The notes below the pieces were generated by a model, which was not told where the DNA came from, ran no database searches, and saw only the letters and a list, made by a program, of their open reading frames with translations. From Sulfurivermis fontis (GTDB lineage: Bacteria; Pseudomonadota; Gammaproteobacteria; Thiohalomonadales; Thiohalomonadaceae), in contig NZ_AP018724.1 in the NCBI RefSeq assembly GCF_004001245.1, positions 2,410,501 to 2,474,500 of the forward strand: a stretch of 64,000 nt of DNA, read 5' to 3'. The position numbers and the translations under genes are program-made. Shown here one piece after another: positions 1 through 64,000 of this stretch (positions within the stretch are counted from its first letter, which is position 1; each line of letters starts with the position of its first letter).

Positions 1-465
1 GTAGGCCTGCTTCGGATTGGACGGCGTCACCACGCGCAGGCCGGCGATCCCCATGAACACCTTCTCCATACGCGCCGAGTGCTGCGCGCCGAGCTGGTGG
101 GCGGTGCCGCCCGGCGAGCGGATCACCACCGGCGCTGCGAGCTGGCCGCCGGACATGTAGCGCACCTTGGCGGCGGAGTTGAAGATCTGGTCCATCGCCA
201 GCCAGGCGAAATTCACCGACATCAGCTCGATGATCGGGCGCACGCCGAGGAACGACGCGCCGATACCGAGACCAACGAAACTGTTTTCGGAGATCGGCGT
301 GTCGATGACGCGCTGCGGGCCGTATTTGTCATACAGGCCCTTGGTGGCCTTGTAGGTGCCGCCGGCCACGCCGATGTCCTCGCCCATGGCGATCACCAGC
401 GGATCGCGCGCCATCTCTTCATCGTGGGCGCGACGGATCGCTTCCCAGTACATCATCTCGGCCAT
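1..465 (-). CDS. pdhB: Pyruvate dehydrogenase E1 component, beta subunit (partial)
   Basis: Only the first 155 codons lie in the window; the gene runs off the left edge. The protein starts MAEMMYWEAIRRAHDEEM and carries the GEDIGVAGGTYKATKGL stretch and the IRSPGG segment typical of the E1-beta transketolase-like pyrimidine-binding domain. With E1-alpha it forms the alpha2beta2 thiamine-diphosphate enzyme that decarboxylates pyruvate and acetylates the lipoyl domain of E2. Its ATG directly follows the TAA of pdhA (no intervening base), so the two are translationally coupled. An acetoin or branched-chain 2-oxoacid dehydrogenase E1 is the alternative; substrate cannot be settled without the E2 gene. 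Confidence 0.9.
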   Translation of the reverse strand, partial: MAEMMYWEAIRRAHDEEMARDPLVIAMGEDIGVAGGTYKATKGLYDKYGPQRVIDTPISENSFVGLGIGASFLGVRPIIELMSVNFAWLAMDQIFNSAAKVRYMSGGQLAAPVVIRSPGGTAHQLGAQHSARMEKVFMGIAGLRVVTPSNPKQAY

Positions 466-1458
466 TTAGCGCACGCCTCCCTTCACGTAAGGATCGTTCT
501 CGGCAAGAACATATTTCTCCAATTCTTCCACCTTCGGTTCCGGCGAGTTCTCGGCATAGGGAATGATCTCGTTTTCGATCTCGGCAAAGATTTCCTGGTC
601 CATGGCCTCGTAATCGGCCTGGGTGAGCTCGCCGGCGGTGATCAGGCGATCGCGCAGGATGATGATCGGGTCGCGCTTACCCCACTCCGCCACCTCCTCC
701 TTGCTGCGGTAGGCGCCGGAGTCGGACATGGAGTGGCCGCGGTAACGGTAGGTGCAAAGTTCAAGGAAGTACGGCCCCTGACCGGAACGCACATAGTCCA
801 CCGCGGTCTTGGCCGCGGCATATACCTTCTCAATGTCCTGGCCGTCGGTCTGGTTCGATGTGATGTCGTAAGCGCAGGCACGTTTGTATTGGTCGGTCAC
901 GGCGGTGGAGCGGTGGGTAGCCGTACCGATGCCGTACAGGTTGTTCTCGCACACGAACAGCACCGGCAGATTCCACACCGCCGCCATGTTGAGGGTTTCG
1001 TGGAAGGTACCCTGGTTGTTGGCGGCGTCGCCCAGGAAGCAGATGGCGATCTCGTCGCCGCCCTTCATCTGGATCGCCTTGGCCATGCCGGCGGCCAGCG
1101 GGAACGGCCCGCCCACCAGGGCGTAGCCACCCATGAAACGCTTCGATACGTCGAACAGATGCATGGAGCCGCCGCGGCCCTTGCAGCAGCCGGTCTCCTT
1201 GGCGTACAGCTCGGCCATCACCGCCTTGGGGTCGACGCCGCACTTGATGGCGTGGATGTGGTCGCGGTAGCCGGTGATGACATAGTCGTAACCCGGCCGG
1301 GCCGCCTCCATCACACCGATGGCACAGGCCTCCTGGCCGGGGTAGAGATGCAGGAATCCGCCGATCTTGCGTTCGACGTAGGCCTCGTAGCAACGCTCTT
1401 CAAAGCGCCGCGCAAACAGCATTTCGCGCAGGACGCGTTTCTTATCTGCGGCGTTCAT
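466..1458 (-). CDS. pdhA: Pyruvate dehydrogenase E1 component, alpha subunit
   Basis: A 330-residue protein of usual length for the heterotetrameric E1-alpha. The thiamine-diphosphate/Mg motif reads GDAANNQGTFHE, preceded by the substrate-channel segment GCCKGRGGSMHLFD; the phosphorylation-loop region YRYRGHSMSD is conserved as in PDH E1-alpha generally. It catalyses the thiamine-dependent decarboxylation of pyruvate feeding acetyl-CoA synthesis. It is first in a leftward operon with pdhB. The 274 bases upstream hold a perfect 10-bp inverted repeat (1517-1545) that could bind a regulator or form a leader hairpin. Acetoin dehydrogenase alpha subunit is the closest alternative. Confidence 0.92.
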   Translation of the reverse strand: MNAADKKRVLREMLFARRFEERCYEAYVERKIGGFLHLYPGQEACAIGVMEAARPGYDYVITGYRDHIHAIKCGVDPKAVMAELYAKETGCCKGRGGSMHLFDVSKRFMGGYALVGGPFPLAAGMAKAIQMKGGDEIAICFLGDAANNQGTFHETLNMAAVWNLPVLFVCENNLYGIGTATHRSTAVTDQYKRACAYDITSNQTDGQDIEKVYAAAKTAVDYVRSGQGPYFLELCTYRYRGHSMSDSGAYRSKEEVAEWGKRDPIIILRDRLITAGELTQADYEAMDQEIFAEIENEIIPYAENSPEPKVEELEKYVLAENDPYVKGGVR

Positions 1459-1516
1459 GGTGCTCCCTTGTTCTGTTGTTTCGCTGTGGTGTGCCTGTCC
1501 GCGCCGGAACGGGGCC

Positions 1517-1545
1517 GATACCGGGCACCCCGAAAGCCCGGTATC
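1517..1545. promoter_or_regulatory. Perfect 10-bp inverted repeat upstream of pdhA
   Basis: GATACCGGGC at 1517-1526 is repeated inverted as GCCCGGTATC at 1536-1545, with a 9-base loop. It lies about 60 bases upstream of the pdhA start. It may be an operator or a leader hairpin; no T-run follows on the pdhA side, so it does not look like an ordinary terminator. Confidence 0.4.
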
Positions 1546-1732
1546 ATCAGTGCTTCGCCGGGGTCAGTCAAGTTGACAACAACACTAGGTTATCAACAAC
1601 CCCATGAATAATAAGCTGGAAATCATTTTGCCGGCCCCGATACCCACACAGGGGCAACGTGATTAAACGGTCGCGGCATCCGATATACTCCTATAGCTTA
1701 GAAAATTACTGGTAATTAGCACGGAACCCTTC

Positions 1733-2182
1733 ATGGAGGAGATGCGACACATCGCCGAGCAGTGGCTCAAGGCCTATGCCTATACCGTGGCCACCAGCAA
1801 CATCGACGCCCACCTGGACCTGATCTCCCGGCGCCTGCAGGTGGTGGGCATCAGCCGCGACGGCTTTCTGGAATACCGCGAGTGGGCCAAGCGGCGGCGC
1901 AACGACATGGAAAAGCGCCGCCTGCTGCGCGTCGCCTACCACAATCTGGTGATGGGCCAGTGCAGTCCGGGGCGGATGCGCTTCACGGTCGAGGAGACCA
2001 TCAAGAGCACCCAGGGCGAGACCTACGTACTGAACAAGGAGGTGGTGCTGAACCTGGAGAGCGACGGCAAATGGCGCGAGGTGGAGGAATTCGTTCACAA
2101 TGTGCGCCTGCTGCCGCCCGAGGCACTCGCTCCACACCACTCCGCGACCCAGACCCCGGCATGGCCGGGCAAGACCGAATGA
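1733..2182 (+). CDS. Conserved hypothetical protein, possible NTF2/SnoaL-like fold
   Basis: 149 residues, no signal peptide or membrane segment. The pattern is a helical N-terminus (EQWLKAYAYTVATSNIDAHLDLIS) followed by alternating beta-like stretches (RMRFTVEETIKSTQGETYV, LNKEVVLNLESDGKWREVEEF). That resembles the NTF2/SnoaL superfamily, but I see no catalytic residues and give no function. It ends 4 bases before the fumC start, so the two are probably co-transcribed. Two starts are possible: the ATG at 1733, with GGAA at a normal distance, and the in-frame ATG at 1742, whose GGAGG is too close. I kept the first. Confidence 0.65.
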   Translation: MEEMRHIAEQWLKAYAYTVATSNIDAHLDLISRRLQVVGISRDGFLEYREWAKRRRNDMEKRRLLRVAYHNLVMGQCSPGRMRFTVEETIKSTQGETYVLNKEVVLNLESDGKWREVEEFVHNVRLLPPEALAPHHSATQTPAWPGKTE

Positions 2183-2186
2183 GATC

Positions 2187-3566
<1,380 letters not shown>

Positions 3567-3663
3567 GTTCAGCGCACGCGCGCCGGCCGATTGGAAAATC
3601 GCCGCGACAGTGCTCTAATCCCTCCAGCCGCGGCCGCGCGCCGTCGCCATCCTGGAGGGAACC

Positions 3664-4905
3664 ATGAGAAAGACCATTGCCATCCTGCTGCCGCTGTTCA
3701 CGCTGGCCGGCTGCAAGACCCTGGACTCCGCACTCAACACCGCCGACAAGGCCTTCTCGGTCGTGGAAAGCGGCACGGTCAGGACGCTGCGCGACGCCGC
3801 CGACAGCGATGATGCCGGCGAGTTCATGAAGCAGAAGCTGAAGGACCGGCGCGAGGACTACAAGGACAACCCGCACCTGCTGACCCAGGACATCCGCCAG
3901 GTGCAGAGCGATTTCAATCGCCTGATGGACCTGCTGCAGATCAACGTCAACAAGAACTGGGGCAGCGACTCGCGCCTGCCCGACCGCGTGCACTACGTCA
4001 AATACACCCAGAACTACCAGAGCCGTGCCATCGTCGATTTCGATCGCGGCAGCGTCACGGTGGAAACGCTGGAGACGGACAAACCGAACCGGGCGCTGAA
4101 GAATGCCATCGTCACCACGCTGCTGACGCCGGACGACCCGCGTGCCGTCGATCTGTTCAGCGACAAAGAGATCGAACTGACCAGCAAGCACGATCCGTAT
4201 CTGCTCAAACTGGTCGTCGATCACAACAATCAGCCGGTGCGCACGCCGCAGCAGGCCGAGGCCTTCGCCGCCCACCTGATCGCCGCCGGCACCAAACAGC
4301 GCAGCGTCGAGGTCAAGGACGGCACACGCCAGGCCCGCTATGTCACCATCCCGATGGTGAGCAACTTCTCCAGCGCACAGGCGGAAAAATACCGCCCGCT
4401 GGTGGAGAAATACGCCGCCCGCTACAAGATCAGCCCGAGCCTGGTCTACGCGATGATCCGCACGGAAAGCAACTTCAATCCCTTCGCCGTCAGCCATGCC
4501 CCAGCCTACGGGCTGATGCAGCTGGTGCCGACCAGCGGCGGCCGCGAGGCCTATCGCAAGGTGAAGGGCCAGGACGGCATCCCGAGCAAGGACTATCTGT
4601 TCGATGCCGAAAACAACATCGAACTCGGCGTCGCCTATCTCAATGTGCTGAACACCGAGCAGTTGCACATGGTGCAGAACCGGATCGCGCGCGAGTACTG
4701 CGTCATCTCCGCCTACAATACCGGCCCCGGCAACGTGCTGAAGGCCTTCTCCCGCGACCGTGTCGAGGCGGTCAACGCCATCAACAGCCTGCAACCGCCG
4801 CAGGTTTACGAAAGGCTGCGCGCCCACTTGCCCTACGAGGAAACGCGCCACTATCTGGCCAAGGTGGTGGGCTATCGCCGCGACTACGTCGTCCTGTCCG
4901 ACTGA
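3664..4905 (+). CDS. mltC: Membrane-bound lytic murein transglycosylase C (MltC-like lipoprotein)
   Basis: 413 residues. The N-terminus is a lipoprotein signal with lipobox LAGC, so the mature protein is anchored by a diacylglyceryl cysteine. Residues 30-230 match the MltC N-terminal (DUF3393) type, including the VNKNWGSDSRLPDRVHYVKY region. From about 255 on there is an SLT domain with catalytic glutamate in IRTESNFNPFAVS, then YGLMQLVP and the AYNTGPGNVLKAF substrate-groove motif. It cleaves the MurNAc-GlcNAc bond of peptidoglycan with 1,6-anhydro ring formation. A Shine-Dalgarno GGAGG precedes the ATG. It is slightly longer than E. coli MltC because of an acidic linker after the lipobox. 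Confidence 0.92.
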   Translation: MRKTIAILLPLFTLAGCKTLDSALNTADKAFSVVESGTVRTLRDAADSDDAGEFMKQKLKDRREDYKDNPHLLTQDIRQVQSDFNRLMDLLQINVNKNWGSDSRLPDRVHYVKYTQNYQSRAIVDFDRGSVTVETLETDKPNRALKNAIVTTLLTPDDPRAVDLFSDKEIELTSKHDPYLLKLVVDHNNQPVRTPQQAEAFAAHLIAAGTKQRSVEVKDGTRQARYVTIPMVSNFSSAQAEKYRPLVEKYAARYKISPSLVYAMIRTESNFNPFAVSHAPAYGLMQLVPTSGGREAYRKVKGQDGIPSKDYLFDAENNIELGVAYLNVLNTEQLHMVQNRIAREYCVISAYNTGPGNVLKAFSRDRVEAVNAINSLQPPQVYERLRAHLPYEETRHYLAKVVGYRRDYVVLSD

Positions 4906-4968
4906 TGAACAGCGACCCGGCACCTGCCGGGTCTATACTCCTGACTATCCCAGCCAGGAGCCGACATC

Positions 4969-5703
4969 ATGGCCGAGCATCCCCTGCATTACCGCGCGGT
5001 GGACATGGACGAGGGCGCCGGCGCGCACGTCAAGCGCCTGTTTCCGGTGGCCGGACTGCGCCACGTCGATCCCTTCGTCCTGCTGGATGAATTCTTCGTC
5101 GACCCCGGGGGCGGCTTCCCCGAGCACCCGCACCGCGGTTTCGAGGCCGTCACCTACCTGATGAACGGCGCCATGCGCCACCGCGACAACCTCGGCAACG
5201 ACAGCATCGTGCAGGCCGGCGGCGCGCAGGTATTCACCGCCGGCCGCGGCATCGTCCACTCCGAGGCACCGGCCGGCGAGGAAACCGCCCATGGCATCCA
5301 GCTGTGGATCAACATGGCGAAAATCCACAAGGATCTGCCACCGGCCTATCAGGCAATTGCGGCGCAACAATTGCCGCTGCAGGAACTGTCCTGCGGCCGC
5401 GTGCGCACCGTCATCGGCCCCGGCTCACCGATCCACCTGCACAGCGCCGTCAGCTATCACGACGTGCAACTGGAACAGGAAGGCGAGTTTCACCTGGCCG
5501 TGCCGGCGCATCATGCCGGCCTGATCTATGCGGTGGCGGGTGAGCCCGAAGTGGTGGATGAGCGCCTGGAGACAGGAGCGGCACTGTTGCTCGCCGGGGC
5601 CTCGGTCATCACGGTCTACACCAGCGCGCCGTGTCGCTTCATCTGCATCAGCGGCCAGCCACACGGCGAGCCCATCGTGCAGAACGGTCCCTACGTGGAT
5701 TGA
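4969..5703 (+). CDS. Pirin family protein (bicupin)
   Basis: 244 residues with two cupin barrels. The N-terminal barrel has the pirin metal motif FPEHPHRGFEAVTYL and the later HSE segment (GRGIVHSEAPAGEE), which supply the His/His/His/Glu metal ligands. The C-terminal barrel ends near CRFICISGQP. Many bacterial pirins oxidise quercetin-like compounds or act as redox-sensing partners; some interact with the pyruvate dehydrogenase E1. Function here is unassigned. It follows mltC by 63 bases and leads into a small unknown gene 18 bases further on. Confidence 0.88.
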   Translation: MAEHPLHYRAVDMDEGAGAHVKRLFPVAGLRHVDPFVLLDEFFVDPGGGFPEHPHRGFEAVTYLMNGAMRHRDNLGNDSIVQAGGAQVFTAGRGIVHSEAPAGEETAHGIQLWINMAKIHKDLPPAYQAIAAQQLPLQELSCGRVRTVIGPGSPIHLHSAVSYHDVQLEQEGEFHLAVPAHHAGLIYAVAGEPEVVDERLETGAALLLAGASVITVYTSAPCRFICISGQPHGEPIVQNGPYVD

Positions 5704-5721
5704 ACAAAGGAAAAGGGCCAC

Positions 5722-6111
5722 ATGCTGCAGGAGTTGCCGAGGGTACGTCAGCATGGCGCCGAGCCACGCCGCCGCTGGTTCAGCGACAACGAATTCGATC
5801 TGATCGTATGGCTGGATGCAGAGGAGGCGATCATCGCCTTCGACCTGTGCTACGACAAGCAGCGGCAGGAGCATGTCTTCCGCTGGCGCGCTGCCCAGGG
5901 CCTGAGCCATTTGCGCGTCGATGACGGCGAGCAGCGCAGCGGCCGGCACAAGATGACACCAATCTACGTCACCGACGGCCACTTCGACGCCGCCGCAGTC
6001 GCCCGGCGCTTCAGTGCCGCGGCTGCCGCTGTGCCGTGGGGGATACGCGACTTCGTGCTGGATCGGCTGGAACCGCCCGGCAGCGCCGCACCGCGCGACC
6101 GCGGCTCGTAG
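5722..6111 (+). CDS. Conserved hypothetical protein
   Basis: 129 residues, soluble. It starts MLQELPRVRQHGAEPRRRWF and has a central strand-rich part (FDLIVWLDAEEAIIAFDLCYDK, HVFRWRAAQGLSHLRVDD). This pattern recurs in small proteins of unknown role in gammaproteobacteria. A good Shine-Dalgarno (AGGAAAAGGG) supports the start. It lies 18 bases after the pirin and probably shares its transcript. It faces the DUF3301 gene tail to tail with 7 bases between. I do not recognise a function. Confidence 0.7.
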   Translation: MLQELPRVRQHGAEPRRRWFSDNEFDLIVWLDAEEAIIAFDLCYDKQRQEHVFRWRAAQGLSHLRVDDGEQRSGRHKMTPIYVTDGHFDAAAVARRFSAAAAAVPWGIRDFVLDRLEPPGSAAPRDRGS

Positions 6112-6118
6112 GATGCGG

Positions 6119-6466
6119 TCAGTGTCGCACCGGTTCCTCGGTGTCCATTTCATGCAGCACGAACGGCCCCATTTCCATATGCAGCGCCGTCACCTGCCGT
6201 CCCAGCAGTTCCACCTCACCGCTGCTGCGGTTGTCGCCTTCGTTGCTGAATTCGAAACGGAAACGGCGGCGCCAGCCGACGCGGCCGGAGGCATCACGGC
6301 CGAGACGCAGCCGCACCAGTGCCACGGTCTCATCCAGCAACTGCACCTCGTGCCGGGCACAGGCACGACGCACCACCCGCAGTGCCGCTTCGCGCGCCCG
6401 CATCGAATCCACCCAGAACCAGATCAGCGCGAGCAGCGCCGGCAGAAGCCACAAGTCATCTATCAA
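6119..6466 (-). CDS. DUF3301 family membrane-anchored protein
   Basis: 115 residues with one N-terminal membrane segment (LWLLPALLALIWFWVDSM). A basic soluble domain follows, with DSMRAREAALRVVRRAC, LLDETVALVRLRLGRDASGR and a C-terminal WRRRFRFEFS strand. This is the layout of the DUF3301 family, whose function is unknown. The start codon overlaps the stop of the TrkA-like gene by 4 bases (ATGA), so it is the third gene of a coupled operon with the potassium-uptake pair. Confidence 0.8.
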   Translation of the reverse strand: MIDDLWLLPALLALIWFWVDSMRAREAALRVVRRACARHEVQLLDETVALVRLRLGRDASGRVGWRRRFRFEFSNEGDNRSSGEVELLGRQVTALHMEMGPFVLHEMDTEEPVRH

Positions 6467-7131
6467 TGTTTGCGCACCGTTTCCATCTGCACGCCCCAGC
6501 GCTCATGCAGTTCAGGCAGATTGTCGGCATGAGTGATCAGCACCACCTCATCGTCTTCGCGCAGGCGGCTGTCGTCCTCCAGTGGCACGAACTTGCCACC
6601 ACGGTACAGGCAGATGATGCGGCTACGCGCCGGGAGTTTGAGATCGGCGATCGGCATTTCGTCATCATGGCGTGCCACGAAGGTGAAGATACGTGCCTCG
6701 TCCTTGATGACGCCGGACAGGTCGAGCAGGTTCATGCCCTGGAACAGATCGGCCAGATAGCGGCCGATGGTGCGCGAGGGGATGATCATGTCCTCCAGGC
6801 CCAGTTCGATGCAGATGTGCTCGAACTCCGGGTCATCGATCTTGGTGACGATACGGGCAAAACCCAGCGAACGCCCCACCAACGAGGCGAGGATGTTGGC
6901 CTGATCGTTGCCGGTGAGACAGAACAGAAAGTCGGTGTGCGCCGGATCGGCCTCGCGCAGCAAGGCCGGCTTGCTGCCGTCACCGAGCAGAAAACCGCAG
7001 TCCAGCTCGCCGGCCAGGGCAGAGATGCGCTCCTTGTTGCGCTCGATGATCACCACCTCATGGCGCCGGCGCAGCAGGAAGCGCGCTGTCATCACCGCCA
7101 GCGAACTGGCACCGATAAATACCGCTCTCAT
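6463..7131 (-). CDS. TrkA-like NAD-binding regulatory subunit of a potassium channel/transporter
   Basis: 222 residues. An N-terminal RCK/TrkA-N Rossmann domain (MRAVFIGASSLAVMTARFL, then IIERNKERI and LLGDGSKPALLREAD) is followed by a TrkA-C domain (MPIADLKLPARSRIICLYRGG...EVVLITHADNLPEL). It is expected to bind a nucleotide and gate the TrkH-like subunit encoded directly upstream, with which it overlaps by 4 bases. Only one RCK unit is present, as in KtrA-type proteins, half the length of E. coli TrkA. The start at 7131 is chosen because a GGAGG lies 5 bases upstream; the open frame extends further but lacks a family N-terminus. Confidence 0.88.
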   Translation of the reverse strand: MRAVFIGASSLAVMTARFLLRRRHEVVIIERNKERISALAGELDCGFLLGDGSKPALLREADPAHTDFLFCLTGNDQANILASLVGRSLGFARIVTKIDDPEFEHICIELGLEDMIIPSRTIGRYLADLFQGMNLLDLSGVIKDEARIFTFVARHDDEMPIADLKLPARSRIICLYRGGKFVPLEDDSRLREDDEVVLITHADNLPELHERWGVQMETVRKH

Positions 7132-8651
7132 GATACCTCCGCCCTCTTGCCCAGCCAGGTGCCGGGAAACAGCAACACCAGCAGCGCCACGATCTCCACG
7201 CGTCCTGCCAGCATATCGAAGCACAGTACCGCCTGCAGCAGCGGCGGCAACCCCGAGGCGCTGAGACCGCTGGACAGCCCCACCGTGCCGATAGCCGACA
7301 CTACCTCGAACAGCGCCGCCAGCGGCTCATATCCCAGCAGCACGAACGGCAGCCAGGAGGCGATCACCACCAGCAGGAACAGCAGGATCAGCAGCAGCGC
7401 CCGTTCGATGTCGTCACTCTCCAGCAGGCGCGTGCCGAGGCGCGGTTGCAGCACCGCGTGCTCGGCCAGACGGCTGCGCCACAAGGTCATCTGCAGCAGG
7501 CGCGCCAGAATCAGCAGGCGCAACAACTTGACGCCGCCGGCGGTGGAACCCAGGCTGCCGCCGCCGAGCATGGCGAGAATCAGCAGCAGTTGTCCACCGG
7601 CTGCAATGCCGGTCAGGTCCAGGGAGAAAAAGCCGGCGGTCGTCTGTGCGGAGATACCGAGCAGCAAACCATGCCACAACGCGTCGTGCCACGGCATGCC
7701 GTCGGCGGCCAGAAGCCAGGCCATGGCCACCCCCATCACCAGCGACAACACCACCAGCGCACGCAGCTCCATGTCGCGCAGGGCCTCGGCCGGCCCGCAC
7801 ATGAAACCGGCATAGTACAGAGGCAATGCCACGGCACCGGTCACGCACAGTAGTGAAACAACCAACTGTGCCGCCGCCGGCAGCGCGGCCAGACTGGCGT
7901 CGAAATTGGAAAAGCCGCCGGTGGATACCGCTGCGAACACATGGGTCAACGCCGTGAACAAATCGATGTTCACCCACAACAGCAGCATCAGCCCCCCCAG
8001 GGTCAGCAACACATACACCTGCAACATGCGGCGCGCGTAGTGGCGCGTGGTAGTGGCGATATTCTCGGCGCGCAGTTCCGGATCGACCAGATGGTGAGAG
8101 GCGAGGCTGTGGCCGAGCAGCAGGGCCACGGTGAGCACCACGATACCGAGACCGCCGTACCACTGCATCCAGGCGCGGGTAAAGAGAAAGGCCGGCGGCA
8201 TGTCCTCCACCGTGGCCAGTGTCGACAACCCGGTGGTGGTGACGGCAGACACCGCCTCGAACAGTGCGGCGGAAAATCCGATGCCCGCAGCCATCAACGG
8301 CCAGGTCATCAGCACGGCAGTGCCGGCAAAGGCCAGCGCGGTGATCACCAATGCCTCATTCACTTGCAGACGTGCCGGGGTCGGCAGGCGCGACAACATC
8401 GCACCGACCGCGCCGGTCAGAACGATGAGCGACAGCAGACGCCAGGCGAACACATAATCCTGGAACCACAGCGCCGCCAGCAGCGGCGGCAATGTCAGGA
8501 TGGCCAGGACCAGCGACAGCTGCCCCAGATACTTCAGCACCACCGGCAGGCGCACGGCATAACTGAGGGCAAGTACTGTGTCGTCACGGGCCAAGGCGGT
8601 TTCTCGAGTTCTGGCAGGCGATACCGATACGGTCACTGCCGTTACAGGCAT
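7128..8651 (-). CDS. TrkH/KtrB-family potassium transporter, membrane subunit
   Basis: About 507 residues with many hydrophobic segments. Four pore-loop-like repeats carry selectivity-filter style sequences: AVTTTGLS, AVSTGGFS, AQTTAGF and AIGTVGLS. That is the hallmark of the TrkH/TrkG/KtrB superfamily. The GGSLGSTAGGVKLLR block is the conserved region after the third pore. It forms the K+ path in the inner membrane and pairs with the downstream RCK protein. The start is uncertain: ATG 8651 is used because residues before it are not membrane-like and belong to a region divergent to the next gene; no strong Shine-Dalgarno is visible. Confidence 0.88.
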   Translation of the reverse strand: MPVTAVTVSVSPARTRETALARDDTVLALSYAVRLPVVLKYLGQLSLVLAILTLPPLLAALWFQDYVFAWRLLSLIVLTGAVGAMLSRLPTPARLQVNEALVITALAFAGTAVLMTWPLMAAGIGFSAALFEAVSAVTTTGLSTLATVEDMPPAFLFTRAWMQWYGGLGIVVLTVALLLGHSLASHHLVDPELRAENIATTTRHYARRMLQVYVLLTLGGLMLLLWVNIDLFTALTHVFAAVSTGGFSNFDASLAALPAAAQLVVSLLCVTGAVALPLYYAGFMCGPAEALRDMELRALVVLSLVMGVAMAWLLAADGMPWHDALWHGLLLGISAQTTAGFFSLDLTGIAAGGQLLLILAMLGGGSLGSTAGGVKLLRLLILARLLQMTLWRSRLAEHAVLQPRLGTRLLESDDIERALLLILLFLLVVIASWLPFVLLGYEPLAALFEVVSAIGTVGLSSGLSASGLPPLLQAVLCFDMLAGRVEIVALLVLLFPGTWLGKRAEVS

Positions 8652-8727
8652 TTTAGCCGGCAGCCGATGGAAATACCCACCGCAGCCCGATATGATGAAC
8701 ACTATCCACCATACCAGCGGGGGCACT

Positions 8728-9057
8728 ATGCAGGCAGCCCAACTCAGCGGAGACCAACTCGATTTCTGGGTCGCCAAGGCGCGCGGGATACCCGTCTTTC
8801 GCCAGGACGGCGCGCTGCTGTACAACCCCGGCCACAACCTGCCGCCACGCAAATGGAATCCCACGCGCTATTGGTCGCAGGGCGGCCCGATCATCGAGGA
8901 ACAGAAGATCGACCTCAACTGGGACACCGAAGGTACGCTGGAGTGGTCCGCCTCCATCGACCCCGACATCCTGGCCCACGGCAGCAGCGTGTTGGAGGCC
9001 TCGATGCGCGCCTATGTGATTTCGGTGTTCGGCGCCGAACTGCCCGAAGAAGAATAG
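8728..9057 (+). CDS. Small phage-type protein resembling DUF2591
   Basis: 109 residues, soluble. It begins MQAAQLSGDQLDFWVAKARG and contains NPTRYWSQGGPIIEEQKIDL, then a stretch ending RAYVISVFGAELPEE. The order LDxWVAxA - YxPSTxWxxGGPIIE - acidic end is what I know from DUF2591, a small phage-encoded family. No other phage genes lie nearby, so this would be an isolated or domesticated copy. A GGGGG stretch precedes the ATG at 8728. The frame is open further upstream, but those residues are antisense to trkH. Confidence 0.65.
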   Translation: MQAAQLSGDQLDFWVAKARGIPVFRQDGALLYNPGHNLPPRKWNPTRYWSQGGPIIEEQKIDLNWDTEGTLEWSASIDPDILAHGSSVLEASMRAYVISVFGAELPEEE

Positions 9058-9066
9058 ATACATGCG

Positions 9067-9140
9067 GAAAGTTGCAAGCTAAAAGTGATGGCGTGAGTGC
9101 AGCGGCCACCTTCTCTTGTATCTTTCCTCTTGCATCTTTA
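9067..9140. repeat. AAGTTGCAAG-type intergenic repeat arms
   Basis: A left arm (AAAGTTGCAAGC at about 9068) and an opposed right arm (CTTGTATCTTTCCTCTTGCAT at about 9115-9136, two CTTG units) lie between the DUF2591-like gene and pyrC. This is a weak member of the same family seen at 39.7, 42.7, 47.3 and 57.2 kb. Each member has loose direct units around ACAAGT/GCAAGT in one arm and the complementary units in the other. Confidence 0.45.
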
Positions 9141-9176
9141 TCGCCCCGCAAAAGAAGCGTTGACTGAAGATCATCC

Positions 9177-10211
9177 ATGACCACTCTGACCCTGACCCGC
9201 CCCGACGACTGGCACCTGCACCTGCGCGACGGCGCCGCCCTTGCCGCCGTGCTGCCACACACCGCCGCGCAGTTCGGCCGCGCCATCGTTATGCCCAATC
9301 TCAAGCCGCCGGTCACCACCACGGCACAGGCCCTGGCCTACCGCGAGCGTGTGCTCGCCGCCCTGCCCGCGGGTAGCACCTTCCAACCGCTGATGACACT
9401 GTACCTCACCGACATGACACCGCCGGAGGAGATCCAGCGCGCCAGGGAGAGCGGCGCAGTGTTCGCCGTGAAGCTGTATCCCGCCGGCGCCACCACCAAC
9501 TCCGACTCCGGTGTCACCGACCTGCGCAAGTGCGAGGCGGCGCTGCGCGCCATGGCCGAGCTGCAGCTGCCTTTTCTAGTGCACGGCGAAGTCACCGACG
9601 CCGACGTGGACATCTTCGATCGTGAGCGCGTGTTCCTGGAGCGCGTGCTGGCCCCGCTGCTGGAGCGCATGCCCGACCTGAAATTGGTGGTGGAACACAT
9701 CACCACCGCCGAGGCCGCGCGCTTCGTGCTCGGCGCCGGTCCCAATGTCGGCGCCACCCTCACCCCGCAACACCTGCTGATGAACCGCAACGCCATGCTG
9801 GCCGGCGGCATCCGCCCGCACCACTACTGCCTGCCGGTGCTGAAACGCGAGAGCCACCGCGAGATGCTGCTGGAGGTGGCGACCTCGGGCAACCCGAAGT
9901 TCTTCCTCGGCACCGACAGCGCGCCCCACGCGCGCAAGACCAAGGAGAACGCCTGCGGCTGTGCCGGCATCTACAGCGCCCATGCCGCCATCGAGCTGTA
10001 TGCCGAGGCCTTCGAGCGCGCCGGCCGGCTGGAACGGCTGGAGGGCTTCGCCAGCCACCACGGCGCCGATTTCTACGGCCTGCCGCATAACCGGGACACC
10101 ATCACCCTGCGCAAGGAAAGCTGGACCGTGCCCGACAGCTACGCCTTCGGTGACGACGTGGTGGTGCCGCTGCGCGCCGGCGAGACCATCGGCTGGAAGC
10201 TGCAGGGCTGA
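9177..10211 (+). CDS. pyrC: Dihydroorotase
   Basis: 344 residues, the length of the short class II enterobacterial-type dihydroorotase. It cyclises N-carbamoyl-L-aspartate to L-dihydroorotate in pyrimidine synthesis. The binuclear zinc HxH motif is in [10 protein letters not shown] at residues 10-19. The carboxylated lysine is in [18 protein letters not shown], the later ligands in LVVEHITT, and the active-site Asp in [20 protein letters not shown]. It stands alone, with a 160-base region of inverted repeats between it and rnt. Confidence 0.97.
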
Positions 10212-10233
10212 ACACCCGGACGAGCGGTTATCG

Positions 10234-10339
10234 GTCCGCAAATGAGCGCGACTGGACGCCACTAACGCGCGACGGCCCCGTCTGATTTGCGTTTATTGGC
10301 GTTCATTTGCGGACTGAGCCGCTGTCATTCCAGTCGCGC
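10234..10339. repeat. Interleaved inverted repeats (A-B-A'-B')
   Basis: Arm A GTCCGCAAATGA (10234-10245) pairs with A' TCATTTGCGGAC (10303-10314), exact over 12 bp. Arm B GCGCGACTGGA (10246-10256) pairs with B' TCCAGTCGCGC (10329-10339), exact over 11 bp. The arms are interleaved rather than nested. They occupy the pyrC-rnt spacer just upstream of rnt. The inner sequence carries TTTGCGTTTATTGGCGTTCA, which looks like a degenerate repeat of TTTGCGTT/TTGGCGTT units. Confidence 0.6.
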
Positions 10340-10371
10340 CGCGGCGCCGAATTGGGGTATCCTGCGCCCCC

Positions 10372-11004
10372 ATGACGATGTCCGAACACAAACCGGCCCT
10401 GGCCCGGCGCTTTCGCGGTTTTCTGCCGGTGGTGGTGGACGTGGAAACCGCCGGCTTCAACGCCCAGACCGACGCCCTGCTGGAGATCGCGGCGGTCACC
10501 CTGCGCATGGACGAGTCCGGCCTGATCTATCCGCACGAAACCCACCACGCCCATGTCGAACCCTTCGTCGGCGCCAACCTGGATCAGCGCGCACTGGATT
10601 TCACCGGCATCGACCCCTACCACCCGCTGCGCCTGGCCCTGCCCGAGCGCGAGGCGCTGGAAAAGATCTTCGAACCCATCCGCCGCGAGGTACGCGAACA
10701 GGCCTGCACCCGCGCCATCCTGGTCGGCCATAACCCGTTTTTCGACCTCGGCTTCCTCAACGCCGCCGTGGCGCGCACCAAGATCAAGAAAAATCCCTTT
10801 CACGCCTTCAGCAGCTTCGACACCGTCACCCTGTCCGGCCTCGCCTTCGGCCAGACCGTGCTGGCCCGCGCAGTACAGGCCGCCGGCCTGAGCTGGGACT
10901 CCACCCAGGCCCATTCCGCCCTGTATGACGCCGAGCGCACCGCCGAGCTGTTCTGCACCATCGTCAACCGCTGGCGCGCCCTGGAGTTCGGCGGGGAGTC
11001 TTAA
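10372..11004 (+). CDS. rnt: Ribonuclease T
   Basis: 210 residues, a DEDD-family 3'-5' exoribonuclease acting on the CCA end of tRNA and in 3' maturation of small stable RNAs. Exo I is [11 protein letters not shown] (Asp23, Glu25), Exo II is [16 protein letters not shown], and Exo III is [15 protein letters not shown] (His181, Asp186). The length matches E. coli RNase T. Its TAA stop lies inside the target-site duplication of a mobile repeat that follows. That insertion separates the stop from the hairpin terminator at 11161. Confidence 0.95.
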
Positions 11005-11157
11005 GGAAGCTCAGAATAAGTTCAGAGCTTCCGCGGCACAGGGATGTGCCGCCATTTTTCAACGACGATAACTCGTCGAAAATTGAAGCCAATCGAAAAT
11101 CACACTTTTCGCTTGGCGTGGTCTGAGAAGTCCAGGATGGACTTATTCAGACCTTCC
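11005..11157. mobile_element. 153-bp five-hairpin MITE, copy A (TSD TTAA)
   Basis: The element begins GGAAGCTC and ends GACCTTCC. It is flanked by TTAA at 11001-11004 and 11158-11161, a 4-bp target duplication. Inside are five consecutive hairpins: 11005-11032, 11033-11052 (GCGGCACA/TGTGCCGC), 11053-11085 (degenerate in this copy), 11086-11117 and 11118-11153. The two ends form an imperfect terminal inverted repeat, GGAAGSTCTGAATAAGTYC. It has no coding capacity. The TTAA contains the rnt stop codon, so the insertion fell exactly at the gene end. Confidence 0.9.
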
Positions 11158-11160
11158 TTA

Positions 11161-11195
11161 AAAAAAGCCGGCCCCCTATGGGAGCCGGCTTTTTT
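11161..11195. terminator. Bidirectional terminator between rnt and grxD
   Basis: AAAAAAGCCGGC and GCCGGCTTTTTT flank a short loop, giving a stem with A-run on one side and T-run on the other. It can end rnt transcription rightwards and grxD transcription leftwards. A mobile repeat now sits between it and rnt. Confidence 0.85.
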
Positions 11196-11221
11196 GCGCC
11201 GATCGCGACTCGAAACGGCTT

Positions 11222-11545
11222 CTAAGCCGTCTTGGCCACAGCTTCCTGCGTCATCTTCTGCAGTTCGCCCTTCTGGTACAACTCCAGGGTGATGTCGCAG
11301 CCGCCGATCAACTCGCCGTTGATGTAGATCTGCGGAAAGGTCGGCCAGTTGGCGTAGCGCGGCAGGTTCTCGAATATCTCGCGGTCCATCAATACGTTGA
11401 CGTAGGCAAACTCGACGCCACAGGCGGACAGGGCCTGGGCGGCACGGCTGGAGAAGCCGCACTGCGGCATCTGCGGCGTGCCCTTCATATAGATGATGAT
11501 GGGATTCTGCTTTACTTGCTGATCGATACGTTCCAGTACGTCCAT
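11222..11545 (-). CDS. grxD: Monothiol glutaredoxin, Grx4 type
   Basis: 107 residues with the monothiol active site CGFS at residues 29-32. The TFPQIYINGELIGGCDI glutathione/Fe-S binding block is present. Such proteins carry a [2Fe-2S] cluster bridged with glutathione and pass it to Fe-S acceptors or pair with BolA. Length and N-terminus (MDVLERIDQQVKQNPIIIYMKG) match E. coli GrxD. It is a single gene facing rnt with a shared terminator. No partner gene is adjacent. Confidence 0.96.
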   Translation of the reverse strand: MDVLERIDQQVKQNPIIIYMKGTPQMPQCGFSSRAAQALSACGVEFAYVNVLMDREIFENLPRYANWPTFPQIYINGELIGGCDITLELYQKGELQKMTQEAVAKTA

Positions 11546-11700
11546 AAGCTGATGACCTCATTGTTGAAAACGGCAGCGCGCAGGGGCAGTAGCTGAACAT
11601 GGGGACTATGGCCGGGAGTTCAACCCCGGCCTAGCAAACAACCATGACATATACAGGGGTAATACCTCGCCGGAGGTAAGTGCCGCGGCAGTCCGGCTAG
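11546..11700. other. Intergenic upstream region of grxD
   Basis: This stretch and copy B make up the 361-base gap between grxD and the amidotransferase gene. It holds a GGCCGGG...CCCCGGCC hairpin (about 11610-11632) and a few short inverted pairs, with no open frame of family-like sequence. The right end, CTAG at 11697-11700, is the left target duplication of the next mobile repeat. Confidence 0.5.
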
Positions 11701-11906
11701 GGAAGCTCTGAATTAAGTTCAGAGCTTCCGCGGCACAGGGATGTGCCGCCATTTTTCAACGACGATAAGTCGTTGAAAAATGAAGCCGAGCGAAAATCAC
11801 ACTTTTCGCTTGGCGTGGTTTTGTCCACGGATGGACTTATGTCGCGCAGCCCAGGGAGGGGCGGGAGCGACCTGAGAAGTCCAGGATGGACTTATTCAGA
11901 CCTTCC
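11701..11906. mobile_element. Five-hairpin MITE, copy B, enlarged to 206 bp (TSD CTAG)
   Basis: Same ends and hairpins as copy A, flanked by CTAG at 11697-11700 and 11907-11910. Hairpin 3 is perfect here (CATTTTTCAACGAC/GTCGTTGAAAAATG). About 53 extra bases lie between hairpins 4 and 5 (around 11819-11871). They include GTCCACGGATGGAC, which echoes the loop of hairpin 5. The right CTAG contains the stop codon (TAG on the minus strand) of the amidotransferase gene. Confidence 0.9.
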
Positions 11907-13688
11907 CTAGTAGTAAATGTCGACATTGCGCTGCAGCCACAGTTCCAGCAGCGCCAGGTGCCACAGCTTGCTGCCGCGCAGGTAGGTGAAATGTTGCTCC
12001 GGCTCCGCCAGCAACTTTTCCACATAGGCACGGTTGAACAGGCCGCGCTGGCGGCAGGCGTTGGAATCGAGGATGTCGCGCATGAAATCGAGGAACGGAC
12101 CACGCACGTATTTCAACGCCGGCATGGGGAAGTAGCCCTTGGGCCGATCGATGACACCGTCGGGGATCAGACCGCGGGCGATCTTCTTCAATACATGCTT
12201 GCCACCGGAGCCGAGCTTGAGTTCCGGCGGCAGTTGCATCGCCAGTTCCACCAACTCGTGATCGAGGAAGGGGACGCGCGCCTCCAGGCCCCAGGCCATG
12301 GTCATGTTGTCGACACGCTTGACCGGGTCGTCGACGATGAGGGTGGTGGTATCCATGCGCAGCACGCGATCGATGAAGGTATCGGCACCGGGCTGGGTGA
12401 GCAGCTTTTCGATCAGCATCCCGGTGTGATCCTCGCCGCGGAACGGCTCGGCCACGGTTTGCAGGAACTCGCTGTGCGGACGATCGAAATAGTGTTTGGC
12501 GAAGCGCTCCAGGTCAGTACCGCCCTCGGCCTCCATGCGCGGATACCAGAAGTAGCCGCCGAACACCTCGTCGGCGCCCTGGCCGCTCTGCACCACCTTC
12601 ACCTCCTGTGCCACGCGCTCGGCCAGCAGATAGAAGGCCACCGCGTCCTGCCCCACCATGGGCTCGGCCATCTGCTCCACCGCCTCGGGCAGACGCAGCA
12701 ACACCTGATCGTTGGAGATGGCATATTTGTGATGGCGCGTGTCGTACATCGCCACCACCTGATCGGAATACTCGAACTCGCTGCCTTTCTCCTCCGGCAC
12801 GTCCTCGAAACCGATGGAAAAGGTGAGTATGTCCTTGACGCCCTGCTCCGCCAGCAGGCCCACCAGCAGGCTGGAATCGAGGCCGCCGGACAGCAGCACG
12901 CCCACCGGCACGTCGGCGATCTCCAGACGACGCTTCACCGCCTTCTTCAGCGCCGTGTGGATCGCCTCGGTCCATTCCTGCTCGCTGCGCGGCTCGCTCG
13001 GACGGTGGGCGTAGAGCTGCCAGTACTGCCGTTCGCTGCGCCGGCCGTCCTTGTCGATGGTCAGGGTATGGCCCGGTGCCAGCTTGCGGATGCCGTTGAG
13101 GAGGGTGCGCGGCGCCGGGATCACGCCGTGCAGGGTGAACTGGTGGTGCAGGCCGAGCGGGTCGATGCCGACGTCGGCGCCACCGGCGGCGAGCAGGGCC
13201 TGCGTGTTGGAGGCAAAATGGAAGGTCTTGCCGTCGTGACTGTAGTACAACGGCTTGATGCCGAGGCGATCGCGCGCCAGGAACAGGCGCTGGCACCGGA
13301 TATCCCAGATGGCGAAGGCGAACATGCCGGTGAGATGTTCGACGCACTGCTCGCCCCAGGCGGCATAGGCCTTGAGGATGACCTCCGAATCACCGTCGGA
13401 GAAAAAGTTGTAACCGCGCTCGCGCAGTTCCGCGCGCAGGTCGCGGTAGTTGTAGATGGTGCCGTTGAACACCAGCACCAGGCCGAGTTCATTGTCGATC
13501 ATCGGCTGGTGGGAACGCTGCGACAGATCGATGATGGCCAGGCGACGATGCCCCAGCGCCAGCGGGCCGTCGGAATAACTGCCTTCGTGGTCCGGGCCGC
13601 GCCGCTCCAGGCGGTGCAACATGCGCCCCAGCACGGCCAGGTCGGGCACGTGGCCATCCAGTCTCAGTTCACCGCAAATTCCGCACAT
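11907..13688 (-). CDS. Asparagine-synthetase-like amidotransferase, probable N-acetylglutaminylglutamine amide (NAGGN) type
   Basis: 593 residues: class II glutamine amidotransferase domain with catalytic Cys2 (MCGICGELRLDGHVPDL), then an ATP-pyrophosphatase synthetase domain with the P-loop VLLSGGLDSSLLVGLL. The sequence order RRGPDHEGSYSDGPLALGHRRLAIIDLSQRSHQPM resembles the amidotransferase (AsnO type) that amidates the osmolyte dipeptide N-acetylglutaminylglutamine in Pseudomonas and rhizobia. There it sits next to a GNAT/ATP-grasp dipeptide synthetase and a peptidase. Those partners are not adjacent here. Plain asparagine synthetase (AsnB) is the alternative. Its TAG stop is formed by the target duplication of copy B. 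Confidence 0.78.
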   Translation of the reverse strand: MCGICGELRLDGHVPDLAVLGRMLHRLERRGPDHEGSYSDGPLALGHRRLAIIDLSQRSHQPMIDNELGLVLVFNGTIYNYRDLRAELRERGYNFFSDGDSEVILKAYAAWGEQCVEHLTGMFAFAIWDIRCQRLFLARDRLGIKPLYYSHDGKTFHFASNTQALLAAGGADVGIDPLGLHHQFTLHGVIPAPRTLLNGIRKLAPGHTLTIDKDGRRSERQYWQLYAHRPSEPRSEQEWTEAIHTALKKAVKRRLEIADVPVGVLLSGGLDSSLLVGLLAEQGVKDILTFSIGFEDVPEEKGSEFEYSDQVVAMYDTRHHKYAISNDQVLLRLPEAVEQMAEPMVGQDAVAFYLLAERVAQEVKVVQSGQGADEVFGGYFWYPRMEAEGGTDLERFAKHYFDRPHSEFLQTVAEPFRGEDHTGMLIEKLLTQPGADTFIDRVLRMDTTTLIVDDPVKRVDNMTMAWGLEARVPFLDHELVELAMQLPPELKLGSGGKHVLKKIARGLIPDGVIDRPKGYFPMPALKYVRGPFLDFMRDILDSNACRQRGLFNRAYVEKLLAEPEQHFTYLRGSKLWHLALLELWLQRNVDIYY

Positions 13689-13695
13689 AACGTCA

Positions 13696-13727
13696 GTCGC
13701 AAGTTACAAGTGGCAGGTTGCAATAAG
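13696..13727. repeat. CAAGTTACAAGTGGCAGGTTGCAA repeat arm
   Basis: A single arm of the AAGTTACAAGTG-type repeat family lies directly upstream of the amidotransferase start. No opposed arm is obvious here, so it may be a half-element. Confidence 0.5.
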
Positions 13728-13733
13728 GCCGGA

Positions 13734-14063
13734 TCAAGGGCCGACGCGCAGGTTGTTGACGACGCCTTTGACGCCGTCGATCTGTCGCACCATGTCAGCG
13801 ATATGTTCCGCGCTGTCATTGCTGGCAACCGTGCCGGCCAGGGTGACCACGGCATCACGCACGCTGACGCGGATATCGCCGGCGTTGACACTCCTGTCGC
13901 GCACGAGGGCGCGGTTCACCGCCGCGGCCAGCAGATTGTCGGCGCGCGCCTCCTCATAACTGCGGCCGTCCTCCGCCCGCCCGCCCTGGCCGGCGCCCAT
14001 CATGGTGCCGGCGGCGCAGCCGCCGAGCAGTGCCGCCATCAACAGCATCGTTGCAATACGCAT
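13734..14063 (-). CDS. BON-domain lipoprotein
   Basis: 109 residues. The lipoprotein signal MRIATMLLMAALLGGC gives lipobox LGGC. The mature part holds one BON domain (VNRALVRDRSVNAGDIRVSV, VVTLAGTVASNDSAEHIADM, IDGVKGVVNNLRV), the phospholipid-binding type seen in OsmY and DolP. It would be an outer-membrane or periplasmic envelope-stress protein. GGGAG lies 9 bases before the ATG at 14063; upstream in-frame ATGs at 14072 and 14096 have worse spacing. It lies 29 bases downstream of the hydantoinase B gene. Confidence 0.82.
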   Translation of the reverse strand: MRIATMLLMAALLGGCAAGTMMGAGQGGRAEDGRSYEEARADNLLAAAVNRALVRDRSVNAGDIRVSVRDAVVTLAGTVASNDSAEHIADMVRQIDGVKGVVNNLRVGP

Positions 14064-14092
14064 CCGGCTCATCTCCCTGGAAAAAAACATGT

Positions 14093-15619
14093 TCAACCCT
14101 CGCCACAGCCGCCCCCGCCAGGCGTGGCTATGGTAACCCGATCGCCGGGGGCGACGGCGACGCTGACCTTGCCCGGCAGCAGAGCACCGTTGCGACGGTT
14201 CTCGCCCGTGGCGCCGGGGCTGCCGCCGGCCAGTCCCCAGGGCGCATGACGCCGCCGCTCGGTGAGCAGGGTGAGCTGGGCCGGGGCGAGAAATTCGAAT
14301 TCGCGCACGATGCCGTCACCACCGCGGCGCTGCCCCGCGCCGCCCGAGCCGCGCCGTACCGCATAGCGCGTGACGCGCAGCGGATAGGCCGACTCCAGGG
14401 CCTCGATGGGCGTGTTGAGGGTGTTGGTCATATGGGTCTGTACCGCATCCAGCCCGCCACCGCCGGCGCCCGCCCCCATGCCGCCGCCGATGGTTTCATA
14501 GTAGTCCCAGTCACGGCCGCCGTTCCTGGCGCCCATGGCGACGTTGTTCATGCTGCCGTGGCTCGCCGCCGGAATCTGCAGCGGCAGGGCCTGGGCCAGG
14601 GCGCCGCAGATCACGTCCACCACCCGCGTGCTGGTCTCCACATTGCCCGCCGCCACAGCCGCCGGGCGCCGGGCGTTGAGCAGGCAGCCCTCCGGCGCGC
14701 TGAGTTCGATGGCGCGGAAGGCACCGGCGCAGGCCGGAGTCTCGCGCGGCATCAGGCAGCGGAACACGTAGTACACCGCTGCGGCCGCCACCGACAGCGG
14801 ACAATTGACGTTGCCGGCCACCTGCGGCGCCGTGCCGGCGAAGTCCACCCGGACCCGGCCGCCCGCCACCTGCACCCGCGCCATGATGCCGATGTCCTGG
14901 CTGCCGACGCCGTCGTCGTCCAGCACATCGCCAAAGACATACTCTCCGTCGGGGATCTTCGCCAGCGCGCCATGGGCCAGGCGCTCGGCGTAATCATTGA
15001 GGGCCGTCAGTGCGGCACGATAGGCACTGCCCCCCATGCCCTGCACCAGTTCACGCAACCGCGCCAGGGCGGTGAGGTTGGCGCTCACTTGCGCGGCAAA
15101 ATCGCCCGCCGCCTCGTCACGTCCGCCGGCCAGCCGCGCCAGCAGCGCGGCATCGGTACGACCGTCACGCACCAGCAGGGTGGGCGGAATCACCAGCCCC
15201 TCCTCGTCCAGCGTGCGCGAAATCGGCATGGAGCCGGGACTGTGCGCCCCGATATTGGCGTGGTGGGCGCGATTGGCGACAAATCCCAATAGCTCGCCGT
15301 CGAGCAGCAGCGGCGCGATGACCGTGACGTCGGGCAGGTGGGTGCCGCCGAGAAAGGGGTCGTTGACCACCACCATGTCGCCGGCGCGCCAGTCGATACC
15401 GCTGACGATGCCGCGCATGGCGTAGGCCATGCTGCCGAGGTGCACCGGGATGTGCGCCGCCTGGGCGCACAGCTCGCCTGCGGCATCGAACACGGCACAG
15501 GAAAAATCCAGGCGGTCACGGATGTTGGGCGAGAAGGCCGCGCGGCGCAGCGCCGCCCCCATCTCGTCACAGACGGCCTCGATACGGCTGGCGAACAGCG
15601 ACAGTTCTATGGCATCCAT
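14093..15619 (-). CDS. Hydantoinase B / 5-oxoprolinase beta-type subunit
   Basis: 508 residues of the hydantoinase B family. Conserved blocks are [74 protein letters not shown] and the glycine-rich C-terminal [10 protein letters not shown]. In characterised systems it partners with a hydantoinase A subunit to hydrolyse 5-oxoproline, N-methylhydantoin or similar lactams with ATP. No A subunit is adjacent, which is unusual. The start at 15619 ([16 protein letters not shown]) is preferred over an ATG 30 bases upstream. It is divergent from soxY. Confidence 0.88.
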
Positions 15620-15774
15620 GGCGCGGGATGGTAGCCCATCCCATGACAAATCGCAGCGGGCGGGAGAAACTCCACAGAAATTCTAGTGTCACACGCCATA
15701 AGTCCCTATCATATGCCCCTCGAACGGTCCCGGACCCAACCCATTTCCAACCCAAGCTCCAAGGAGTCTGTCAC

Positions 15775-16245
15775 GTGAACACCAAGCGCAGAATCTTTCT
15801 CAAGGGCACCCTGGCCAGCAGCGCCGTTGCCGTCGCCGTCGGCGCCGGCCTGCTCTCCCCCCGTCAGGTGCTGGCCGCCTGGCCCAAGGAGGCCTTCGAG
15901 GCCAAGGACATCGCTGCCAGCCTGAAGGGCGTCTACAACGCCGACATGACCACCCCCAGCAACGACATCGAGATCAAGGCCCCCGACATCGCCGAGAACG
16001 GCGCCGTGGTCCCGGTCACCGTCAATGCCAACATCAAGGGCATCGAGTCCATCAGCCTGTTCGTCGAGCAGAACGGCACTCCCCTCACCGCCGTCTTCAA
16101 CCTGGCCCCCAATGCCCTCGGCACCGTCTCCACCCGCGTCAAGATGGGCAAGACCTCCAACGTGGTCGCCGTGGTCAAGGCCGGCGGCACCCTGTATGCC
16201 GGCCGCAAGGAAGTGAAGGTCACCATCGGCGGCTGCGGCGGTTAA
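15775..16245 (+). CDS. soxY: Sulfur oxidation carrier protein SoxY
   Basis: 156 residues with GTG start preceded by AAGGAG. A Tat signal (KRRIFLKGTLASSAVAVAVG) exports the folded protein. The C-terminus ends in GGCGG, the swinging-arm motif whose cysteine covalently carries the sulfur substrate in the periplasm. The SoxY beta-sandwich blocks (VVPVTVNANIKGIESISLFV, VSTRVKMGKTSNVVAVVK) are present. It forms the SoxYZ carrier with the product of the next gene. soxX, A, B, C and D are not in the window, so either a partial Sox pathway or a distant locus is implied. Confidence 0.95.
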   Translation: MNTKRRIFLKGTLASSAVAVAVGAGLLSPRQVLAAWPKEAFEAKDIAASLKGVYNADMTTPSNDIEIKAPDIAENGAVVPVTVNANIKGIESISLFVEQNGTPLTAVFNLAPNALGTVSTRVKMGKTSNVVAVVKAGGTLYAGRKEVKVTIGGCGG

Positions 16246-16287
16246 GCCACGGCACACACTGACGAATTGATACAGAGGACTATCTAA

Positions 16288-16602
16288 ATGGCAGATTCAA
16301 TCAAGATCCGCGCCACCCTCAAGGGCGATGTCTGCACCGTCAAGGCGCTCATCAAGCATCCGATGGAGACCGGCCAGCGCAAGGACAAGAAGACCGGCCA
16401 GGTCATCCCGGCCCACTTCATCCAGGAAGTCGTCTGCACCCACAACGGCAAGAACGTGCTGACCTCCGCCTGGGGCGCCGCCATCTCCGCCAACCCCTAT
16501 CTCTCCATCGAGTTCTCCGGCGCCAAGAAGGGGGACAAGGTCGCCCTCGCCTGGGTCGACAACAAGGGCGAGAAGGACTCGGCCGAGACCGATATCGGCT
16601 AA
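16288..16602 (+). CDS. soxZ: Sulfur oxidation protein SoxZ
   Basis: 104 residues, full length for SoxZ. It begins MADSIKIRATLKGDVCTVKA and has the SoxZ core HPMETGQRKDKKTGQVIPAH and ISANPYLSIEFSG. It has no signal peptide; SoxZ is exported with Tat-tagged SoxY as a heterodimer. It lies 42 bases after soxY with a ribosome site (AGAGGA). A strong hairpin terminator follows, so soxYZ forms its own unit. Confidence 0.96.
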   Translation: MADSIKIRATLKGDVCTVKALIKHPMETGQRKDKKTGQVIPAHFIQEVVCTHNGKNVLTSAWGAAISANPYLSIEFSGAKKGDKVALAWVDNKGEKDSAETDIG

Positions 16603-16629
16603 GCCGCAGTCTCTCGTGCACTACCCAAG

Positions 16630-16657
16630 GCGGGGCAGCAATGCCCCGCTTTTTTTT
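16630..16657 (+). terminator. Rho-independent terminator after soxZ
   Basis: The stem GCGGGGCA/TGCCCCGC with loop GCAA is followed by eight T. Confidence 0.9.
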
Positions 16658-16784
16658 GGCAATTCCAGAGTGATTTTCTTGGTTGCCGCCTGTACCCACG
16701 GAGAGTACCGTTGCGCAAGGAACCCGCGTAGTTCCGGGTGCTTCCGCACCACACATAACAAATACATGACCGGGGGAGGACACC

Positions 16785-17198
16785 ATGCGCTATTTCGCAT
16801 GCCTATTGCTTTTGAGCCTGAGCTGGCCCGCGCTGGCGGACAAGCCGCTGGCACCGCAGCAACTACCCGGTGCCACCGTGGTGGATGCCGAGCGGGCAGT
16901 GCTGCTCATCCAGACCACCCCCACCCTCGTCGTCATCGACAGCCGACTTGGTGAAGAACACGACAAGGGGCACATACCCGGCGCCGTGAACCTGCTCGAT
17001 ACCGACATGACCGAGGCCGCCCTGTCCCGCATCGCCCCGGACCGCGACACACCCCTGCTGTTCTATTGCAACGGCGAGCGCTGCCTGCGCAGCAGCAATG
17101 CCGCGGCCAAGGCCGCCGCCTGGGGTTACCGCACCGTCTACTGGTTCCGCGGCGGCTGGCAGGAGTGGCAACAAAAAGAGCTTCCCGTAGCGCGCTGA
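16785..17198 (+). CDS. Periplasmic rhodanese-like sulfurtransferase
   Basis: 137 residues with a cleavable signal peptide (MRYFACLLLLSLSWPALA). A single rhodanese domain follows: LVVIDSRLGEEHDKGHIPGAVNL is the CH2A region, and the active-site loop FYCNGERCLRSS places the persulfide cysteine at Cys95 with a second Cys100. The loop begins CNGERC, a common single-domain rhodanese arrangement. Position after soxYZ suggests handling of sulfane sulfur from thiosulfate oxidation. It has its own leader of about 130 bases after the soxZ terminator. It is followed 13 bases later by a diguanylate cyclase gene. Confidence 0.88.
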   Translation: MRYFACLLLLSLSWPALADKPLAPQQLPGATVVDAERAVLLIQTTPTLVVIDSRLGEEHDKGHIPGAVNLLDTDMTEAALSRIAPDRDTPLLFYCNGERCLRSSNAAAKAAAWGYRTVYWFRGGWQEWQQKELPVAR

Positions 17199-17211
17199 AC
17201 AGCCGCCGATC

Positions 17212-18744
17212 ATGGAGCGGATTTCACTGCGTACCCTGATCTCAGGCCTGTTGCTGGCGATCGTGCTGCTCGCCGTCATTCATACCGCAGTCTCGCAATA
17301 CCAGTTCCGCCGTGCCGCCCTGGACTACCGCACCGACAGCATGGCGCGCGTCATCGAGGTCGCCGCCCACGAGGTGCTGCGCCAGGCCCGCGGCCATGCC
17401 ATTGCTCTCGGCGGCTCCCTGCAACGCCGCCTGCACCTCCGCGACGGCACTGCACTGCACGCCCAGTTGCAAGAGCCCTTCAACAAGGGCTATGCCGAAG
17501 CGGGATACCTCGATCTGCTGGCGGTACGCGCCTACGACAGCGCACTCACGCCGCTCGCCGCGGGTGGGCGGGCCAACCTGCCGCCGCTGCCGGCACCATT
17601 CGTGCGGGACTTGCTCAGGCGCGAGGGCGTGGAGCGGCTCAAGGCGGTAAGCACGCTTTGGCTGGCAAACGCTGAGCCGTTCTATTCGGTCGTGATACCG
17701 ATCGGCGGCCTGCAGGTGGAAGGCTATCTGGAAGTGGTGATCGACCCGCTGTTCAATCTGCGCCAGGTGGGCGAGATGATCCGCATGCCGTTCGGCGTGC
17801 ACGGCCCCCACGGCGAAGAGATGCTCCACCCGGAAAATGTCCGTGAGGACGATCCGCGCTATTTCGCCATGGAGTACGCCTTGCGCGGCGTCGCTGACGA
17901 CGCCGTTCTGTACCTGGCGGCCTACGCCGACATCGACCTGCTGTATCAGGACATGCGCCGCACCCAGATGATCACCACCCTGTGGTTCCTGGTGCTGACG
18001 CTGACCATGCTCGGCCTGTCCTTCTGGCTGCTGAACCGCCATCTGTTCCAGCCGGTGCACCACATGATCGGACAGATGGAGGATGCCGTGCGCGACGGCC
18101 GGGATACGCTGGTGACGCGGCACGGCATCAAGGAGGTGCACATCGTCGCCGCCGCGTTCAACATCATGGCCGCCCGTGTGCGCGATATCATCCAGGAACT
18201 GCAGCGCATCTCCGCCCAGGACGGCCTCACCGGCATCGCCAACCGCCGCAGCTTCAATCAGGCGCTGGAACGGGAGTGGCTGCGCGCCATGCGCCAGCAG
18301 ACGCCGCTGTCCGCCCTGCTCATCGACATCGATTACTTCAAGCAATACAACGATCACTACGGACACCAGGCCGGCGACGAGTGCCTGAAGAGTATTGCCA
18401 GCGCACTCAGCCTGGCCGTGCAACGTCCCACCGATATGGTGGCGCGCTATGGTGGCGAGGAGTTTGTGCTGCTGCTGCCGGAGACCGACCGGCGCGGGGC
18501 GCTGCTCATCGCGGAACGGCTGCAGCAACTCATCAACCGCCTGGCCATTCCTCACGCCCTGTCGCCGCTGGGTCAGGTCGGCATGAGCATCGGGATCTGC
18601 ACCCTGATCCCGCAACGCGACCAACCCAGCCAGCGCCTCGTCGCCTGCGCCGACCGCGCGCTGTACCGTGCCAAGGCCGCCGGCCGCAACCGCATCGAAG
18701 TGGCGAGCGCGGACGATGAAGCGGCCGGTACTGCCGTGCCCTGA
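17212..18744 (+). CDS. Membrane-bound diguanylate cyclase (sensor-HAMP-GGDEF)
   Basis: 510 residues. A first membrane segment (LISGLLLAIVLLAVIHTAV, residues 10-28) is followed by a periplasmic sensor of about 220 residues, a second segment (TLWFLVLTLTMLGLSFWLL, about 260-278) and a HAMP-like linker. The GGDEF domain starts near 340 with DGLTGIANRRSFN. The active site is RYGGEEFVLLLPE near residue 413, and the product-inhibition I-site RxxD is intact (RPTD). It should make cyclic di-GMP in response to a periplasmic cue. It follows the rhodanese gene by 13 bases, so its cue may relate to sulfur metabolism; that is inference. Confidence 0.9.
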   Translation: MERISLRTLISGLLLAIVLLAVIHTAVSQYQFRRAALDYRTDSMARVIEVAAHEVLRQARGHAIALGGSLQRRLHLRDGTALHAQLQEPFNKGYAEAGYLDLLAVRAYDSALTPLAAGGRANLPPLPAPFVRDLLRREGVERLKAVSTLWLANAEPFYSVVIPIGGLQVEGYLEVVIDPLFNLRQVGEMIRMPFGVHGPHGEEMLHPENVREDDPRYFAMEYALRGVADDAVLYLAAYADIDLLYQDMRRTQMITTLWFLVLTLTMLGLSFWLLNRHLFQPVHHMIGQMEDAVRDGRDTLVTRHGIKEVHIVAAAFNIMAARVRDIIQELQRISAQDGLTGIANRRSFNQALEREWLRAMRQQTPLSALLIDIDYFKQYNDHYGHQAGDECLKSIASALSLAVQRPTDMVARYGGEEFVLLLPETDRRGALLIAERLQQLINRLAIPHALSPLGQVGMSIGICTLIPQRDQPSQRLVACADRALYRAKAAGRNRIEVASADDEAAGTAVP

Positions 18745-20160
18745 TCACTCCACCAGGAAGTTGCAGAACTGCCAGGGATCGCTGCGGTCGATGTTTTCCT
18801 CGAACAGGCGGCCACGTCCCTCCAGCGGAGTCCAATCGGTATACCTGCCGACCATCGGTCCCAGGTAAGGCCGCGCGATGTCCAGCACCTCGGCGTAATC
18901 CATGGCATCGGGTTCGGTGATGCCCCGCGCCGGATGGCGCATCACCCACACCACGCCCGCCAGCACCCCCGCCGTCACCTGCAAGGTAGTGGCGCTGTTG
19001 TACGGCACCAGGGCGCGCGCTTCGACGTTGGACAACTGCGAGCCATACCAGTACGCGCCGCGCCGCGGCCCCATCACCAGCACACCCAACTCATCGATGC
19101 CCTCAACGATGTCCTCCAGCAGCAGCCGCTGGCGCGGCTGCATGTGCCAGTTCTTGCCGGCCAGCTCGTGCAGGGACTGGACCGCATCGTCACAGGGATG
19201 GTAGGCGTAATGCACCGTGGGGCGATAGCTCACCTGGCCGCCCTCGTGCAGCGACAGATAGTCGGCGATGGAAATGGACTCGCCGTGCGAGATCAGAAAG
19301 CCGTGATAATTGCCCTCGCCGGGAGTCCAACTGCGCACCCGCACCGCGGCGCCGGGACGCTCGAGATAAATGGCGCAATCGCGGCCGAAGCCGTAACGGC
19401 GCGCCGCTGCCGGCCAGTGCCGCTCGTGCGTGCCCCAGCCCAGTTCCGCCGGTTGGCACGACTCGTCGACAAAGGCCTCGCACGACCAGGTGTTGACGAA
19501 TTCGCCGCGCCGTTTCTGCCGTTGTCCGTACTGACTGTCACGTTCGGCGATATGGATGGTTCTGACCCCCAGGCCGTGCGCCAGCCGCGCCCACTCCTCA
19601 CGCGTCATCGGTGTCGCGGTCATGCCGTGATCGGCGGCCAGATTGAGCAGGGCCTGTTTGAGAAAATGCGACACCAGGCCCGGATTCACGCCATGATTGA
19701 TCACCGCCGTGGGACCGGCGCCATAGCGCTGGCGCAGCGCCAGCGCCGCTTCGCGGTAGGCGTAGTTGGAACGCTGCGCCGGCGTCAGCCTGGTATCGAA
19801 ATGACCACCTTCCCACGGTTCGATGCAGGCATCCAAATAAAGAATGCCGTGCTCCTGGCAGTACTCGATCAGCGCCAGGCTGGAAACATTGACGGACAGG
19901 TTGAGGACAAAATCGCCCGCACCGACATGGCGGGCGAGGATGGCGCGGTAGTTGTCGGGCCGCAACGGCTCGACGTACTGCGTCACACCGTAGGACCGCG
20001 CCACATCGTCGCCGTTATCGTGCGCGCGCAGGACAGTGATCTGTTCCGGACGCAGCCCGATGTGGCGCAGCAGCAGCGGCAACACACCACGGCCGATGGC
20101 CCCGAATCCGAGCAGCAGCAGGCGCCCGCTGAATTGGACATAGTGCCGGTGTTCCGCCAT
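18745..20160 (-). CDS. hss: Homospermidine synthase
   Basis: 471 residues, the length of bacterial homospermidine synthase. It starts MAEHRHYVQFSGRLLLLGFG with a Rossmann GFGAIGRGVLPLLLRH nucleotide site. Family blocks NLSVNVSSLALIEYCQEHG, DACIEPWEG and INHGVNPGLVSHF are present. It uses NAD+ to join two putrescines, or putrescine and spermidine, into sym-homospermidine. The fold is related to saccharopine dehydrogenase. It stands alone, tail to tail with the diguanylate cyclase with no bases between the stops. Confidence 0.92.
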   Translation of the reverse strand: MAEHRHYVQFSGRLLLLGFGAIGRGVLPLLLRHIGLRPEQITVLRAHDNGDDVARSYGVTQYVEPLRPDNYRAILARHVGAGDFVLNLSVNVSSLALIEYCQEHGILYLDACIEPWEGGHFDTRLTPAQRSNYAYREAALALRQRYGAGPTAVINHGVNPGLVSHFLKQALLNLAADHGMTATPMTREEWARLAHGLGVRTIHIAERDSQYGQRQKRRGEFVNTWSCEAFVDESCQPAELGWGTHERHWPAAARRYGFGRDCAIYLERPGAAVRVRSWTPGEGNYHGFLISHGESISIADYLSLHEGGQVSYRPTVHYAYHPCDDAVQSLHELAGKNWHMQPRQRLLLEDIVEGIDELGVLVMGPRRGAYWYGSQLSNVEARALVPYNSATTLQVTAGVLAGVVWVMRHPARGITEPDAMDYAEVLDIARPYLGPMVGRYTDWTPLEGRGRLFEENIDRSDPWQFCNFLVE

Positions 20161-20231
20161 GGCTCCCTCCCCGCGACTGGCCGCGATGGCAACTATACCA
20201 AGGAGAGATTACACGATGGATCGGCTGCCAA

Positions 20232-20263
20232 TGAAAAGGCCGCCGGCTGACGCGGGCGGCCTT
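20232..20263 (-). terminator. Terminator downstream of the DUF2892 gene
   Basis: Read leftwards, AAGGCCGCC pairs with GGCGGCCTT and is followed by TTC. It lies about 20 bases past the stop of the DUF2892 gene. Confidence 0.65.
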
Positions 20264-20284
20264 GCGCTACAGACGGCGGACGGC

Positions 20285-20473
20285 TTACTTCTTGGTGCCG
20301 CAGGTGTTGACACCCATCAGGCTGTAGGCCGGACAGAAACCCAGCAGGGCGGTGGCCAGCGGAACGATGCCGATGGCGCCCAGCCAGTTGCCGGCGGCGA
20401 CACCCCAGCCGATGATGGCCAGACCGGCGATGATGCGAACAACCTTGTCTACGGTACCGACGTTTGCCTTCAT
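20285..20473 (-). CDS. DUF2892 (YgaP-transmembrane type) small membrane protein
   Basis: 62 residues: MKANVGTVDKVVRIIAGLAI, a hydrophobic hairpin (IGWGVAAGNWLGAIGIVPLAT) and the conserved end ALLGFCPAYSLMGVNTCG. This is the YgaP membrane domain found alone or fused to rhodanese in sulfur-metabolising bacteria. Its two cysteines are conserved in the family. AGGAGA precedes the ATG at 20473. It lies 74 bases downstream of a Crp/Fnr regulator, an association common for this family. Confidence 0.88.
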   Translation of the reverse strand: MKANVGTVDKVVRIIAGLAIIGWGVAAGNWLGAIGIVPLATALLGFCPAYSLMGVNTCGTKK

Positions 20474-20547
20474 AGTGGTTCTCCTTGTGCTGTGAGTGTA
20501 GCTGCCAGCAAGGATAGACAAGACCCCTGCCGCTGTCTGTGACTATG

Positions 20548-21216
20548 TCACCCAGTGGCGGTCCGCCCCAGCCGCACCCGATCGAGCAGCAGAATCTCGC
20601 CGCGCGTGCGCCGGATCATTCCCTCGTTCTCCAGGTCGCGCAGGATGCGGCTCACCACCTCGCGCGAACTGCCCAGGTCCACGGCCAGTTCCTGGTGGGT
20701 GGTGTGGGCCACGCCACCGGCCGCATGTTCCAACAGCCAGGCCGCCACGCGCGCATCCAGACGGCGGAACGCCACCTCCTCCACCACGGCGATGACGTCG
20801 GCCAGACGCCGCGCCACCAGACCGAACAGATAGCGGCGCCACGCCGCCGATTCACCCATCCAGGCGCGCACGCTGCCCGCCGGGATCAGCACCGCCTCCA
20901 CCTCCGTTTCCGACACCGCCAGGGCGGGAAAGGGTATGTCGCTCATGATGCAGGAGGCGGTGAGCACACAACTGTCGCCGGCATCGATGCGGTACAGGGT
21001 GATCTCGCGCCCCGACTCCGCGCTCTTGAACACCCGCGCCCGACCGGACAGCAACAGCGGCAGATAGCCGCAACTGTCGCCCTGCTGGCACACCACCTGT
21101 CCCGGCGGCAGGCTGCGCACCACGGTCTCGCGCAAAAAGCGCTCCAGCAACGCTGTATCGTCGGCCAGCAACTCGGGGAATGTGCTGCGCAGGCGCTGGT
21201 GCAATGCGTGGTTCAT
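20548..21216 (-). CDS. Crp/Fnr-family transcriptional regulator
   Basis: 222 residues. A cyclic-nucleotide-binding-like N-terminal domain ([22 protein letters not shown]...[17 protein letters not shown]) is followed by a dimer helix and a helix-turn-helix ([30 protein letters not shown]). No N-terminal cysteine cluster of the FNR type is visible, though isolated cysteines occur ([19 protein letters not shown]), so the signal may be redox or sulfur related. The gene is next to the DUF2892 gene and divergent from msrP. Confidence 0.88.
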
Positions 21217-21361
21217 GGCAGGAAGATCACCAACTCATGGGATAGACGCACACATAGTAAGGCAAGCAACAATTCAGCGCACCGGACTGAACCTGTGCTG
21301 TCGCTACGACTCGATACTGCTATGGTTATCTTTCCCGGCCCCGCTGCCTCGAGGTGAAGAC

Positions 21362-22297
21362 ATGCCGTTCCTGCGCCCCGGCGACATCCGCCCCTCCGAG
21401 ATCACCCCTGCCGCCGTTTACCGCGACCGGCGCCGGTTTCTCGGTGCCGCCCTGGCCGCGGGGGGCGCCCTGCTGCTGCCCTCCGCCCTGCCGGCCGCGC
21501 CGCGCCGCTTCGGCCCGCTGCCACGCAGCCCGCTCAGCACCAGCGAGCCACCCAACAGTTACAAAGACATCACTACCTACAACAATTTCTATGAACTCGG
21601 CACCGGCAAGGACGACCCGGCGCGCAACGCCGCCCTGCTCAAGACCGAGCCCTGGTCGGTGACCGTCGACGGTGAAGTGGAAAGGCCCGGCACTTACACC
21701 CTGGAGGACATCCTCAAGCCCCACGCCCTGGAGGAACGCATCTACCGCCTGCGCTGCGTCGAGGCCTGGTCGATGGTGATCCCCTGGGTCGGCTTTCCGC
21801 TGGGCGATCTGATCAAGCGCTTCCAGCCCACCTCACGCGCCAAATACGTCGCCTTCACCACCCTGCACGACCCGGAGCAACTGCCGGGCCAGCGCCGCAA
21901 CGTGCTGCAGTGGCCCTATGTGGAGGGCCTGCGCATGGACGAGGCGATGCACCCGCTGACCCTCCTCGCCGTCGGCCTGTATGGCGAGGTGCTGCCCGGC
22001 CAGAACGGCGCGCCGCTGCGCCTGGTGGTGCCGTGGAAGTACGGCTTCAAGAGCATCAAGTCCATCGTCCGCATCAGCCTGACCGAACAGATGCCACCCA
22101 CCACCTGGAACCGCGCGGCGCCGCACGAATACGGCTTCTATGCCAACGTCAATCCGGCGGTGGATCACCCGCGCTGGAGCCAGAAGCGTGAACGCCGCCT
22201 GGGCGAGCTGCGCAAGCGCGAGACCCTGCCCTTCAACGGCTACGCCGAGCAGGTGGCGCAGCTCTACAGCAGCATGGACCTGACCAAGTGGTATTGA
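21362..22297 (+). CDS. msrP: Periplasmic methionine sulfoxide reductase, molybdopterin subunit MsrP
   Basis: 311 residues with a Tat signal ([18 protein letters not shown]). The sulfite-oxidase fold carries the molybdenum-ligand cysteine in [20 protein letters not shown] (Cys132). MsrP repairs oxidised methionine in periplasmic proteins with electrons from the membrane haem protein MsrQ encoded next. The ATG at 21362 starts the family N-terminus ([20 protein letters not shown]). The frame is open upstream without family similarity. Its 3' end overlaps msrQ by 10 bases. Confidence 0.95.
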
Positions 22298-22890
22298 GCG
22301 AGCGCTGGCTGAAGCGCGTTGTTTTCCTACTCTGCCTGACGCCCCTGGCCTGGCTGCTGGCGCTGGCCCTGCGCGGCGAGCTGGGCGCCAATCCCATCGA
22401 GACCATCATCCGCTATTTCGGCGACTGGGCGCTGCGCCTGCTGCTGCTCACCCTCGCGGCCACGCCGCTGCGTCTGCTCAGCGGCTGGAGTTGGCCGGTG
22501 CGGCTGCGGCGCCTGCTCGGCCTGTTCACCTTTTTCTATGCCATGCTGCACCTGCTGGCCTATGCGGTGCTCGATCAGTTCTTCGACTGGGCCGCCATCT
22601 GGGAAGACATCGTCGAGCGCCCCTTCATCACCACCGGCATGCTGGCCTGGCTGCTGCTGTTGGCGCTGGCGCTGACTTCCAACCAGGCCTCCCAGCGCCG
22701 CCTCGGCCGCAACTGGAAGCGGCTGCACCGGCTGATCTACCCGGCGGCCATCCTGGCGGCGGTGCACTTCGCGCTGATGGTGAAGGCCGATCTGCGCGAG
22801 CCCCTCATCTACGGCGCTATACTCACGCTGCTGCTCGGTCTGCGCCTCATCCGACGCACCAGGGTGTACAAAACCCTTGAAAATCGGTAA
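22288..22890 (+). CDS. msrQ: Haem-binding membrane subunit MsrQ
   Basis: 200 residues with about six membrane segments of the ferric-reductase-like family. Conserved histidines occur in [33 protein letters not shown]. It passes electrons from the quinone pool or a flavin reductase to MsrP. The start is GTG at 22288, overlapping the msrP stop; a TTG at 22294 is the alternative. A hairpin with a T-rich tail follows near 22915-22940. Confidence 0.92.
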
Positions 22891-23026
22891 TCTTTACCAA
22901 ATATATAGGTTATTAACCGCGCAGGCGGTCTTTCTTTTTGGGTGCCCGCCAGCCCCCGGGCGGGCGCCCGGCAACAATCCCACTATGTTGGTCAGGACTC
23001 AAACTCGAAACTAAAGGAGCACATTC

Positions 23027-23608
23027 ATGAAGCACGAACTGCCGGCACTGCCCTACGCCAAGAACGCCCTGGAACCGTACATCTCCGCCGAGACCCTGGA
23101 ATACCACCACGGCAAGCACCACCAGGCCTATGTCACCAACCTGAACAACTTGATCCCGGGCACCGAGTACGAGAACCTGTCCCTGGAAGACATCGTCAAG
23201 AAGGCCCCGGCCGGCGGTGTGTTCAACAACGCAGCCCAGGTGTGGAACCACACCTTCTACTGGAACTGCATGGCCCCCAATGCCGGCGGCGAGCCCAGCG
23301 GCGCCCTGGCCGATGCCATCAACAAGACCTTCGGTTCCTTCGCCGCCTTCAAGGAGAAGTTCACCAACTCCTGCGTCACCAACTTCGGCTCCGGCTGGAC
23401 CTGGCTGGTGAAGAACAAGGACGGCTCCCTCGAGATCGTCAACACCTCCAACGCCGGCTGCCCGCTGACCATGGACAAGAAGCCGCTGCTGACCTGCGAC
23501 GTGTGGGAGCACGCCTACTACATCGACACCCGCAACGCCCGTCCGAAGTACGTGGAAAACTTCTGGAACCTGGTGAACTGGGATTTCGTGGCGAAGAATT
23601 TCGCCTGA
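23027..23608 (+). CDS. sodB: Superoxide dismutase (Fe)
   Basis: 193 residues, the length of E. coli SodB. Metal ligands are His27, His75, Asp158 and His162 ([22 protein letters not shown]). Residues of the FeSOD subclass, such as the [11 protein letters not shown] stretch, favour iron over manganese. It dismutates superoxide in the cytoplasm. A strong AAGGAG site precedes the ATG. It lies after msrPQ, so the block deals with oxidative damage. Confidence 0.96.
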
Positions 23609-23621
23609 TCCGCTCTGCCCA

Positions 23622-23647
23622 CCGGGAGCGGCCAATGCCGCTCCCGG
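23622..23647 (+). terminator. GC-rich hairpin after sodB
   Basis: CCGGGAGCGGC pairs perfectly with GCCGCTCCCGG around a CAAT loop, starting 13 bases past the sodB stop. There is no long T-run, so it may act as a 3' stabilising hairpin rather than a strict terminator. Confidence 0.6.
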
Positions 23648-23808
23648 CCCCACAAAACGCAATTCCGCACCACTCCCGGGGGATTTGCACCCTCCCCGCA
23701 GAGTCAGTAGAATCGGTTCCCAGTGGACGACTGGCGGTCTCCGTGGAGGCTGCCTTTTTTGTTTTTCCGGGCTGGAATAATTTTTCTACGCGGTACAGGT
23801 AACACATC

Positions 23809-24993
23809 ATGTCCGATGCATTGATGACCACCTACGCCCGCCTGCCGGTCACCTTCGCGAAGGGTGAAGGCGCCTGGCTGTGGGACAGCAATGGCAAGAA
23901 GTATCTCGACTCCGTCGCCGGTGTGGCGGTGTGCGGACTGGGCCACGCCCATCCCAAGGTCGCCGAGGCGCTGTGCCGCCAGGCGCAGACCCTGGTGCAC
24001 ACCTCCAACCTCTATGGCATCGCCAACCAGCAGGCGCTGGGCGAGCGCCTGGTGCGCGCCGCCGGCATGGATCGGGTGTTCTTCTCCAACTCCGGCGCCG
24101 AGGCCAACGAGGCCGCGATCAAGCTGGCACGCCTGTACGGTCACCAGAAGGGCATCGACACCCCGCTGATCATCGTCGCCGAGGGCAGCTTCCACGGCCG
24201 CACCCTGGCCACCCTCTCCGCCACCGGCAACCGCAAGGTGCAGGCCGGCTTCGAGCCGCTGGTCACCGGCTTCGTGCGCGTGCCCTACAACGACATCGAG
24301 GCCATCCGCACCGTCGCCAAGAACAGCGTCGGCGTGGCCGCCATCCTGATCGAACCGGTGCAGGGCGAAGGCGGCGTGCAGGTGCCGACCGAAGGCTACC
24401 TGCGCGACATCCGCGAGCTGTGCGACACCCACGGCTGGCTGATGATGCTCGACGAAATCCAGACCGGCATGGGCCGCACCGGCGAGATGTTCGCCTTCCA
24501 GCACGAAGGCATCAAACCCGACGTGATGACCCTGGCCAAGGGCCTGGGCAACGGCGTGCCCATCGGCGCCTGCCTGGCGCGCGGTGCCGCCGCCGAACTG
24601 TTCAAACCGGGCAACCACGGTTCCACCTTCGGCGGCAATCCGCTGGCCTGCGCCGCCGGTCTCGCCGTGCTCGACGTGCTGGAACAAAATGATCTTCCCA
24701 CCCGTGCCGAAAACCTCGGCACACGCATGCTGCTCGGCCTCGCCGAAGCGCTGAACGGCAATCCGCATGTGGTCGACGTGCGCGGCAAGGGCCTGATGAT
24801 CGGCATCGAGCTGGATCGTCCCTGCGGCGAGCTGGTGAAGCGTGCCCTGGAACAGGGCCTGCTCATCAACGTCACCGCCGAACGTGTGGTGCGGCTGCTG
24901 CCGCCGCTGATCCTGAGCGACGCCGAGGCCGACCAGATCGTGCAGCAGGTGGGCAGCCTGGTGCAGACTTTCCTGCAGGAAAGCGCCGCCTGA
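23809..24993 (+). CDS. argD: Acetylornithine aminotransferase
   Basis: 394 residues, class III PLP aminotransferase of usual length. It has [17 protein letters not shown], the [11 protein letters not shown] region, [13 protein letters not shown] and the PLP-lysine segment [16 protein letters not shown]. It converts N-acetylglutamate semialdehyde to N2-acetylornithine. Some ArgD proteins also act in lysine synthesis. It is followed by argF after 13 bases, so they form an operon. Confidence 0.95.
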
Positions 24994-25006
24994 GAGCGAT
25001 AATTTC

Positions 25007-25915
25007 ATGGCTGTACGACACTTTCTCACCCTGCAGGACGCCAGCAAGGCCGAGCTGAAACAGCTGCTGCGCCGCGCCGGCGAACTGAAGGCCATGCAGC
25101 AGGCCGGCGAAATATACCAGCCGCTCAAGGGCAAGGTGATGGGTATGGTGTTCGAGAAGTCCTCGACCCGTACCCGCGTCTCCTTTGAAGTCGCCATGGT
25201 GCAATTCGGTGGCCATGCCATCTTTCTTTCGCCGCGCGACACCCAGCTCGGCCGCGGCGAACCCATCGAGGACACCGCGCGCGTGCTCTCGCGCATGGTC
25301 GATGTGGTGATGATCCGCACCTACGCCCACGAACAGATCGTGCGTTTCGCCGCCCACTCACGCGTGCCGGTAATCAACGGCCTCACCGACTCGTTCCATC
25401 CCTGCCAGATGCTGGCCGACATGCAGACCTATCAGGAACATCGCGGCGACATCGAGGGCAGGACCGTGGCCTGGATCGGCGACGGCAACAATATGTGCAA
25501 CTCCTACATCGAGGGTGCGCGCCAGTTCGGCTATCGCCTGCACATCTCCACGCCGCCGGGCTACGAGCCGGACGCGCAGATCCTCGCCGCCGCCGGTGAC
25601 AGCGTGCAGTTGTTCAGCGATCCGCTTGCGGCGGCACAGGGCGCCGATCTGGTCACCACCGACGTCTGGGCCAGCATGGGCATGGAGGAAGAGCAGCAGC
25701 AGCGCCTGCGCGACTTCGCCGCCTGGCAGGTGAATGATGCCATCATGGCGGCCGCCAGGCCCGATGCCCTGTTCCTGCACTGCCTGCCCGCCCACCGCGG
25801 CGAGGAAGTGGCGGCCTCGGTCATCGACGGCCCCAACAGCCAGGTGTGGGACCAGGCGGAAAACCGCCTGCACGCACAGAAGGCCTTGCTGGAATTCCTG
25901 CTGCTATCGCGCTAG
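25007..25915 (+). CDS. argF: Ornithine carbamoyltransferase
   Basis: 302 residues. It carries the carbamoyl-phosphate site [13 protein letters not shown] and the ornithine loop [13 protein letters not shown]. It makes citrulline from ornithine and carbamoyl phosphate. Length and N-terminus ([21 protein letters not shown]) match the anabolic ArgF of gammaproteobacteria such as Pseudomonas. It is second in an operon with argD. Confidence 0.96.
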
Positions 25916-26001
25916 CCCGTTTTAGGTAGATGGCGCGGAAAAGTGGGATAAAACGGCCGGCGGTAATCCAGCCGCGACGCCCCAGGAGGTAAGCCGTCAC
26001 T

Positions 26002-26490
26002 TCAGTCGGTGGCGATGACCCAGTCACCGCGGGCGAAATTCTCCAGCGTGTGGCGCATGCGCCGCAGGTGGCTGCCCTCCCAGTAGAGCTTGTCGCAACG
26101 GGGGCAAAACCAGGCCTGCGGCGATGTCAGCAACGCCCCTTGCGGCAACTGCGCATACTGTTCCGGGCGCGCCGGGATGAGGGGGGTATTGCAGTCCAGA
26201 CAGCGGGAAAAGGGACGGGACAGCCAGCCGATGGCAAAGCGTTGCGTCACGGCGGCAATCTGTTCCGGCAACGCATTCTCCGCCAGCCAGACCACCCGGC
26301 CATCGCCATTGCGCAGGCGCGCCATCTCCCGGTCGCGGGTCAGCAGCCAGCGCTCCTCGGCCACCGCCTGCCGCGCCAGTTCGCCGTCATCCGCCCCCGC
26401 CGTGGCGATGGCCGTGTCATAGCCCGCGGCACGCAGCCAGCGTCCCAGGCGCTGCAGCATTTCATCGCAGAGAAAGCGTGGCTCGGCCAT
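26002..26490 (-). CDS. Mut7-C RNase-domain protein with zinc ribbon
   Basis: 162 residues. The N-terminal PIN-like Mut7-C region (FLCDEMLQRLGRWLRAAGYD, then LLTRDREMARL) has the acidic residues of the PIN nuclease fold. The C-terminal zinc ribbon uses CLDCNTPL and CPRCDKLYWEGSH. The family is predicted to be an RNase; no substrate is known to me. AGGGA precedes the ATG at 26490. It is divergent from the Sel1 protein gene. Confidence 0.85.
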   Translation of the reverse strand: MAEPRFLCDEMLQRLGRWLRAAGYDTAIATAGADDGELARQAVAEERWLLTRDREMARLRNGDGRVVWLAENALPEQIAAVTQRFAIGWLSRPFSRCLDCNTPLIPARPEQYAQLPQGALLTSPQAWFCPRCDKLYWEGSHLRRMRHTLENFARGDWVIATD

Positions 26491-26568
26491 CAGTATCCCT
26501 GTCCGATTGAAGCGGCCATGCCCGACGATGGTTTCCCATGGCGTGCCGGACATGGTGAAATAGTGACC

Positions 26569-27138
26569 ATGAAATCACGCCTTCTCCTGTTCACCCTAGC
26601 CCTTGTTACTGGTGTCGCTCTGGCCGGCCCGCTGGAGGACGGCTTCGCCGCCTTCAAGGCGAAGGATTACGCCAGGGCCCTGCAACTATGGCAGCCGCTG
26701 GCGCAGGAGGGCAATGCCGACGCGCAGTACAACCTGGGCCTGCTGTACCACAAGGGCTGGGGCGTGGCGCGCGATGTGAAGCAGGCGCACGAGTGGTACA
26801 CCCGGGCGGCCAACCAGGGGAATACCGACGCCATGTACAACCTCGGCGTGATGTATGTTTCCGGTGACGGCGTGTTCCGCAGCGACCGCCAGGCCCTGTC
26901 GCTGTTCGAGCACGCGGCGGCGCGCGGCCACCTGCCGGCGATGTACAACCTGGGCGTGATGTATGCCTACGGCCTCGGCACCGGGCAGGATGCAGCGAAG
27001 GCCATCGAACTGTGGACCCAGGCCGCCGACCGGGGTCTGGACGAGGCCCGCGCCGCGCTGGTGCAGGCCTACGAACAGGGTCTCACCGGCCTGGCGCCCG
27101 ATCCGGCCAGGGCGAAGCAGTGGCGCAACCCGAACTGA
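26569..27138 (+). CDS. Exported Sel1-repeat protein
   Basis: 189 residues. The signal peptide MKSRLLLFTLALVTGVALAG is followed by four Sel1-like helical repeats. Three are clear, at AQYNLGLLYHKGWGVARD, AMYNLGVMYVSGDGVFRSD and AMYNLGVMYAYGLGTGQD. Sel1 repeats make solenoid scaffolds for protein-protein contacts, here in the periplasm. No partner is evident; the next operon rightwards is an exporter. The start is supported by the signal peptide rather than the longer open frame. Confidence 0.82.
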   Translation: MKSRLLLFTLALVTGVALAGPLEDGFAAFKAKDYARALQLWQPLAQEGNADAQYNLGLLYHKGWGVARDVKQAHEWYTRAANQGNTDAMYNLGVMYVSGDGVFRSDRQALSLFEHAAARGHLPAMYNLGVMYAYGLGTGQDAAKAIELWTQAADRGLDEARAALVQAYEQGLTGLAPDPARAKQWRNPN

Positions 27139-27228
27139 ACGCACCGGGATGCCTGTAGGCGCGCCTGCGGCGCAATGCGCTGCCCGGGGACATTGACACG
27201 CCATCGCGGCGGAGCCGCTCCTACCTAA

Positions 27229-27381
27229 GGAAGGTCTGAATAAGTCCATCCTGGACTTCTCAGACCACGCCAAGCGAAAAGTGTGATTTTCGCTTGGCTT
27301 CATTTTTCAACGACTTATCGTCGTTGAAAAATGGCGGCACATCCCTGTGCCGCGGAAGCTCTGAACTTATTCAGAGCTTCC
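27229..27381. mobile_element. 153-bp five-hairpin MITE, copy C (TSD CTAA), reverse orientation
   Basis: Full-length copy in reverse orientation relative to copy A, flanked by CTAA at 27225-27228 and 27382-27385. All five hairpins are well preserved, including CATTTTTCAACGAC opposite GTCGTTGAAAAATG. Its right end is 26 bases from the ABC-exporter start codon, so it forms most of the upstream region of that operon. Confidence 0.92.
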
Positions 27382-27407
27382 CTAATTGTTCAGACAGGAA
27401 CGTCGGC

Positions 27408-28127
27408 ATGGAATCTTCGAATACCCCCGCCGTCTTCGAGGCGCACGGCGTCACCAAGACCTACCAGATGGGCGAGGTCGAGGTGCAGGCGCTGCGCGGC
27501 GTCGATCTCGAACTCTACAAGGGCGAGTTCGTGGTGATGCTCGGCCCCTCCGGCAGCGGCAAGTCCACCCTGCTCAACATCCTCGGCGGCCTCGACGTCC
27601 CCACCAGCGGCACGGTGCGCTATCAGGACCATGACCTCTCCGTCTACAACGACAGCTCCCTGACCCGCTACCGCCGCGAGCATGTCGGTTTCGTGTTCCA
27701 GTTCTACAATCTGATCCCCTCGCTCACCGCGCGCGAGAACGTGGCGCTGGTGACGGAGATCGCCGCGCGCCCGATGGCGCCGGAAGAGGCACTGCGCCTG
27801 GTCGGTCTGGGCGATCGGCTGGATCACTTCCCGGCCCAGCTCTCCGGCGGCGAACAGCAGCGCGTCGCCATCGCCCGCGCCATCGCCAAAAACCCCGCCG
27901 TGCTGCTGTGCGACGAACCCACCGGCGCGCTGGACGTCACCACCGGCATCGTGGTGCTGGAGGCGATCAGCCGCATCAACCGGGAGCTCGGCACCACCAC
28001 CGTGGTGATCACCCACAACAGCGACATCGCCGCCATCGCCGATCGCATCATCCACATCAGCGACGGCCGCGTCGCCAGCGTCGAGCACAACGCCCGCAAG
28101 GTCTCGCCGCAGGAGCTGCACTGGTAG
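27408..28127 (+). CDS. ABC transporter ATP-binding protein (MacB/LolD-like)
   Basis: 239 residues. Walker A is GPSGSGKST, the Q-loop [18 protein letters not shown] is of the MacB/LolD/FtsE group, the signature is LSGGEQQRV and Walker B is [13 protein letters not shown]. With the next gene it should form an exporter that couples ATP hydrolysis to mechanical work on periplasmic substrates rather than classic translocation. The start at 27408 has AGGAA upstream; the longer frame begins inside the mobile repeat. Confidence 0.92.
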
Positions 28128-28131
28128 TGCC

Positions 28132-30491
<2,360 letters not shown>

Positions 30492-30495
<4 letters not shown>

Positions 30496-31682
30496 ACATG
30501 CACTGGCGCAGAAACACCATCCTCGGCCTCATCGGTCTCGGCATCGTCATTCTGATCGGCCTGGGCTTCCGTCAACCGCCGCGCGCGGTGGACCTCGCCA
30601 CGGTACACACCGGCCCCTTGCAGGTCACGGTGCAGGAAGTCGGCAAGACCCGCGTCATCGATCGCTACGTCATCTCCGCGCCGGTGGCCGGCTACACGCC
30701 GCGCATCACCCAGCGCGTCGGTGACAGCGTGGCGCACGGCGAAACCATCGTGCAGCTGGAACCGGTGCGTCCCGCCGCGCTCGACGCGCGCAGCCATGCC
30801 GCGGCCCAGGCCCGCGTCGCCGCCGCCCAGGCCGCCTTGCAGGCCGCGAGCGAACAGGCCCGCGCCGCCGCCGCCGACGCAACGCAGGCCGAAGCCGAAT
30901 ACCAGCGCCTGCAGGAGCTGAGCAAACAGAATCTCATCTCACCCAACGACGTGGAACGCGCCCGCGCCCGCGCCGCGTCCGCCCTGGCAACGGAGCGCTC
31001 CAGCCGCTTCGCGGTGGAAGTCAGCCGCCACGAACTGGAAACCGCGCGCACCGCCCTGCAATACGCCGGCGGCGAAACCGTCAGCGGCACCCGCGTCGCC
31101 ATCACCACCCCGGTCGACGGCCGCGTGCTCAAGCTATACCAGCAGAGCGAAGGCGTGGTCGCCGCCGGCCAGCCGCTGCTGGAAGTCGGCGACCCGCAAC
31201 GCCTGGAAATCGCCATCGAGGCCCTGTCCTCCAACGCCGTGCGCATCCAGCCCGGCATGCGCGTCCTGTTCGAGCGCTGGGGCGGCACGCCGCTGGAAGG
31301 CCGGGTACGCCTCATCGAACCCGTCGGCTTCACCAAGATCTCCGCCCTCGGCGTCGAGGAACAACGCGTCCTCGTCATCGCCGACATCGCCGCCCCGCCG
31401 CAGCAATGGCAAACCCTCGGCGACGGCTACCGCGTCGACGCCCGCTTCATCCTGTGGGAAAGCGATGCCGCGCTGCAGGTCCCCGCCAGCGCCCTGTTCC
31501 GCCGCAACGACGGCTGGGCCGTATTCGTCGCCGACGATGGCCGCGCCCGTCTACGCGAGGTGACACCGGGTCAGCGCAGCGGGTTGGCGGCGCAGATATT
31601 GGACGGGCTGAAAGAAGGCGAGCGCGTGATCATCCATCCCGATGAGACGGTGGGGGATGGGGTGAGGATTGCGGAGCGGTGA
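30492..31682 (+). CDS. HlyD/MacA-family periplasmic adaptor
   Basis: 396 residues. One N-terminal membrane anchor (TILGLIGLGIVILIGLGF) is followed by the lipoyl half-motif (ISAPVAGYTPRITQRVGDSV), a long alanine-rich coiled coil (about 95-190), the second lipoyl half (ITTPVDGRVLKLYQQSEGVV) and a beta-barrel domain. It links an inner-membrane exporter to an outer-membrane channel. With the two preceding genes it makes a MacAB-like or DevBCA-like unit. No TolC gene is nearby. Substrate is unknown. Confidence 0.9.
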
Positions 31683-31989
31683 CGATCGCCAGAGTGTACA
31701 GGCGCGCTTCGACATATCGGTTACAGCCAACTGCCGCGCAGTATATTGCAGGGACGAAAACGTAAGGCGTTGAATCAGGGGAATGAACCGCCGTCCGCAA
31801 TCCGCGCTATGCGGCGCATATTCCTTTTCTCCGCTATGTGGTTGTTCAGCGGCATAGCAGCTGTAGAAAACCATACAGGAACCAATAGCAATCTATTGAT
31901 GTTGAAAGTAATATCGAAATTCAGCGCGGGCATCCCTCCCGCATATGCGGCGGATAATTCGCCGAATAGTAGTTGGGCTCCGGGGAAAG
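31683..31989. other. Intergenic AT-richer stretch before the toxin-antitoxin module
   Basis: Roughly 340 bases separate the adaptor stop from the toxin start. The frame of the toxin is open from 31746, but the residues before 32025 show no family-like sequence. The base composition is clearly lower in GC than the neighbours, marking the left edge of an accessory patch. A CGGCG...CGCCG inverted pair (about 31949-31965) could be an autoregulatory operator. Confidence 0.45.
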
Positions 31990-32018
31990 TTGACGGGGTG
32001 TGGCCTGGCGGCTACAGT
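31990..32018 (+). promoter_or_regulatory. Sigma70-like promoter of the toxin-antitoxin module
   Basis: TTGACG at 31990-31995 and TACAGT at 32013-32018 are 17 bases apart, a near-ideal -35/-10 pair. The -10 ends 7 bases before the toxin ATG at 32025, so transcription would start at or next to the start codon and the mRNA would be leaderless. Confidence 0.55.
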
Positions 32019-32024
32019 GCGCCT

Positions 32025-32315
32025 ATGATGGAGATTCGCAAAACGGATGTCTATGCCAAGTGGCTCGATGGCCTGCGGGACATTCGGGCTCGTGCCCGTA
32101 TTCTCGCGAGAGTTGAACGCTTGGCTGAAGGAAATGCAGGAGACGCCGAACCCATCGGAGAAGGAGTCTCTGAGTTGCGAATCAACTATGGCCCCGGCTA
32201 CCGGGTCTACTACAAACAGCAAGGAAGAGAGCTGGTGATCTTGTTGGCTGGCGGTGATAAGGGCAGTCAATCAAGAGACATCAAGACGGCTCTACGGCTT
32301 GCTCGTAATCTGTAG
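32025..32315 (+). CDS. RelE/HigB-superfamily toxin (addiction module killer protein)
   Basis: 96 residues beginning MMEIRKTDVYAKWLDGLRDI. The RelE-fold core is present: ARARILARVERLAEGN, SELRINYGPGYRVYYKQQGR and LLAGGDKGSQSRDIKTALRLA. This is the TIGR02683-type toxin, with the conserved Gx-GYRVYY and GGDK motifs. These proteins are mRNA-cleaving or translation-blocking toxins neutralised by an HTH antitoxin encoded directly downstream. Start is ATG 32025 or 32028. Gene order toxin-antitoxin is the reverse of classic relBE. Confidence 0.92.
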   Translation: MMEIRKTDVYAKWLDGLRDIRARARILARVERLAEGNAGDAEPIGEGVSELRINYGPGYRVYYKQQGRELVILLAGGDKGSQSRDIKTALRLARNL

Positions 32316-32324
32316 GAAAATTCT

Positions 32325-32675
32325 GTGAAAAAGACAGCAACTTCCCGCTACGACGTTGCCGAGCATCTGCGCACTCCCGAAGAAATGGCTGCTTATCTGG
32401 AAGCATGCTTAGAAGAGGCGGATGGTGATGCTGCGTTTATAGCAAAGGCCCTCGGAGACATTGCGCGCGCTAAAGGCATGTCTCAAGTGGCACGCGATGC
32501 AGGTGTGTCACGTGAAAGCCTGTACAAGGCGCTCTCCGGCGAAAGAGCCCCAAGCTTCGACACCATTCTGAAAGTCGTTGGCGCACTCGGTCTGAGGTTT
32601 CATGCCGAAGCAGCACATATCCAAGACCATGCCCAACAAGGCGCTCCAACCGACGCTCGTCCATCGCGCGGTTGA
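32325..32675 (+). CDS. HTH antitoxin (addiction module antidote protein)
   Basis: 116 residues with GTG start and TAGGAAAA upstream. The N-terminus YDVAEHLRTPEEMAAYLEAC is followed by a Cro/XRE-like helix-turn-helix (MSQVARDAGVSRESLYKALSGERAPSFDTILKVVGALG). This is the typical antidote (TIGR02684 type) of the preceding toxin. It is expected to bind the toxin and repress its own promoter. The C-terminus is longer than usual (AHIQDHAQQGAPTDARPSRG). It begins 9 bases after the toxin stop. Confidence 0.92.
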   Translation: MKKTATSRYDVAEHLRTPEEMAAYLEACLEEADGDAAFIAKALGDIARAKGMSQVARDAGVSRESLYKALSGERAPSFDTILKVVGALGLRFHAEAAHIQDHAQQGAPTDARPSRG

Positions 32676-32715
32676 GCGCTGGCGTTAGCGTTTTATTTAG
32701 GGGGCATGGTAGGAA

Positions 32716-33051
32716 ATGGAAATTGCACTCTTCTTTGGTGGTGCTTTGATCTCTTGGATAATTACTCACGCCTATTACCGACGTTCATCGAAAATAGCGC
32801 CCGACTGGGCGCTGCCTCTGATTGCAAAACTCCCGGACACGCCTCCTACGAAGGAGCGTCTACTTGAGTTGGTACAAGAGTACCTTGGGAAGGGCGAGGT
32901 CAAAGTCAATGACCCAACAGGTCACATTGCTTGTCCTGAATGCGCCAATTCAGCTGAGCATTTCGAGCAAAAGGTGTTTGGAGATGAGCGCCACACAGTT
33001 GTTGTCACGTCCTGTCCAGCCTGTGGGTGGAGTCAAACTGATGAGGTGTGA
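32716..33051 (+). CDS. Small membrane protein with zinc ribbon, unknown function
   Basis: 111 residues. One N-terminal membrane segment (LFFGGALISWIITHAYYR) is followed by a polar helix (TKERLLELVQEYLGKGEV) and a C-terminal zinc ribbon, CPEC and CPAC about 30 residues apart. No known family is recognised. AGGAAATGG provides the ribosome site. Base composition matches the adjacent toxin-antitoxin genes rather than the chromosome around it, suggesting acquisition together. Short GCGTTAGCG and CGCTAAC sequences bracket the gene. Confidence 0.65.
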   Translation: MEIALFFGGALISWIITHAYYRRSSKIAPDWALPLIAKLPDTPPTKERLLELVQEYLGKGEVKVNDPTGHIACPECANSAEHFEQKVFGDERHTVVVTSCPACGWSQTDEV

Positions 33052-33726
33052 CGCTAACCATCGGCTCCAGGCGACCCGCAAAAGCGGCGCGGGTTTGGCG
33101 GTCGGTTTCGGCGTCTGAACAACCGGGGACAGACCACGGTTAAATTGAGCGTGCGCGAAGCGCACGCCACCCGCGCGATGCCGCAGGCGAGCCGGGTTGG
33201 GCCCCGTCTGCCGTGCCGAGCATCGCAGCCTGAATCGGATCAAGCCCGCAGGGGACAGGCCAGGGACGGCCTGTCCTCGCCTTCGCGTCAGGAAGACGCG
33301 TAGGCGAGCGCCGATTCAGGCGAGAAGCACAGGGACGAATCGGCAGGACAGCCGATTCGCACAGCCGCAGGCTGCCCGAAGGGTGAGACACAGGGATGTG
33401 CCGAATGAACCCGCAGGGCGCGGCAGTCGGGCCGACTTTCTTTGGTTACTTTCTTTGGCGGGACAAAGAAAGTGACCCGCGCGCGGGGCGGCTCCCCGCA
33501 TTAGATGGATATGCGCGCGAATGCGCGCACATTGAATTTAACACCACTCACCCTAGCCCTGGGAAACATGCTCCTGCGTTTACAACCGACTACATCCATG
33601 TAGTCGTCTCCCTGAGGGAGAGGGGATGAAAGAGCAGCGCCCCTGGGGGAGGGAACAAAATGAGCGCTGAACGCGCCTTAGTCCCCCTCCCTAACCCTCC
33701 CCACCAAGTGGGGAGGGAACTCACAG
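33052..33726. other. 675-base non-coding region rich in repeats
   Basis: No credible gene is seen between the zinc-ribbon protein and phoU. It contains part of a dispersed palindromic repeat (33201-33500), the TCTTTGGTTACTTTCTTTGG palindrome block, and a GC-rich CCGCGCGCGGGGCGGCTCC stretch. A CCTCCCTAACCCTCCCC/GTGGGGAGGG hairpin lies at about 33684-33716, and could serve as terminator for phoU. Confidence 0.6.
33201..33500. repeat. Dispersed palindromic repeat, copy 1
   Basis: Reads GCCCCGTCTGCCGTGCCGAG, CATCGCAGCCTGAATCGG, GCGAGCGCCGATTCAGGCGA, GAACCCGCAGGGCGCGGCAG, then the CTTTGGTTACTTTCTTTGGC palindrome and CCGCGCGCGGGGCGGCTCCC. The same blocks in the same order occur on the opposite strand at about 55360-55575. 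Length and block order are preserved although internal bases differ. No coding function is visible. Confidence 0.75.
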
Positions 33727-34443
33727 TCAGCGCTTCCGCGCCTCCTCCTCCATCTCTTCCAGCGACACATGGCGCACGTCCTTGCCGCGCACCAGGTAGA
33801 TCACGTATTCGCAAATGTTGCGCGCGTGGTCGCCGATGCGCTCCAGGGCGCGGGCGGCCCACAGCACGTCCAGCGAGCGGGTGATGGTGCGCGGGTCTTC
33901 CATCATGTAGGTGATGAGCTGGCGCGTCAGGGCGTCGTACTCCTTGTCGACATTGATGTCGTCGCGCGCGACCTGCACGGCGGCCTCTGGGTCCATGCGG
34001 GCGAAAGCATCGAGGGCGTCGTGCAACAGCTGACGCACGTGGTTGCCGAGGTGGACCAGGTCTTCGTAGTGGTTGCGGTTCTCACGTCCGCCGGTGAGGC
34101 GCATGGCGATGCTGGCAACACGCTCGGCCTGGTCGCCGCAGCGTTCCAGATCGGTGATGGTCTTGATGACCGCAACGATCAGGCGCAGGTCGCCGGCGGC
34201 GGGCTGGCGGCGAGCCAAGATGCGTGAGCATTCCTCATCGATGGTGACCTCCATGGCGTTGACCTTGAGATCGCCCTTGATCACCAGTTCCGCCAGCTCG
34301 ACGTTTTCATCCATCACCGCGGTGAGGGCGTCGGCGAGCTGCTGCTCGACCAGGCCACCCATGCTCAGCACGCGGGTGCGGATGTCTTCCAGCTCGACGT
34401 TGAACTGCTGGGAGATGTGTTGACCTAGGCTCATCTTGTCCAT
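33727..34443 (-). CDS. phoU: Phosphate transport regulator PhoU
   Basis: 238 residues with the two PhoU three-helix repeats. The metal-binding motifs are ERCGDQAERVA in the first half and ALERIGDHARNICEY in the second. PhoU links the PstSCAB transporter to the PhoR kinase and keeps PhoR quiet when phosphate is plentiful. It is last in the leftward pst operon. The ATG at 34443 has AAGGAAA upstream; the longer open frame is not family-like. There are 260 bases between pstB and phoU. Confidence 0.95.
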   Translation of the reverse strand: MDKMSLGQHISQQFNVELEDIRTRVLSMGGLVEQQLADALTAVMDENVELAELVIKGDLKVNAMEVTIDEECSRILARRQPAAGDLRLIVAVIKTITDLERCGDQAERVASIAMRLTGGRENRNHYEDLVHLGNHVRQLLHDALDAFARMDPEAAVQVARDDINVDKEYDALTRQLITYMMEDPRTITRSLDVLWAARALERIGDHARNICEYVIYLVRGKDVRHVSLEEMEEEARKR

Positions 34444-34703
34444 TGCTGCGTTTCCTTTGCGCTGAATACGCGTGTTGTCGTTGCCCTGTTGCGCGGTGCC
34501 GATATTCCGGCTGCCGCTGCTGGCGGGATGTAGCACGCCCTGCCAACCTGTTTTCCCGTCCATCTCCTCCCCCGCCCGGGGGAGCTTGGGAGGGGGAGCG
34601 GCGTTGGAAACGCCGCTTTGCCCCTCCCTAACCCTCCACATAGCGGAGATGGAATGTAACTATCGTCCTCCTCACACAGTACGGAGGGAACGAGTGATAT
34701 CAA

Positions 34704-35579
34704 TCAACCGTAGCGGCCGGTGATGTAGTCCTCGGTCTGCTTCCTCGACGGGTTGGTGAAAATGGTGTCGGTGTCGTTGTATTCGATCAGGTCGCCCATG
34801 TACATGAAGGCGGTGTAGTCGGAGACGCGCGCCGCCTGCTGCATGTTGTGGGTGACGATGACGATGGTGTACTGCGACTTCAGTTCGTTGATCAGTTCCT
34901 CGATCTTCAGGGTGGAGATCGGATCCAGCGCCGAGGCCGGTTCGTCCAGCAGCAGCACCTCCGGCTCGATGGCGATGGCGCGGGCGATGACCAGGCGCTG
35001 CTGCTGACCGCCGGACAGGCCCATGGCATTGTCGTCGAGGCGATCCTTGACCTCGTTCCACAGCGCTGCGCCCATCAGCGCCTTTTCCACCGCCTCGTCG
35101 AGGATGCGGCGGTTGTTGACGCCTTGCAGGCGCAGGCCGTAGGCGACGTTCTCGTAGATCGACTTGGGGAACGGATTGGGCTTCTGAAACACCATGCCGA
35201 CCTTGCGGCGCAGCTCGGCGACGTCGATGCCGCGGCGGTAGATGTCCTCGCCATCGAGCATGATCTCGCCCTCGATGCGACAGATGTCGATGAGGTCGTT
35301 CATGCGGTTGAAGCAGCGCAGCAGGGTGGATTTGCCGCAGCCGCTGGGGCCGATGAAGGCGGTGACGCGCTGCGCGGGGATCTGCAGGCTGATATTTTTC
35401 AGCGCCAGATCGCTGCCGTAGTACAGATTCAGGTTGCGCACGTCCAGGCAGACGGTTTCGTCGGCGAGCGACAGCTTCTGCCGCTCCTCGCCCTCGAACA
35501 GGTGGGCGCCGACGGCGTGGGTGCGGGACGTGGGTGTATTGCTGCTGGTCATGTCCATAGCCTTGCCTATAGCGTTCAT
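34704..35579 (-). CDS. pstB: Phosphate ABC transporter ATP-binding protein
   Basis: 291 residues. Walker [13 protein letters not shown], the PstB-specific segment [20 protein letters not shown]-loop [17 protein letters not shown], signature [12 protein letters not shown] and Walker [15 protein letters not shown] are all intact. It drives high-affinity phosphate uptake through PstCA. It has about 35 residues more at the N-terminus than E. coli PstB, a feature seen in Pseudomonas-type proteins. It lies 31 bases after pstA. Confidence 0.96.
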
Positions 35580-35610
35580 GATTCGTTACTCCGTTGCGTG
35601 CGCTGGCACA

Positions 35611-37290
35611 TCAATCGGATTCGCTGCGGTATTTTTCGCGCAGGTGGTTGCGGATGCTGATGGCGGTCAGATTGAGCAGCACGATCAGGATCACCAGGGT
35701 CAGCGAGGTGGCATACACCAGCGGCCGCGCCGCCTCTACGTTGGGGCTCTGGAAGCCGACGTCGTAGATGTGGAAGCCCAGGTGCATGATCTTGCGCTCC
35801 ATGTGGATGAAAGGCGCGTTGGCGTCGATGGGCAGGGTCGGCGCCAGCTTGACCACGCCCACCAGCATCAGCGGCGCCACCTCGCCGGCGGCGCGGGCGA
35901 TGGCGAGGATCAGGCCGGTCATCATCGCCGGAGTGGACAGCGGCACCACCACCTTCCACAACGTCTCCGCCTTGGTGGCGCCGAGGGCCAGGCTGCCCAT
36001 GCGGATGGAGCTGGGGATGCGCGCCAGACCTTCTTCGGTGGCGACGATGACCACCGGCAGGGTGAGCAGGGCCAGGGTCAGCGAGGCCCAGAACAGGCCC
36101 GGTGTGCCGAACGTCGGCGACGGCAAGGCCTCGGGATAGAACAGGGCATCGATGGAGCCGCCGAGGAAGTAGACGAAGAAGCCGAGACCGAATACGCCGA
36201 ACACGATGGACGGCACGCCGGCCAGGTTGTACACCGAGACACGGATCAGGCGCAGCAGCGGCCCCTGCTTCGCGTACTCGCGCAGGTAGATGGCGGCGAG
36301 GATGCCGAAGGGTGTGACGATGATGGACATGACCATCACCATGGTCACGGTGCCGAAGATGGCGGGGAAGATACCGCCCTCGGTGTTGGCCTCGCGCGGA
36401 TAGCCGCCGATGAATTCACCGAAGCGATCGAAGTAATAAGCGATCTTGGCGAACACCGACATGGCATTGGGCTGCGAGGCGCGCACGATGTTGGCCACCG
36501 GCACATTCACCTTGCGCCCATCCATGATCTCGGCTACCAGGGTATCGCGGCGCACGTCGCGATACAGCTTTTCCAGTTCTTGCGCGAAACGCGCATATTC
36601 AGCATCCAGCTCGGCGCGCTCGGCGGCCATCTGCGCCTTGCGCTGTGCCGCCTCCGCCGCCGGCATGTTCGGGTCCAGCGCCATGCGACGCTCTTCCAGG
36701 CGCAGGCGCTCCATGCGAAAGTTGACGTTGCCGATGTCCTGACGCTCGATCTTGCGGATGGCCTCGTGAATGTCGTTGGCGCGCTTGATGCGCGCCTGCA
36801 GTTCCGGCCATAGCGCATCGCCTTGGGCAATGCTGCGGCCTTCTTCCTTCAGTTCCAGCGGATAGCCATAGAAATTGCCCCACTCGCGCCGTTCCAGCAT
36901 CACGGCATTGAGCGGATAGCGCGGCTCGCCCATGCGCGGTTTCAGATACCAGACGAAGTCACGCCCCAGGGTATCGCGGTTGCCCTGTTTGATCAGGTGG
37001 CGTTCGACGATCCGCACATCTTTGGGGATCTGCTCACCGGCATCGCGCAACACGGAGGCTGCCAGTTCTTCGCTGCGTACCAGTTCGCCCAACACGCGCT
37101 CAACCTTGCCGTCCGGACTGGTGACATCCACTTCCATGAGATCGTGGGGCCAGAAGTGACCAAAGCCGCGCACGGCGATGAGCGCCAGCAGGCCCAGCAC
37201 CATCACCATGCTCGCCGCCACGGCGCCGGCGTTGAGCCAGATCCACGGCGCGCCGCTCTTGCCCCAGGTTTTGATATTCACAAGACTCAT
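35611..37290 (-). CDS. pstA: Phosphate ABC transporter permease PstA, enlarged form
   Basis: 559 residues, nearly twice E. coli PstA. After the first membrane segment (SMVMVLGLLALIAVRGF) comes an inserted periplasmic part of about 250 residues with charged helices (EAAQRKAQMAAERAELDAEY, a likely coiled coil). The usual permease core follows, with the EAA loop SIRMGSLALGATKAETLWKV. It forms half of the phosphate channel. The same kind of extension is known in the Pseudomonas-type Pst system. It starts 16 bases after pstC. Confidence 0.93.
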   Translation of the reverse strand: MSLVNIKTWGKSGAPWIWLNAGAVAASMVMVLGLLALIAVRGFGHFWPHDLMEVDVTSPDGKVERVLGELVRSEELAASVLRDAGEQIPKDVRIVERHLIKQGNRDTLGRDFVWYLKPRMGEPRYPLNAVMLERREWGNFYGYPLELKEEGRSIAQGDALWPELQARIKRANDIHEAIRKIERQDIGNVNFRMERLRLEERRMALDPNMPAAEAAQRKAQMAAERAELDAEYARFAQELEKLYRDVRRDTLVAEIMDGRKVNVPVANIVRASQPNAMSVFAKIAYYFDRFGEFIGGYPREANTEGGIFPAIFGTVTMVMVMSIIVTPFGILAAIYLREYAKQGPLLRLIRVSVYNLAGVPSIVFGVFGLGFFVYFLGGSIDALFYPEALPSPTFGTPGLFWASLTLALLTLPVVIVATEEGLARIPSSIRMGSLALGATKAETLWKVVVPLSTPAMMTGLILAIARAAGEVAPLMLVGVVKLAPTLPIDANAPFIHMERKIMHLGFHIYDVGFQSPNVEAARPLVYATSLTLVILIVLLNLTAISIRNHLREKYRSESD

Positions 37291-37306
37291 GACTAGGCGC
37301 TCCGGA

Positions 37307-39604
37307 TCACAGGGTGCTGTAACGTTTGCGCAGGCGCTGGCGCACGATTTCCGCCACGGTGTTCATCACGAAGGTGAGCACCAGCAGCACCAGGGCGGCG
37401 AGGAACAGCACGCGGAAGTGGGTGCTGCCGAGCGGCGTCTCCGGTAGCTCCACCGCGATATTGGCCGACAGGGTGCGCATGCCCTCGAAGATGTTGAAGT
37501 TCATGACCGGGCTGTTGCCGGTGGCCATCAGCACGATCATCGTCTCGCCCACGGCGCGGCCGAAGCCCATCATCACCGCGGCGAAGATGCCGGGGCTGGC
37601 GGTGGGCAGCACCACGCCCACCATGGTCTGCCACGGCGTCGCGCCCAGCGCCAGGGACCCCTGGGTCAGGTGGCGCGGCACGGTGAAGATCGCGTCCTCG
37701 GCGATGGAGAAGATGGTGGGGATCACGGCGAAGCCCATGGCGATACCGACAACCAGGGCGTTGCGCTGGTCGTAGGTGATGCCGACATCAGTCAGCCACT
37801 GGCGCATGCTGCCGTTGAAGAACCACACCTCCAGCGTCGGGCTCATGACGATGCACAGCCAGCCCACCAGCAGGATCACCGGCATCAGGATCGCCGCCTC
37901 CCAGCCGGGCGGCACCAGCAGACGCAGCCGCGCCGGCAGGTTGGCCCAACCATAGGCCACCAGCAGCATGGCCACCGGCATCAGCAGCAGGATACTGAAC
38001 ACCGCCGGCAGGTTGTTTTCCATGAACGGCGCCAGCCACAGGCCGGCGAGGAAGCCGAGGATCACCGTCGGCAGCGCCTCCATGATCTCGATGCTCGGCT
38101 TGACGAAGCCGCGCAGGCGCGGGGTCATGAAATAGGCGGTGTACAACGCACCCATGATGGCGAGGGGAATGGCGAACATCATGGCGAAGAAGGCGGCCTT
38201 GATGGTACCCAGGGTCAAGGGCGCCAGGCTGAACTTGGGTTCGAAGTCGTCGCTGCCGGAGGAGGCCTGCCAGACGTAATCTTCACCGGCACGGTTTTCG
38301 TACCATACCTTACCCCACAGCGCCTTGAACGAAATCTCCGGGTGGCGGTTGTACAGGTCGAGAAAACGCATCTGGTTGCCGACATCGGTTACCAGCAAAG
38401 TGTCGTTTACCGGCGAGACGGCCAGGCCGGTGATGGCGGCCTCGGCCACCTTTTCCATCAGCAGGGTACGGGCCGAGGTGGTGAAGTGCACACCGATGTT
38501 GCCGCCGGCATCACCGACGACGAATCCCTTACGCGCGTACTCCGGTGCGATGAAGGTGATGGCCGCGGGATGCGACTTGAACTCGCGGATGCGCGTCAGG
38601 TGATACTTGTTCTGCTCGTCGCGCACCGGGAACCACTGCGCCACGCTGCCGTCGGAACCGCCGACGATGATGGATACCGTACCGGCGAGATAGCGCATGG
38701 CGTTGATGCGCACACCCTCCTGCACCACACGCACGCTCTCCACCAGCTTCGCCTCGTCGGGGTAGACGATGTCGTAGTGATGGATATAGCCGGCATCATC
38801 GGCCACGAACAGGTTGCGCGTGGTCTTGTTGATCAGGATGTGGGTGGGGCGGCCCGGCACCGGCGGCAGGGAATAGGAACTACGCTTCACCTCCACCTCG
38901 CCGGTCATGAACGACACCGCCGCGCGATAGATGGCCAGGGTGAGGCGGCCGTCGGCCGTGGCGCCGGCCAGGGCATAGCCTTCGCCTGCGGTCTGGATAC
39001 CGATCACGGTCAGCGGCGCGCCCTGCTCATCCAGCAGCAACGGGGCGTCACCCAGGGGATAGGTGATGTCCGGCTCGATGTGGCGCACATCGTCCGGATA
39101 GGTCAGGGTGTATTCATGCTTGCTGACCAGGGCGCGGCCATCCGACAGGCCGTAGGCACGCACACCGTATTTCACTTCCGTTTGCGCGCTGCTCACCACT
39201 TCCGCCCCCTGCGGGATGGGCAGATGCAGGCGCTTGCGCACAACTCCGGTACGCGGTTCGAGGAAGGTGACACTGCCATCACGGCCATACACACTGGCCA
39301 CTTCGGTATAGCGCTCGGTGGCCATATCGACCACCTGTTCGCCAGCGACTCCGGCCGGCAGGGTATAGGTGCTCACCGGCTCGACGCTGGCCGGACGCAG
39401 CATGGGAAAAACTTCCCAGAACAGGTAAACGAAGATCAGCGCCAGGGCAAACACCACACCGAGGCCACCGGCGGCGACGCCGTAACGGGAGATGCGGTCC
39501 TTGGCATAGCGCCAGCGCCGCAGGCTGGCACGCTTCTCGCCACTGGGCAGCAGGGACACACGGGCGCCGTCCACGGGGACAGCTTGGGCGACGGTATCGG
39601 TCAT
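37307..39604 (-). CDS. pstC: Phosphate ABC transporter permease PstC with periplasmic beta-propeller-like insertion
   Basis: 765 residues versus about 320 in E. coli. One membrane segment (GVVFALALIFVYLFWEVFP) precedes roughly 380 residues of repeated beta-strand pattern (VASVYGRDGSVTFLEPRTG, NLFVADDAGYIHHYD, SIIVGGSDGSVAQWFP, GFVVGDAGGNIGVHF). That looks like a WD40-type propeller. The permease core follows, with EAA loop GSLALGATPWQTMVGVVLP. The ATG at 39604 is chosen since earlier residues lack family similarity. It lies downstream of the lipoprotein gene in the pst operon. Confidence 0.92.
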   Translation of the reverse strand: MTDTVAQAVPVDGARVSLLPSGEKRASLRRWRYAKDRISRYGVAAGGLGVVFALALIFVYLFWEVFPMLRPASVEPVSTYTLPAGVAGEQVVDMATERYTEVASVYGRDGSVTFLEPRTGVVRKRLHLPIPQGAEVVSSAQTEVKYGVRAYGLSDGRALVSKHEYTLTYPDDVRHIEPDITYPLGDAPLLLDEQGAPLTVIGIQTAGEGYALAGATADGRLTLAIYRAAVSFMTGEVEVKRSSYSLPPVPGRPTHILINKTTRNLFVADDAGYIHHYDIVYPDEAKLVESVRVVQEGVRINAMRYLAGTVSIIVGGSDGSVAQWFPVRDEQNKYHLTRIREFKSHPAAITFIAPEYARKGFVVGDAGGNIGVHFTTSARTLLMEKVAEAAITGLAVSPVNDTLLVTDVGNQMRFLDLYNRHPEISFKALWGKVWYENRAGEDYVWQASSGSDDFEPKFSLAPLTLGTIKAAFFAMMFAIPLAIMGALYTAYFMTPRLRGFVKPSIEIMEALPTVILGFLAGLWLAPFMENNLPAVFSILLLMPVAMLLVAYGWANLPARLRLLVPPGWEAAILMPVILLVGWLCIVMSPTLEVWFFNGSMRQWLTDVGITYDQRNALVVGIAMGFAVIPTIFSIAEDAIFTVPRHLTQGSLALGATPWQTMVGVVLPTASPGIFAAVMMGFGRAVGETMIVLMATGNSPVMNFNIFEGMRTLSANIAVELPETPLGSTHFRVLFLAALVLLVLTFVMNTVAEIVRQRLRKRYSTL

Positions 39605-39690
39605 GGGTCGGCGTTCTCGCGCTAGCGCTCGGGCTTGTGACAGGACGGCTACGGTATTACACAAATGTTACAAATCGATTACACAACGGC

Positions 39691-39818
39691 AGTTGCAAGT
39701 GACAAGTTACAAGTGACAAGGGAATGTGCCCGCTCCGCGGGCGCCGTTTGATATACGGCGCGCGCAGCGCATCCCATCACTTGTATCTTGCCACTTGTAT
39801 CTTGTATCTGCCTTTACA
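39691..39818. repeat. Inverted AAGTTACAAGTG-type repeat between pstC and the lipoprotein gene
   Basis: The left arm AGTTGCAAGTGACAAGTTAC continues with AAGTGACAAG (39691-39720). The right arm carries CACTTGTATCTTGCCACTTG and CTTGTATCTGCC, up to the stop codon of the lipoprotein gene at 39814-39816. The arms are mutually inverted around about 58 bases that hold GCCGTTTGATATACGGC. On the minus strand the gene stop reads TAA followed directly by AGGCAGATACAAG, as in phoR at 47.4 kb. Confidence 0.65.
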
Positions 39819-40413
39819 GCCCGTGGAACTGGCGGAACCTGGCAATCAGCGCGTCCGGGGCCGTCTTGCTCTGTGCCTTGTTGCGTACATAGACCACCGT
39901 GGCGCGCTTGGGGCCGGCGCCGACGTAGGTGAAGACGTAGGGGGCCTCGCCGCTGTGGCGGAACTCCTTCATCTCCTTCCAGCCGTCGAACACAAAGTGG
40001 CGGCCATCCTTGTGGATCTCGCCATAGAAGCCCTCGGCGGCCCCTTCCTGCTTGCCCTCGAACAGGGCGACCTGGGGCAGGTTGGGCATCTTCTTGCTCT
40101 CGTCCTTGGTCAGGCCGAAGACCACGGTTTCACGCTTGGGGCCAGCGGCGATACGGGTCATCACCAGAGCGATTTCCTTGCCCGCCAGAAACTCCTTGTA
40201 GAGCTTCTCGTTGCCGAACACCCAGATACGGCCGTCCTTGTGTGCCTCGAAATACTGCTGCGGCAGCGCCGTCTTGGTTTCCACGGCGGCAGCCTTGACC
40301 GTCTCGGTCTTGGCATCGCTCTTGGTCGCCTCCTGATCGGTGGCGCAACCGCTCAAACCCAGGCCCAGCAACGCAACGGCGGCGAATGTCATCCTGCTCT
40401 TGTTGGCAAGCAT
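39814..40413 (-). CDS. Duplicated-domain lipoprotein within the pst operon
   Basis: 199 residues. A lipoprotein signal ends at lipobox LSGC (Cys23). After a charged linker come two copies of the same unit of about 55 residues. The first runs YFEAHKDGRIWVFGNEKLYK to RIAAGPKRETVVFG; the second FYGEIHKDGRHFVFDGWKEM to YVGAGPKRATVVYV. Shared features are HKDGR-x2-VF, a KEF near the middle and AGPKR-x-TVV at the end. No named family is recognised. Its place between pstS and pstC and the PhoB box upstream make a phosphate-related envelope role likely, by inference. Confidence 0.85.
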   Translation of the reverse strand: MLANKSRMTFAAVALLGLGLSGCATDQEATKSDAKTETVKAAAVETKTALPQQYFEAHKDGRIWVFGNEKLYKEFLAGKEIALVMTRIAAGPKRETVVFGLTKDESKKMPNLPQVALFEGKQEGAAEGFYGEIHKDGRHFVFDGWKEMKEFRHSGEAPYVFTYVGAGPKRATVVYVRNKAQSKTAPDALIARFRQFHGL

Positions 40414-40441
40414 CGTTGTGTCTCCATTATTCGTTGAAAAT

Positions 40442-40470
40442 CAGGCCACCCCGGACGGGGTGGCCTGTGG
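40442..40470 (-). terminator. Hairpin after pstS
   Basis: Read leftwards, CAGGCCACCCC pairs with GGGGTGGCCTG around GTCC, followed by ATTTTC on the transcript side. Placed between pstS and the next gene, it may partly end transcripts so that pstS is made in excess of the channel genes. Confidence 0.7.
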
Positions 40471-40478
40471 GTTGCGGC

Positions 40479-41456
40479 TTACAGGCCGAGCTTTTGCAGC
40501 TCACGCTTGGCCACGGCGGCAGGCAGCGGGATGTAGCCATCCTTGACCACCACTTCCTGACCCTGCTTGGACAGCACCAGCTTGAAGAACTCGCGCTCCA
40601 TCGGAGTCAGCTCACGGTTCGGGTGCTTGTTCACGTAGACGTAGAGGAAACGGGACAGCGGGTAGCTGCCGTCGGCGGCGTGGTCGGCGTCGGCCGGGGC
40701 AAACGGCTGGCCTTCGGCCTTGGCCAGCGGCACGGCGCGCACACCGGAGGTGATGTAACCGATGCCGGAGTAACCGATACCATTGATGGATTCGGTCACG
40801 CCCTGCACCACGGAGGCCGACCCCGGCTGCTCGTTGATGCTAGGCTTGAAGTCACCGTTGCACAGCGCATGCTCCTTGAAGAAGCCGTAGGTGCCGGATA
40901 CGGCGTTACGGCTGTACAGGGTGATGTCGCGGTTGGCCCACGCGCCGGTCAGACCGAGCTGACCCCAGCGGGTGACGTCTTCCTTGTAGCCGCAGCGACG
41001 GGTGGCGGAGAAGATCGCGTCCACCTGCGCCATGGTCATGCCCTTGATCGGGTTGTCCTTGTTGACGTACACGGCCAGCACGTCGATGGCGACCGGCACG
41101 GCGGTGGGCTTGTAGCCGTACTTGTTCTCGAAGGCCTGGATTTCCGAGGACTTCATGGCGCGGCTCATAGGGCCGAAGTTGGCGGTGCCTTCGGTCAGCG
41201 CCGGGGGAGCGGTGGAGGAACCGGCGCCCTGGATCTGGATGTTGACGTTGGGATAGAAGCGGGCATACTCCTCGGCCCACAGCGTCATCAGGTTGTTCAG
41301 GGTGTCGGAGCCGATGCTGGAGAAATTACCGGACACACCGGAGGCGCGCTGGTATTCCGGCAGCGCCGGGTCAACCTTTACGGTGGCGGCCAGTGCACTG
41401 CCGGACACCAGCGCGGCAGCCAGTGCCGCCGCAGTGAATGCTTTCTTGAAAGTCAT
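40479..41456 (-). CDS. pstS: Periplasmic phosphate-binding protein PstS
   Basis: 325 residues with a Sec signal ([20 protein letters not shown], cleaved near ALA-AT). Phosphate-site segments include [40 protein letters not shown] and [15 protein letters not shown]. It binds inorganic phosphate and delivers it to PstCA. The ATG at 41456 has an AGAGGA upstream; a TTG 9 bases earlier is less likely. It is first in the pst operon, behind a PhoB box at 41553-41582. Confidence 0.95.
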
Positions 41457-41552
41457 ACAGGTCAATCCTCTTGGTAGGTTGAAACAAGCGCCGGAAGCAA
41501 CGGCCCCCGCTTTGCAACGGAACGCAGTATGGGGGCGGGTGTTGTCATATGT

Positions 41553-41582
41553 ATGACACTACTGTTACTGCTTTATGACAGT
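41553..41582 (-). promoter_or_regulatory. PhoB box upstream of pstS
   Basis: On the minus strand, TGTCAT units read at 41580-41575 and 41558-41553, 22 bases apart, with a degenerate unit 11 bases between them. The first reads CTGTCATAA in full. The 11-base periodicity is that of PhoB sites. The pstS start lies about 100 bases downstream. Confidence 0.75.
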
Positions 41583-41625
41583 GGACGTCTGGCCTCCACT
41601 CTTTCGAGCAGGTACGCTGTCCGCC

Positions 41626-41925
41626 ATGCCCCACGCCACTCCCGACTATCAGGCCCTGATCCCGCTGGGCGGGCCGGAGCTGCAGCTGCGCTTTCGCGGC
41701 CCCTTCGAGGGCCGGGAAATCGTCTGGGATGCCCGCTTCGTCACACGCCGCCACAGCGGCGAGGCATGCAACAGCATCACCATCGGTGACGAGGGACCGC
41801 AAGGCCGCCGCCTGACGGTGGTGCTGGACGTCGCCGCCTTCGACGCCCCGACGGTACACAAGACCATCACCATGGTGCGCCAGTACAAGCGCCTGCGCCG
41901 CGGCCGCCACGAATTCGGGAGCTGA
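41626..41925 (+). CDS. Conserved hypothetical protein
   Basis: 99 residues, soluble and basic at the C-terminus (VRQYKRLRRGRHEFGS). The middle reads IVWDARFVTRRHSGE and RRLTVVLDVAAFDAPTVHKT. I do not recognise the family. It lies 4 bases upstream of a Crp/Fnr regulator gene, so the two are likely co-transcribed. The ATG at 41626 is preferred to an upstream one at 41575 that falls inside the pstS PhoB-box region. Confidence 0.65.
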   Translation: MPHATPDYQALIPLGGPELQLRFRGPFEGREIVWDARFVTRRHSGEACNSITIGDEGPQGRRLTVVLDVAAFDAPTVHKTITMVRQYKRLRRGRHEFGS

Positions 41926-41929
41926 CACC

Positions 41930-42685
41930 ATGACCGACACGCCAATATTCAGTCAGGAGGGCCCGGACGCCGCAGCGGCCCTGTTTGCGCAGGCGCCGCT
42001 GTTCTCCGGCGTCTCCGCCCAGGCGCTGCACAATCTGGCGGCCGGCGCCACCCTGCGCCGCTACGAGCGTGACGAATACCTGTTCCGTACCGGCGAGCAA
42101 TCGGAATATCTCTACCTGCTGGCCCAGGGCAGCGTCCAGCTCAGCGCCGACAGCAGCGACGGCCGCGAGGCGATAGTGGAGCTGCTGCGCCCGTTCGAGT
42201 CCTTCGTCGTCGCCACCGTGCTCACCTCGCAGCGTTATCTGCGCTCGGCACGCGCGGTGGAGCCGTCCCGCGTGCTGCTGATCCCCGCCCGCCTGCTGCT
42301 GGGCGAACTGAAGGGCAATCCCGACCTCGCCATCGCCCTGCTCGGCTCGATGGCGCAGAAATACCGCCACATGGTGCGCGAAATAAAGAGCCTGCGCCTG
42401 CGCACCGCCTCCCAGCGCCTGGCGCTGTACCTGCTGCAACTGGTGGAAAACAGCGGCCAGGCCGCGCGCCTGCCCCACGACAAGAAACTGCTCGCCTCGC
42501 GCCTCGGCATGACGCCGGAGAGTTTCTCCCGCGCCCTCGCCGAGCTGCGCCAGTACAGCGTGGATGTGCGCGGCGACGAGGTGCGTGTCGGCGATCTGGA
42601 ACAGCTGCGCGCCTTCTGCCGCGTGGATCAGATGCTGGATGCGCTGGAACAGGACTTGCGGGTGATGTTGCCGACTGAAGAATAA
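41930..42685 (+). CDS. Crp/Fnr-family transcriptional regulator
   Basis: 251 residues. The N-terminal effector domain (FSGVSAQALHNLAAGATLRR, FRTGEQSEYLYLLAQGSVQL, GREAIVELLRPFESF) is followed by a winged helix (HDKKLLASRLGMTPESFSRALAELRQYSV). The helix GMTPESFSRALAEL is like that of Dnr-type regulators that respond to nitric oxide, but there is no cysteine cluster, so the signal is open. A final 30-residue extension (LRAFCRVDQMLDALEQDLRV) is unusual. Confidence 0.87.
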   Translation: MTDTPIFSQEGPDAAAALFAQAPLFSGVSAQALHNLAAGATLRRYERDEYLFRTGEQSEYLYLLAQGSVQLSADSSDGREAIVELLRPFESFVVATVLTSQRYLRSARAVEPSRVLLIPARLLLGELKGNPDLAIALLGSMAQKYRHMVREIKSLRLRTASQRLALYLLQLVENSGQAARLPHDKKLLASRLGMTPESFSRALAELRQYSVDVRGDEVRVGDLEQLRAFCRVDQMLDALEQDLRVMLPTEE

Positions 42686-42690
42686 CTACG

Positions 42691-42765
42691 AGTTTCAAGT
42701 GGCAAGTTACAAGTGAAAAGAAGTTGGCGCCCTGGTTTTACTTGCAGCTTGTCACTTGCAACTCG
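42691..42765. repeat. Inverted AAGTTACAAGTG-type repeat between convergent genes
   Basis: Left arm TTTCAAGTGGCAAGTTACAA (42693-42712) and right arm CTTGCAGCTTGTCACTTGCA (42741-42760) oppose each other around a spacer of under 30 bases. Each arm begins within about 15 bases of a stop codon, on one side the Crp/Fnr gene and on the other the DUF45 gene. Confidence 0.65.
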
Positions 42766-42767
42766 GC

Positions 42768-43487
42768 TCATAGAGCCCAGGCCGGCACCATCCGGTTGGC
42801 CTTGCGCATCGCCGCATCCAGTGCCTTGTAGTCCGGCTGCATCTTCTCCACCAGGTCCCAGAAGCGGGTGGAGTGATTGAGGTGCACGGTGTGACACAGT
42901 TCGTGCACCATCAGGTAGCGCACCTGTTCCGGCGGCAGGAACAGCAGGCGCCAGTTGAGGTTGATGACATTCTTCGGTGAGCAGCTGCCCCAGCGCGTCT
43001 TCTGGCCGCGGATGGCGTAGCCGTTGCAGGTGAAGCCCAACTCGGCGGCCAGCGCCAGCAGCCTCGGCCCCACGGTCTGGCGGGCCCGTTCCGCCAGCCA
43101 GCGCTGCAATACCTTGTCCCACTCCTCGTTCTTGTATTGCACCAAGAGGCCGCGCCCGGCCCGCTCCCAGCAGCCGTTGCGCGTGCCACGGCGATATTCC
43201 ACTTGCCAGCGCTCATTGAGCGCCGACAGAAATATCTCGTCCGGCGCCACACGTTGCGCCTGCTGCTGCGCATGTTCCGTCTGCATGCGCGCCAGGGTAT
43301 CGATGAGCCATTGCCGGTGTTGCTGCACGAAGCCCGGCAATGCGCGCACGTCGTGGCGCCTGGGCAGCACCAGCTCCACCCGCCCCGGCGGCAACACGCG
43401 CAGGCGCACGTAACGGGCCCGCGCACTGATGCGTACGCTGGTTTCCGGCGCAGCGCCGGACCAGTCGATGGCGGGAAATTCAGTCAC
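42768..43487 (-). CDS. YgjP-type (DUF45) zinc metallopeptidase
   Basis: About 239 residues of the M48-like YgjP family. The zinc motif is MVHELCHTVHLNHSTRFWDL, and the substrate region reads QKTRWGSCSPKNVINLNWRL. Proteins of this family are predicted metallopeptidases of unknown substrate. The start is uncertain: GTG at 43487 overlaps the upstream stop, TTG at 43499 is the other option; neither has a strong ribosome site. It overlaps or abuts the Fe-S/zinc protein gene and is probably co-transcribed with it. Confidence 0.88.
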   Translation of the reverse strand: MTEFPAIDWSGAAPETSVRISARARYVRLRVLPPGRVELVLPRRHDVRALPGFVQQHRQWLIDTLARMQTEHAQQQAQRVAPDEIFLSALNERWQVEYRRGTRNGCWERAGRGLLVQYKNEEWDKVLQRWLAERARQTVGPRLLALAAELGFTCNGYAIRGQKTRWGSCSPKNVINLNWRLLFLPPEQVRYLMVHELCHTVHLNHSTRFWDLVEKMQPDYKALDAAMRKANRMVPAWAL

Positions 43488-43920
43488 GGGAGTGCGCAAC
43501 CGGGGCGGGAAAGTCCTTCAGGCAACAACGGCCGGAAGGATTGCGGGTGGTACACGCACACAGGCCCGCCTTGGTCTGCTGCACCACAAAGTCACGCACG
43601 ACGGGGTCGACAGCATCGGCCCGGCTGACGCCAAAGCAGTAACACAACAGGGCAGCGGGGGCGGTCTCCTTGCTGCCCACCACGGTTCGCAGCTCCTGCT
43701 TGCCAATGGTGACGCCGCTGTCGGTGAAGTAAACAACCTCACAGTCAGGGGTATTGCAGAAATAATACGGCTGGTTCATCCCCTGCCGCTGCCAGGGTCT
43801 GGCGAGATGGTGCAGCAGGGTCTGCCATGCCACACCCACACCCTCGCCGCCGCAAAGCGGACATGTCCGCTTGCCGGAGGGCACAGAAGTTTCGGCAGTG
43901 GCGGCGCAACAATTCGACAT
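43480..43920 (-). CDS. Small zinc / [2Fe-2S]-type metal-binding protein (CopZ-like N-terminal domain family)
   Basis: 146 residues rich in paired cysteines. The N-terminal MSNCC and TCPLCGGEG zinc-type pair are followed by YYFCNTPDCEVVYF, then a BFD-like region LLCYCFGVSRADAVD and CACTTRNPSGRCCL. This spacing matches the zinc plus [2Fe-2S] domain found in the Archaeoglobus CopZ copper chaperone and in stand-alone bacterial homologues. Function here is unproven. AGGAA precedes the ATG at 43920. Confidence 0.75.
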   Translation of the reverse strand: MSNCCAATAETSVPSGKRTCPLCGGEGVGVAWQTLLHHLARPWQRQGMNQPYYFCNTPDCEVVYFTDSGVTIGKQELRTVVGSKETAPAALLCYCFGVSRADAVDPVVRDFVVQQTKAGLCACTTRNPSGRCCLKDFPAPVAHSRD

Positions 43921-43982
43921 GCTGTTCCTGGCGGAAGCTGGATACCGGCTCACTATGAGCAAGGGCGGAGTAGAATAGCATC

Positions 43983-44768
43983 ATGTACAAATACGGCGGC
44001 ATCGTCATCCATGAGACGCGCGACGCGCTCGGCACGCTGGAGGTGGTCGAGGACGGCTACCAGCGCTCGTTGCACTTCGGCTCGGAACCCAAGCAGAGCA
44101 GCATGGAGCTGAACGACCCGCTGCGCCTGGCCCTGTCCTACACCCGCGCCATGCTGAGTGCGCTGCTGTTCCAGCCCGCACCGCGCCACGTGCTGCTGCT
44201 CGGCCTCGGCGGCGGCTCGCTGGCCAAGTTCCTGTTGCACCATTTCCCGGGTTGCCGCATCGACGCGGTGGAGTACCGCGAGAGTGTCTACGCCGTGGCG
44301 CGCAGCCACTTTCATCTGCCCGATGACCCGCGCCTGTACGTGCATATCGCCGATGCCGCCGACTTCCTCCGCCAGGCGGATGCGACGCACAGCGGCTATG
44401 ACCTGATCCTGTTGGACGCCTTCACTGCCGACGGCGTCGCTCAGGCCACCTCCGGCCTGTCGTTCTTCGAGGCCTGCCGCACCCGCCTCGCCGCCGACGG
44501 CGTGCTGGCCGCCAACCTGTGGTCCGCCGACAGCATCAAGCTGGACGACATCATCAGCGATCTCGGTGACGCCTTCGACGGCCGCCTGTTGCGCCTGCCG
44601 GTGGACGGCAAGGCCAACGTCATCGCCCTGACCACCCGGCAGGGCAAGCCGCGCCGCGACCTGCGCCGCCTCGACGCGGAGGCCCGGGCGCTGCAGCAGC
44701 GCCTCGGCATCGAATTCACCGTCTTTCTCAACCGCCTGCGCAAGAACAACCGTTACTGGGGCCTGTAA
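43983..44768 (+). CDS. Spermidine-synthase-like (SpeE-fold) protein
   Basis: 261 residues with a class I SAM-binding fold: VLLLGLGGGSLAKFLLHHFP is the glycine-rich motif, and IDAVEYRESVYAVARSHFHL, YVHIADAADFL and LILLDAFTADG follow. The gate-keeper residues of true spermidine synthases are not clearly kept, so the substrate may be another amine. The genome also has homospermidine synthase at 18.7 kb. It is divergent from the Fe-S protein gene. Confidence 0.82.
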   Translation: MYKYGGIVIHETRDALGTLEVVEDGYQRSLHFGSEPKQSSMELNDPLRLALSYTRAMLSALLFQPAPRHVLLLGLGGGSLAKFLLHHFPGCRIDAVEYRESVYAVARSHFHLPDDPRLYVHIADAADFLRQADATHSGYDLILLDAFTADGVAQATSGLSFFEACRTRLAADGVLAANLWSADSIKLDDIISDLGDAFDGRLLRLPVDGKANVIALTTRQGKPRRDLRRLDAEARALQQRLGIEFTVFLNRLRKNNRYWGL

Positions 44769-44844
44769 TCCATCTGCTCATTGACTCACCCCGCCACTCC
44801 GGGTAAAACGTCCGGCCGCATTTCCTTGGCTTTTATCAATTTAA

Positions 44845-44930
44845 GGAAGCTCTGAATAAGTTCAGAGCTTCCGCGGCACAGGGATGTGCCGTGGTCTGAG
44901 AAGTCCAGGATGGACTTATTCAGACCTTCC
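44845..44930. mobile_element. MITE, copy D, internally deleted to 86 bp (TSD TTAA)
   Basis: Flanked by TTAA at 44841-44844 and 44931-44934. It keeps hairpin 1 (GGAAGCTCTGAA/TTCAGAGCTTCC), most of hairpin 2 (GCGGCACAGGGATGTGCCG) and hairpin 5, but lacks hairpins 3 and 4. It ends 14 bases before the start of the small membrane protein gene, so it provides that gene's immediate upstream DNA. Confidence 0.92.
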
Positions 44931-44944
44931 TTAATGGTGAAATC

Positions 44945-45193
44945 ATGAACCGACTGGTCCTGCTCTTCGTGCTGCTGACCGCCCTGGCCCTGGTGGCCGC
45001 CCTGGGCGCCCTGTTCATCTTTGCCCCGCAAGGCATCGCCGGCCTGGCGGCCAACAGCGTGGATGTCCGCCTGGTGGAACCGGCCCGCGTCGGCATCGCC
45101 CTGCTGGCCTTCGCGCTGCCCATGCTGGCGGTCACCGTCTATGCTGCCCGTGCCACCCTGCGCAGCCAGCGCCTGAGCCGCCAGGGCGTTTGA
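44945..45193 (+). CDS. Small two-segment membrane protein
   Basis: 82 residues with two hydrophobic stretches, LVLLFVLLTALALVAALGAL and VGIALLAFALPMLAVTVYAA, and a basic C-terminus (TLRSQRLSRQGV). No family is recognised. A weak TGGTGA ribosome site lies upstream, directly after mobile repeat copy D. It could be a signalling or stress peptide of the inner membrane; that is only a guess from topology. Confidence 0.6.
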   Translation: MNRLVLLFVLLTALALVAALGALFIFAPQGIAGLAANSVDVRLVEPARVGIALLAFALPMLAVTVYAARATLRSQRLSRQGV

Positions 45194-45222
45194 GCCCAGT
45201 TGCCTCCCCCGCGCGGGGGAGG

Positions 45223-46512
45223 CTATCGCCCGCCCGATCGGCGCCGGCGCTCTGCCCAGCGCGCCAGCAGCGTCACCCCCACCGACGCTCCCAGCAGACC
45301 CGCCGCGACGCGCAGATCGGACAGCCGTTCCGGCGCCAGCAGCAATACCAGCCCCAGCCCCAGCATCATGCTGCCGGACAACAGCTTGAGCAGCGCCCCT
45401 TCCTCCGGCTGCAACTTGCGCGATCCCAGTGTCCAGCTGAAGACGGCGACGATCACCAGCAGCGGCACGACATAGATCAGGTTGTACAGGGCCAGATAGG
45501 CGTAATAGGCGCTTGCCGGCAGTTGGTGCAGGGTGAGCAGGCGGGTGTAGAGCATGGGAAAACCGGCGGTGCAGAGCAGCTCGTAGCTATTCACCGCCAG
45601 GGCCAGGATCACCGTGCCGAGCAGCAGGGCCGGCAGACTGTCGGCGCGCAGCAGACCGCGCACCCGCTGATAGATGCCGGGCTTGGCCGCCTCCGGAATA
45701 GACAGGCTGGGCCCGTGACCGGGCCACAGATAGTCCTTGACATTGATGAGCGCCATCACCACCGCCAACAGGCCGGCCAGCAGCGTCACAATCTGCAACT
45801 GTCCCACCACCAGGAAGACGTTGAGCCAGGCGGCCATCAGGGCGAAGTACACCAGACCTGAGATGGCGACGAACACGCCGCCCACCAGGAGCATACGGCG
45901 GCGGCCGCCGGCATGGACCAGCAGGCTGAGCAGGAACAGCAACACGAAGAAGGCGCAGGGATTGAAGGCATCCAGCCCGGCGATGACCAGGGTCACCAGG
46001 GGCAGGGAACCGGCATCGCCGCCCAAACCGGACAATCCCGCCTGGGCCAGCAGTTCGGTGGTCCCCGGCACCAGCGGCGTCGGCAGACCGGCACCGGCAC
46101 GCAGGCTGTCGTGGCAACGGGTGAGCTGCTCACGCAGGAAACGACCGATGCCGGCGGCATCGTCGTAACCCACCACCATGCTGCCGCAGAACAGAAAGGC
46201 CGGCACCGAACGGGCCTCCTGGCCCAGCGCGCCGGCCATTTCCGTATAGAAGGCGGCATTTTCCCGATCACGGCTGACCTCCAGATCATGCACCTGCAGC
46301 CAGGGCAGCTCGGCCGCCATCGCCGCCACGTCGGGCCGCGCCGCCTGGCAATGGGGACAGGACTGGGACCAGAAGAAATACAGGTGCACCCGGACAGAAC
46401 CGTCTGCCGCCGGCTCCCACCAGGGCGGCGTCCCCGCCCCGGCCAGCAGCGGCCAGCACAGCAGCAGCGCCAGCCAGCCCCCAAGCCAGGCCCTGTTTGT
46501 CTGCCGGTTCAT
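45223..46512 (-). CDS. Thioredoxin-domain / DsbD-like membrane protein
   Basis: 429 residues. A signal-like N-terminus (LGGWLALLLCWPLLAGAG) precedes a thioredoxin-fold domain with active site FWSQSCPHCQAARPDV (Cys52, Cys55). A membrane domain with about seven segments follows, including GLDAFNPCAFFVLLFLLSLL, the NPC motif of the DsbD/CcdA family. It could move reducing power between periplasm and cytoplasm. The order thioredoxin-then-membrane domain is unlike DsbD, where thioredoxin is C-terminal. Confidence 0.82.
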   Translation of the reverse strand: MNRQTNRAWLGGWLALLLCWPLLAGAGTPPWWEPAADGSVRVHLYFFWSQSCPHCQAARPDVAAMAAELPWLQVHDLEVSRDRENAAFYTEMAGALGQEARSVPAFLFCGSMVVGYDDAAGIGRFLREQLTRCHDSLRAGAGLPTPLVPGTTELLAQAGLSGLGGDAGSLPLVTLVIAGLDAFNPCAFFVLLFLLSLLVHAGGRRRMLLVGGVFVAISGLVYFALMAAWLNVFLVVGQLQIVTLLAGLLAVVMALINVKDYLWPGHGPSLSIPEAAKPGIYQRVRGLLRADSLPALLLGTVILALAVNSYELLCTAGFPMLYTRLLTLHQLPASAYYAYLALYNLIYVVPLLVIVAVFSWTLGSRKLQPEEGALLKLLSGSMMLGLGLVLLLAPERLSDLRVAAGLLGASVGVTLLARWAERRRRSGGR

Positions 46513-46664
46513 TTTATTTTCTTATCCAAGAATAGTTTTACTTAAGCAATTACTTGTAGTTTGGCGACCACCTCCGCGACAAGCCGCTTTAACTTCAACA
46601 GCTAAGCATCGGCAGTGGCAAGTTTTTGCCAAAATCCAAACTGTTGCGCCGGGGCGACGGCCTG

Positions 46665-46683
46665 CTGTCACACCGCTGTCACC
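46665..46683 (+). promoter_or_regulatory. PhoB-box-like direct repeat upstream of a PilZ gene
   Basis: CTGTCACACCGCTGTCACC has two perfect CTGTCA hexamers exactly 11 bases apart (46665 and 46676). This is the cleanest PhoB half-site pair in the window. A TATAAC at 46719-46724 could be a -10, though it is farther from the box than usual. The PilZ start is at 46800. Confidence 0.55.
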
Positions 46684-46799
46684 GCGCTGCGCGACACTTT
46701 GCACCCTGGCACATCAACTATAACCGGCTATCGTTACCGCTCCCAGGCCTGTGACGGAACGAAAATTGGCCGAGGCAAAACCATAGCGGGAGGGTGATT

Positions 46800-47198
46800 A
46801 TGCACAAGGACTATCTCGACGGCGGCCAGCCACTCCACATCATGCTGGCCTATGCCCCACTGGGGCTGGTACGGGCCACCGCGCGCCAGTTGCGCTACGA
46901 CGGCATGACCGTCGATACCGGAATGGTGACCCTGGATGAGCAGGCCGAGGTAGAGCTGTCCTTTACCCACCGCCATCACGACGAACTCATCACCCATCGC
47001 CTGCGTGCCCAAGTTGTCGCCTCCTCGCGCGGCACCGCCGTGCTGGCGTTCACGGACTATGCGCGCACCACACGCGAGATCCTGCATCAACTCATCGACG
47101 GGGCGACGACGGCACGCCGCTATGCCCGCGGTTTGTCGCGCCTGCCCATCCCCGCCTGGCTGATACCCCAGCTTCCCCCCGGCGGCCGTCTCGCCTGA
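46800..47198 (+). CDS. PilZ-domain-like protein
   Basis: 132 residues, soluble. The region GLVRATARQLRYDGMTVDTG and ELITHRLRAQVVASSRGTAVLAFTDY resembles a divergent PilZ beta-barrel, the cyclic-di-GMP binding fold, but the RxxxR and D/NxSxxG ligand motifs are not clean. It may be a non-binding PilZ adaptor. GGGAGGG lies 5 bases before the ATG at 46800. A terminator follows. A PhoB-box-like site lies about 120 bases upstream. Confidence 0.7.
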   Translation: MHKDYLDGGQPLHIMLAYAPLGLVRATARQLRYDGMTVDTGMVTLDEQAEVELSFTHRHHDELITHRLRAQVVASSRGTAVLAFTDYARTTREILHQLIDGATTARRYARGLSRLPIPAWLIPQLPPGGRLA

Positions 47199-47231
47199 AA
47201 CGGTCGCCTTTTTGGCAACTGCCGCAATCTT

Positions 47232-47261
47232 GCGACGCCGCCCGGCGTCGCTTTTTTTTTT
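47232..47261 (+). terminator. Rho-independent terminator after the PilZ gene
   Basis: GCGACGCC pairs with GGCGTCGC and is followed by ten T. It lies about 35 bases after the PilZ stop. Confidence 0.92.
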
Positions 47262-47265
47262 GCGC

Positions 47266-47396
47266 CACTTGCCAGTGACAGATTTCAAGTTGCAAATGAA
47301 CGAGCCCGCTGCGCTCGTACGGTTTTGAAGAACAGCCGTGCACGCAGCACACGCATTCGCTTGTATCTTGCAACTTGTTACTTGTATCTGCCTTTA
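47266..47396. repeat. Inverted AAGTTGCAAG-type repeat abutting the phoR stop
   Basis: Left arm GATTTCAAGTTGCAAATGAA (47281-47300) and right arm with CTTGTATCTTGCAACTTG and TTACTTGTATCTGCC, ending at the phoR stop. On the minus strand the stop reads TAAAGGCAGATACAAG, identical to the sequence at the lipoprotein stop at 39.8 kb. The loop carries CGAGCCCGCTGCGCTCG. Confidence 0.65.
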
Positions 47397-48701
47397 AGTC
47401 GCCGAACCGGCCAGACGATCGGGGGGGAAGTCGATGGTGAAGGTGCTGCCCTTGCCCGGGCGACTGTCGATGCGCAGACGGGCGCTGTGGCGGGTCAGTA
47501 CATGTTTGACGATGGCCAGACCGAGACCGGTACCGCCCACCTCGCGCGACCGGCCGGTATCGACGCGGTAGAAGCGTTCCGTCAGGCGCGGCAGGTGTTC
47601 CGCCGGGATGCCGATGCCACTGTCGCTGACGGAGAAGTGTGCGCCGGCGCTATCGCTCCACCAGCGGAGGTGGATCTCGCCGCCGGCCGGCGTGTAACGC
47701 ACCGCATTGCCGACGATGTTGGAGAAGGCGCTGTACAGCTCGCGCTCGGCACCGTACAGGCGCAGGTCCGGCTCCGCTTCCAGCGTGATGTGATGAGCCT
47801 TGTCGCCGGAGAGCAACTGCGCATCCTCGCGGATGGCGGCGAGCAGCGCCGGCACCTCCACCAATTCGCGCGGCGGGCTGGAGCGATCGGTCTCCAGCCG
47901 TGACAGCATCAGCAGGTCGGCCACCAGATGCTGCATGCGTGTTGCCTGCTGATGCATCAGGGTCAGCGAGCGCTGCCAGCGCGCGGCGCAGTCGTCGCCG
48001 CTGTCCATCAGTGTCTCCAGAAAGCCGCTGACCACGGTAAGCGGCGTGCGCAATTCATGGGAAACGTTGGCGACGAAATCGCGGCGCATCTGATCCAGCC
48101 GCTGTTGCTGGCTGATGTCGCGCGCCACCAGCAGACGCTGATCACGGCCGTAGTTGATGAGATGGATGCTGATGGTCAGGCTGTCATCCACCGGCGAGGG
48201 GATGCGCAACACCTCGCCGTTGCGGCCGTTCTGCTGCAGGTAGGTGATGAAATCGGGATGGCGCAGCAGATTGTCGATGGGCTGGCCCTTGTCCTGCGCC
48301 GAGTGCAGACCCAGCAGACCGGCGGCGGCATCGTTGAACCACAGGATCTCGTCCTTGGGACCAATCACCACCGTGGCATCGGGCAGGGCCGAAGTGGCCT
48401 GCTGGAAGCGGTCGAGAATTTCCTCCAGCTGGCGCTTGCGCTGCTGGTGTTTGCGCTGGCGCTGGTAGATGTAGTGGAACACCTCGCCCCACAGGCCGCC
48501 GGCCTCGGGAATGTTGCGCGTCTTGCCGCTGCGCAACCAGTCCACCAGGCGACGCAACTGCCAGATGTGGTAGCCGAGATACACGGCCAAGCCCAACCCC
48601 CAGCCGAGCCAGAAGCTGCCCAGCACAGCCCCCAGCAGCGTGGCGCCAAGCAGCACCCACAGCAGGCGCCACAGTTCGGGAGTCCAGGGATTGGCGGGCA
48701 T
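47394..48701 (-). CDS. phoR: Phosphate regulon sensor kinase PhoR
   Basis: 435 residues. Two N-terminal membrane stretches (WVLLGATLLGAVLGSFWLGW...) and the YLGYHIWQLRRLVDWLRSG region precede a PAS domain (about 98-200). The kinase has phospho-acceptor His215 in FVANVSHELRTPLTVV. ATP-domain boxes N (NIVGNAVRYT), G1 (VSDSGIGIPAEHL) and G2 (GGTGLGLAIVKH) are present. It phosphorylates PhoB when phosphate is low. It follows phoB with no intervening base. Confidence 0.95.
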   Translation of the reverse strand: MPANPWTPELWRLLWVLLGATLLGAVLGSFWLGWGLGLAVYLGYHIWQLRRLVDWLRSGKTRNIPEAGGLWGEVFHYIYQRQRKHQQRKRQLEEILDRFQQATSALPDATVVIGPKDEILWFNDAAAGLLGLHSAQDKGQPIDNLLRHPDFITYLQQNGRNGEVLRIPSPVDDSLTISIHLINYGRDQRLLVARDISQQQRLDQMRRDFVANVSHELRTPLTVVSGFLETLMDSGDDCAARWQRSLTLMHQQATRMQHLVADLLMLSRLETDRSSPPRELVEVPALLAAIREDAQLLSGDKAHHITLEAEPDLRLYGAERELYSAFSNIVGNAVRYTPAGGEIHLRWWSDSAGAHFSVSDSGIGIPAEHLPRLTERFYRVDTGRSREVGGTGLGLAIVKHVLTRHSARLRIDSRPGKGSTFTIDFPPDRLAGSAT

Positions 48702-49394
48702 TTATACCTGCTGGGAGAAACGGTAGCCGGCGCCGCGCACCGTCTGGATCAGGTTGTCGTGGCCGCTCGGCTCCAGGGCCTTGCGCAGACGGCGGATGTG
48801 CACGTCCACCGTGCGCTCCTCCACATAGGCGCCGCGCCCCCACACCATGTCGAGCAGCTGGGAACGGCTGTACACCCGCTCCGGGTGCGACATGAAAAAG
48901 TGCAGCAGACGGAACTCCGTCGGCCCCATCTCCAGCGCCTGCTCACCGGCGGTGACGCGGTGGCTGGAGGTATCCACCTTGAGGTCGCTCACCACCAGCA
49001 CGCCCTCGTCGTCGTGGGGCTGGCTGCGACGCAGTACCGCCTTGATGCGTGCCTGCAATTCGCGGGTGGAGAACGGCTTGGCGATGTAATCGTCGGCGCC
49101 GACCTCGAGACCGCGGATGCGGTCATCTTCCTCGCTGCGCGCGGTGAGCATGATGATCGGGGTGGCGCGGGTGTAGTCGTCGCGGCGCAGCCGGCGCGCC
49201 AGTTCGATACCGCTCATGCCGGGCAGCATCCAGTCCAGCAGGATCAGCGCCGGCAGGCCGTTGGCGAGTACCTGCTCCGCCTCTTCGGCGCTGCCCGCCT
49301 GCAACATCTGGTAGCCGGCCCGCTCCAGGGCCATCACCACCATTTCACGGATGGCCGGCTCGTCCTCGACGATGAGTATGGTTGTGGCTGTCAT
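48702..49394 (-). CDS. phoB: Phosphate regulon response regulator PhoB
   Basis: 230 residues. The receiver has acidic pair in VEDEPAIRE, phospho-acceptor Asp54 in [12 protein letters not shown], and conserved Lys in [14 protein letters not shown]. The OmpR-type winged helix carries the PhoB block [23 protein letters not shown] in two parts and [14 protein letters not shown]. It activates the pst operon and phoBR. A PhoB box lies about 50 bases upstream, giving autoregulation. Confidence 0.96.
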
Positions 49395-49442
49395 ATTTCT
49401 GTAACCCGATGATGAATCACCGGTAACATTAAAGACGGGAAA

Positions 49443-49462
49443 TGTGACACCCGCGTGACAGC
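49443..49462 (-). promoter_or_regulatory. PhoB box upstream of phoB
   Basis: On the minus strand, two TGTCAC hexamers are 11 bases apart (CTGTCACGCGGGTGTCACAT), the classic two-unit PhoB site. It lies about 50 bases upstream of the phoB start. Confidence 0.82.
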
Positions 49463-49552
49463 ATCATAACAGCAAAGCCGTGGCCGCCCAGCCTTTGCGA
49501 GCCTGCGGTGATGGTATCATCCCCGGCCAAACCGCATCATCCGGAGCAGACC

Positions 49553-50182
49553 ATGTTCACCGGCATCGTCCAGGGCACCGCCGAAATCGTCGCCATCGTG
49601 GAGAAACAGGACCTGCGCACCCATACCGTGCGCCTGCCGCCGGCCCTGCTGCCCGGCCTGCAACCGGGCGCCTCGGTGGCCCACAACGGCTGCTGCCTCA
49701 CCGTCACCGCCATCGACGGCGACCGCGTCTCCTTCGACCTGATGCGCGAAACCCTGCGCCTGACCAACCTGGGCAGCCTGCAGGTGGGCGACCGCGTCAA
49801 TGTGGAACGTGCCGCCCGCTTCGGCGACGACATCGGCGGCCATGCCATGTCCGGCCACATCATGGGGACGGCCGAGGTGACGCAAGTGCTGGAGAGCGCG
49901 AACAACCGCCAGGTGTGGTTCCGCCTACCGGAGACCCTGCGCAAGTACGTCTTCACCAAGGGCTACATCGGCATCGACGGCATCAGCCTCACCATCGGTG
50001 AGGTGCGCGGCGACGAATTCTGCGTCAACCTGATCCCGGAAACCCTGGCGCGCACCAACATCGCCGCACGCCGCCCCGGCGACCGCATCAATCTGGAGAT
50101 CGATCCGCAGACCCAGGCCATCGTCGACACGGTGGAGCGGGTGCTGGCGGAACGGATGCGCGACAACCAGAGCGCATCGTAA
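49553..50182 (+). CDS. ribE: Riboflavin synthase, alpha subunit
   Basis: 209 residues with two lumazine-binding repeats: [15 protein letters not shown] opens the first, and [13 protein letters not shown] and [14 protein letters not shown] are the paired substrate motifs. It makes riboflavin from two 6,7-dimethyl-8-ribityllumazine molecules by dismutation. The start at 49553 has GGAG upstream and matches the family MFTGIV start; a 45-base upstream extension is not family-like. It stands alone, divergent from phoB; no FMN riboswitch is visible. Confidence 0.95.
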
Positions 50183-50242
50183 TAGCGACATCGTGCCGGC
50201 CCGTCATCAACCGGCCGCACCGGCACAAGCCCGCCCACGGGC

Positions 50243-50587
50243 CTACTCCGGCAGCAGCACCACCGTCGCCACGCCGGTCTTCCTGTCGATATCGAACTGC
50301 ACCACGCAGTATTCGGGCACCTCGTCGAGAGGCGTGGGATCGTCCGCGCAACTGCAACCCGGGGTAATGCCCTTGTAGGACAGACCGACCTTCACGCGCA
50401 AGGCACCGGGCAGCTCGGCGGCATTGAGGACGATGGCGGTGAACCCGGTGGTGATCGCATGGCTGCTGCGCGCCAGCCCCGCCTGCAACGGCAGGGCATC
50501 GCCATCCAGCGCCTCGATCTCCGCCTTCAGCACCGAGGTGAAGGCGGGCGTGGTCCACGCCGCGAGGGACTTGTTCAGTACGATCAT
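50243..50587 (-). CDS. Conserved hypothetical protein with cysteine pair
   Basis: 114 residues starting MIVLNKSLAAWTTPAFTSVL. The middle has SHAITTGFTAIVLNAAELPG, and LSYKGITPGCSCADDPTPLDE carries a CxC pair. The C-terminus is strand-rich (EYCVVQFDIDRKTGVATVVL). The family is not recognised. A CxC inside PGCSCADD could bind metal. AGGAGGAG precedes the ATG at 50587. It lies between ribE (convergent) and ilvD (113 bases upstream, same strand). Confidence 0.7.
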   Translation of the reverse strand: MIVLNKSLAAWTTPAFTSVLKAEIEALDGDALPLQAGLARSSHAITTGFTAIVLNAAELPGALRVKVGLSYKGITPGCSCADDPTPLDEVPEYCVVQFDIDRKTGVATVVLLPE

Positions 50588-50699
50588 CGTCTCTTCTCCT
50601 CCCTGAACGATGCCACCGGCACAGGCCGGGGCCACGCCAGCGCAGTGTCTTATTGTTCTAGCGGCGACCCGGTAGCGGGATGCTATGCCGCGCTTCCCC

Positions 50700-52550
50700 T
50701 CACTTTTCCAGCTGCGATACATCCCGCACCGCGCCGCGCGCGGCGGAGGTGGTCATCGCGGCATACGCCTTGAGTGCCGCCGACACCTGACGGTCACGGT
50801 TGGCCGGCTTCCAGGCCTGGTTTCCCTTGGCCTCCATCGCCGCGCGGCGCCGCGCCAGTTCCTCGTCGCTAACGGCGATGCGGATAGAGCGGTTGGGAAT
50901 GTCGATTTCGATAATGTCGCCGTTTTCCACCAGGCCGATGTTGCCGCCCTCGGCGGCCTCGGGTGAGACATGGCCGATGGACAGGCCGGAGGTGCCGCCG
51001 GAGAAACGCCCGTCGGTGATCAGGGCGCAGGCCTTGCCCAGTCCCTTGGACTTGATGTACGAGGTGGGGTAGAGCATTTCCTGCATGCCGGGGCCGCCGC
51101 GCGGACCCTCGTAACGCACGATCACCACGTCGCCGGCCTTCACCTGGTCGCCGAGTATTTTTTCCACCGCCTCTTCCTGGCTTTCACAGATCACCGCCGG
51201 GCCGGAGAACTTGAGGATCGCAGCGTCGACGCCGGCGGTCTTCACCACGCAACCATCCACGGCGAGATTGCCGTACAGCACGGCGAGGCCGCCGTCCTGG
51301 CTGTAGGCGTGAGCGACGTCGCGGATACAGCCGTTCGCGCGATCCACATCCAGGCTTTCGTAACGCTTGTTCTGGCTGAAGGCAACGGTGGTGGGCACGC
51401 CGCCGGGGGCGGCGCGGTAGAAGTCCTTGCGCTTCTGATCCTCGGTCAGGCGCACATCCCACAAGGCGATGGCCTCGGCCATGGTGGCGGCATGCACGGT
51501 CTTGCAGTCGCGGTTCAACAAGCCGGCGCGGTCCAGCTCGCCGAGGATACCGATGACGCCACCGGCGCGGTGCACGTCTTCCATGTGATAGGTCTGGATC
51601 GACGGCGCCACCTTGCACAGGTGCGGCACCTTGCGCGACAGGCGATCGATGTCGGCCATGGTGAACTTGACGCCGGCCTCTTCCGCCGCGGCGAGCAGGT
51701 GCAGGATGGTGTTGGTGGAACCGCCCATGGCGATGTCCAGAGACATGGCGTTCTCGAAGGCCTGGAAGTTGGCGATGGAACGCGGCAGCACCGACTCGTC
51801 ATTGCCTTCGTAATAACGCCTGGCCAGTGCCACGATCATGCGGCCGGCCTCCTTGAACAGGCGCTCGCGATCGGCGTGGGTCGCCACCAGCGAGCCGTTG
51901 CCCGGCAGCGACAGCCCCAGCGCCTCGGTGAGGCAGTTCATGGAATTGGCGGTGAACATGCCGGAGCAGGAGCCGCAGGTGGGACAGGCGGAACGCTCGA
52001 CGATCTCGACGTCGGCGTCGCTCTCCTTGGGATCGGCGGCCATGATCATGGCATCGATGAGGTCCAGCGCCACGGTCTTCTCGTGCACCACCGCCTTGCC
52101 CGCCTCCATCGGCCCGCCGGAGACGAAGATAACGGGGATATTGAGGCGCAAGGCGGCGTTGAGCATGCCCGGGGTGATCTTGTCGCAGTTGGAGATGCAC
52201 ACCAGGGCATCGGCGCAATGAGCGTTCACCATGTACTCCACGGCGTCGGCGATCAGCTCGCGGCTGGGCAGCGAATACAGCATGCCGCCGTGGCCCATGG
52301 CGATGCCGTCGTCGATGGCGATGGTGTTGAACTCCTTGGCCACGCCGCCGGCGGCCTCGATCTCGCGCGCCACCAGCTGCCCCAGGTCCTTGAGGTGGAC
52401 GTGGCCCGGCACGAACTGGGTGAAGGAGTTGGCGATGGCGATGATCGGCTTGTTGAAATCGTCTTCCTTCATGCCGGTGGCGCGCCACAGGGCGCGGGCG
52501 CCGGCCATGTTGCGGCCGTGAGTGCTGGTCCAGGAACGGTATGCGGGCAT
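50700..52550 (-). CDS. ilvD: Dihydroxy-acid dehydratase
   Basis: 616 residues, the same length as E. coli IlvD. Conserved cysteines of the Fe-S cluster lie in CDKITPGML and [18 protein letters not shown]. It dehydrates 2,3-dihydroxy acids in isoleucine and valine synthesis. The start at 52550 ([20 protein letters not shown]) has GGAGAG upstream; a 30-base upstream extension is not conserved. It stands alone. Confidence 0.97.
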
Positions 52551-52641
52551 CGGTCTCTCCGGGAAGTCATGCGGATTCAATGCCGGGCATTATACGCTGC
52601 GCCCGGCCTCCGGGGGATCAGGGCAGGCAAAAGTTTCCGCC

Positions 52642-54123
52642 TCAACGCTGGCGCAGGTGCTGCAACTCCAGGCGGCGCACGAACTCCGCCAGAATCTGGC
52701 GATACAGATCCTCTTTCAGCACCTGGTCCTCGACGCCCGCATCGATATTGGGGTTATCGTTCACCTCGATGACGTAGATACCCTTGTCGGTCTGTTTCAG
52801 GTCCACACCGTAGAGGCCGTCACCGATCAGATTGGCCGCCTTGAGGGCGATAGCCACCACCTCCGCCGGCGCCTGCTCCACCGCCAGGGTCTTCCAACCC
52901 CCCTCCTCGAAAGTGCCGTCGGATTCGTGGTGCACGATCTGCCAGTGCTTCTTCGACATGAAGTATTTGCAGGCGAAGATCGGCTTGCGATTGAGGATGC
53001 CGATGCGCCAGTCGAATTCGGTGTAGAGGTATTCCTGCGCCAGGATTAGCTCCGAGCTCTTGAACAGCCGCTCCGCCTCCTGCCGCATCTGCTCCGGCGT
53101 CTCGGCCTTGACCACGCCGCGGGAGAACGAGCCGTCCGGCACCTTCAGCACCATCGGGTAGCCGATAGCCTCCTCCGCCGCCTTGAGGTCGTTGCGCCCG
53201 GCGATCACCGTGCGCGGCGCCGGCACCTTGTTGGCGCGCAGTAGTTCCGCCAGATAGACCTTGTTGGTACAGCGCAGGATCGACTGCGGATCGTCCATTA
53301 CCACCATGCCCTCGCTTTCCGCCTTTTTGGCGAAGCGATAGGTGTAGTGGTTGATATTGGTGGTCTCGCGGATGAACAGGGCATCGTATTCGGCGAGACG
53401 GGAGTAGTCCTTGCGATCGATGATCTCGATATCGATGTCCAGCGCGCGTCCGGCCTTGATGAAGCGTTGCAAGGCCTTGCGGTTGGACGGCGGCAGCGGG
53501 TCGTCGTAGTTGTACAGGATGGCCAGGTCGTAGCGCGCCTGACTGCGCGATTTGGGTGAGCGCCAGCGTTTCTTCAGGTAGCCGTGCAATTGCTCGGCGA
53601 AAAAGGCACGGTTTTCGCTGTCCAGCTTGTGCAGCGACAAGGGTTTGATGGATTCGATGTGCCAGACACTTTCGGAACGACGGAAACCGACGCGCAGCAA
53701 CGGGCAGGGGAAGGTCTCGAAGATCTGCCGGGCCAGGTCGGCCATCGGCTCGAACAGACACTTGCCGAAGAACACATCCATCTCGAACACCCGCTCGGGA
53801 CTGTCCTTGCGGTATTTGCGCAGACTCTTCGCCACCTCCTCGTCGAGATTGACGGCATTCAGGCTATACATCGCCTTGCTGGACAGATCCAGCATACTCT
53901 TCACCGACGGGATCACCTTGTGATTGCGCGCCTCGGCCAGCAGCGAGCAGTAATAGGCCACGCTGAGATACTTGTAGCTGCGGCACAGGTTGATCACCTG
54001 CACATGCTTGAGATTGAAGTATTCCTTGCCGGTGAAATAGTCATCGACGTTCACCACCGGATAGTCGAGGCCGTCGAACTTCCAGTCCGCCGCATCCTCC
54101 ACCACGATAATCTGCGTAGTCAT
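52642..54123 (-). CDS. RimK-like ATP-grasp ligase with RLAN N-terminal domain
   Basis: 493 residues. The N-terminal half (IIVVEDAADWKFDGLDYPVV, INLCRSYKYLSVAYYCSLLA) matches the RLAN domain that precedes some RimK-type ATP-grasp enzymes. From about residue 200 comes the ATP-grasp fold, with phosphate loop VLKVPDGSFSRGV, FIRETTNINHYTYRFAKKAE and metal motif EVNDNPNIDAGVED. Such ligases join an amino acid or amine to a carboxylate, often on a peptide. It is encoded 11 bases after a GNAT-peptidase fusion on the same strand, a conserved pairing. Substrate unknown. Confidence 0.88.
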   Translation of the reverse strand: MTTQIIVVEDAADWKFDGLDYPVVNVDDYFTGKEYFNLKHVQVINLCRSYKYLSVAYYCSLLAEARNHKVIPSVKSMLDLSSKAMYSLNAVNLDEEVAKSLRKYRKDSPERVFEMDVFFGKCLFEPMADLARQIFETFPCPLLRVGFRRSESVWHIESIKPLSLHKLDSENRAFFAEQLHGYLKKRWRSPKSRSQARYDLAILYNYDDPLPPSNRKALQRFIKAGRALDIDIEIIDRKDYSRLAEYDALFIRETTNINHYTYRFAKKAESEGMVVMDDPQSILRCTNKVYLAELLRANKVPAPRTVIAGRNDLKAAEEAIGYPMVLKVPDGSFSRGVVKAETPEQMRQEAERLFKSSELILAQEYLYTEFDWRIGILNRKPIFACKYFMSKKHWQIVHHESDGTFEEGGWKTLAVEQAPAEVVAIALKAANLIGDGLYGVDLKQTDKGIYVIEVNDNPNIDAGVEDQVLKEDLYRQILAEFVRRLELQHLRQR

Positions 54124-54134
54124 GGCCCTGCTGT

Positions 54135-55262
54135 TTACCTCTTGCGCGTCGTCCGTTTGCGCGCGGTCGTCTCGGGTTTGCGGATGATCAGTACGGCGCG
54201 CTGGCCGGACTTGCCGTAGCGCGCCATACGCTCGAAATCCTTGTGCGGGATAGGCATATTCACGCAGTCGGTGACAGTCTTGCCCTTCTCGCGATCCACG
54301 AAGGAGTCGTGCACATAGATGAAGTGGTCATCAAAGCCGGTCACCACCACCCAGTGCGGAAACTTCTCCTGGTAGATGCGATAGGAGCTTATCAGCACCA
54401 GCGGGATAGCACCGTGCGCAAATTCCTCTTTCATCTCGCCCACCGTAATGCGACGGTAATGCAGCGGCAGTCCGAGCTGTGCCATCTCCTCGGTGAAGTC
54501 GTCCTGCACCAGACGAATGACCTCCTTCTTCTCCTCCGCCCGCACCGAGTCGACGAACAGCGCCCCCTCGTCGTTGACGTATACCTCCACCTCGAAACCA
54601 CGGTGATGGGCCGCCAGGGCCAGACCGAACGGCCCGCAGCCGCCGTGACCGGAGGTCATGAACACCGTGGTGGACTCGCGCCACAGGCGCAGTTCCAGGC
54701 GGCGGTTCAGCTCGATGGCCGGGTCCAGCGCCCCCATGGCCATCATCAAAGCCGCCGGGCCACAGGTGAACTCCAGGGTCTGCTCGTAATAGGGCACCCG
54801 TGCCATGTCCGGCCGCAGCGACGGCAGCAGGCGTTTTTCATAGCGCAGCGCGTCCATGTGGTCTTCATAATAGTCGTCGTAAACACCGAAACGGCGGTAA
54901 CCCATGGATTCGTACAGGGCGATGGACGAGGCATTGTCCACGCGCACCTCCAGACGCAGGGTGACACAATCCTGCGCCAGCGCCGCCTGCTCCGCCGCCA
55001 GCATCAACTGCCGGCCGATGCCGCGGCCGCGATACTGCGGGTCGACGGCGATGGAATACATGCGCGCCAGCGAGGTGCCGGCATTGAACAGCAGCAACAC
55101 ATAGCCACGCACCGCGCCGCCGTCCTCGTCGAGCAGCAGCGCGGCATGGGCCTTGGTGATCATGTGGCGAAAGCTGCGCCGCGACAGGCGATCGGTATCG
55201 AAGCAGCGGTTTTCGATCTCCACCAGGGCGTCGATGTCTTCTGCTGTGGCAGGGCGGATCAT
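54135..55262 (-). CDS. GNAT acetyltransferase fused to a C39-like cysteine peptidase
   Basis: 375 residues with two enzymes in one chain. Residues 1-145 form a GNAT domain with acetyl-CoA loop VDPQYRGRGIGRQLML and LRLEVRVDNASSIALYESMG. Residues 155-350 form a papain/C39-like peptidase: Gln161 and Cys167 in YEQTLEFTCGPAAL, His303 in FPHWVVVTGFDD and Asp319 in IYVHDSF give a plausible catalytic set. It is first in an operon with the RimK-like ligase. The pairing suggests acetylation, cleavage and ligation on one peptide-like substrate. Confidence 0.88.
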   Translation of the reverse strand: MIRPATAEDIDALVEIENRCFDTDRLSRRSFRHMITKAHAALLLDEDGGAVRGYVLLLFNAGTSLARMYSIAVDPQYRGRGIGRQLMLAAEQAALAQDCVTLRLEVRVDNASSIALYESMGYRRFGVYDDYYEDHMDALRYEKRLLPSLRPDMARVPYYEQTLEFTCGPAALMMAMGALDPAIELNRRLELRLWRESTTVFMTSGHGGCGPFGLALAAHHRGFEVEVYVNDEGALFVDSVRAEEKKEVIRLVQDDFTEEMAQLGLPLHYRRITVGEMKEEFAHGAIPLVLISSYRIYQEKFPHWVVVTGFDDHFIYVHDSFVDREKGKTVTDCVNMPIPHKDFERMARYGKSGQRAVLIIRKPETTARKRTTRKR

Positions 55263-55291
55263 TTCTGGCCTCTTTGGCGCCGCATATGTTT
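55263..55291. other. Spacer between the GNAT-C39 gene and the palindromic element
   Basis: Only 29 bases separate the start codon of the fusion gene from the left end of the palindromic element, so its promoter must lie within that element or overlap its edge. Confidence 0.4.
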
Positions 55292-55921
55292 GTGCGCTGC
55301 GCGCGCTGATCTAGGCGGGGGATTCCGTCCCCCTACTCCGGATTGGTGCGCGCTATCGCGCGGATTAATTTTGGTGCGGGGAGCCGCCCCGCGCGCGGGT
55401 TACTTTTCTTTGTTCGGCCAAAGAAAAGTAACGAAAAGAAAGGCCGCCCGACTCCCGCGCCCTGCGGGTTCCCTGCGCTTCTCGCCCGAATCGGCGCTCG
55501 CCTACGCGCCGTCCCTGGCGCGAAGGCGAGCGCCGATTCGGGCTGCGATGCTCGGCGCGGCAGACGGGGGAAAACCCGAAAGTCAAAATCAAAACCCAAA
55601 ACAAGAAAGTGTGCGCTACACGCACACCTCACAGCGCGATGCCGTCAGGCGAGCCTGTGAGAAATCCCCTTTGTCTCGCCGAGTAGCGCAGCTCAAAACG
55701 GACAGGCCCGCAGGGGGCGCGCCATGGATGGCGCGTCGTTCGCCGTCAGGACACGGACGTCCTGTCGGCGAAACCCCGTTTTGAGCGAGCAACGCAGGGA
55801 ACCCGAAGGGCGAGACATCGGGGGCGCCTTTTCTTTGATTACTTTCTTTTGGCGAGACAAAAGAAAGTAATCCGGCGCAGGGGGACGGAATCCCCCGCCT
55901 AAATCAGCGCACGCAGCGCAC
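55292..55921. repeat. 630-bp palindromic element with 43-bp terminal inverted repeats
   Basis: The left end 55292-55334 (starting GTGCGCTGCGCGCGCTGATC) is matched by the inverted right end 55879-55921 with 41 of 43 bases identical. Inside lies a second inverted pair built from TTACTTTTCTTTG-type palindromes at about 55400-55440 and 55833-55872. A third consists of GCGGGTTCCCTGCGCTTCTC and its counterpart near 55788-55815. The left half also matches the 33.2-kb repeat. No credible gene is present. Confidence 0.82.
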
Positions 55922-56014
55922 CAACCCCGTCAAAACCACAACCAACAAACAGCGTTCAATCTAGCATGCCCCCATGCATTACACTACGCACATCCACCAC
56001 CCGAAAACACCACC

Positions 56015-57166
56015 ATGACCACACCGCCGCCCTCCCTGCACGACATGCTCGCCGCCCTGATCGCCGCCCCCTCCATGAGCAGCGTCAGCCCGGAGTTCGA
56101 CACCAGCAACCGGCCGGTCATCGACCTGCTGGCGCTGTGGCTTTCCGGCATGGGGTTCCAGGTGGAGGTGCTGCCGCTGCCCAGCCAGCCCCACAAGGCC
56201 AACCTCATCGCCACCCTGGGCCAGGGGCCGGGCGGCCTGGTGCTGGCCGGCCATACCGACACCGTGCCCTACGACGAAGGGCGCTGGAACCATGATCCAT
56301 TCCGCCTCACCGAGGCGGACGGGCGCTACTACGGTCTCGGCACCTCGGACATGAAGGGATTTTTCGCCCTCGCCATCGAGGCGGCGCGCGGGTTTCAGGC
56401 CGGTGATTTGAAGCAGCCGCTGATCCTCCTCGCCACTGCCGACGAGGAAAGTTCCATGGAAGGCGCCCAGGCCCTGGTGGAACTGGGCCGGCCGCGGGCA
56501 CGTCATGCCGTCATCGGCGAACCCACCGGCCTGCGCCCGGTGAACGCCCACAAGGGTATCCTGATGGAGGGGATCCGTCTCACCGGCCGCTCCGGCCACT
56601 CCAGCGATCCCTCCCTCGGCAACAGCGCCCTGGAGGGCATGCACAAGGTCATCGGCGAACTGCTCACCTGGCGCGGCGAACTGCAAGCCCGCCACCGCGA
56701 CCCGCGCTTCACCGTGCCGGTGCCCACCCTCAACCTGGGCCACATCCACGGCGGCGACAATCCCAACCGCATCTGCGGCCAGTGCGATCTGCACATCGAC
56801 CTGCGCCCCCTGCCCGGCATGGAACTGGACGAACTGCGCGCCACCCTGGAACAGCGCCTGGGCGAGACCCTGGCCGGCAGCGGCCTGCACCTGGAGGTGC
56901 GGCGCCTGTTCCACGGCACCCCGGCGATGCACACCCCGGCCACCGCCGCCATCGTGCAAACCGCCGAACAACTCAGCGGCCACAGCGCCCAGGCCGTCGC
57001 CTTCTGCACCGAGGGGCCGTACCTGAACCGCCTCGGCATGGACACCATCATCCTCGGCCCGGGTGACATCGCCCAGGCACACCAACCGGACGAATACCTG
57101 GCGCTGGAGCGGATCGATCCCATGGTCGGCATTCTCAAAGGGCTGATTCAGCGGTTCTGTTTGTAA
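56015..57166 (+). CDS. argE: Acetylornithine deacetylase
   Basis: 383 residues of the M20 metal-dependent hydrolase family. Metal and active-site blocks are LVLAGHTDTVPYDEGRW, YGLGTSDMKGFFAL and LLATADEESSMEGAQALVEL; the dimerisation insert starts near GRSGHSSDPSLGNSALEGMH. It releases ornithine from N2-acetylornithine. It is followed 308 bases later by argA, with a mobile repeat between. With argA and argD this means the linear acetylated arginine pathway. Confidence 0.95.
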   Translation: MTTPPPSLHDMLAALIAAPSMSSVSPEFDTSNRPVIDLLALWLSGMGFQVEVLPLPSQPHKANLIATLGQGPGGLVLAGHTDTVPYDEGRWNHDPFRLTEADGRYYGLGTSDMKGFFALAIEAARGFQAGDLKQPLILLATADEESSMEGAQALVELGRPRARHAVIGEPTGLRPVNAHKGILMEGIRLTGRSGHSSDPSLGNSALEGMHKVIGELLTWRGELQARHRDPRFTVPVPTLNLGHIHGGDNPNRICGQCDLHIDLRPLPGMELDELRATLEQRLGETLAGSGLHLEVRRLFHGTPAMHTPATAAIVQTAEQLSGHSAQAVAFCTEGPYLNRLGMDTIILGPGDIAQAHQPDEYLALERIDPMVGILKGLIQRFCL

Positions 57167-57198
57167 AGGCAGTTACGCGTGACAAGTCTCAAGTTCCA
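57167..57198. repeat. AAGTCTCAAGTTCCAAG repeat arm after argE
   Basis: Directly after the argE stop, TAAAGGCAGTTACGCGTGAC and AAGTCTCAAGTTCCAAG follow. The TAAAGGCAG at the stop is the same as at the phoR and pst-lipoprotein stops. The opposed arm, CTTGCAACTTGTAACC, lies at 57379-57394 on the other side of mobile repeat copy E, which therefore inserted into this older repeat. Confidence 0.6.
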
Positions 57199-57199
57199 A

Positions 57200-57352
57200 G
57201 GAAGGTCTGAATAAATCCATCCTGGACTTCTCAGACCACGCCAAGCGAAAAGTGTGATTTTCGCTTGGCTTCATTTTTCAACGACTTATCGTCTTTGAAA
57301 AATGGCGGCACATCCCTGTGCCGCGGAAGCTCTGAACTTATTCAGAGCTTCC
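57200..57352. mobile_element. 153-bp five-hairpin MITE, copy E (TSD CCAA), reverse orientation
   Basis: Full-length copy in the same orientation as copy C, flanked by CCAA at 57196-57199 and 57353-57356. Hairpins 1, 2, 4 and 5 are intact; hairpin 3 has one changed base (GTCTTTGAAAAATG). It sits between argE and argA within an AAGTTACAAG-type repeat. Confidence 0.92.
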
Positions 57353-57473
57353 CCAAGCAAAAGCGCCCTTTGTTTTTCTTGCAACTTGTAACCTGCCACT
57401 TTCCGACTAGACATTCCCCTCCGCTGCCCGGAAAATGCCCAATCAGAACAACAGGAAGGAAAAGGATCCGCCC

Positions 57474-58790
57474 GTGACCACGCCCACCGACGAACAGGCC
57501 TTTGTCCGCTGGTTCCGCGGCTCCACGCCCTACATCAACGCCTTCCGCGGCCGCACCTTCGTCATCACCTTCGGCGGCGAGCTGGTGGCCGAGGAACAGT
57601 TCGCCAGCTTCGTGCACGACATCGGCCTGCTCAACAGCCTGGGCGTGCGCCTGGTGCTGGTACACGGCGCGCGGCCGCAGATCGAGGAGCGACTCAACGC
57701 CCGCGGCATCGAGCTGCACTATGAGAACGGCCTGCGCATCACCGACGCCGCCGCCCTCGCCTGCGTCAAGGAGGCCGCCGGTACGGTGCGGGTCGAACTG
57801 GAGGCCCTGCTCTCCATGGGCCTGGCCAACTCCCCCATGGCGGGCGCGCGTATCCGCGTCGCCTCCGGCAACTTCGTCACCGCCCAGCCGCTCGGCGTGC
57901 GCGACGGCATCGACTACCAGCACACCGGCGAGGTGCGCCGCATCGACGGCGAGGCGATACAGAAGCAATTGCATGACGGCGCCATCGTGCTGCTCTCGCC
58001 CATCGGCTATTCGCCCACCGGCGAGACCTTCAACCTCAGCGCCGAGGACGTGGCCACCGCCACGGCCATGCAGTTGCGTGCGGAAAAACTCATCTTCCTC
58101 ACCGACGCCAAGGGCGTCACCGACAGCCGGCGCCGGCTGATCCGCGAGCTGAACCTCACCGAGGCGGAACAGGCGCTGGCACGCAAGCAGAGCGAGGAGA
58201 TGGCGCGCTGCCTGGGCGGCGCCCTGCGCGCCTGCCGCGGCGGCGTGCGCCGCGCCCACCTCATCGATCGTCATGTCGACGGCGCCCTGCTGCTGGAGCT
58301 GTTCACCCGCGACGGCATCGGCACCCTGGTCAGCGGCGAGCTGTTCGAGGGTACACGCCGCGCCAGCATCGACGACGTCGGCGGCATCCTCGAACTCATC
58401 GCCCCGCTGGAGGCGGAAGGCGTCCTGGTGCGCCGCTCGCGCGAGCTGCTGGAGATGGAAATCGATCAATTCATCGTCACCGAACGCGATCGCATGATCG
58501 TCGCCTGCGCCGCGCTGTACCCGTTCGCCGAGGAGCGGGTGGGCGAGCTCGCCTGCCTGGCGGTACACCGCGACTACCGCAAACAGGGACGCGGCGACGA
58601 TCTGCTCGCCTTCATCGAGCGGCAGGCCAGGGACATGGGCATCGAACGGCTGTTCGTGCTCACCACGCGCACCGCCCACTGGTTCCAGGAACGCGGCTTC
58701 CGCGAGGCGGACATCAAGGATCTGCCGGTGAAGAAGCAGGCGATGTACAACTGGCAGCGCCGCTCCAAGGTGTTCATCAAGCCGCTCTGA
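57474..58790 (+). CDS. argA: N-acetylglutamate synthase
   Basis: 438 residues from the GTG start (451 from an ATG at 57435). An amino-acid-kinase-like N-terminal domain (VITFGGELVAEEQFASFVHD, LVLVHGARPQIEERL) regulates a C-terminal GNAT domain (LACLAVHRDYRKQGRGDDLLAF). It acetylates glutamate as the first arginine step and is inhibited by arginine in relatives. GTG 57474 is favoured by AAGG at normal spacing; the ATG has its GGAAA too close. It ends 2 bases before dam. Confidence 0.94.
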   Translation: MTTPTDEQAFVRWFRGSTPYINAFRGRTFVITFGGELVAEEQFASFVHDIGLLNSLGVRLVLVHGARPQIEERLNARGIELHYENGLRITDAAALACVKEAAGTVRVELEALLSMGLANSPMAGARIRVASGNFVTAQPLGVRDGIDYQHTGEVRRIDGEAIQKQLHDGAIVLLSPIGYSPTGETFNLSAEDVATATAMQLRAEKLIFLTDAKGVTDSRRRLIRELNLTEAEQALARKQSEEMARCLGGALRACRGGVRRAHLIDRHVDGALLLELFTRDGIGTLVSGELFEGTRRASIDDVGGILELIAPLEAEGVLVRRSRELLEMEIDQFIVTERDRMIVACAALYPFAEERVGELACLAVHRDYRKQGRGDDLLAFIERQARDMGIERLFVLTTRTAHWFQERGFREADIKDLPVKKQAMYNWQRRSKVFIKPL

Positions 58791-58792
58791 TC

Positions 58793-59629
58793 ATGCTGAT
58801 GACCACCGCTACCGCACCCGTGCGCCCGTTTCTCAAATGGGCCGGCAACAAATACCGCATCATCGAGCGGATCAAGGCACGCCTGCCCGCCGGCCAGCGG
58901 CTGGTGGAACCGTTCACCGGCTCCGGCGCGGTGTTCCTCAACACCGACTACCCGCGCTACCTGCTGGCCGACAGCAACAAGGACCTCATCGACCTGTACA
59001 ACACCCTGAAACGGGAAGGTGCGGCGTTCATAGCCGATTGCCGCAAGCTGTTCCGCCCGGCCAACAACACCGCCGAGGCCTATTACCGGCTGCGTGCCGA
59101 ATTCAACGCCTGTAGCGACACCCGCCGCCGCGCCGTGCTGTTCGTCTATCTCAACCGTCACGGCTACAACGGACTGTGCCGCTACAATGCCAAGGGCGGC
59201 TTCAACGTCCCCTTCGGCCGCTACAAGAAACCGTATTTCCCCGAGCAGGAGATGCTGGCCTTTCATCACAAGGCCAGGCGCGCGACATTCCGGCACGCCA
59301 CTTTTGAGCAGACCCTGCGCCAGATCCGCAGCGGTGACGTCGTCTACTGTGACCCGCCCTATGTGCCGCTGTCGCTGTCCAGCAGCTTCACCGCCTACCA
59401 TGCCGATGGCTTCGATCTGGAGCAGCAGCAGCGTCTGGCCGACATCGCTGCCGCAGCGGCCGGCGGCGGCATCAGTGTGCTGATCTCCAATCACGACACC
59501 CCGTTCACCCGCAGCGCCTACGCCGCTGCCGACATCGAGCAGTTGTCGGTACAGCGCTCCATCAGCTGCCACGGCCACAAACGCTGCCGGGTGAACGAAC
59601 TGCTCGCCTTCTACCCCGCCGCAGGCTGA
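58793..59629 (+). CDS. dam: DNA adenine methylase (Dam)
   Basis: 278 residues. Motif I is FLKWAGNKYRIIERI with VEPFTGSGAVFLNTDY, and motif IV is VVYCDPPYVPLS near residue 185. The length and order match the solitary gammaproteobacterial Dam, which methylates adenine in GATC and guides mismatch repair and replication timing. No restriction partner is adjacent. It lies 2 bases after argA. Confidence 0.93.
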   Translation: MLMTTATAPVRPFLKWAGNKYRIIERIKARLPAGQRLVEPFTGSGAVFLNTDYPRYLLADSNKDLIDLYNTLKREGAAFIADCRKLFRPANNTAEAYYRLRAEFNACSDTRRRAVLFVYLNRHGYNGLCRYNAKGGFNVPFGRYKKPYFPEQEMLAFHHKARRATFRHATFEQTLRQIRSGDVVYCDPPYVPLSLSSSFTAYHADGFDLEQQQRLADIAAAAAGGGISVLISNHDTPFTRSAYAAADIEQLSVQRSISCHGHKRCRVNELLAFYPAAG

Positions 59630-59650
59630 GGCACGCACCCAGGGATCGGT

Positions 59651-60880
59651 ATGCACCAGGACAAACACAGCAAAGCCACCTTCATCGGCCGCCAACCCAT
59701 CTACAACCGGGCGCTGGATGTCTACGCCTATGAACTGCTGTATCGCCGCAGCAAGGAAAATCGCGCCGCTTTCGCCGACGGCGATCTGGCCACTTCGCAA
59801 GTGATCATCAATACCTTCATGGAGGTGGGGCTGGAAAACATCGTCGGCAGCAAGCCCGCCTTCATCAATGTCACCGGCGACTTTTTCACCGGAGACTATC
59901 CGCTGCCCATGTCCCACGAGCAGGTGGTGTTCGAGCTGCTAGAGACCATCGTGCCCGATGCCGGCGTCATCGCCGGCGTGCGCCGTCTGGTGGCGCAGGG
60001 CTATCGCATCGCCCTGGATGACTACCTGCTGCAGCACGCAACGCTGCCGCTGCTGGAGCTGGCCGCCTTCGTCAAGCTGGACGTGCTGGCCATGGAACGT
60101 GACGAACTGGCATACACGGTGGAACGACTGCGACGCTACCGATTGCAGCTCGTTGCCGAGAAGGTGGAGACGCCGGCGCATTACGAGATGTGCCGCGAAC
60201 TCGGTTTCGACCTGTTCCAGGGCTATTTCTTCGCCCACCCCGACGTCATTCACACCCGCACCACCAGCGCCAACCGCAGCGTGGTGCTCAGCCTGATCGC
60301 CCAGTTGCAGAATCCCAATATCGAACTGCGGCAGGTGGAGCAACTCATCGCCCAGGATGTGATCCTTTCGTTCCGCCTGCTGCGCTACATCAACTGCGCC
60401 ACCTTCGGCTTGCGCCGCGAGGTCGACTCCATCCGCCAGGCCCTGATGCTGCTCGGCCTCGCCACGGTACGCAACTGGGCCACCCTGCTGCTGCTGTCGC
60501 AGATCGACAACCACAAGCCACGTGAATTGATGACCATCGCCCTGATCCGGGCGCGCATGTGCGAACTGCTGTCGGTCACCGACTCCGCCATCGACAGCAA
60601 TCAGGCCTTTACCGCCGGACTGTTCTCCCTGCTCGACGCCATACTCGATCAGCCGATGGAGACGTTGCTCGACCAGCTGCCGCTGTCCATGCCCATCAAG
60701 CTGGCCCTGCTCGATCGCGAGGGGCCGCTCGGGGCATTGCTCAAAGCCGTCGTCTGTTACGAGCGGGGGGAGTGGGACGGCGTTGTGTTGCGCGGGGCCG
60801 TTGCCATCGATTACAACAGCGCCTATCTGGCAGCAGTGAAATGGGCCGACAACAGCAGCAAGGCCTTGCGCGCCGCCTGA
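59651..60880 (+). CDS. EAL-like / HDOD domain signalling protein (YuxH type)
   Basis: 409 residues. The N-terminal EAL-like domain begins FIGRQPIYNRALDVYAYELL; the signature EAL is ELL here (residues 28-30), and later metal residues are eroded, so phosphodiesterase activity is doubtful. The C-terminal HDOD domain (about 210-400, LIAQLQNPNIELRQVEQLIA to RQALMLLGLATVRNWATLLL) is a non-catalytic relative of HD domains. Such EAL-HDOD proteins act as regulators in cyclic-di-GMP networks. It lies 21 bases after dam. Confidence 0.88.
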   Translation: MHQDKHSKATFIGRQPIYNRALDVYAYELLYRRSKENRAAFADGDLATSQVIINTFMEVGLENIVGSKPAFINVTGDFFTGDYPLPMSHEQVVFELLETIVPDAGVIAGVRRLVAQGYRIALDDYLLQHATLPLLELAAFVKLDVLAMERDELAYTVERLRRYRLQLVAEKVETPAHYEMCRELGFDLFQGYFFAHPDVIHTRTTSANRSVVLSLIAQLQNPNIELRQVEQLIAQDVILSFRLLRYINCATFGLRREVDSIRQALMLLGLATVRNWATLLLLSQIDNHKPRELMTIALIRARMCELLSVTDSAIDSNQAFTAGLFSLLDAILDQPMETLLDQLPLSMPIKLALLDREGPLGALLKAVVCYERGEWDGVVLRGAVAIDYNSAYLAAVKWADNSSKALRAA

Positions 60881-60928
60881 GCGGCGACGACACTTGTGTC
60901 GCGCCGTAACCAGGAGGGCAACGGCAAC

Positions 60929-62140
60929 ATGGACAAACACAGCGAAGCGTTGCGTATCGTCGGTTTGTACGTGCTGTTTGCGGCACTGTATATCCTGTTT
61001 TCCGATCAGCTGGTGCCGCTGCTCACAGACGATCCCATCCAGACCGCCCGGCTGCAGACCACCAAGGGATGGGCCTTTGTCGCCATCACCGGCGCCCTGC
61101 TCTATCTCCTCATCCAGCGCAGCCTCGGCATCGTACTGGCTTCGCGCGAGGCCGCGCGCCGAAGCGAACAGTATTTCCGCGACACCTTCGACCAGGCCGC
61201 CGTAGGCATCGCCCATGTCGGAATGGATAGGCGGCCCCTGCGCGTCAATCAGAAGATGTGCGACATGCTGGGTTACAGCGCCGAGGAACTGCAGGCGCTG
61301 CGCGTTGAAGACATCACTCACCCCGACGACATGCAGAGCGATCTGGAACAAGCCCGGCGCCTGCTCGACGACAGCATCAAGACCTACACCCTGGAAAAGC
61401 GCTACCTGCGCAAGAACGGCACCACCGTATGGGGAAACCTCACCATCTCGCTGCATCGGAATGCGCAGGGTGAACCGGAATATTTCATCGCCGTGGTCGA
61501 GGATATCAGCGTGCGCAAGGCCGCCGAGGCGCGCGCCCAGCATGCCAGCAGCGCCCTGGACAAGGCCCTGCTGCAACTGGTGCAGGCGCTGACGCGCTCA
61601 GTGGAAAAACGCGACCCCTACACTGCCGGACATCATGAACACACCAGCCGGCTCGCCGCCGCCATCGCCCAGCGCATGGGCCTGCCGGCCGACGATGTCG
61701 AAGGCATCCGCCTCGGGGCGCAGCTCCATGACCTCGGCAACATCTACGTACCCACCGAAATCCTCAATCGTCCCGGCAAGCTCAATGATTTCGAGTATGC
61801 CCTGGTGAAGACCCACCCGCAGGTGGGCTACGACATCCTCAAGGACGTGGACCTGCCCTGGCCGGTGCGCGACATGATCCTGCAACACCAGGAGCGCCTC
61901 GACGGCAGCGGCTATCCGCAGGGTTTGCAGGGCGAGGCCATCGGCCTCGGCGCACGCATCATCGCGGTGGCCGACGTGGTGGAGGCGATGACCTCGCATC
62001 GCCCCTATCGCCCCGCCCTCAGCCTGGAACAGGCACTGGCCGAACTGCGCCGCGGCCGCGGCACTGTCTACGATAGCCGGGTGGTGGATGCCTGCTTGGA
62101 TGTAATCGAATCCAGCGGCCTGCCGTGGGAACAGTCCTGA
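60929..62140 (+). CDS. PAS-HD-GYP cyclic-di-GMP phosphodiesterase-like protein
   Basis: 403 residues. Two N-terminal membrane segments ([20 protein letters not shown] and [20 protein letters not shown]) are followed by a PAS domain (about 85-205) and an HD-GYP domain. The HD is at 267-268 ([14 protein letters not shown]) and GYP at 328-330 ([11 protein letters not shown]), both kept. Asn replaces the common Lys after HDxG. AGGAGG lies 11 bases before the ATG at 60929. It would break down cyclic-di-GMP. It follows the EAL-like/HDOD gene and may act with it. Confidence 0.9.
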
Positions 62141-62174
62141 TATAATCCCCTCCCCTCCACAACCACACGCCATC

Positions 62175-62582
62175 ATGCCGACTGCCGCACAACCGCTCTG
62201 GACCGCCTCCTGCCCGCCGGGCTGGATCATGGAAAACGACGAGGACAGCGTGCTGCTGTATGACCCCGAGGAGGGCATCGGCACGCTGGAGATCAGTTGT
62301 TTCTGCAAGGAAGAGGGCGCCACCACCGATGAGGAGTTGCTCGACCTTGCCGCCGACACCCTCGCGGCCGGGGCGCGGCGCATGGACGTCAGCCTGGGTG
62401 ACATGCATGGCCTGATGCTCAGTTACAGCGAAGACAACATGGCGTGGAAGGAATGGTATCTGGCCGCCGGCCACTGCGTGTTCTTCATCACCTACGACTG
62501 CCCGGAAGACATGGAAGGCGCCGAGGACGAGGAACTGGCCGCCATCATCGGCAGCCTGAAAATCAAAGGAAGCTCTGAATAA
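62175..62582 (+). CDS. Conserved small acidic protein, unknown function
   Basis: 135 residues, acidic. It starts MPTAAQPLWTASCPPGWIME, has YDPEEGIGTLEISCFCKEE and LMLSYSEDNMAWKEWYLAAG, and ends with IGSLKIKGSSE. The last four residues and the stop come from mobile repeat copy F. Without the insertion the frame would read ...LKIK and stop at TAG. No family function is known to me. Confidence 0.78.
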   Translation: MPTAAQPLWTASCPPGWIMENDEDSVLLYDPEEGIGTLEISCFCKEEGATTDEELLDLAADTLAAGARRMDVSLGDMHGLMLSYSEDNMAWKEWYLAAGHCVFFITYDCPEDMEGAEDEELAAIIGSLKIKGSSE

Positions 62583-62611
62583 GGGAAACTCTGAACAAGT
62601 TCGGAACTTCC
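62568..62611. mobile_element. MITE remnant, copy F, 44 bp (TSD CAAA)
   Basis: GGAAGCTCTGAATAAGG at the left and AAGTTCGGAACTTCC at the right, flanked by CAAA at 62564-62567 and 62612-62615. Only the two end sequences remain; all inner hairpins are gone. The insertion fell between the last sense codon and the TAG stop of the preceding gene. Confidence 0.82.
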
Positions 62612-62658
62612 CAAATAGGCGCCCGCGCCAGGCTCCGTTCGCCGAGCGGACCCGGTGT

Positions 62659-63696
62659 CTACTCCGTCAGCCGCTCCAGCCGCCACCTTGCCCGTTCGTC
62701 CGCGCGGCAGGCGCCGAAAATGAACGGGTTGCGCAGATTGCGCAGCTCGAAACGCAGGTCGTAGAACCACACGCAGACACCGGCGCCCTCCCGATCGATG
62801 CGATACAGCGCCGGATACTCGGCAAAGCGATGCATGCCGGCAAGCACCGGCGCCTGCCATGCCTCCCGGGCCAGCGCCTGCTCAGCGACGTCAGCGCCGA
62901 ACAGCGGCCGGTAGTCCCACTGCAAATCCTCTGCCGGCCGGTACAGCGCCGCGACCCGTGCCAGGAAACCCGCATCGTCCGTCGGCGTGGCCGGCACCGC
63001 GTCACGATACAGGCTCAGATCGGCCCGGTGATAGCCGCCCTCATCCCGCACCAGCAGCTTCCAGTGAAATGGCGACAGCGGCTGGGACAGTGCCGCCACC
63101 TCCCGGGCGGCTATCCCCTGTGTCTGCACGTAGTGCTGCGCGATCTCCCCTGCCGCTTGCATGTGCCACACCTGTACGCCGACATAGGCGGCGAGCAAGG
63201 TCAGACCGAGGCGCGCCGCTAGCCGGCTGCGCCACAACCAGGCGGCCAACAATCCCGCCACAATGATCCCGGTAAACCACAGATCGATGATGAAGATCGC
63301 CGGCAAGGCGGCGCGATAGTCACTGAACGGCGCGAAGATCCGGGTGCCGAAGGCGGTGATGACATCGCCGGCGACATGGATGCCCAGCGCCAGCAGCGCA
63401 ACACCGTAAAACGCCTGCCAGGCATGACGCCGGCGCCACAACAGTACCGACAGGCCACTCAGCAACAGCGCCCACAGGGGCAACAGCGGCAGCGAGTGGG
63501 TCACACCGCGATGATGGTTGAGATAGACGAAGGCATCGCCGGACAGTTGGAGCACAAAGTCGCTGTCGGGAAAGGCGCCGGCCAGCAGGCCGACCAGCAT
63601 CCGGGCGCGCAGCGGCAACTGACCGCTGTGCGGCTGGGCCGGCGCAGTGGCCCGCGCCAGCAACATACCGCTCAGGGCATGGGTCAAGGTATCCAT
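62659..63696 (-). CDS. YdjM-type membrane-bound metal-dependent hydrolase
   Basis: 345 residues. It opens MDTLTHALSGMLLAR, the family signature with Asp and His. FPDSDFVLQLSGDAFVYLNH and HRGVTHSLPLLPLWALLLSG hold further metal residues, and HVAGDVITAFGTRIFAPFSD is the last conserved block. Four or five membrane segments in the first half are followed by a soluble C-terminal part. The family (DUF457/YdjM) is predicted to be a membrane hydrolase; the substrate is unknown. Confidence 0.85.
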   Translation of the reverse strand: MDTLTHALSGMLLARATAPAQPHSGQLPLRARMLVGLLAGAFPDSDFVLQLSGDAFVYLNHHRGVTHSLPLLPLWALLLSGLSVLLWRRRHAWQAFYGVALLALGIHVAGDVITAFGTRIFAPFSDYRAALPAIFIIDLWFTGIIVAGLLAAWLWRSRLAARLGLTLLAAYVGVQVWHMQAAGEIAQHYVQTQGIAAREVAALSQPLSPFHWKLLVRDEGGYHRADLSLYRDAVPATPTDDAGFLARVAALYRPAEDLQWDYRPLFGADVAEQALAREAWQAPVLAGMHRFAEYPALYRIDREGAGVCVWFYDLRFELRNLRNPFIFGACRADERARWRLERLTE

Positions 63697-63759
63697 GAAT
63701 TAATTGTGGGTCGAATCGTATGCGCGAAGGTTCGCTGGGTGCGCGCTGCGCAGCCTGCG

Positions 63760-64000
63760 TCATTTTCCGGCGCGGATCAGTCCACCAAGGCCGGCCTCGT
63801 CCAGTGCCTGATTGAGACGCGCGCGCACCTGCTGCGGCTCCTCCATCTGCAACACCTCGCCGAGCAGGGCCTGCGCCTTCTTGCGCGTGATGGAACGTAT
63901 CGCCCATTTCACGCGTGGCAGGCTGGAGGCGCTCATGGACAGCGAATCGATGCCCATGCCGAGCAGCAACACTGCCGCCGCCGGATCACCGGCCATCTCG
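63760..64000 (-). CDS. ptsP: Phosphoenolpyruvate-protein phosphotransferase PtsP, C-terminal part
   Basis: Only the last 79 or so codons are in the window; the gene runs off the right edge. CEMAGDPAAAVLLLGMG-type sequence (EMAGDP is visible), then GIDSLSMSASSLPRVKWAIR, is the conserved C-terminal end of enzyme I proteins, containing the PEP-binding glutamate-methionine segment. The last part (EVLQMEEPQQVRARLNQALD) is like PtsP, the nitrogen-PTS enzyme I, more than PtsI. The GAF-bearing N-terminus that would prove PtsP lies outside. Confidence 0.85.
   Translation of the reverse strand, partial: EMAGDPAAAVLLLGMGIDSLSMSASSLPRVKWAIRSITRKKAQALLGEVLQMEEPQQVRARLNQALDEAGLGGLIRAGK

Follow-up and report, generated by a model that had tools for sequence, protein, structure and literature searches.

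The window, by which we mean the whole 64,000-nucleotide stretch analysed here, carries two minus-strand genes in tandem, as read from its open reading frames, with the gene of a GNAT-peptidase fusion upstream and that of a carboxylate-amine ligase downstream (Table 1). The first-pass annotation had placed an acetyltransferase and a C39-like cysteine peptidase on one chain and, 11 bases on, an ATP-grasp ligase with an RLAN domain; both statements are borne out by the gene coordinates and by Pfam matches to every domain concerned. Divergently upstream of the pair lie argE and then argA (window 56015-57166 and 57435-58790, named from reading the sequences), and argE is the divergent neighbour in the window and in at least six other loci (L045, L047, L055, L056, L077 and L082). 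An inverted-repeat element, TTACTTTTCTTTGTTCGGCCAAAGAAAAGTAA, is found at window 55400-55431, upstream of the gene pair, and has one copy in the window.

Table 1. Genes, spacer and domains of the pair, in window coordinates
Feature	Position	Strand	Basis
GNAT + DUF3335 (C39-like cysteine peptidase) fusion, 375 aa	54135..55262	-	ORF
GNAT domain, residues 1-147, RimI/Ard1-like N-alpha-acetyltransferase fold	54822..55262	-	Pfam, fold, alignment
DUF3335 / papain-like C39 domain, residues 156-360	54183..54797	-	Pfam, alignment
Spacer between the two co-directional genes, 11 bases	54124..54134		ORF coordinates
RLAN + RimK-type ATP-grasp carboxylate-amine ligase, 493 aa	52642..54123	-	ORF
RLAN N-terminal alpha/beta domain, residues 27-177	53593..54045	-	Pfam, alignment, model
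Pre-ATP-grasp + ATP-grasp module, residues 198-487, LysX/ArgX/RimK fold	52663..53532	-	Alignment, fold search

Domains and conserved residues of the two proteins

The peptidase half of the fusion protein is matched by PF11814 (DUF3335/C39-like) at residues 156-360 (1.1e-91; 306.3 bits against a gathering cut-off of 25). The catalytic residues Gln161, Cys167, His303 and Asp319, claimed to be intact in the first reading of the sequence, are present at those positions and invariant across all 31 homologues in the alignment, as are E190, R195, T203, G205 and G208, and the same set of four is matched in the stand-alone C39 proteins of a clade with GCS2 and FGase (clade B). The codon of Cys167 is TGT (54764-54762). 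Sequence searches returned no credible solved relative of this C39 domain.

The acetyltransferase half is matched by PF00583 (GNAT) at residues 11-122 (9e-20). Its Glu105 is invariant in the 31 homologues, and residue 117, at the position of the RimI general-acid Tyr, is either Tyr or Phe (Phe in 9 of 31). In the AlphaFold model of the fusion (mean pLDDT 89.6) the GNAT half resembles Ard1 and RimI in the PDB (Z 22-23), and a fold search with the whole chain gave GNAT matches over residues 1-147 throughout the matches listed. The GNAT marginally exceeds the cut-off of the rimI model TIGR01575 (88.8 against 86.4 bits); a better RimI is encoded elsewhere in the genome (128.9 bits), and the window GNAT, being part of a fusion, is not the stand-alone housekeeping RimI.

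The ligase has a match to PF14401 (RLAN) at residues 27-177 (1.4e-50; 171.3 bits against a gathering cut-off of 25), a domain marked by the motif INLCRSYRYLSxGYYxSLLAEAR, and a match to PF08443 (RimK ATP-grasp) at residues 287-462 (2e-12). Six residues, K288, K327, R373, D441, E453 and N455, are invariant in 41 aligned sequences and align with conserved ATP-grasp positions of Thermus LysX; from what is established for the ATP-grasp family, we take them to be the ATP and Mg ligands. The AlphaFold model (mean pLDDT 84.8) superposes its ATP-grasp half on LysX, ArgX and RimK with Z of 26-28 and rmsd of 2.1-2.9 over about 270 residues, and the matches listed by the PDB fold search are all of the ATP-grasp kind. 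The score on the RimK family model TIGR00768 is 94.3 bits, under the curated cut-off of 143.4; no protein in the genome passes that cut-off, and the window RLAN protein is the best RimK-family match that the genome has. Several other associations were considered and rejected: a LysW-type carrier, as neither a match to TIGR01206 in the genome nor a conserved small ORF near the pair was found; a retropepsin partner of the Rlo or RimB-RimK type (PF05618), of which the genome has none; an anti-phage defence system, for which there was no PADLOC model match; and a phage-borne gene, since phages gave only partial ATP-grasp matches.

A constant ligase and its exchangeable partners

Of 143 genomes sampled evenly across the class, 34 carry RLAN and 23 a strong DUF3335, which places RLAN ligases in roughly one in four of the families sampled. 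All 23 genomes with a strong DUF3335 also have RLAN (Fisher p ~1e-18 over the 143 genomes), and in the family of the window RLAN occurs in 13 of 20 genomes and DUF3335 in the identical 13, close together on the same contig; the pairing is therefore not a matter of chance. The neighbourhood comparison proposed as a check by the first-pass annotation agrees with this, in that the two genes are kept within a few kb of each other in 22 of the 23 DUF3335 genomes of the class, and close together in all 13 of the family.

A wider scan yielded more than 580 relatives, of which the 80 closest to the window were kept. Nearly all of these best 80 are Pseudomonadota, and they include RLAN ligases of Pseudomonas, Lysobacterales and Azospirillum. 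Because the relatives kept are those closest to the window, the following counts of variants are not population frequencies: of 113 RLAN loci, 66 have a GNAT-C39 fusion as neighbour, 31 a GNAT that lacks C39, 8 a stand-alone C39 and 8 none of these, several of the last group having a DUF3335 elsewhere in the genome. GCS2 and FGase accompany the stand-alone C39 in seven of its eight loci, and the two also adjoin RLAN in Legionella adelaidensis. On a quick RLAN tree with many open forks, the stand-alone C39 set forms a single clade with 100% support, and the GNAT-only type emerges in several places, including a Lysobacterales clade; a distant RLAN of Aeromonas (32% identity) likewise adjoins a GNAT-only gene. 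No DUF3335 was found anywhere in the GNAT-only genomes searched. Finally, some RLAN loci have neither GNAT nor GCS2 beside the ligase, namely P. aeruginosa L159, L070 (C39 only) and L071 (neither).

The separation of the peptidase can be followed closely in the Pseudomonas fluorescens group. Here the C39 domain is deleted exactly, with the GNAT remaining, in P. fluorescens EK007 and Pseudomonas sp. BCA17, and the flanks of the P. costantinii gene (L089) align on either side of the segment missing from both strains; the loss of C39 in this group is recent and exact. The GNAT left behind has a dN/dS of 0.19-0.37, which points to continued purifying selection on the residual domain. It seems that the C39 peptidase is real, with an active site conserved wherever the domain is present, and yet dispensable.

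These variants do not support the earlier proposal that acetylation, cutting and ligation form the set that such a pathway needs, since 31 of the 113 RLAN loci keep the GNAT and lack C39, and the GNAT itself is replaced in one clade. The invariant unit is not "acetylate, cut, ligate"; the ligase is the constant part of the module. Its core looks like an N-capping enzyme (GNAT, or putatively GCS2) together with the ligase, the peptidase being a separable trimming step.

Other genes recur near the module. DUF155 (RMND1/Sif2-Sif3/Mrx10) is found in 12 of 34 RLAN genomes against 9 of 109 others (p = 3.6e-4) and lies within about 6 kb of RLAN in seven loci of both operon types (L062, L063, L048, L057, L119, L148 and L156); it is missing from many RLAN genomes, including that of the window. 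DUF2817 adjoins GNAT-C39 in five loci, one of its proteins having a weak zinc carboxypeptidase match (E 0.1), and was rejected as a general partner, its co-occurrence with RLAN being not significant (p = 0.24). No conserved small carrier ORF was found near the pair, the matches obtained being genus-restricted or resembling antisense frames. An apparent N-terminal fusion in L042 and L046 (ORFs of 737-779 aa) was also discarded: the extension has no Pfam domain and resembles an antisense frame of the window argE.

Two loci deserve a separate mention. L159 is a plasmid with a chromosome-like segment (ggt, pagP), and the P. aeruginosa RLAN orthologue that it carries at 11902-13491, with no GNAT adjoining, is identified as PA1345 from the order of genes and from its CpxR motif. 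PMC12802237 lists PA1345 as having such a motif, by motif only and not by DAP-seq, and the motif is also present at L159 11818; control by CpxR was rejected, given this motif-only listing and an exact consensus in 2 of 164 loci. In L164, the Sinorhizobium meliloti plasmid pSINME02, a C39 peptidase gene (4827-5495) follows an ABC transporter operon and adjoins asnB, transaminase and formyltransferase genes, possibly a small natural-product cluster.

A proposed N-capping and ligation module

We tentatively read the pair as a self-contained module that would N-cap, ligate and trim, and by which a small N-capped peptide would be synthesised and turned over, a reading to which we give slightly less than an even chance. 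The GNAT would acetylate an amino acid or dipeptide at its alpha-amino group; the RLAN ATP-grasp enzyme would activate the carboxylate of the capped molecule as an acyl phosphate and then join an alpha-amino acid to it; and the C39 domain, sharing a chain with the GNAT, could hydrolyse, trim or transfer the capped product. In the other clade, GCS2 would cap the amino group with gamma-glutamate, with an FGase hydrolase and a free-standing C39 alongside. Such a module would work like the GNAT and ATP-grasp synthetase of N-acetylglutaminylglutamine amide while standing outside that family. The retention of the GNAT when the peptidase is lost, and the presence of the amide-forming GCS2 in its place in one clade, suggest that both block the alpha-amino group before or after ligation, and the dispensability of C39 is what would be expected of a trimming or recycling step. 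Extended to the whole family, a still more tentative picture is that of one RLAN ligase with interchangeable N-capping enzymes (RimI-type GNAT or GCS2) and optional hydrolases (C39, FGase, DUF2817), which may constitute a modular peptide pathway of free-living Pseudomonadota and yield a new class of N-capped peptide metabolite.

The main competitor, which we weighed against this small-molecule reading and consider less likely, is protein modification: the RLAN ligase would add amino acids to a protein C-terminus or side-chain carboxylate, as RimK does on ribosomal S6, the GNAT would acetylate the N-terminus or cap the tag, and C39 would remove the tag. A protein substrate, rather than a peptide metabolite, is what the nearest relatives would suggest, as the closest folds are those of RimI/Ard1, of LysX/ArgX (with LysW) and of RimK (with S6), characterised enzymes that act on proteins, RimK and LysX/ArgX on the protein C-terminus. 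However, no dedicated substrate gene was found near the pair, and the absence both of a conserved carrier gene there and of LysW from the genome favours a small-molecule substrate. The lack of a canonical RimK above the family cut-off would allow the window ligase to substitute for it, whereas a canonical RimI is present elsewhere in the genome. Human RMND1, a relative of DUF155, is tied to mitochondrial translation, and DUF155 as a recurrent neighbour, through both its co-occurrence with RLAN and its proximity, gives a hint of a role in translation or in membranes and not in metabolism, although many RLAN genomes, that of the window among them, do without it. The loci with neither GNAT nor GCS2 (L159, L070 and L071) also count against the peptide-metabolite reading, while the exchange of the GNAT for GCS2, a ligase of the small-molecule type, suits a metabolite better than a protein.

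Two further explanations appear improbable. GCS2, ATP-grasp and papain-like enzymes are the three enzyme kinds of glutathione and phytochelatin synthesis, and their occurrence in one operon in the second clade could mean that the ligase or ligases make a peptide thiol or gamma-peptide on which the papain-like C39 acts as a transpeptidase; but the window-type pair has no GCS2, the clade-B GCS2 scores far under the equivalog of cyanobacterial glutamate-cysteine ligase (43 against 249 bits), and the C39 enzyme is missing in many members. More improbable still is the tailoring of a cofactor by alpha-glutamylation, like that of MptN on tetrahydromethanopterin, with the GNAT as a separate enzyme: although MptN gives the best score of the clade-B ligase, its 83 bits fall well short of the 350 bits set as the MptN cut-off, and the recurrent GNAT partner would be left unexplained.

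Relation to known systems

Iyer, Abhiman, Burroughs and Aravind reportedly predicted, in 2009, neighbourhoods of RLAN, GNAT and C39 with the same domains as the window pair, which is one of several hundred members of the family. We found no experimental work on RLAN, DUF3335 or PF14401 in text searches of the open literature, in keeping with the first-pass statement that substrate and product are uncharacterised; the module is widespread in bacteria and, as far as that literature shows, biochemically unstudied. PMC10318531 mentions a DUF3335-GNAT fusion, with Iyer et al. 2009 cited as its source. As far as can be told, three points are new, namely that C39 is separable, how the partners are exchanged along the RLAN tree, and the DUF155 link; the C39-less, clade-B and DUF155/DUF2817 variants may in part be in Iyer et al. 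2009 already. What is added to the earlier prediction is which parts of the module are constant and which interchangeable. The pair is ordinary as a sequence find and moderately interesting as a testable module, in which the natural C39-less variants and the partner-exchanged clade are ready-made comparisons, and the prediction of a peptide-forming module can be tested stepwise.

The window ligase shares its fold (Z 26-28) and its ATP/Mg residues with RimK, LysX and ArgX but, unlike these, has an extra RLAN domain and its own motif, E-V-N-D-N-P. The GNAT shares the fold of RimI and Ard1 (NatA; Z 22-23) and the conserved Glu, and differs in being fused to a peptidase. In N-acetylglutaminylglutamine (NAGGN) synthesis a GNAT and an ATP-grasp are used together, as they are in the pair, but they form one fused chain in NAGGN synthetase only; the window GNAT scores 29.3 bits on its model TIGR03103, against a cut-off of 569, and the 25 best model matches of the ligase do not include this model. 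The Rlo (RloA-B-C) and RimB-RimK systems of Pseudomonas also combine a RimK-type ATP-grasp with a protease in one operon (PMC12239564), an arrangement that recalls the window pair; their protease, however, is an aspartic retropepsin (PF05618 family) and no GNAT accompanies it, whereas the window pair has a cysteine peptidase and a GNAT.
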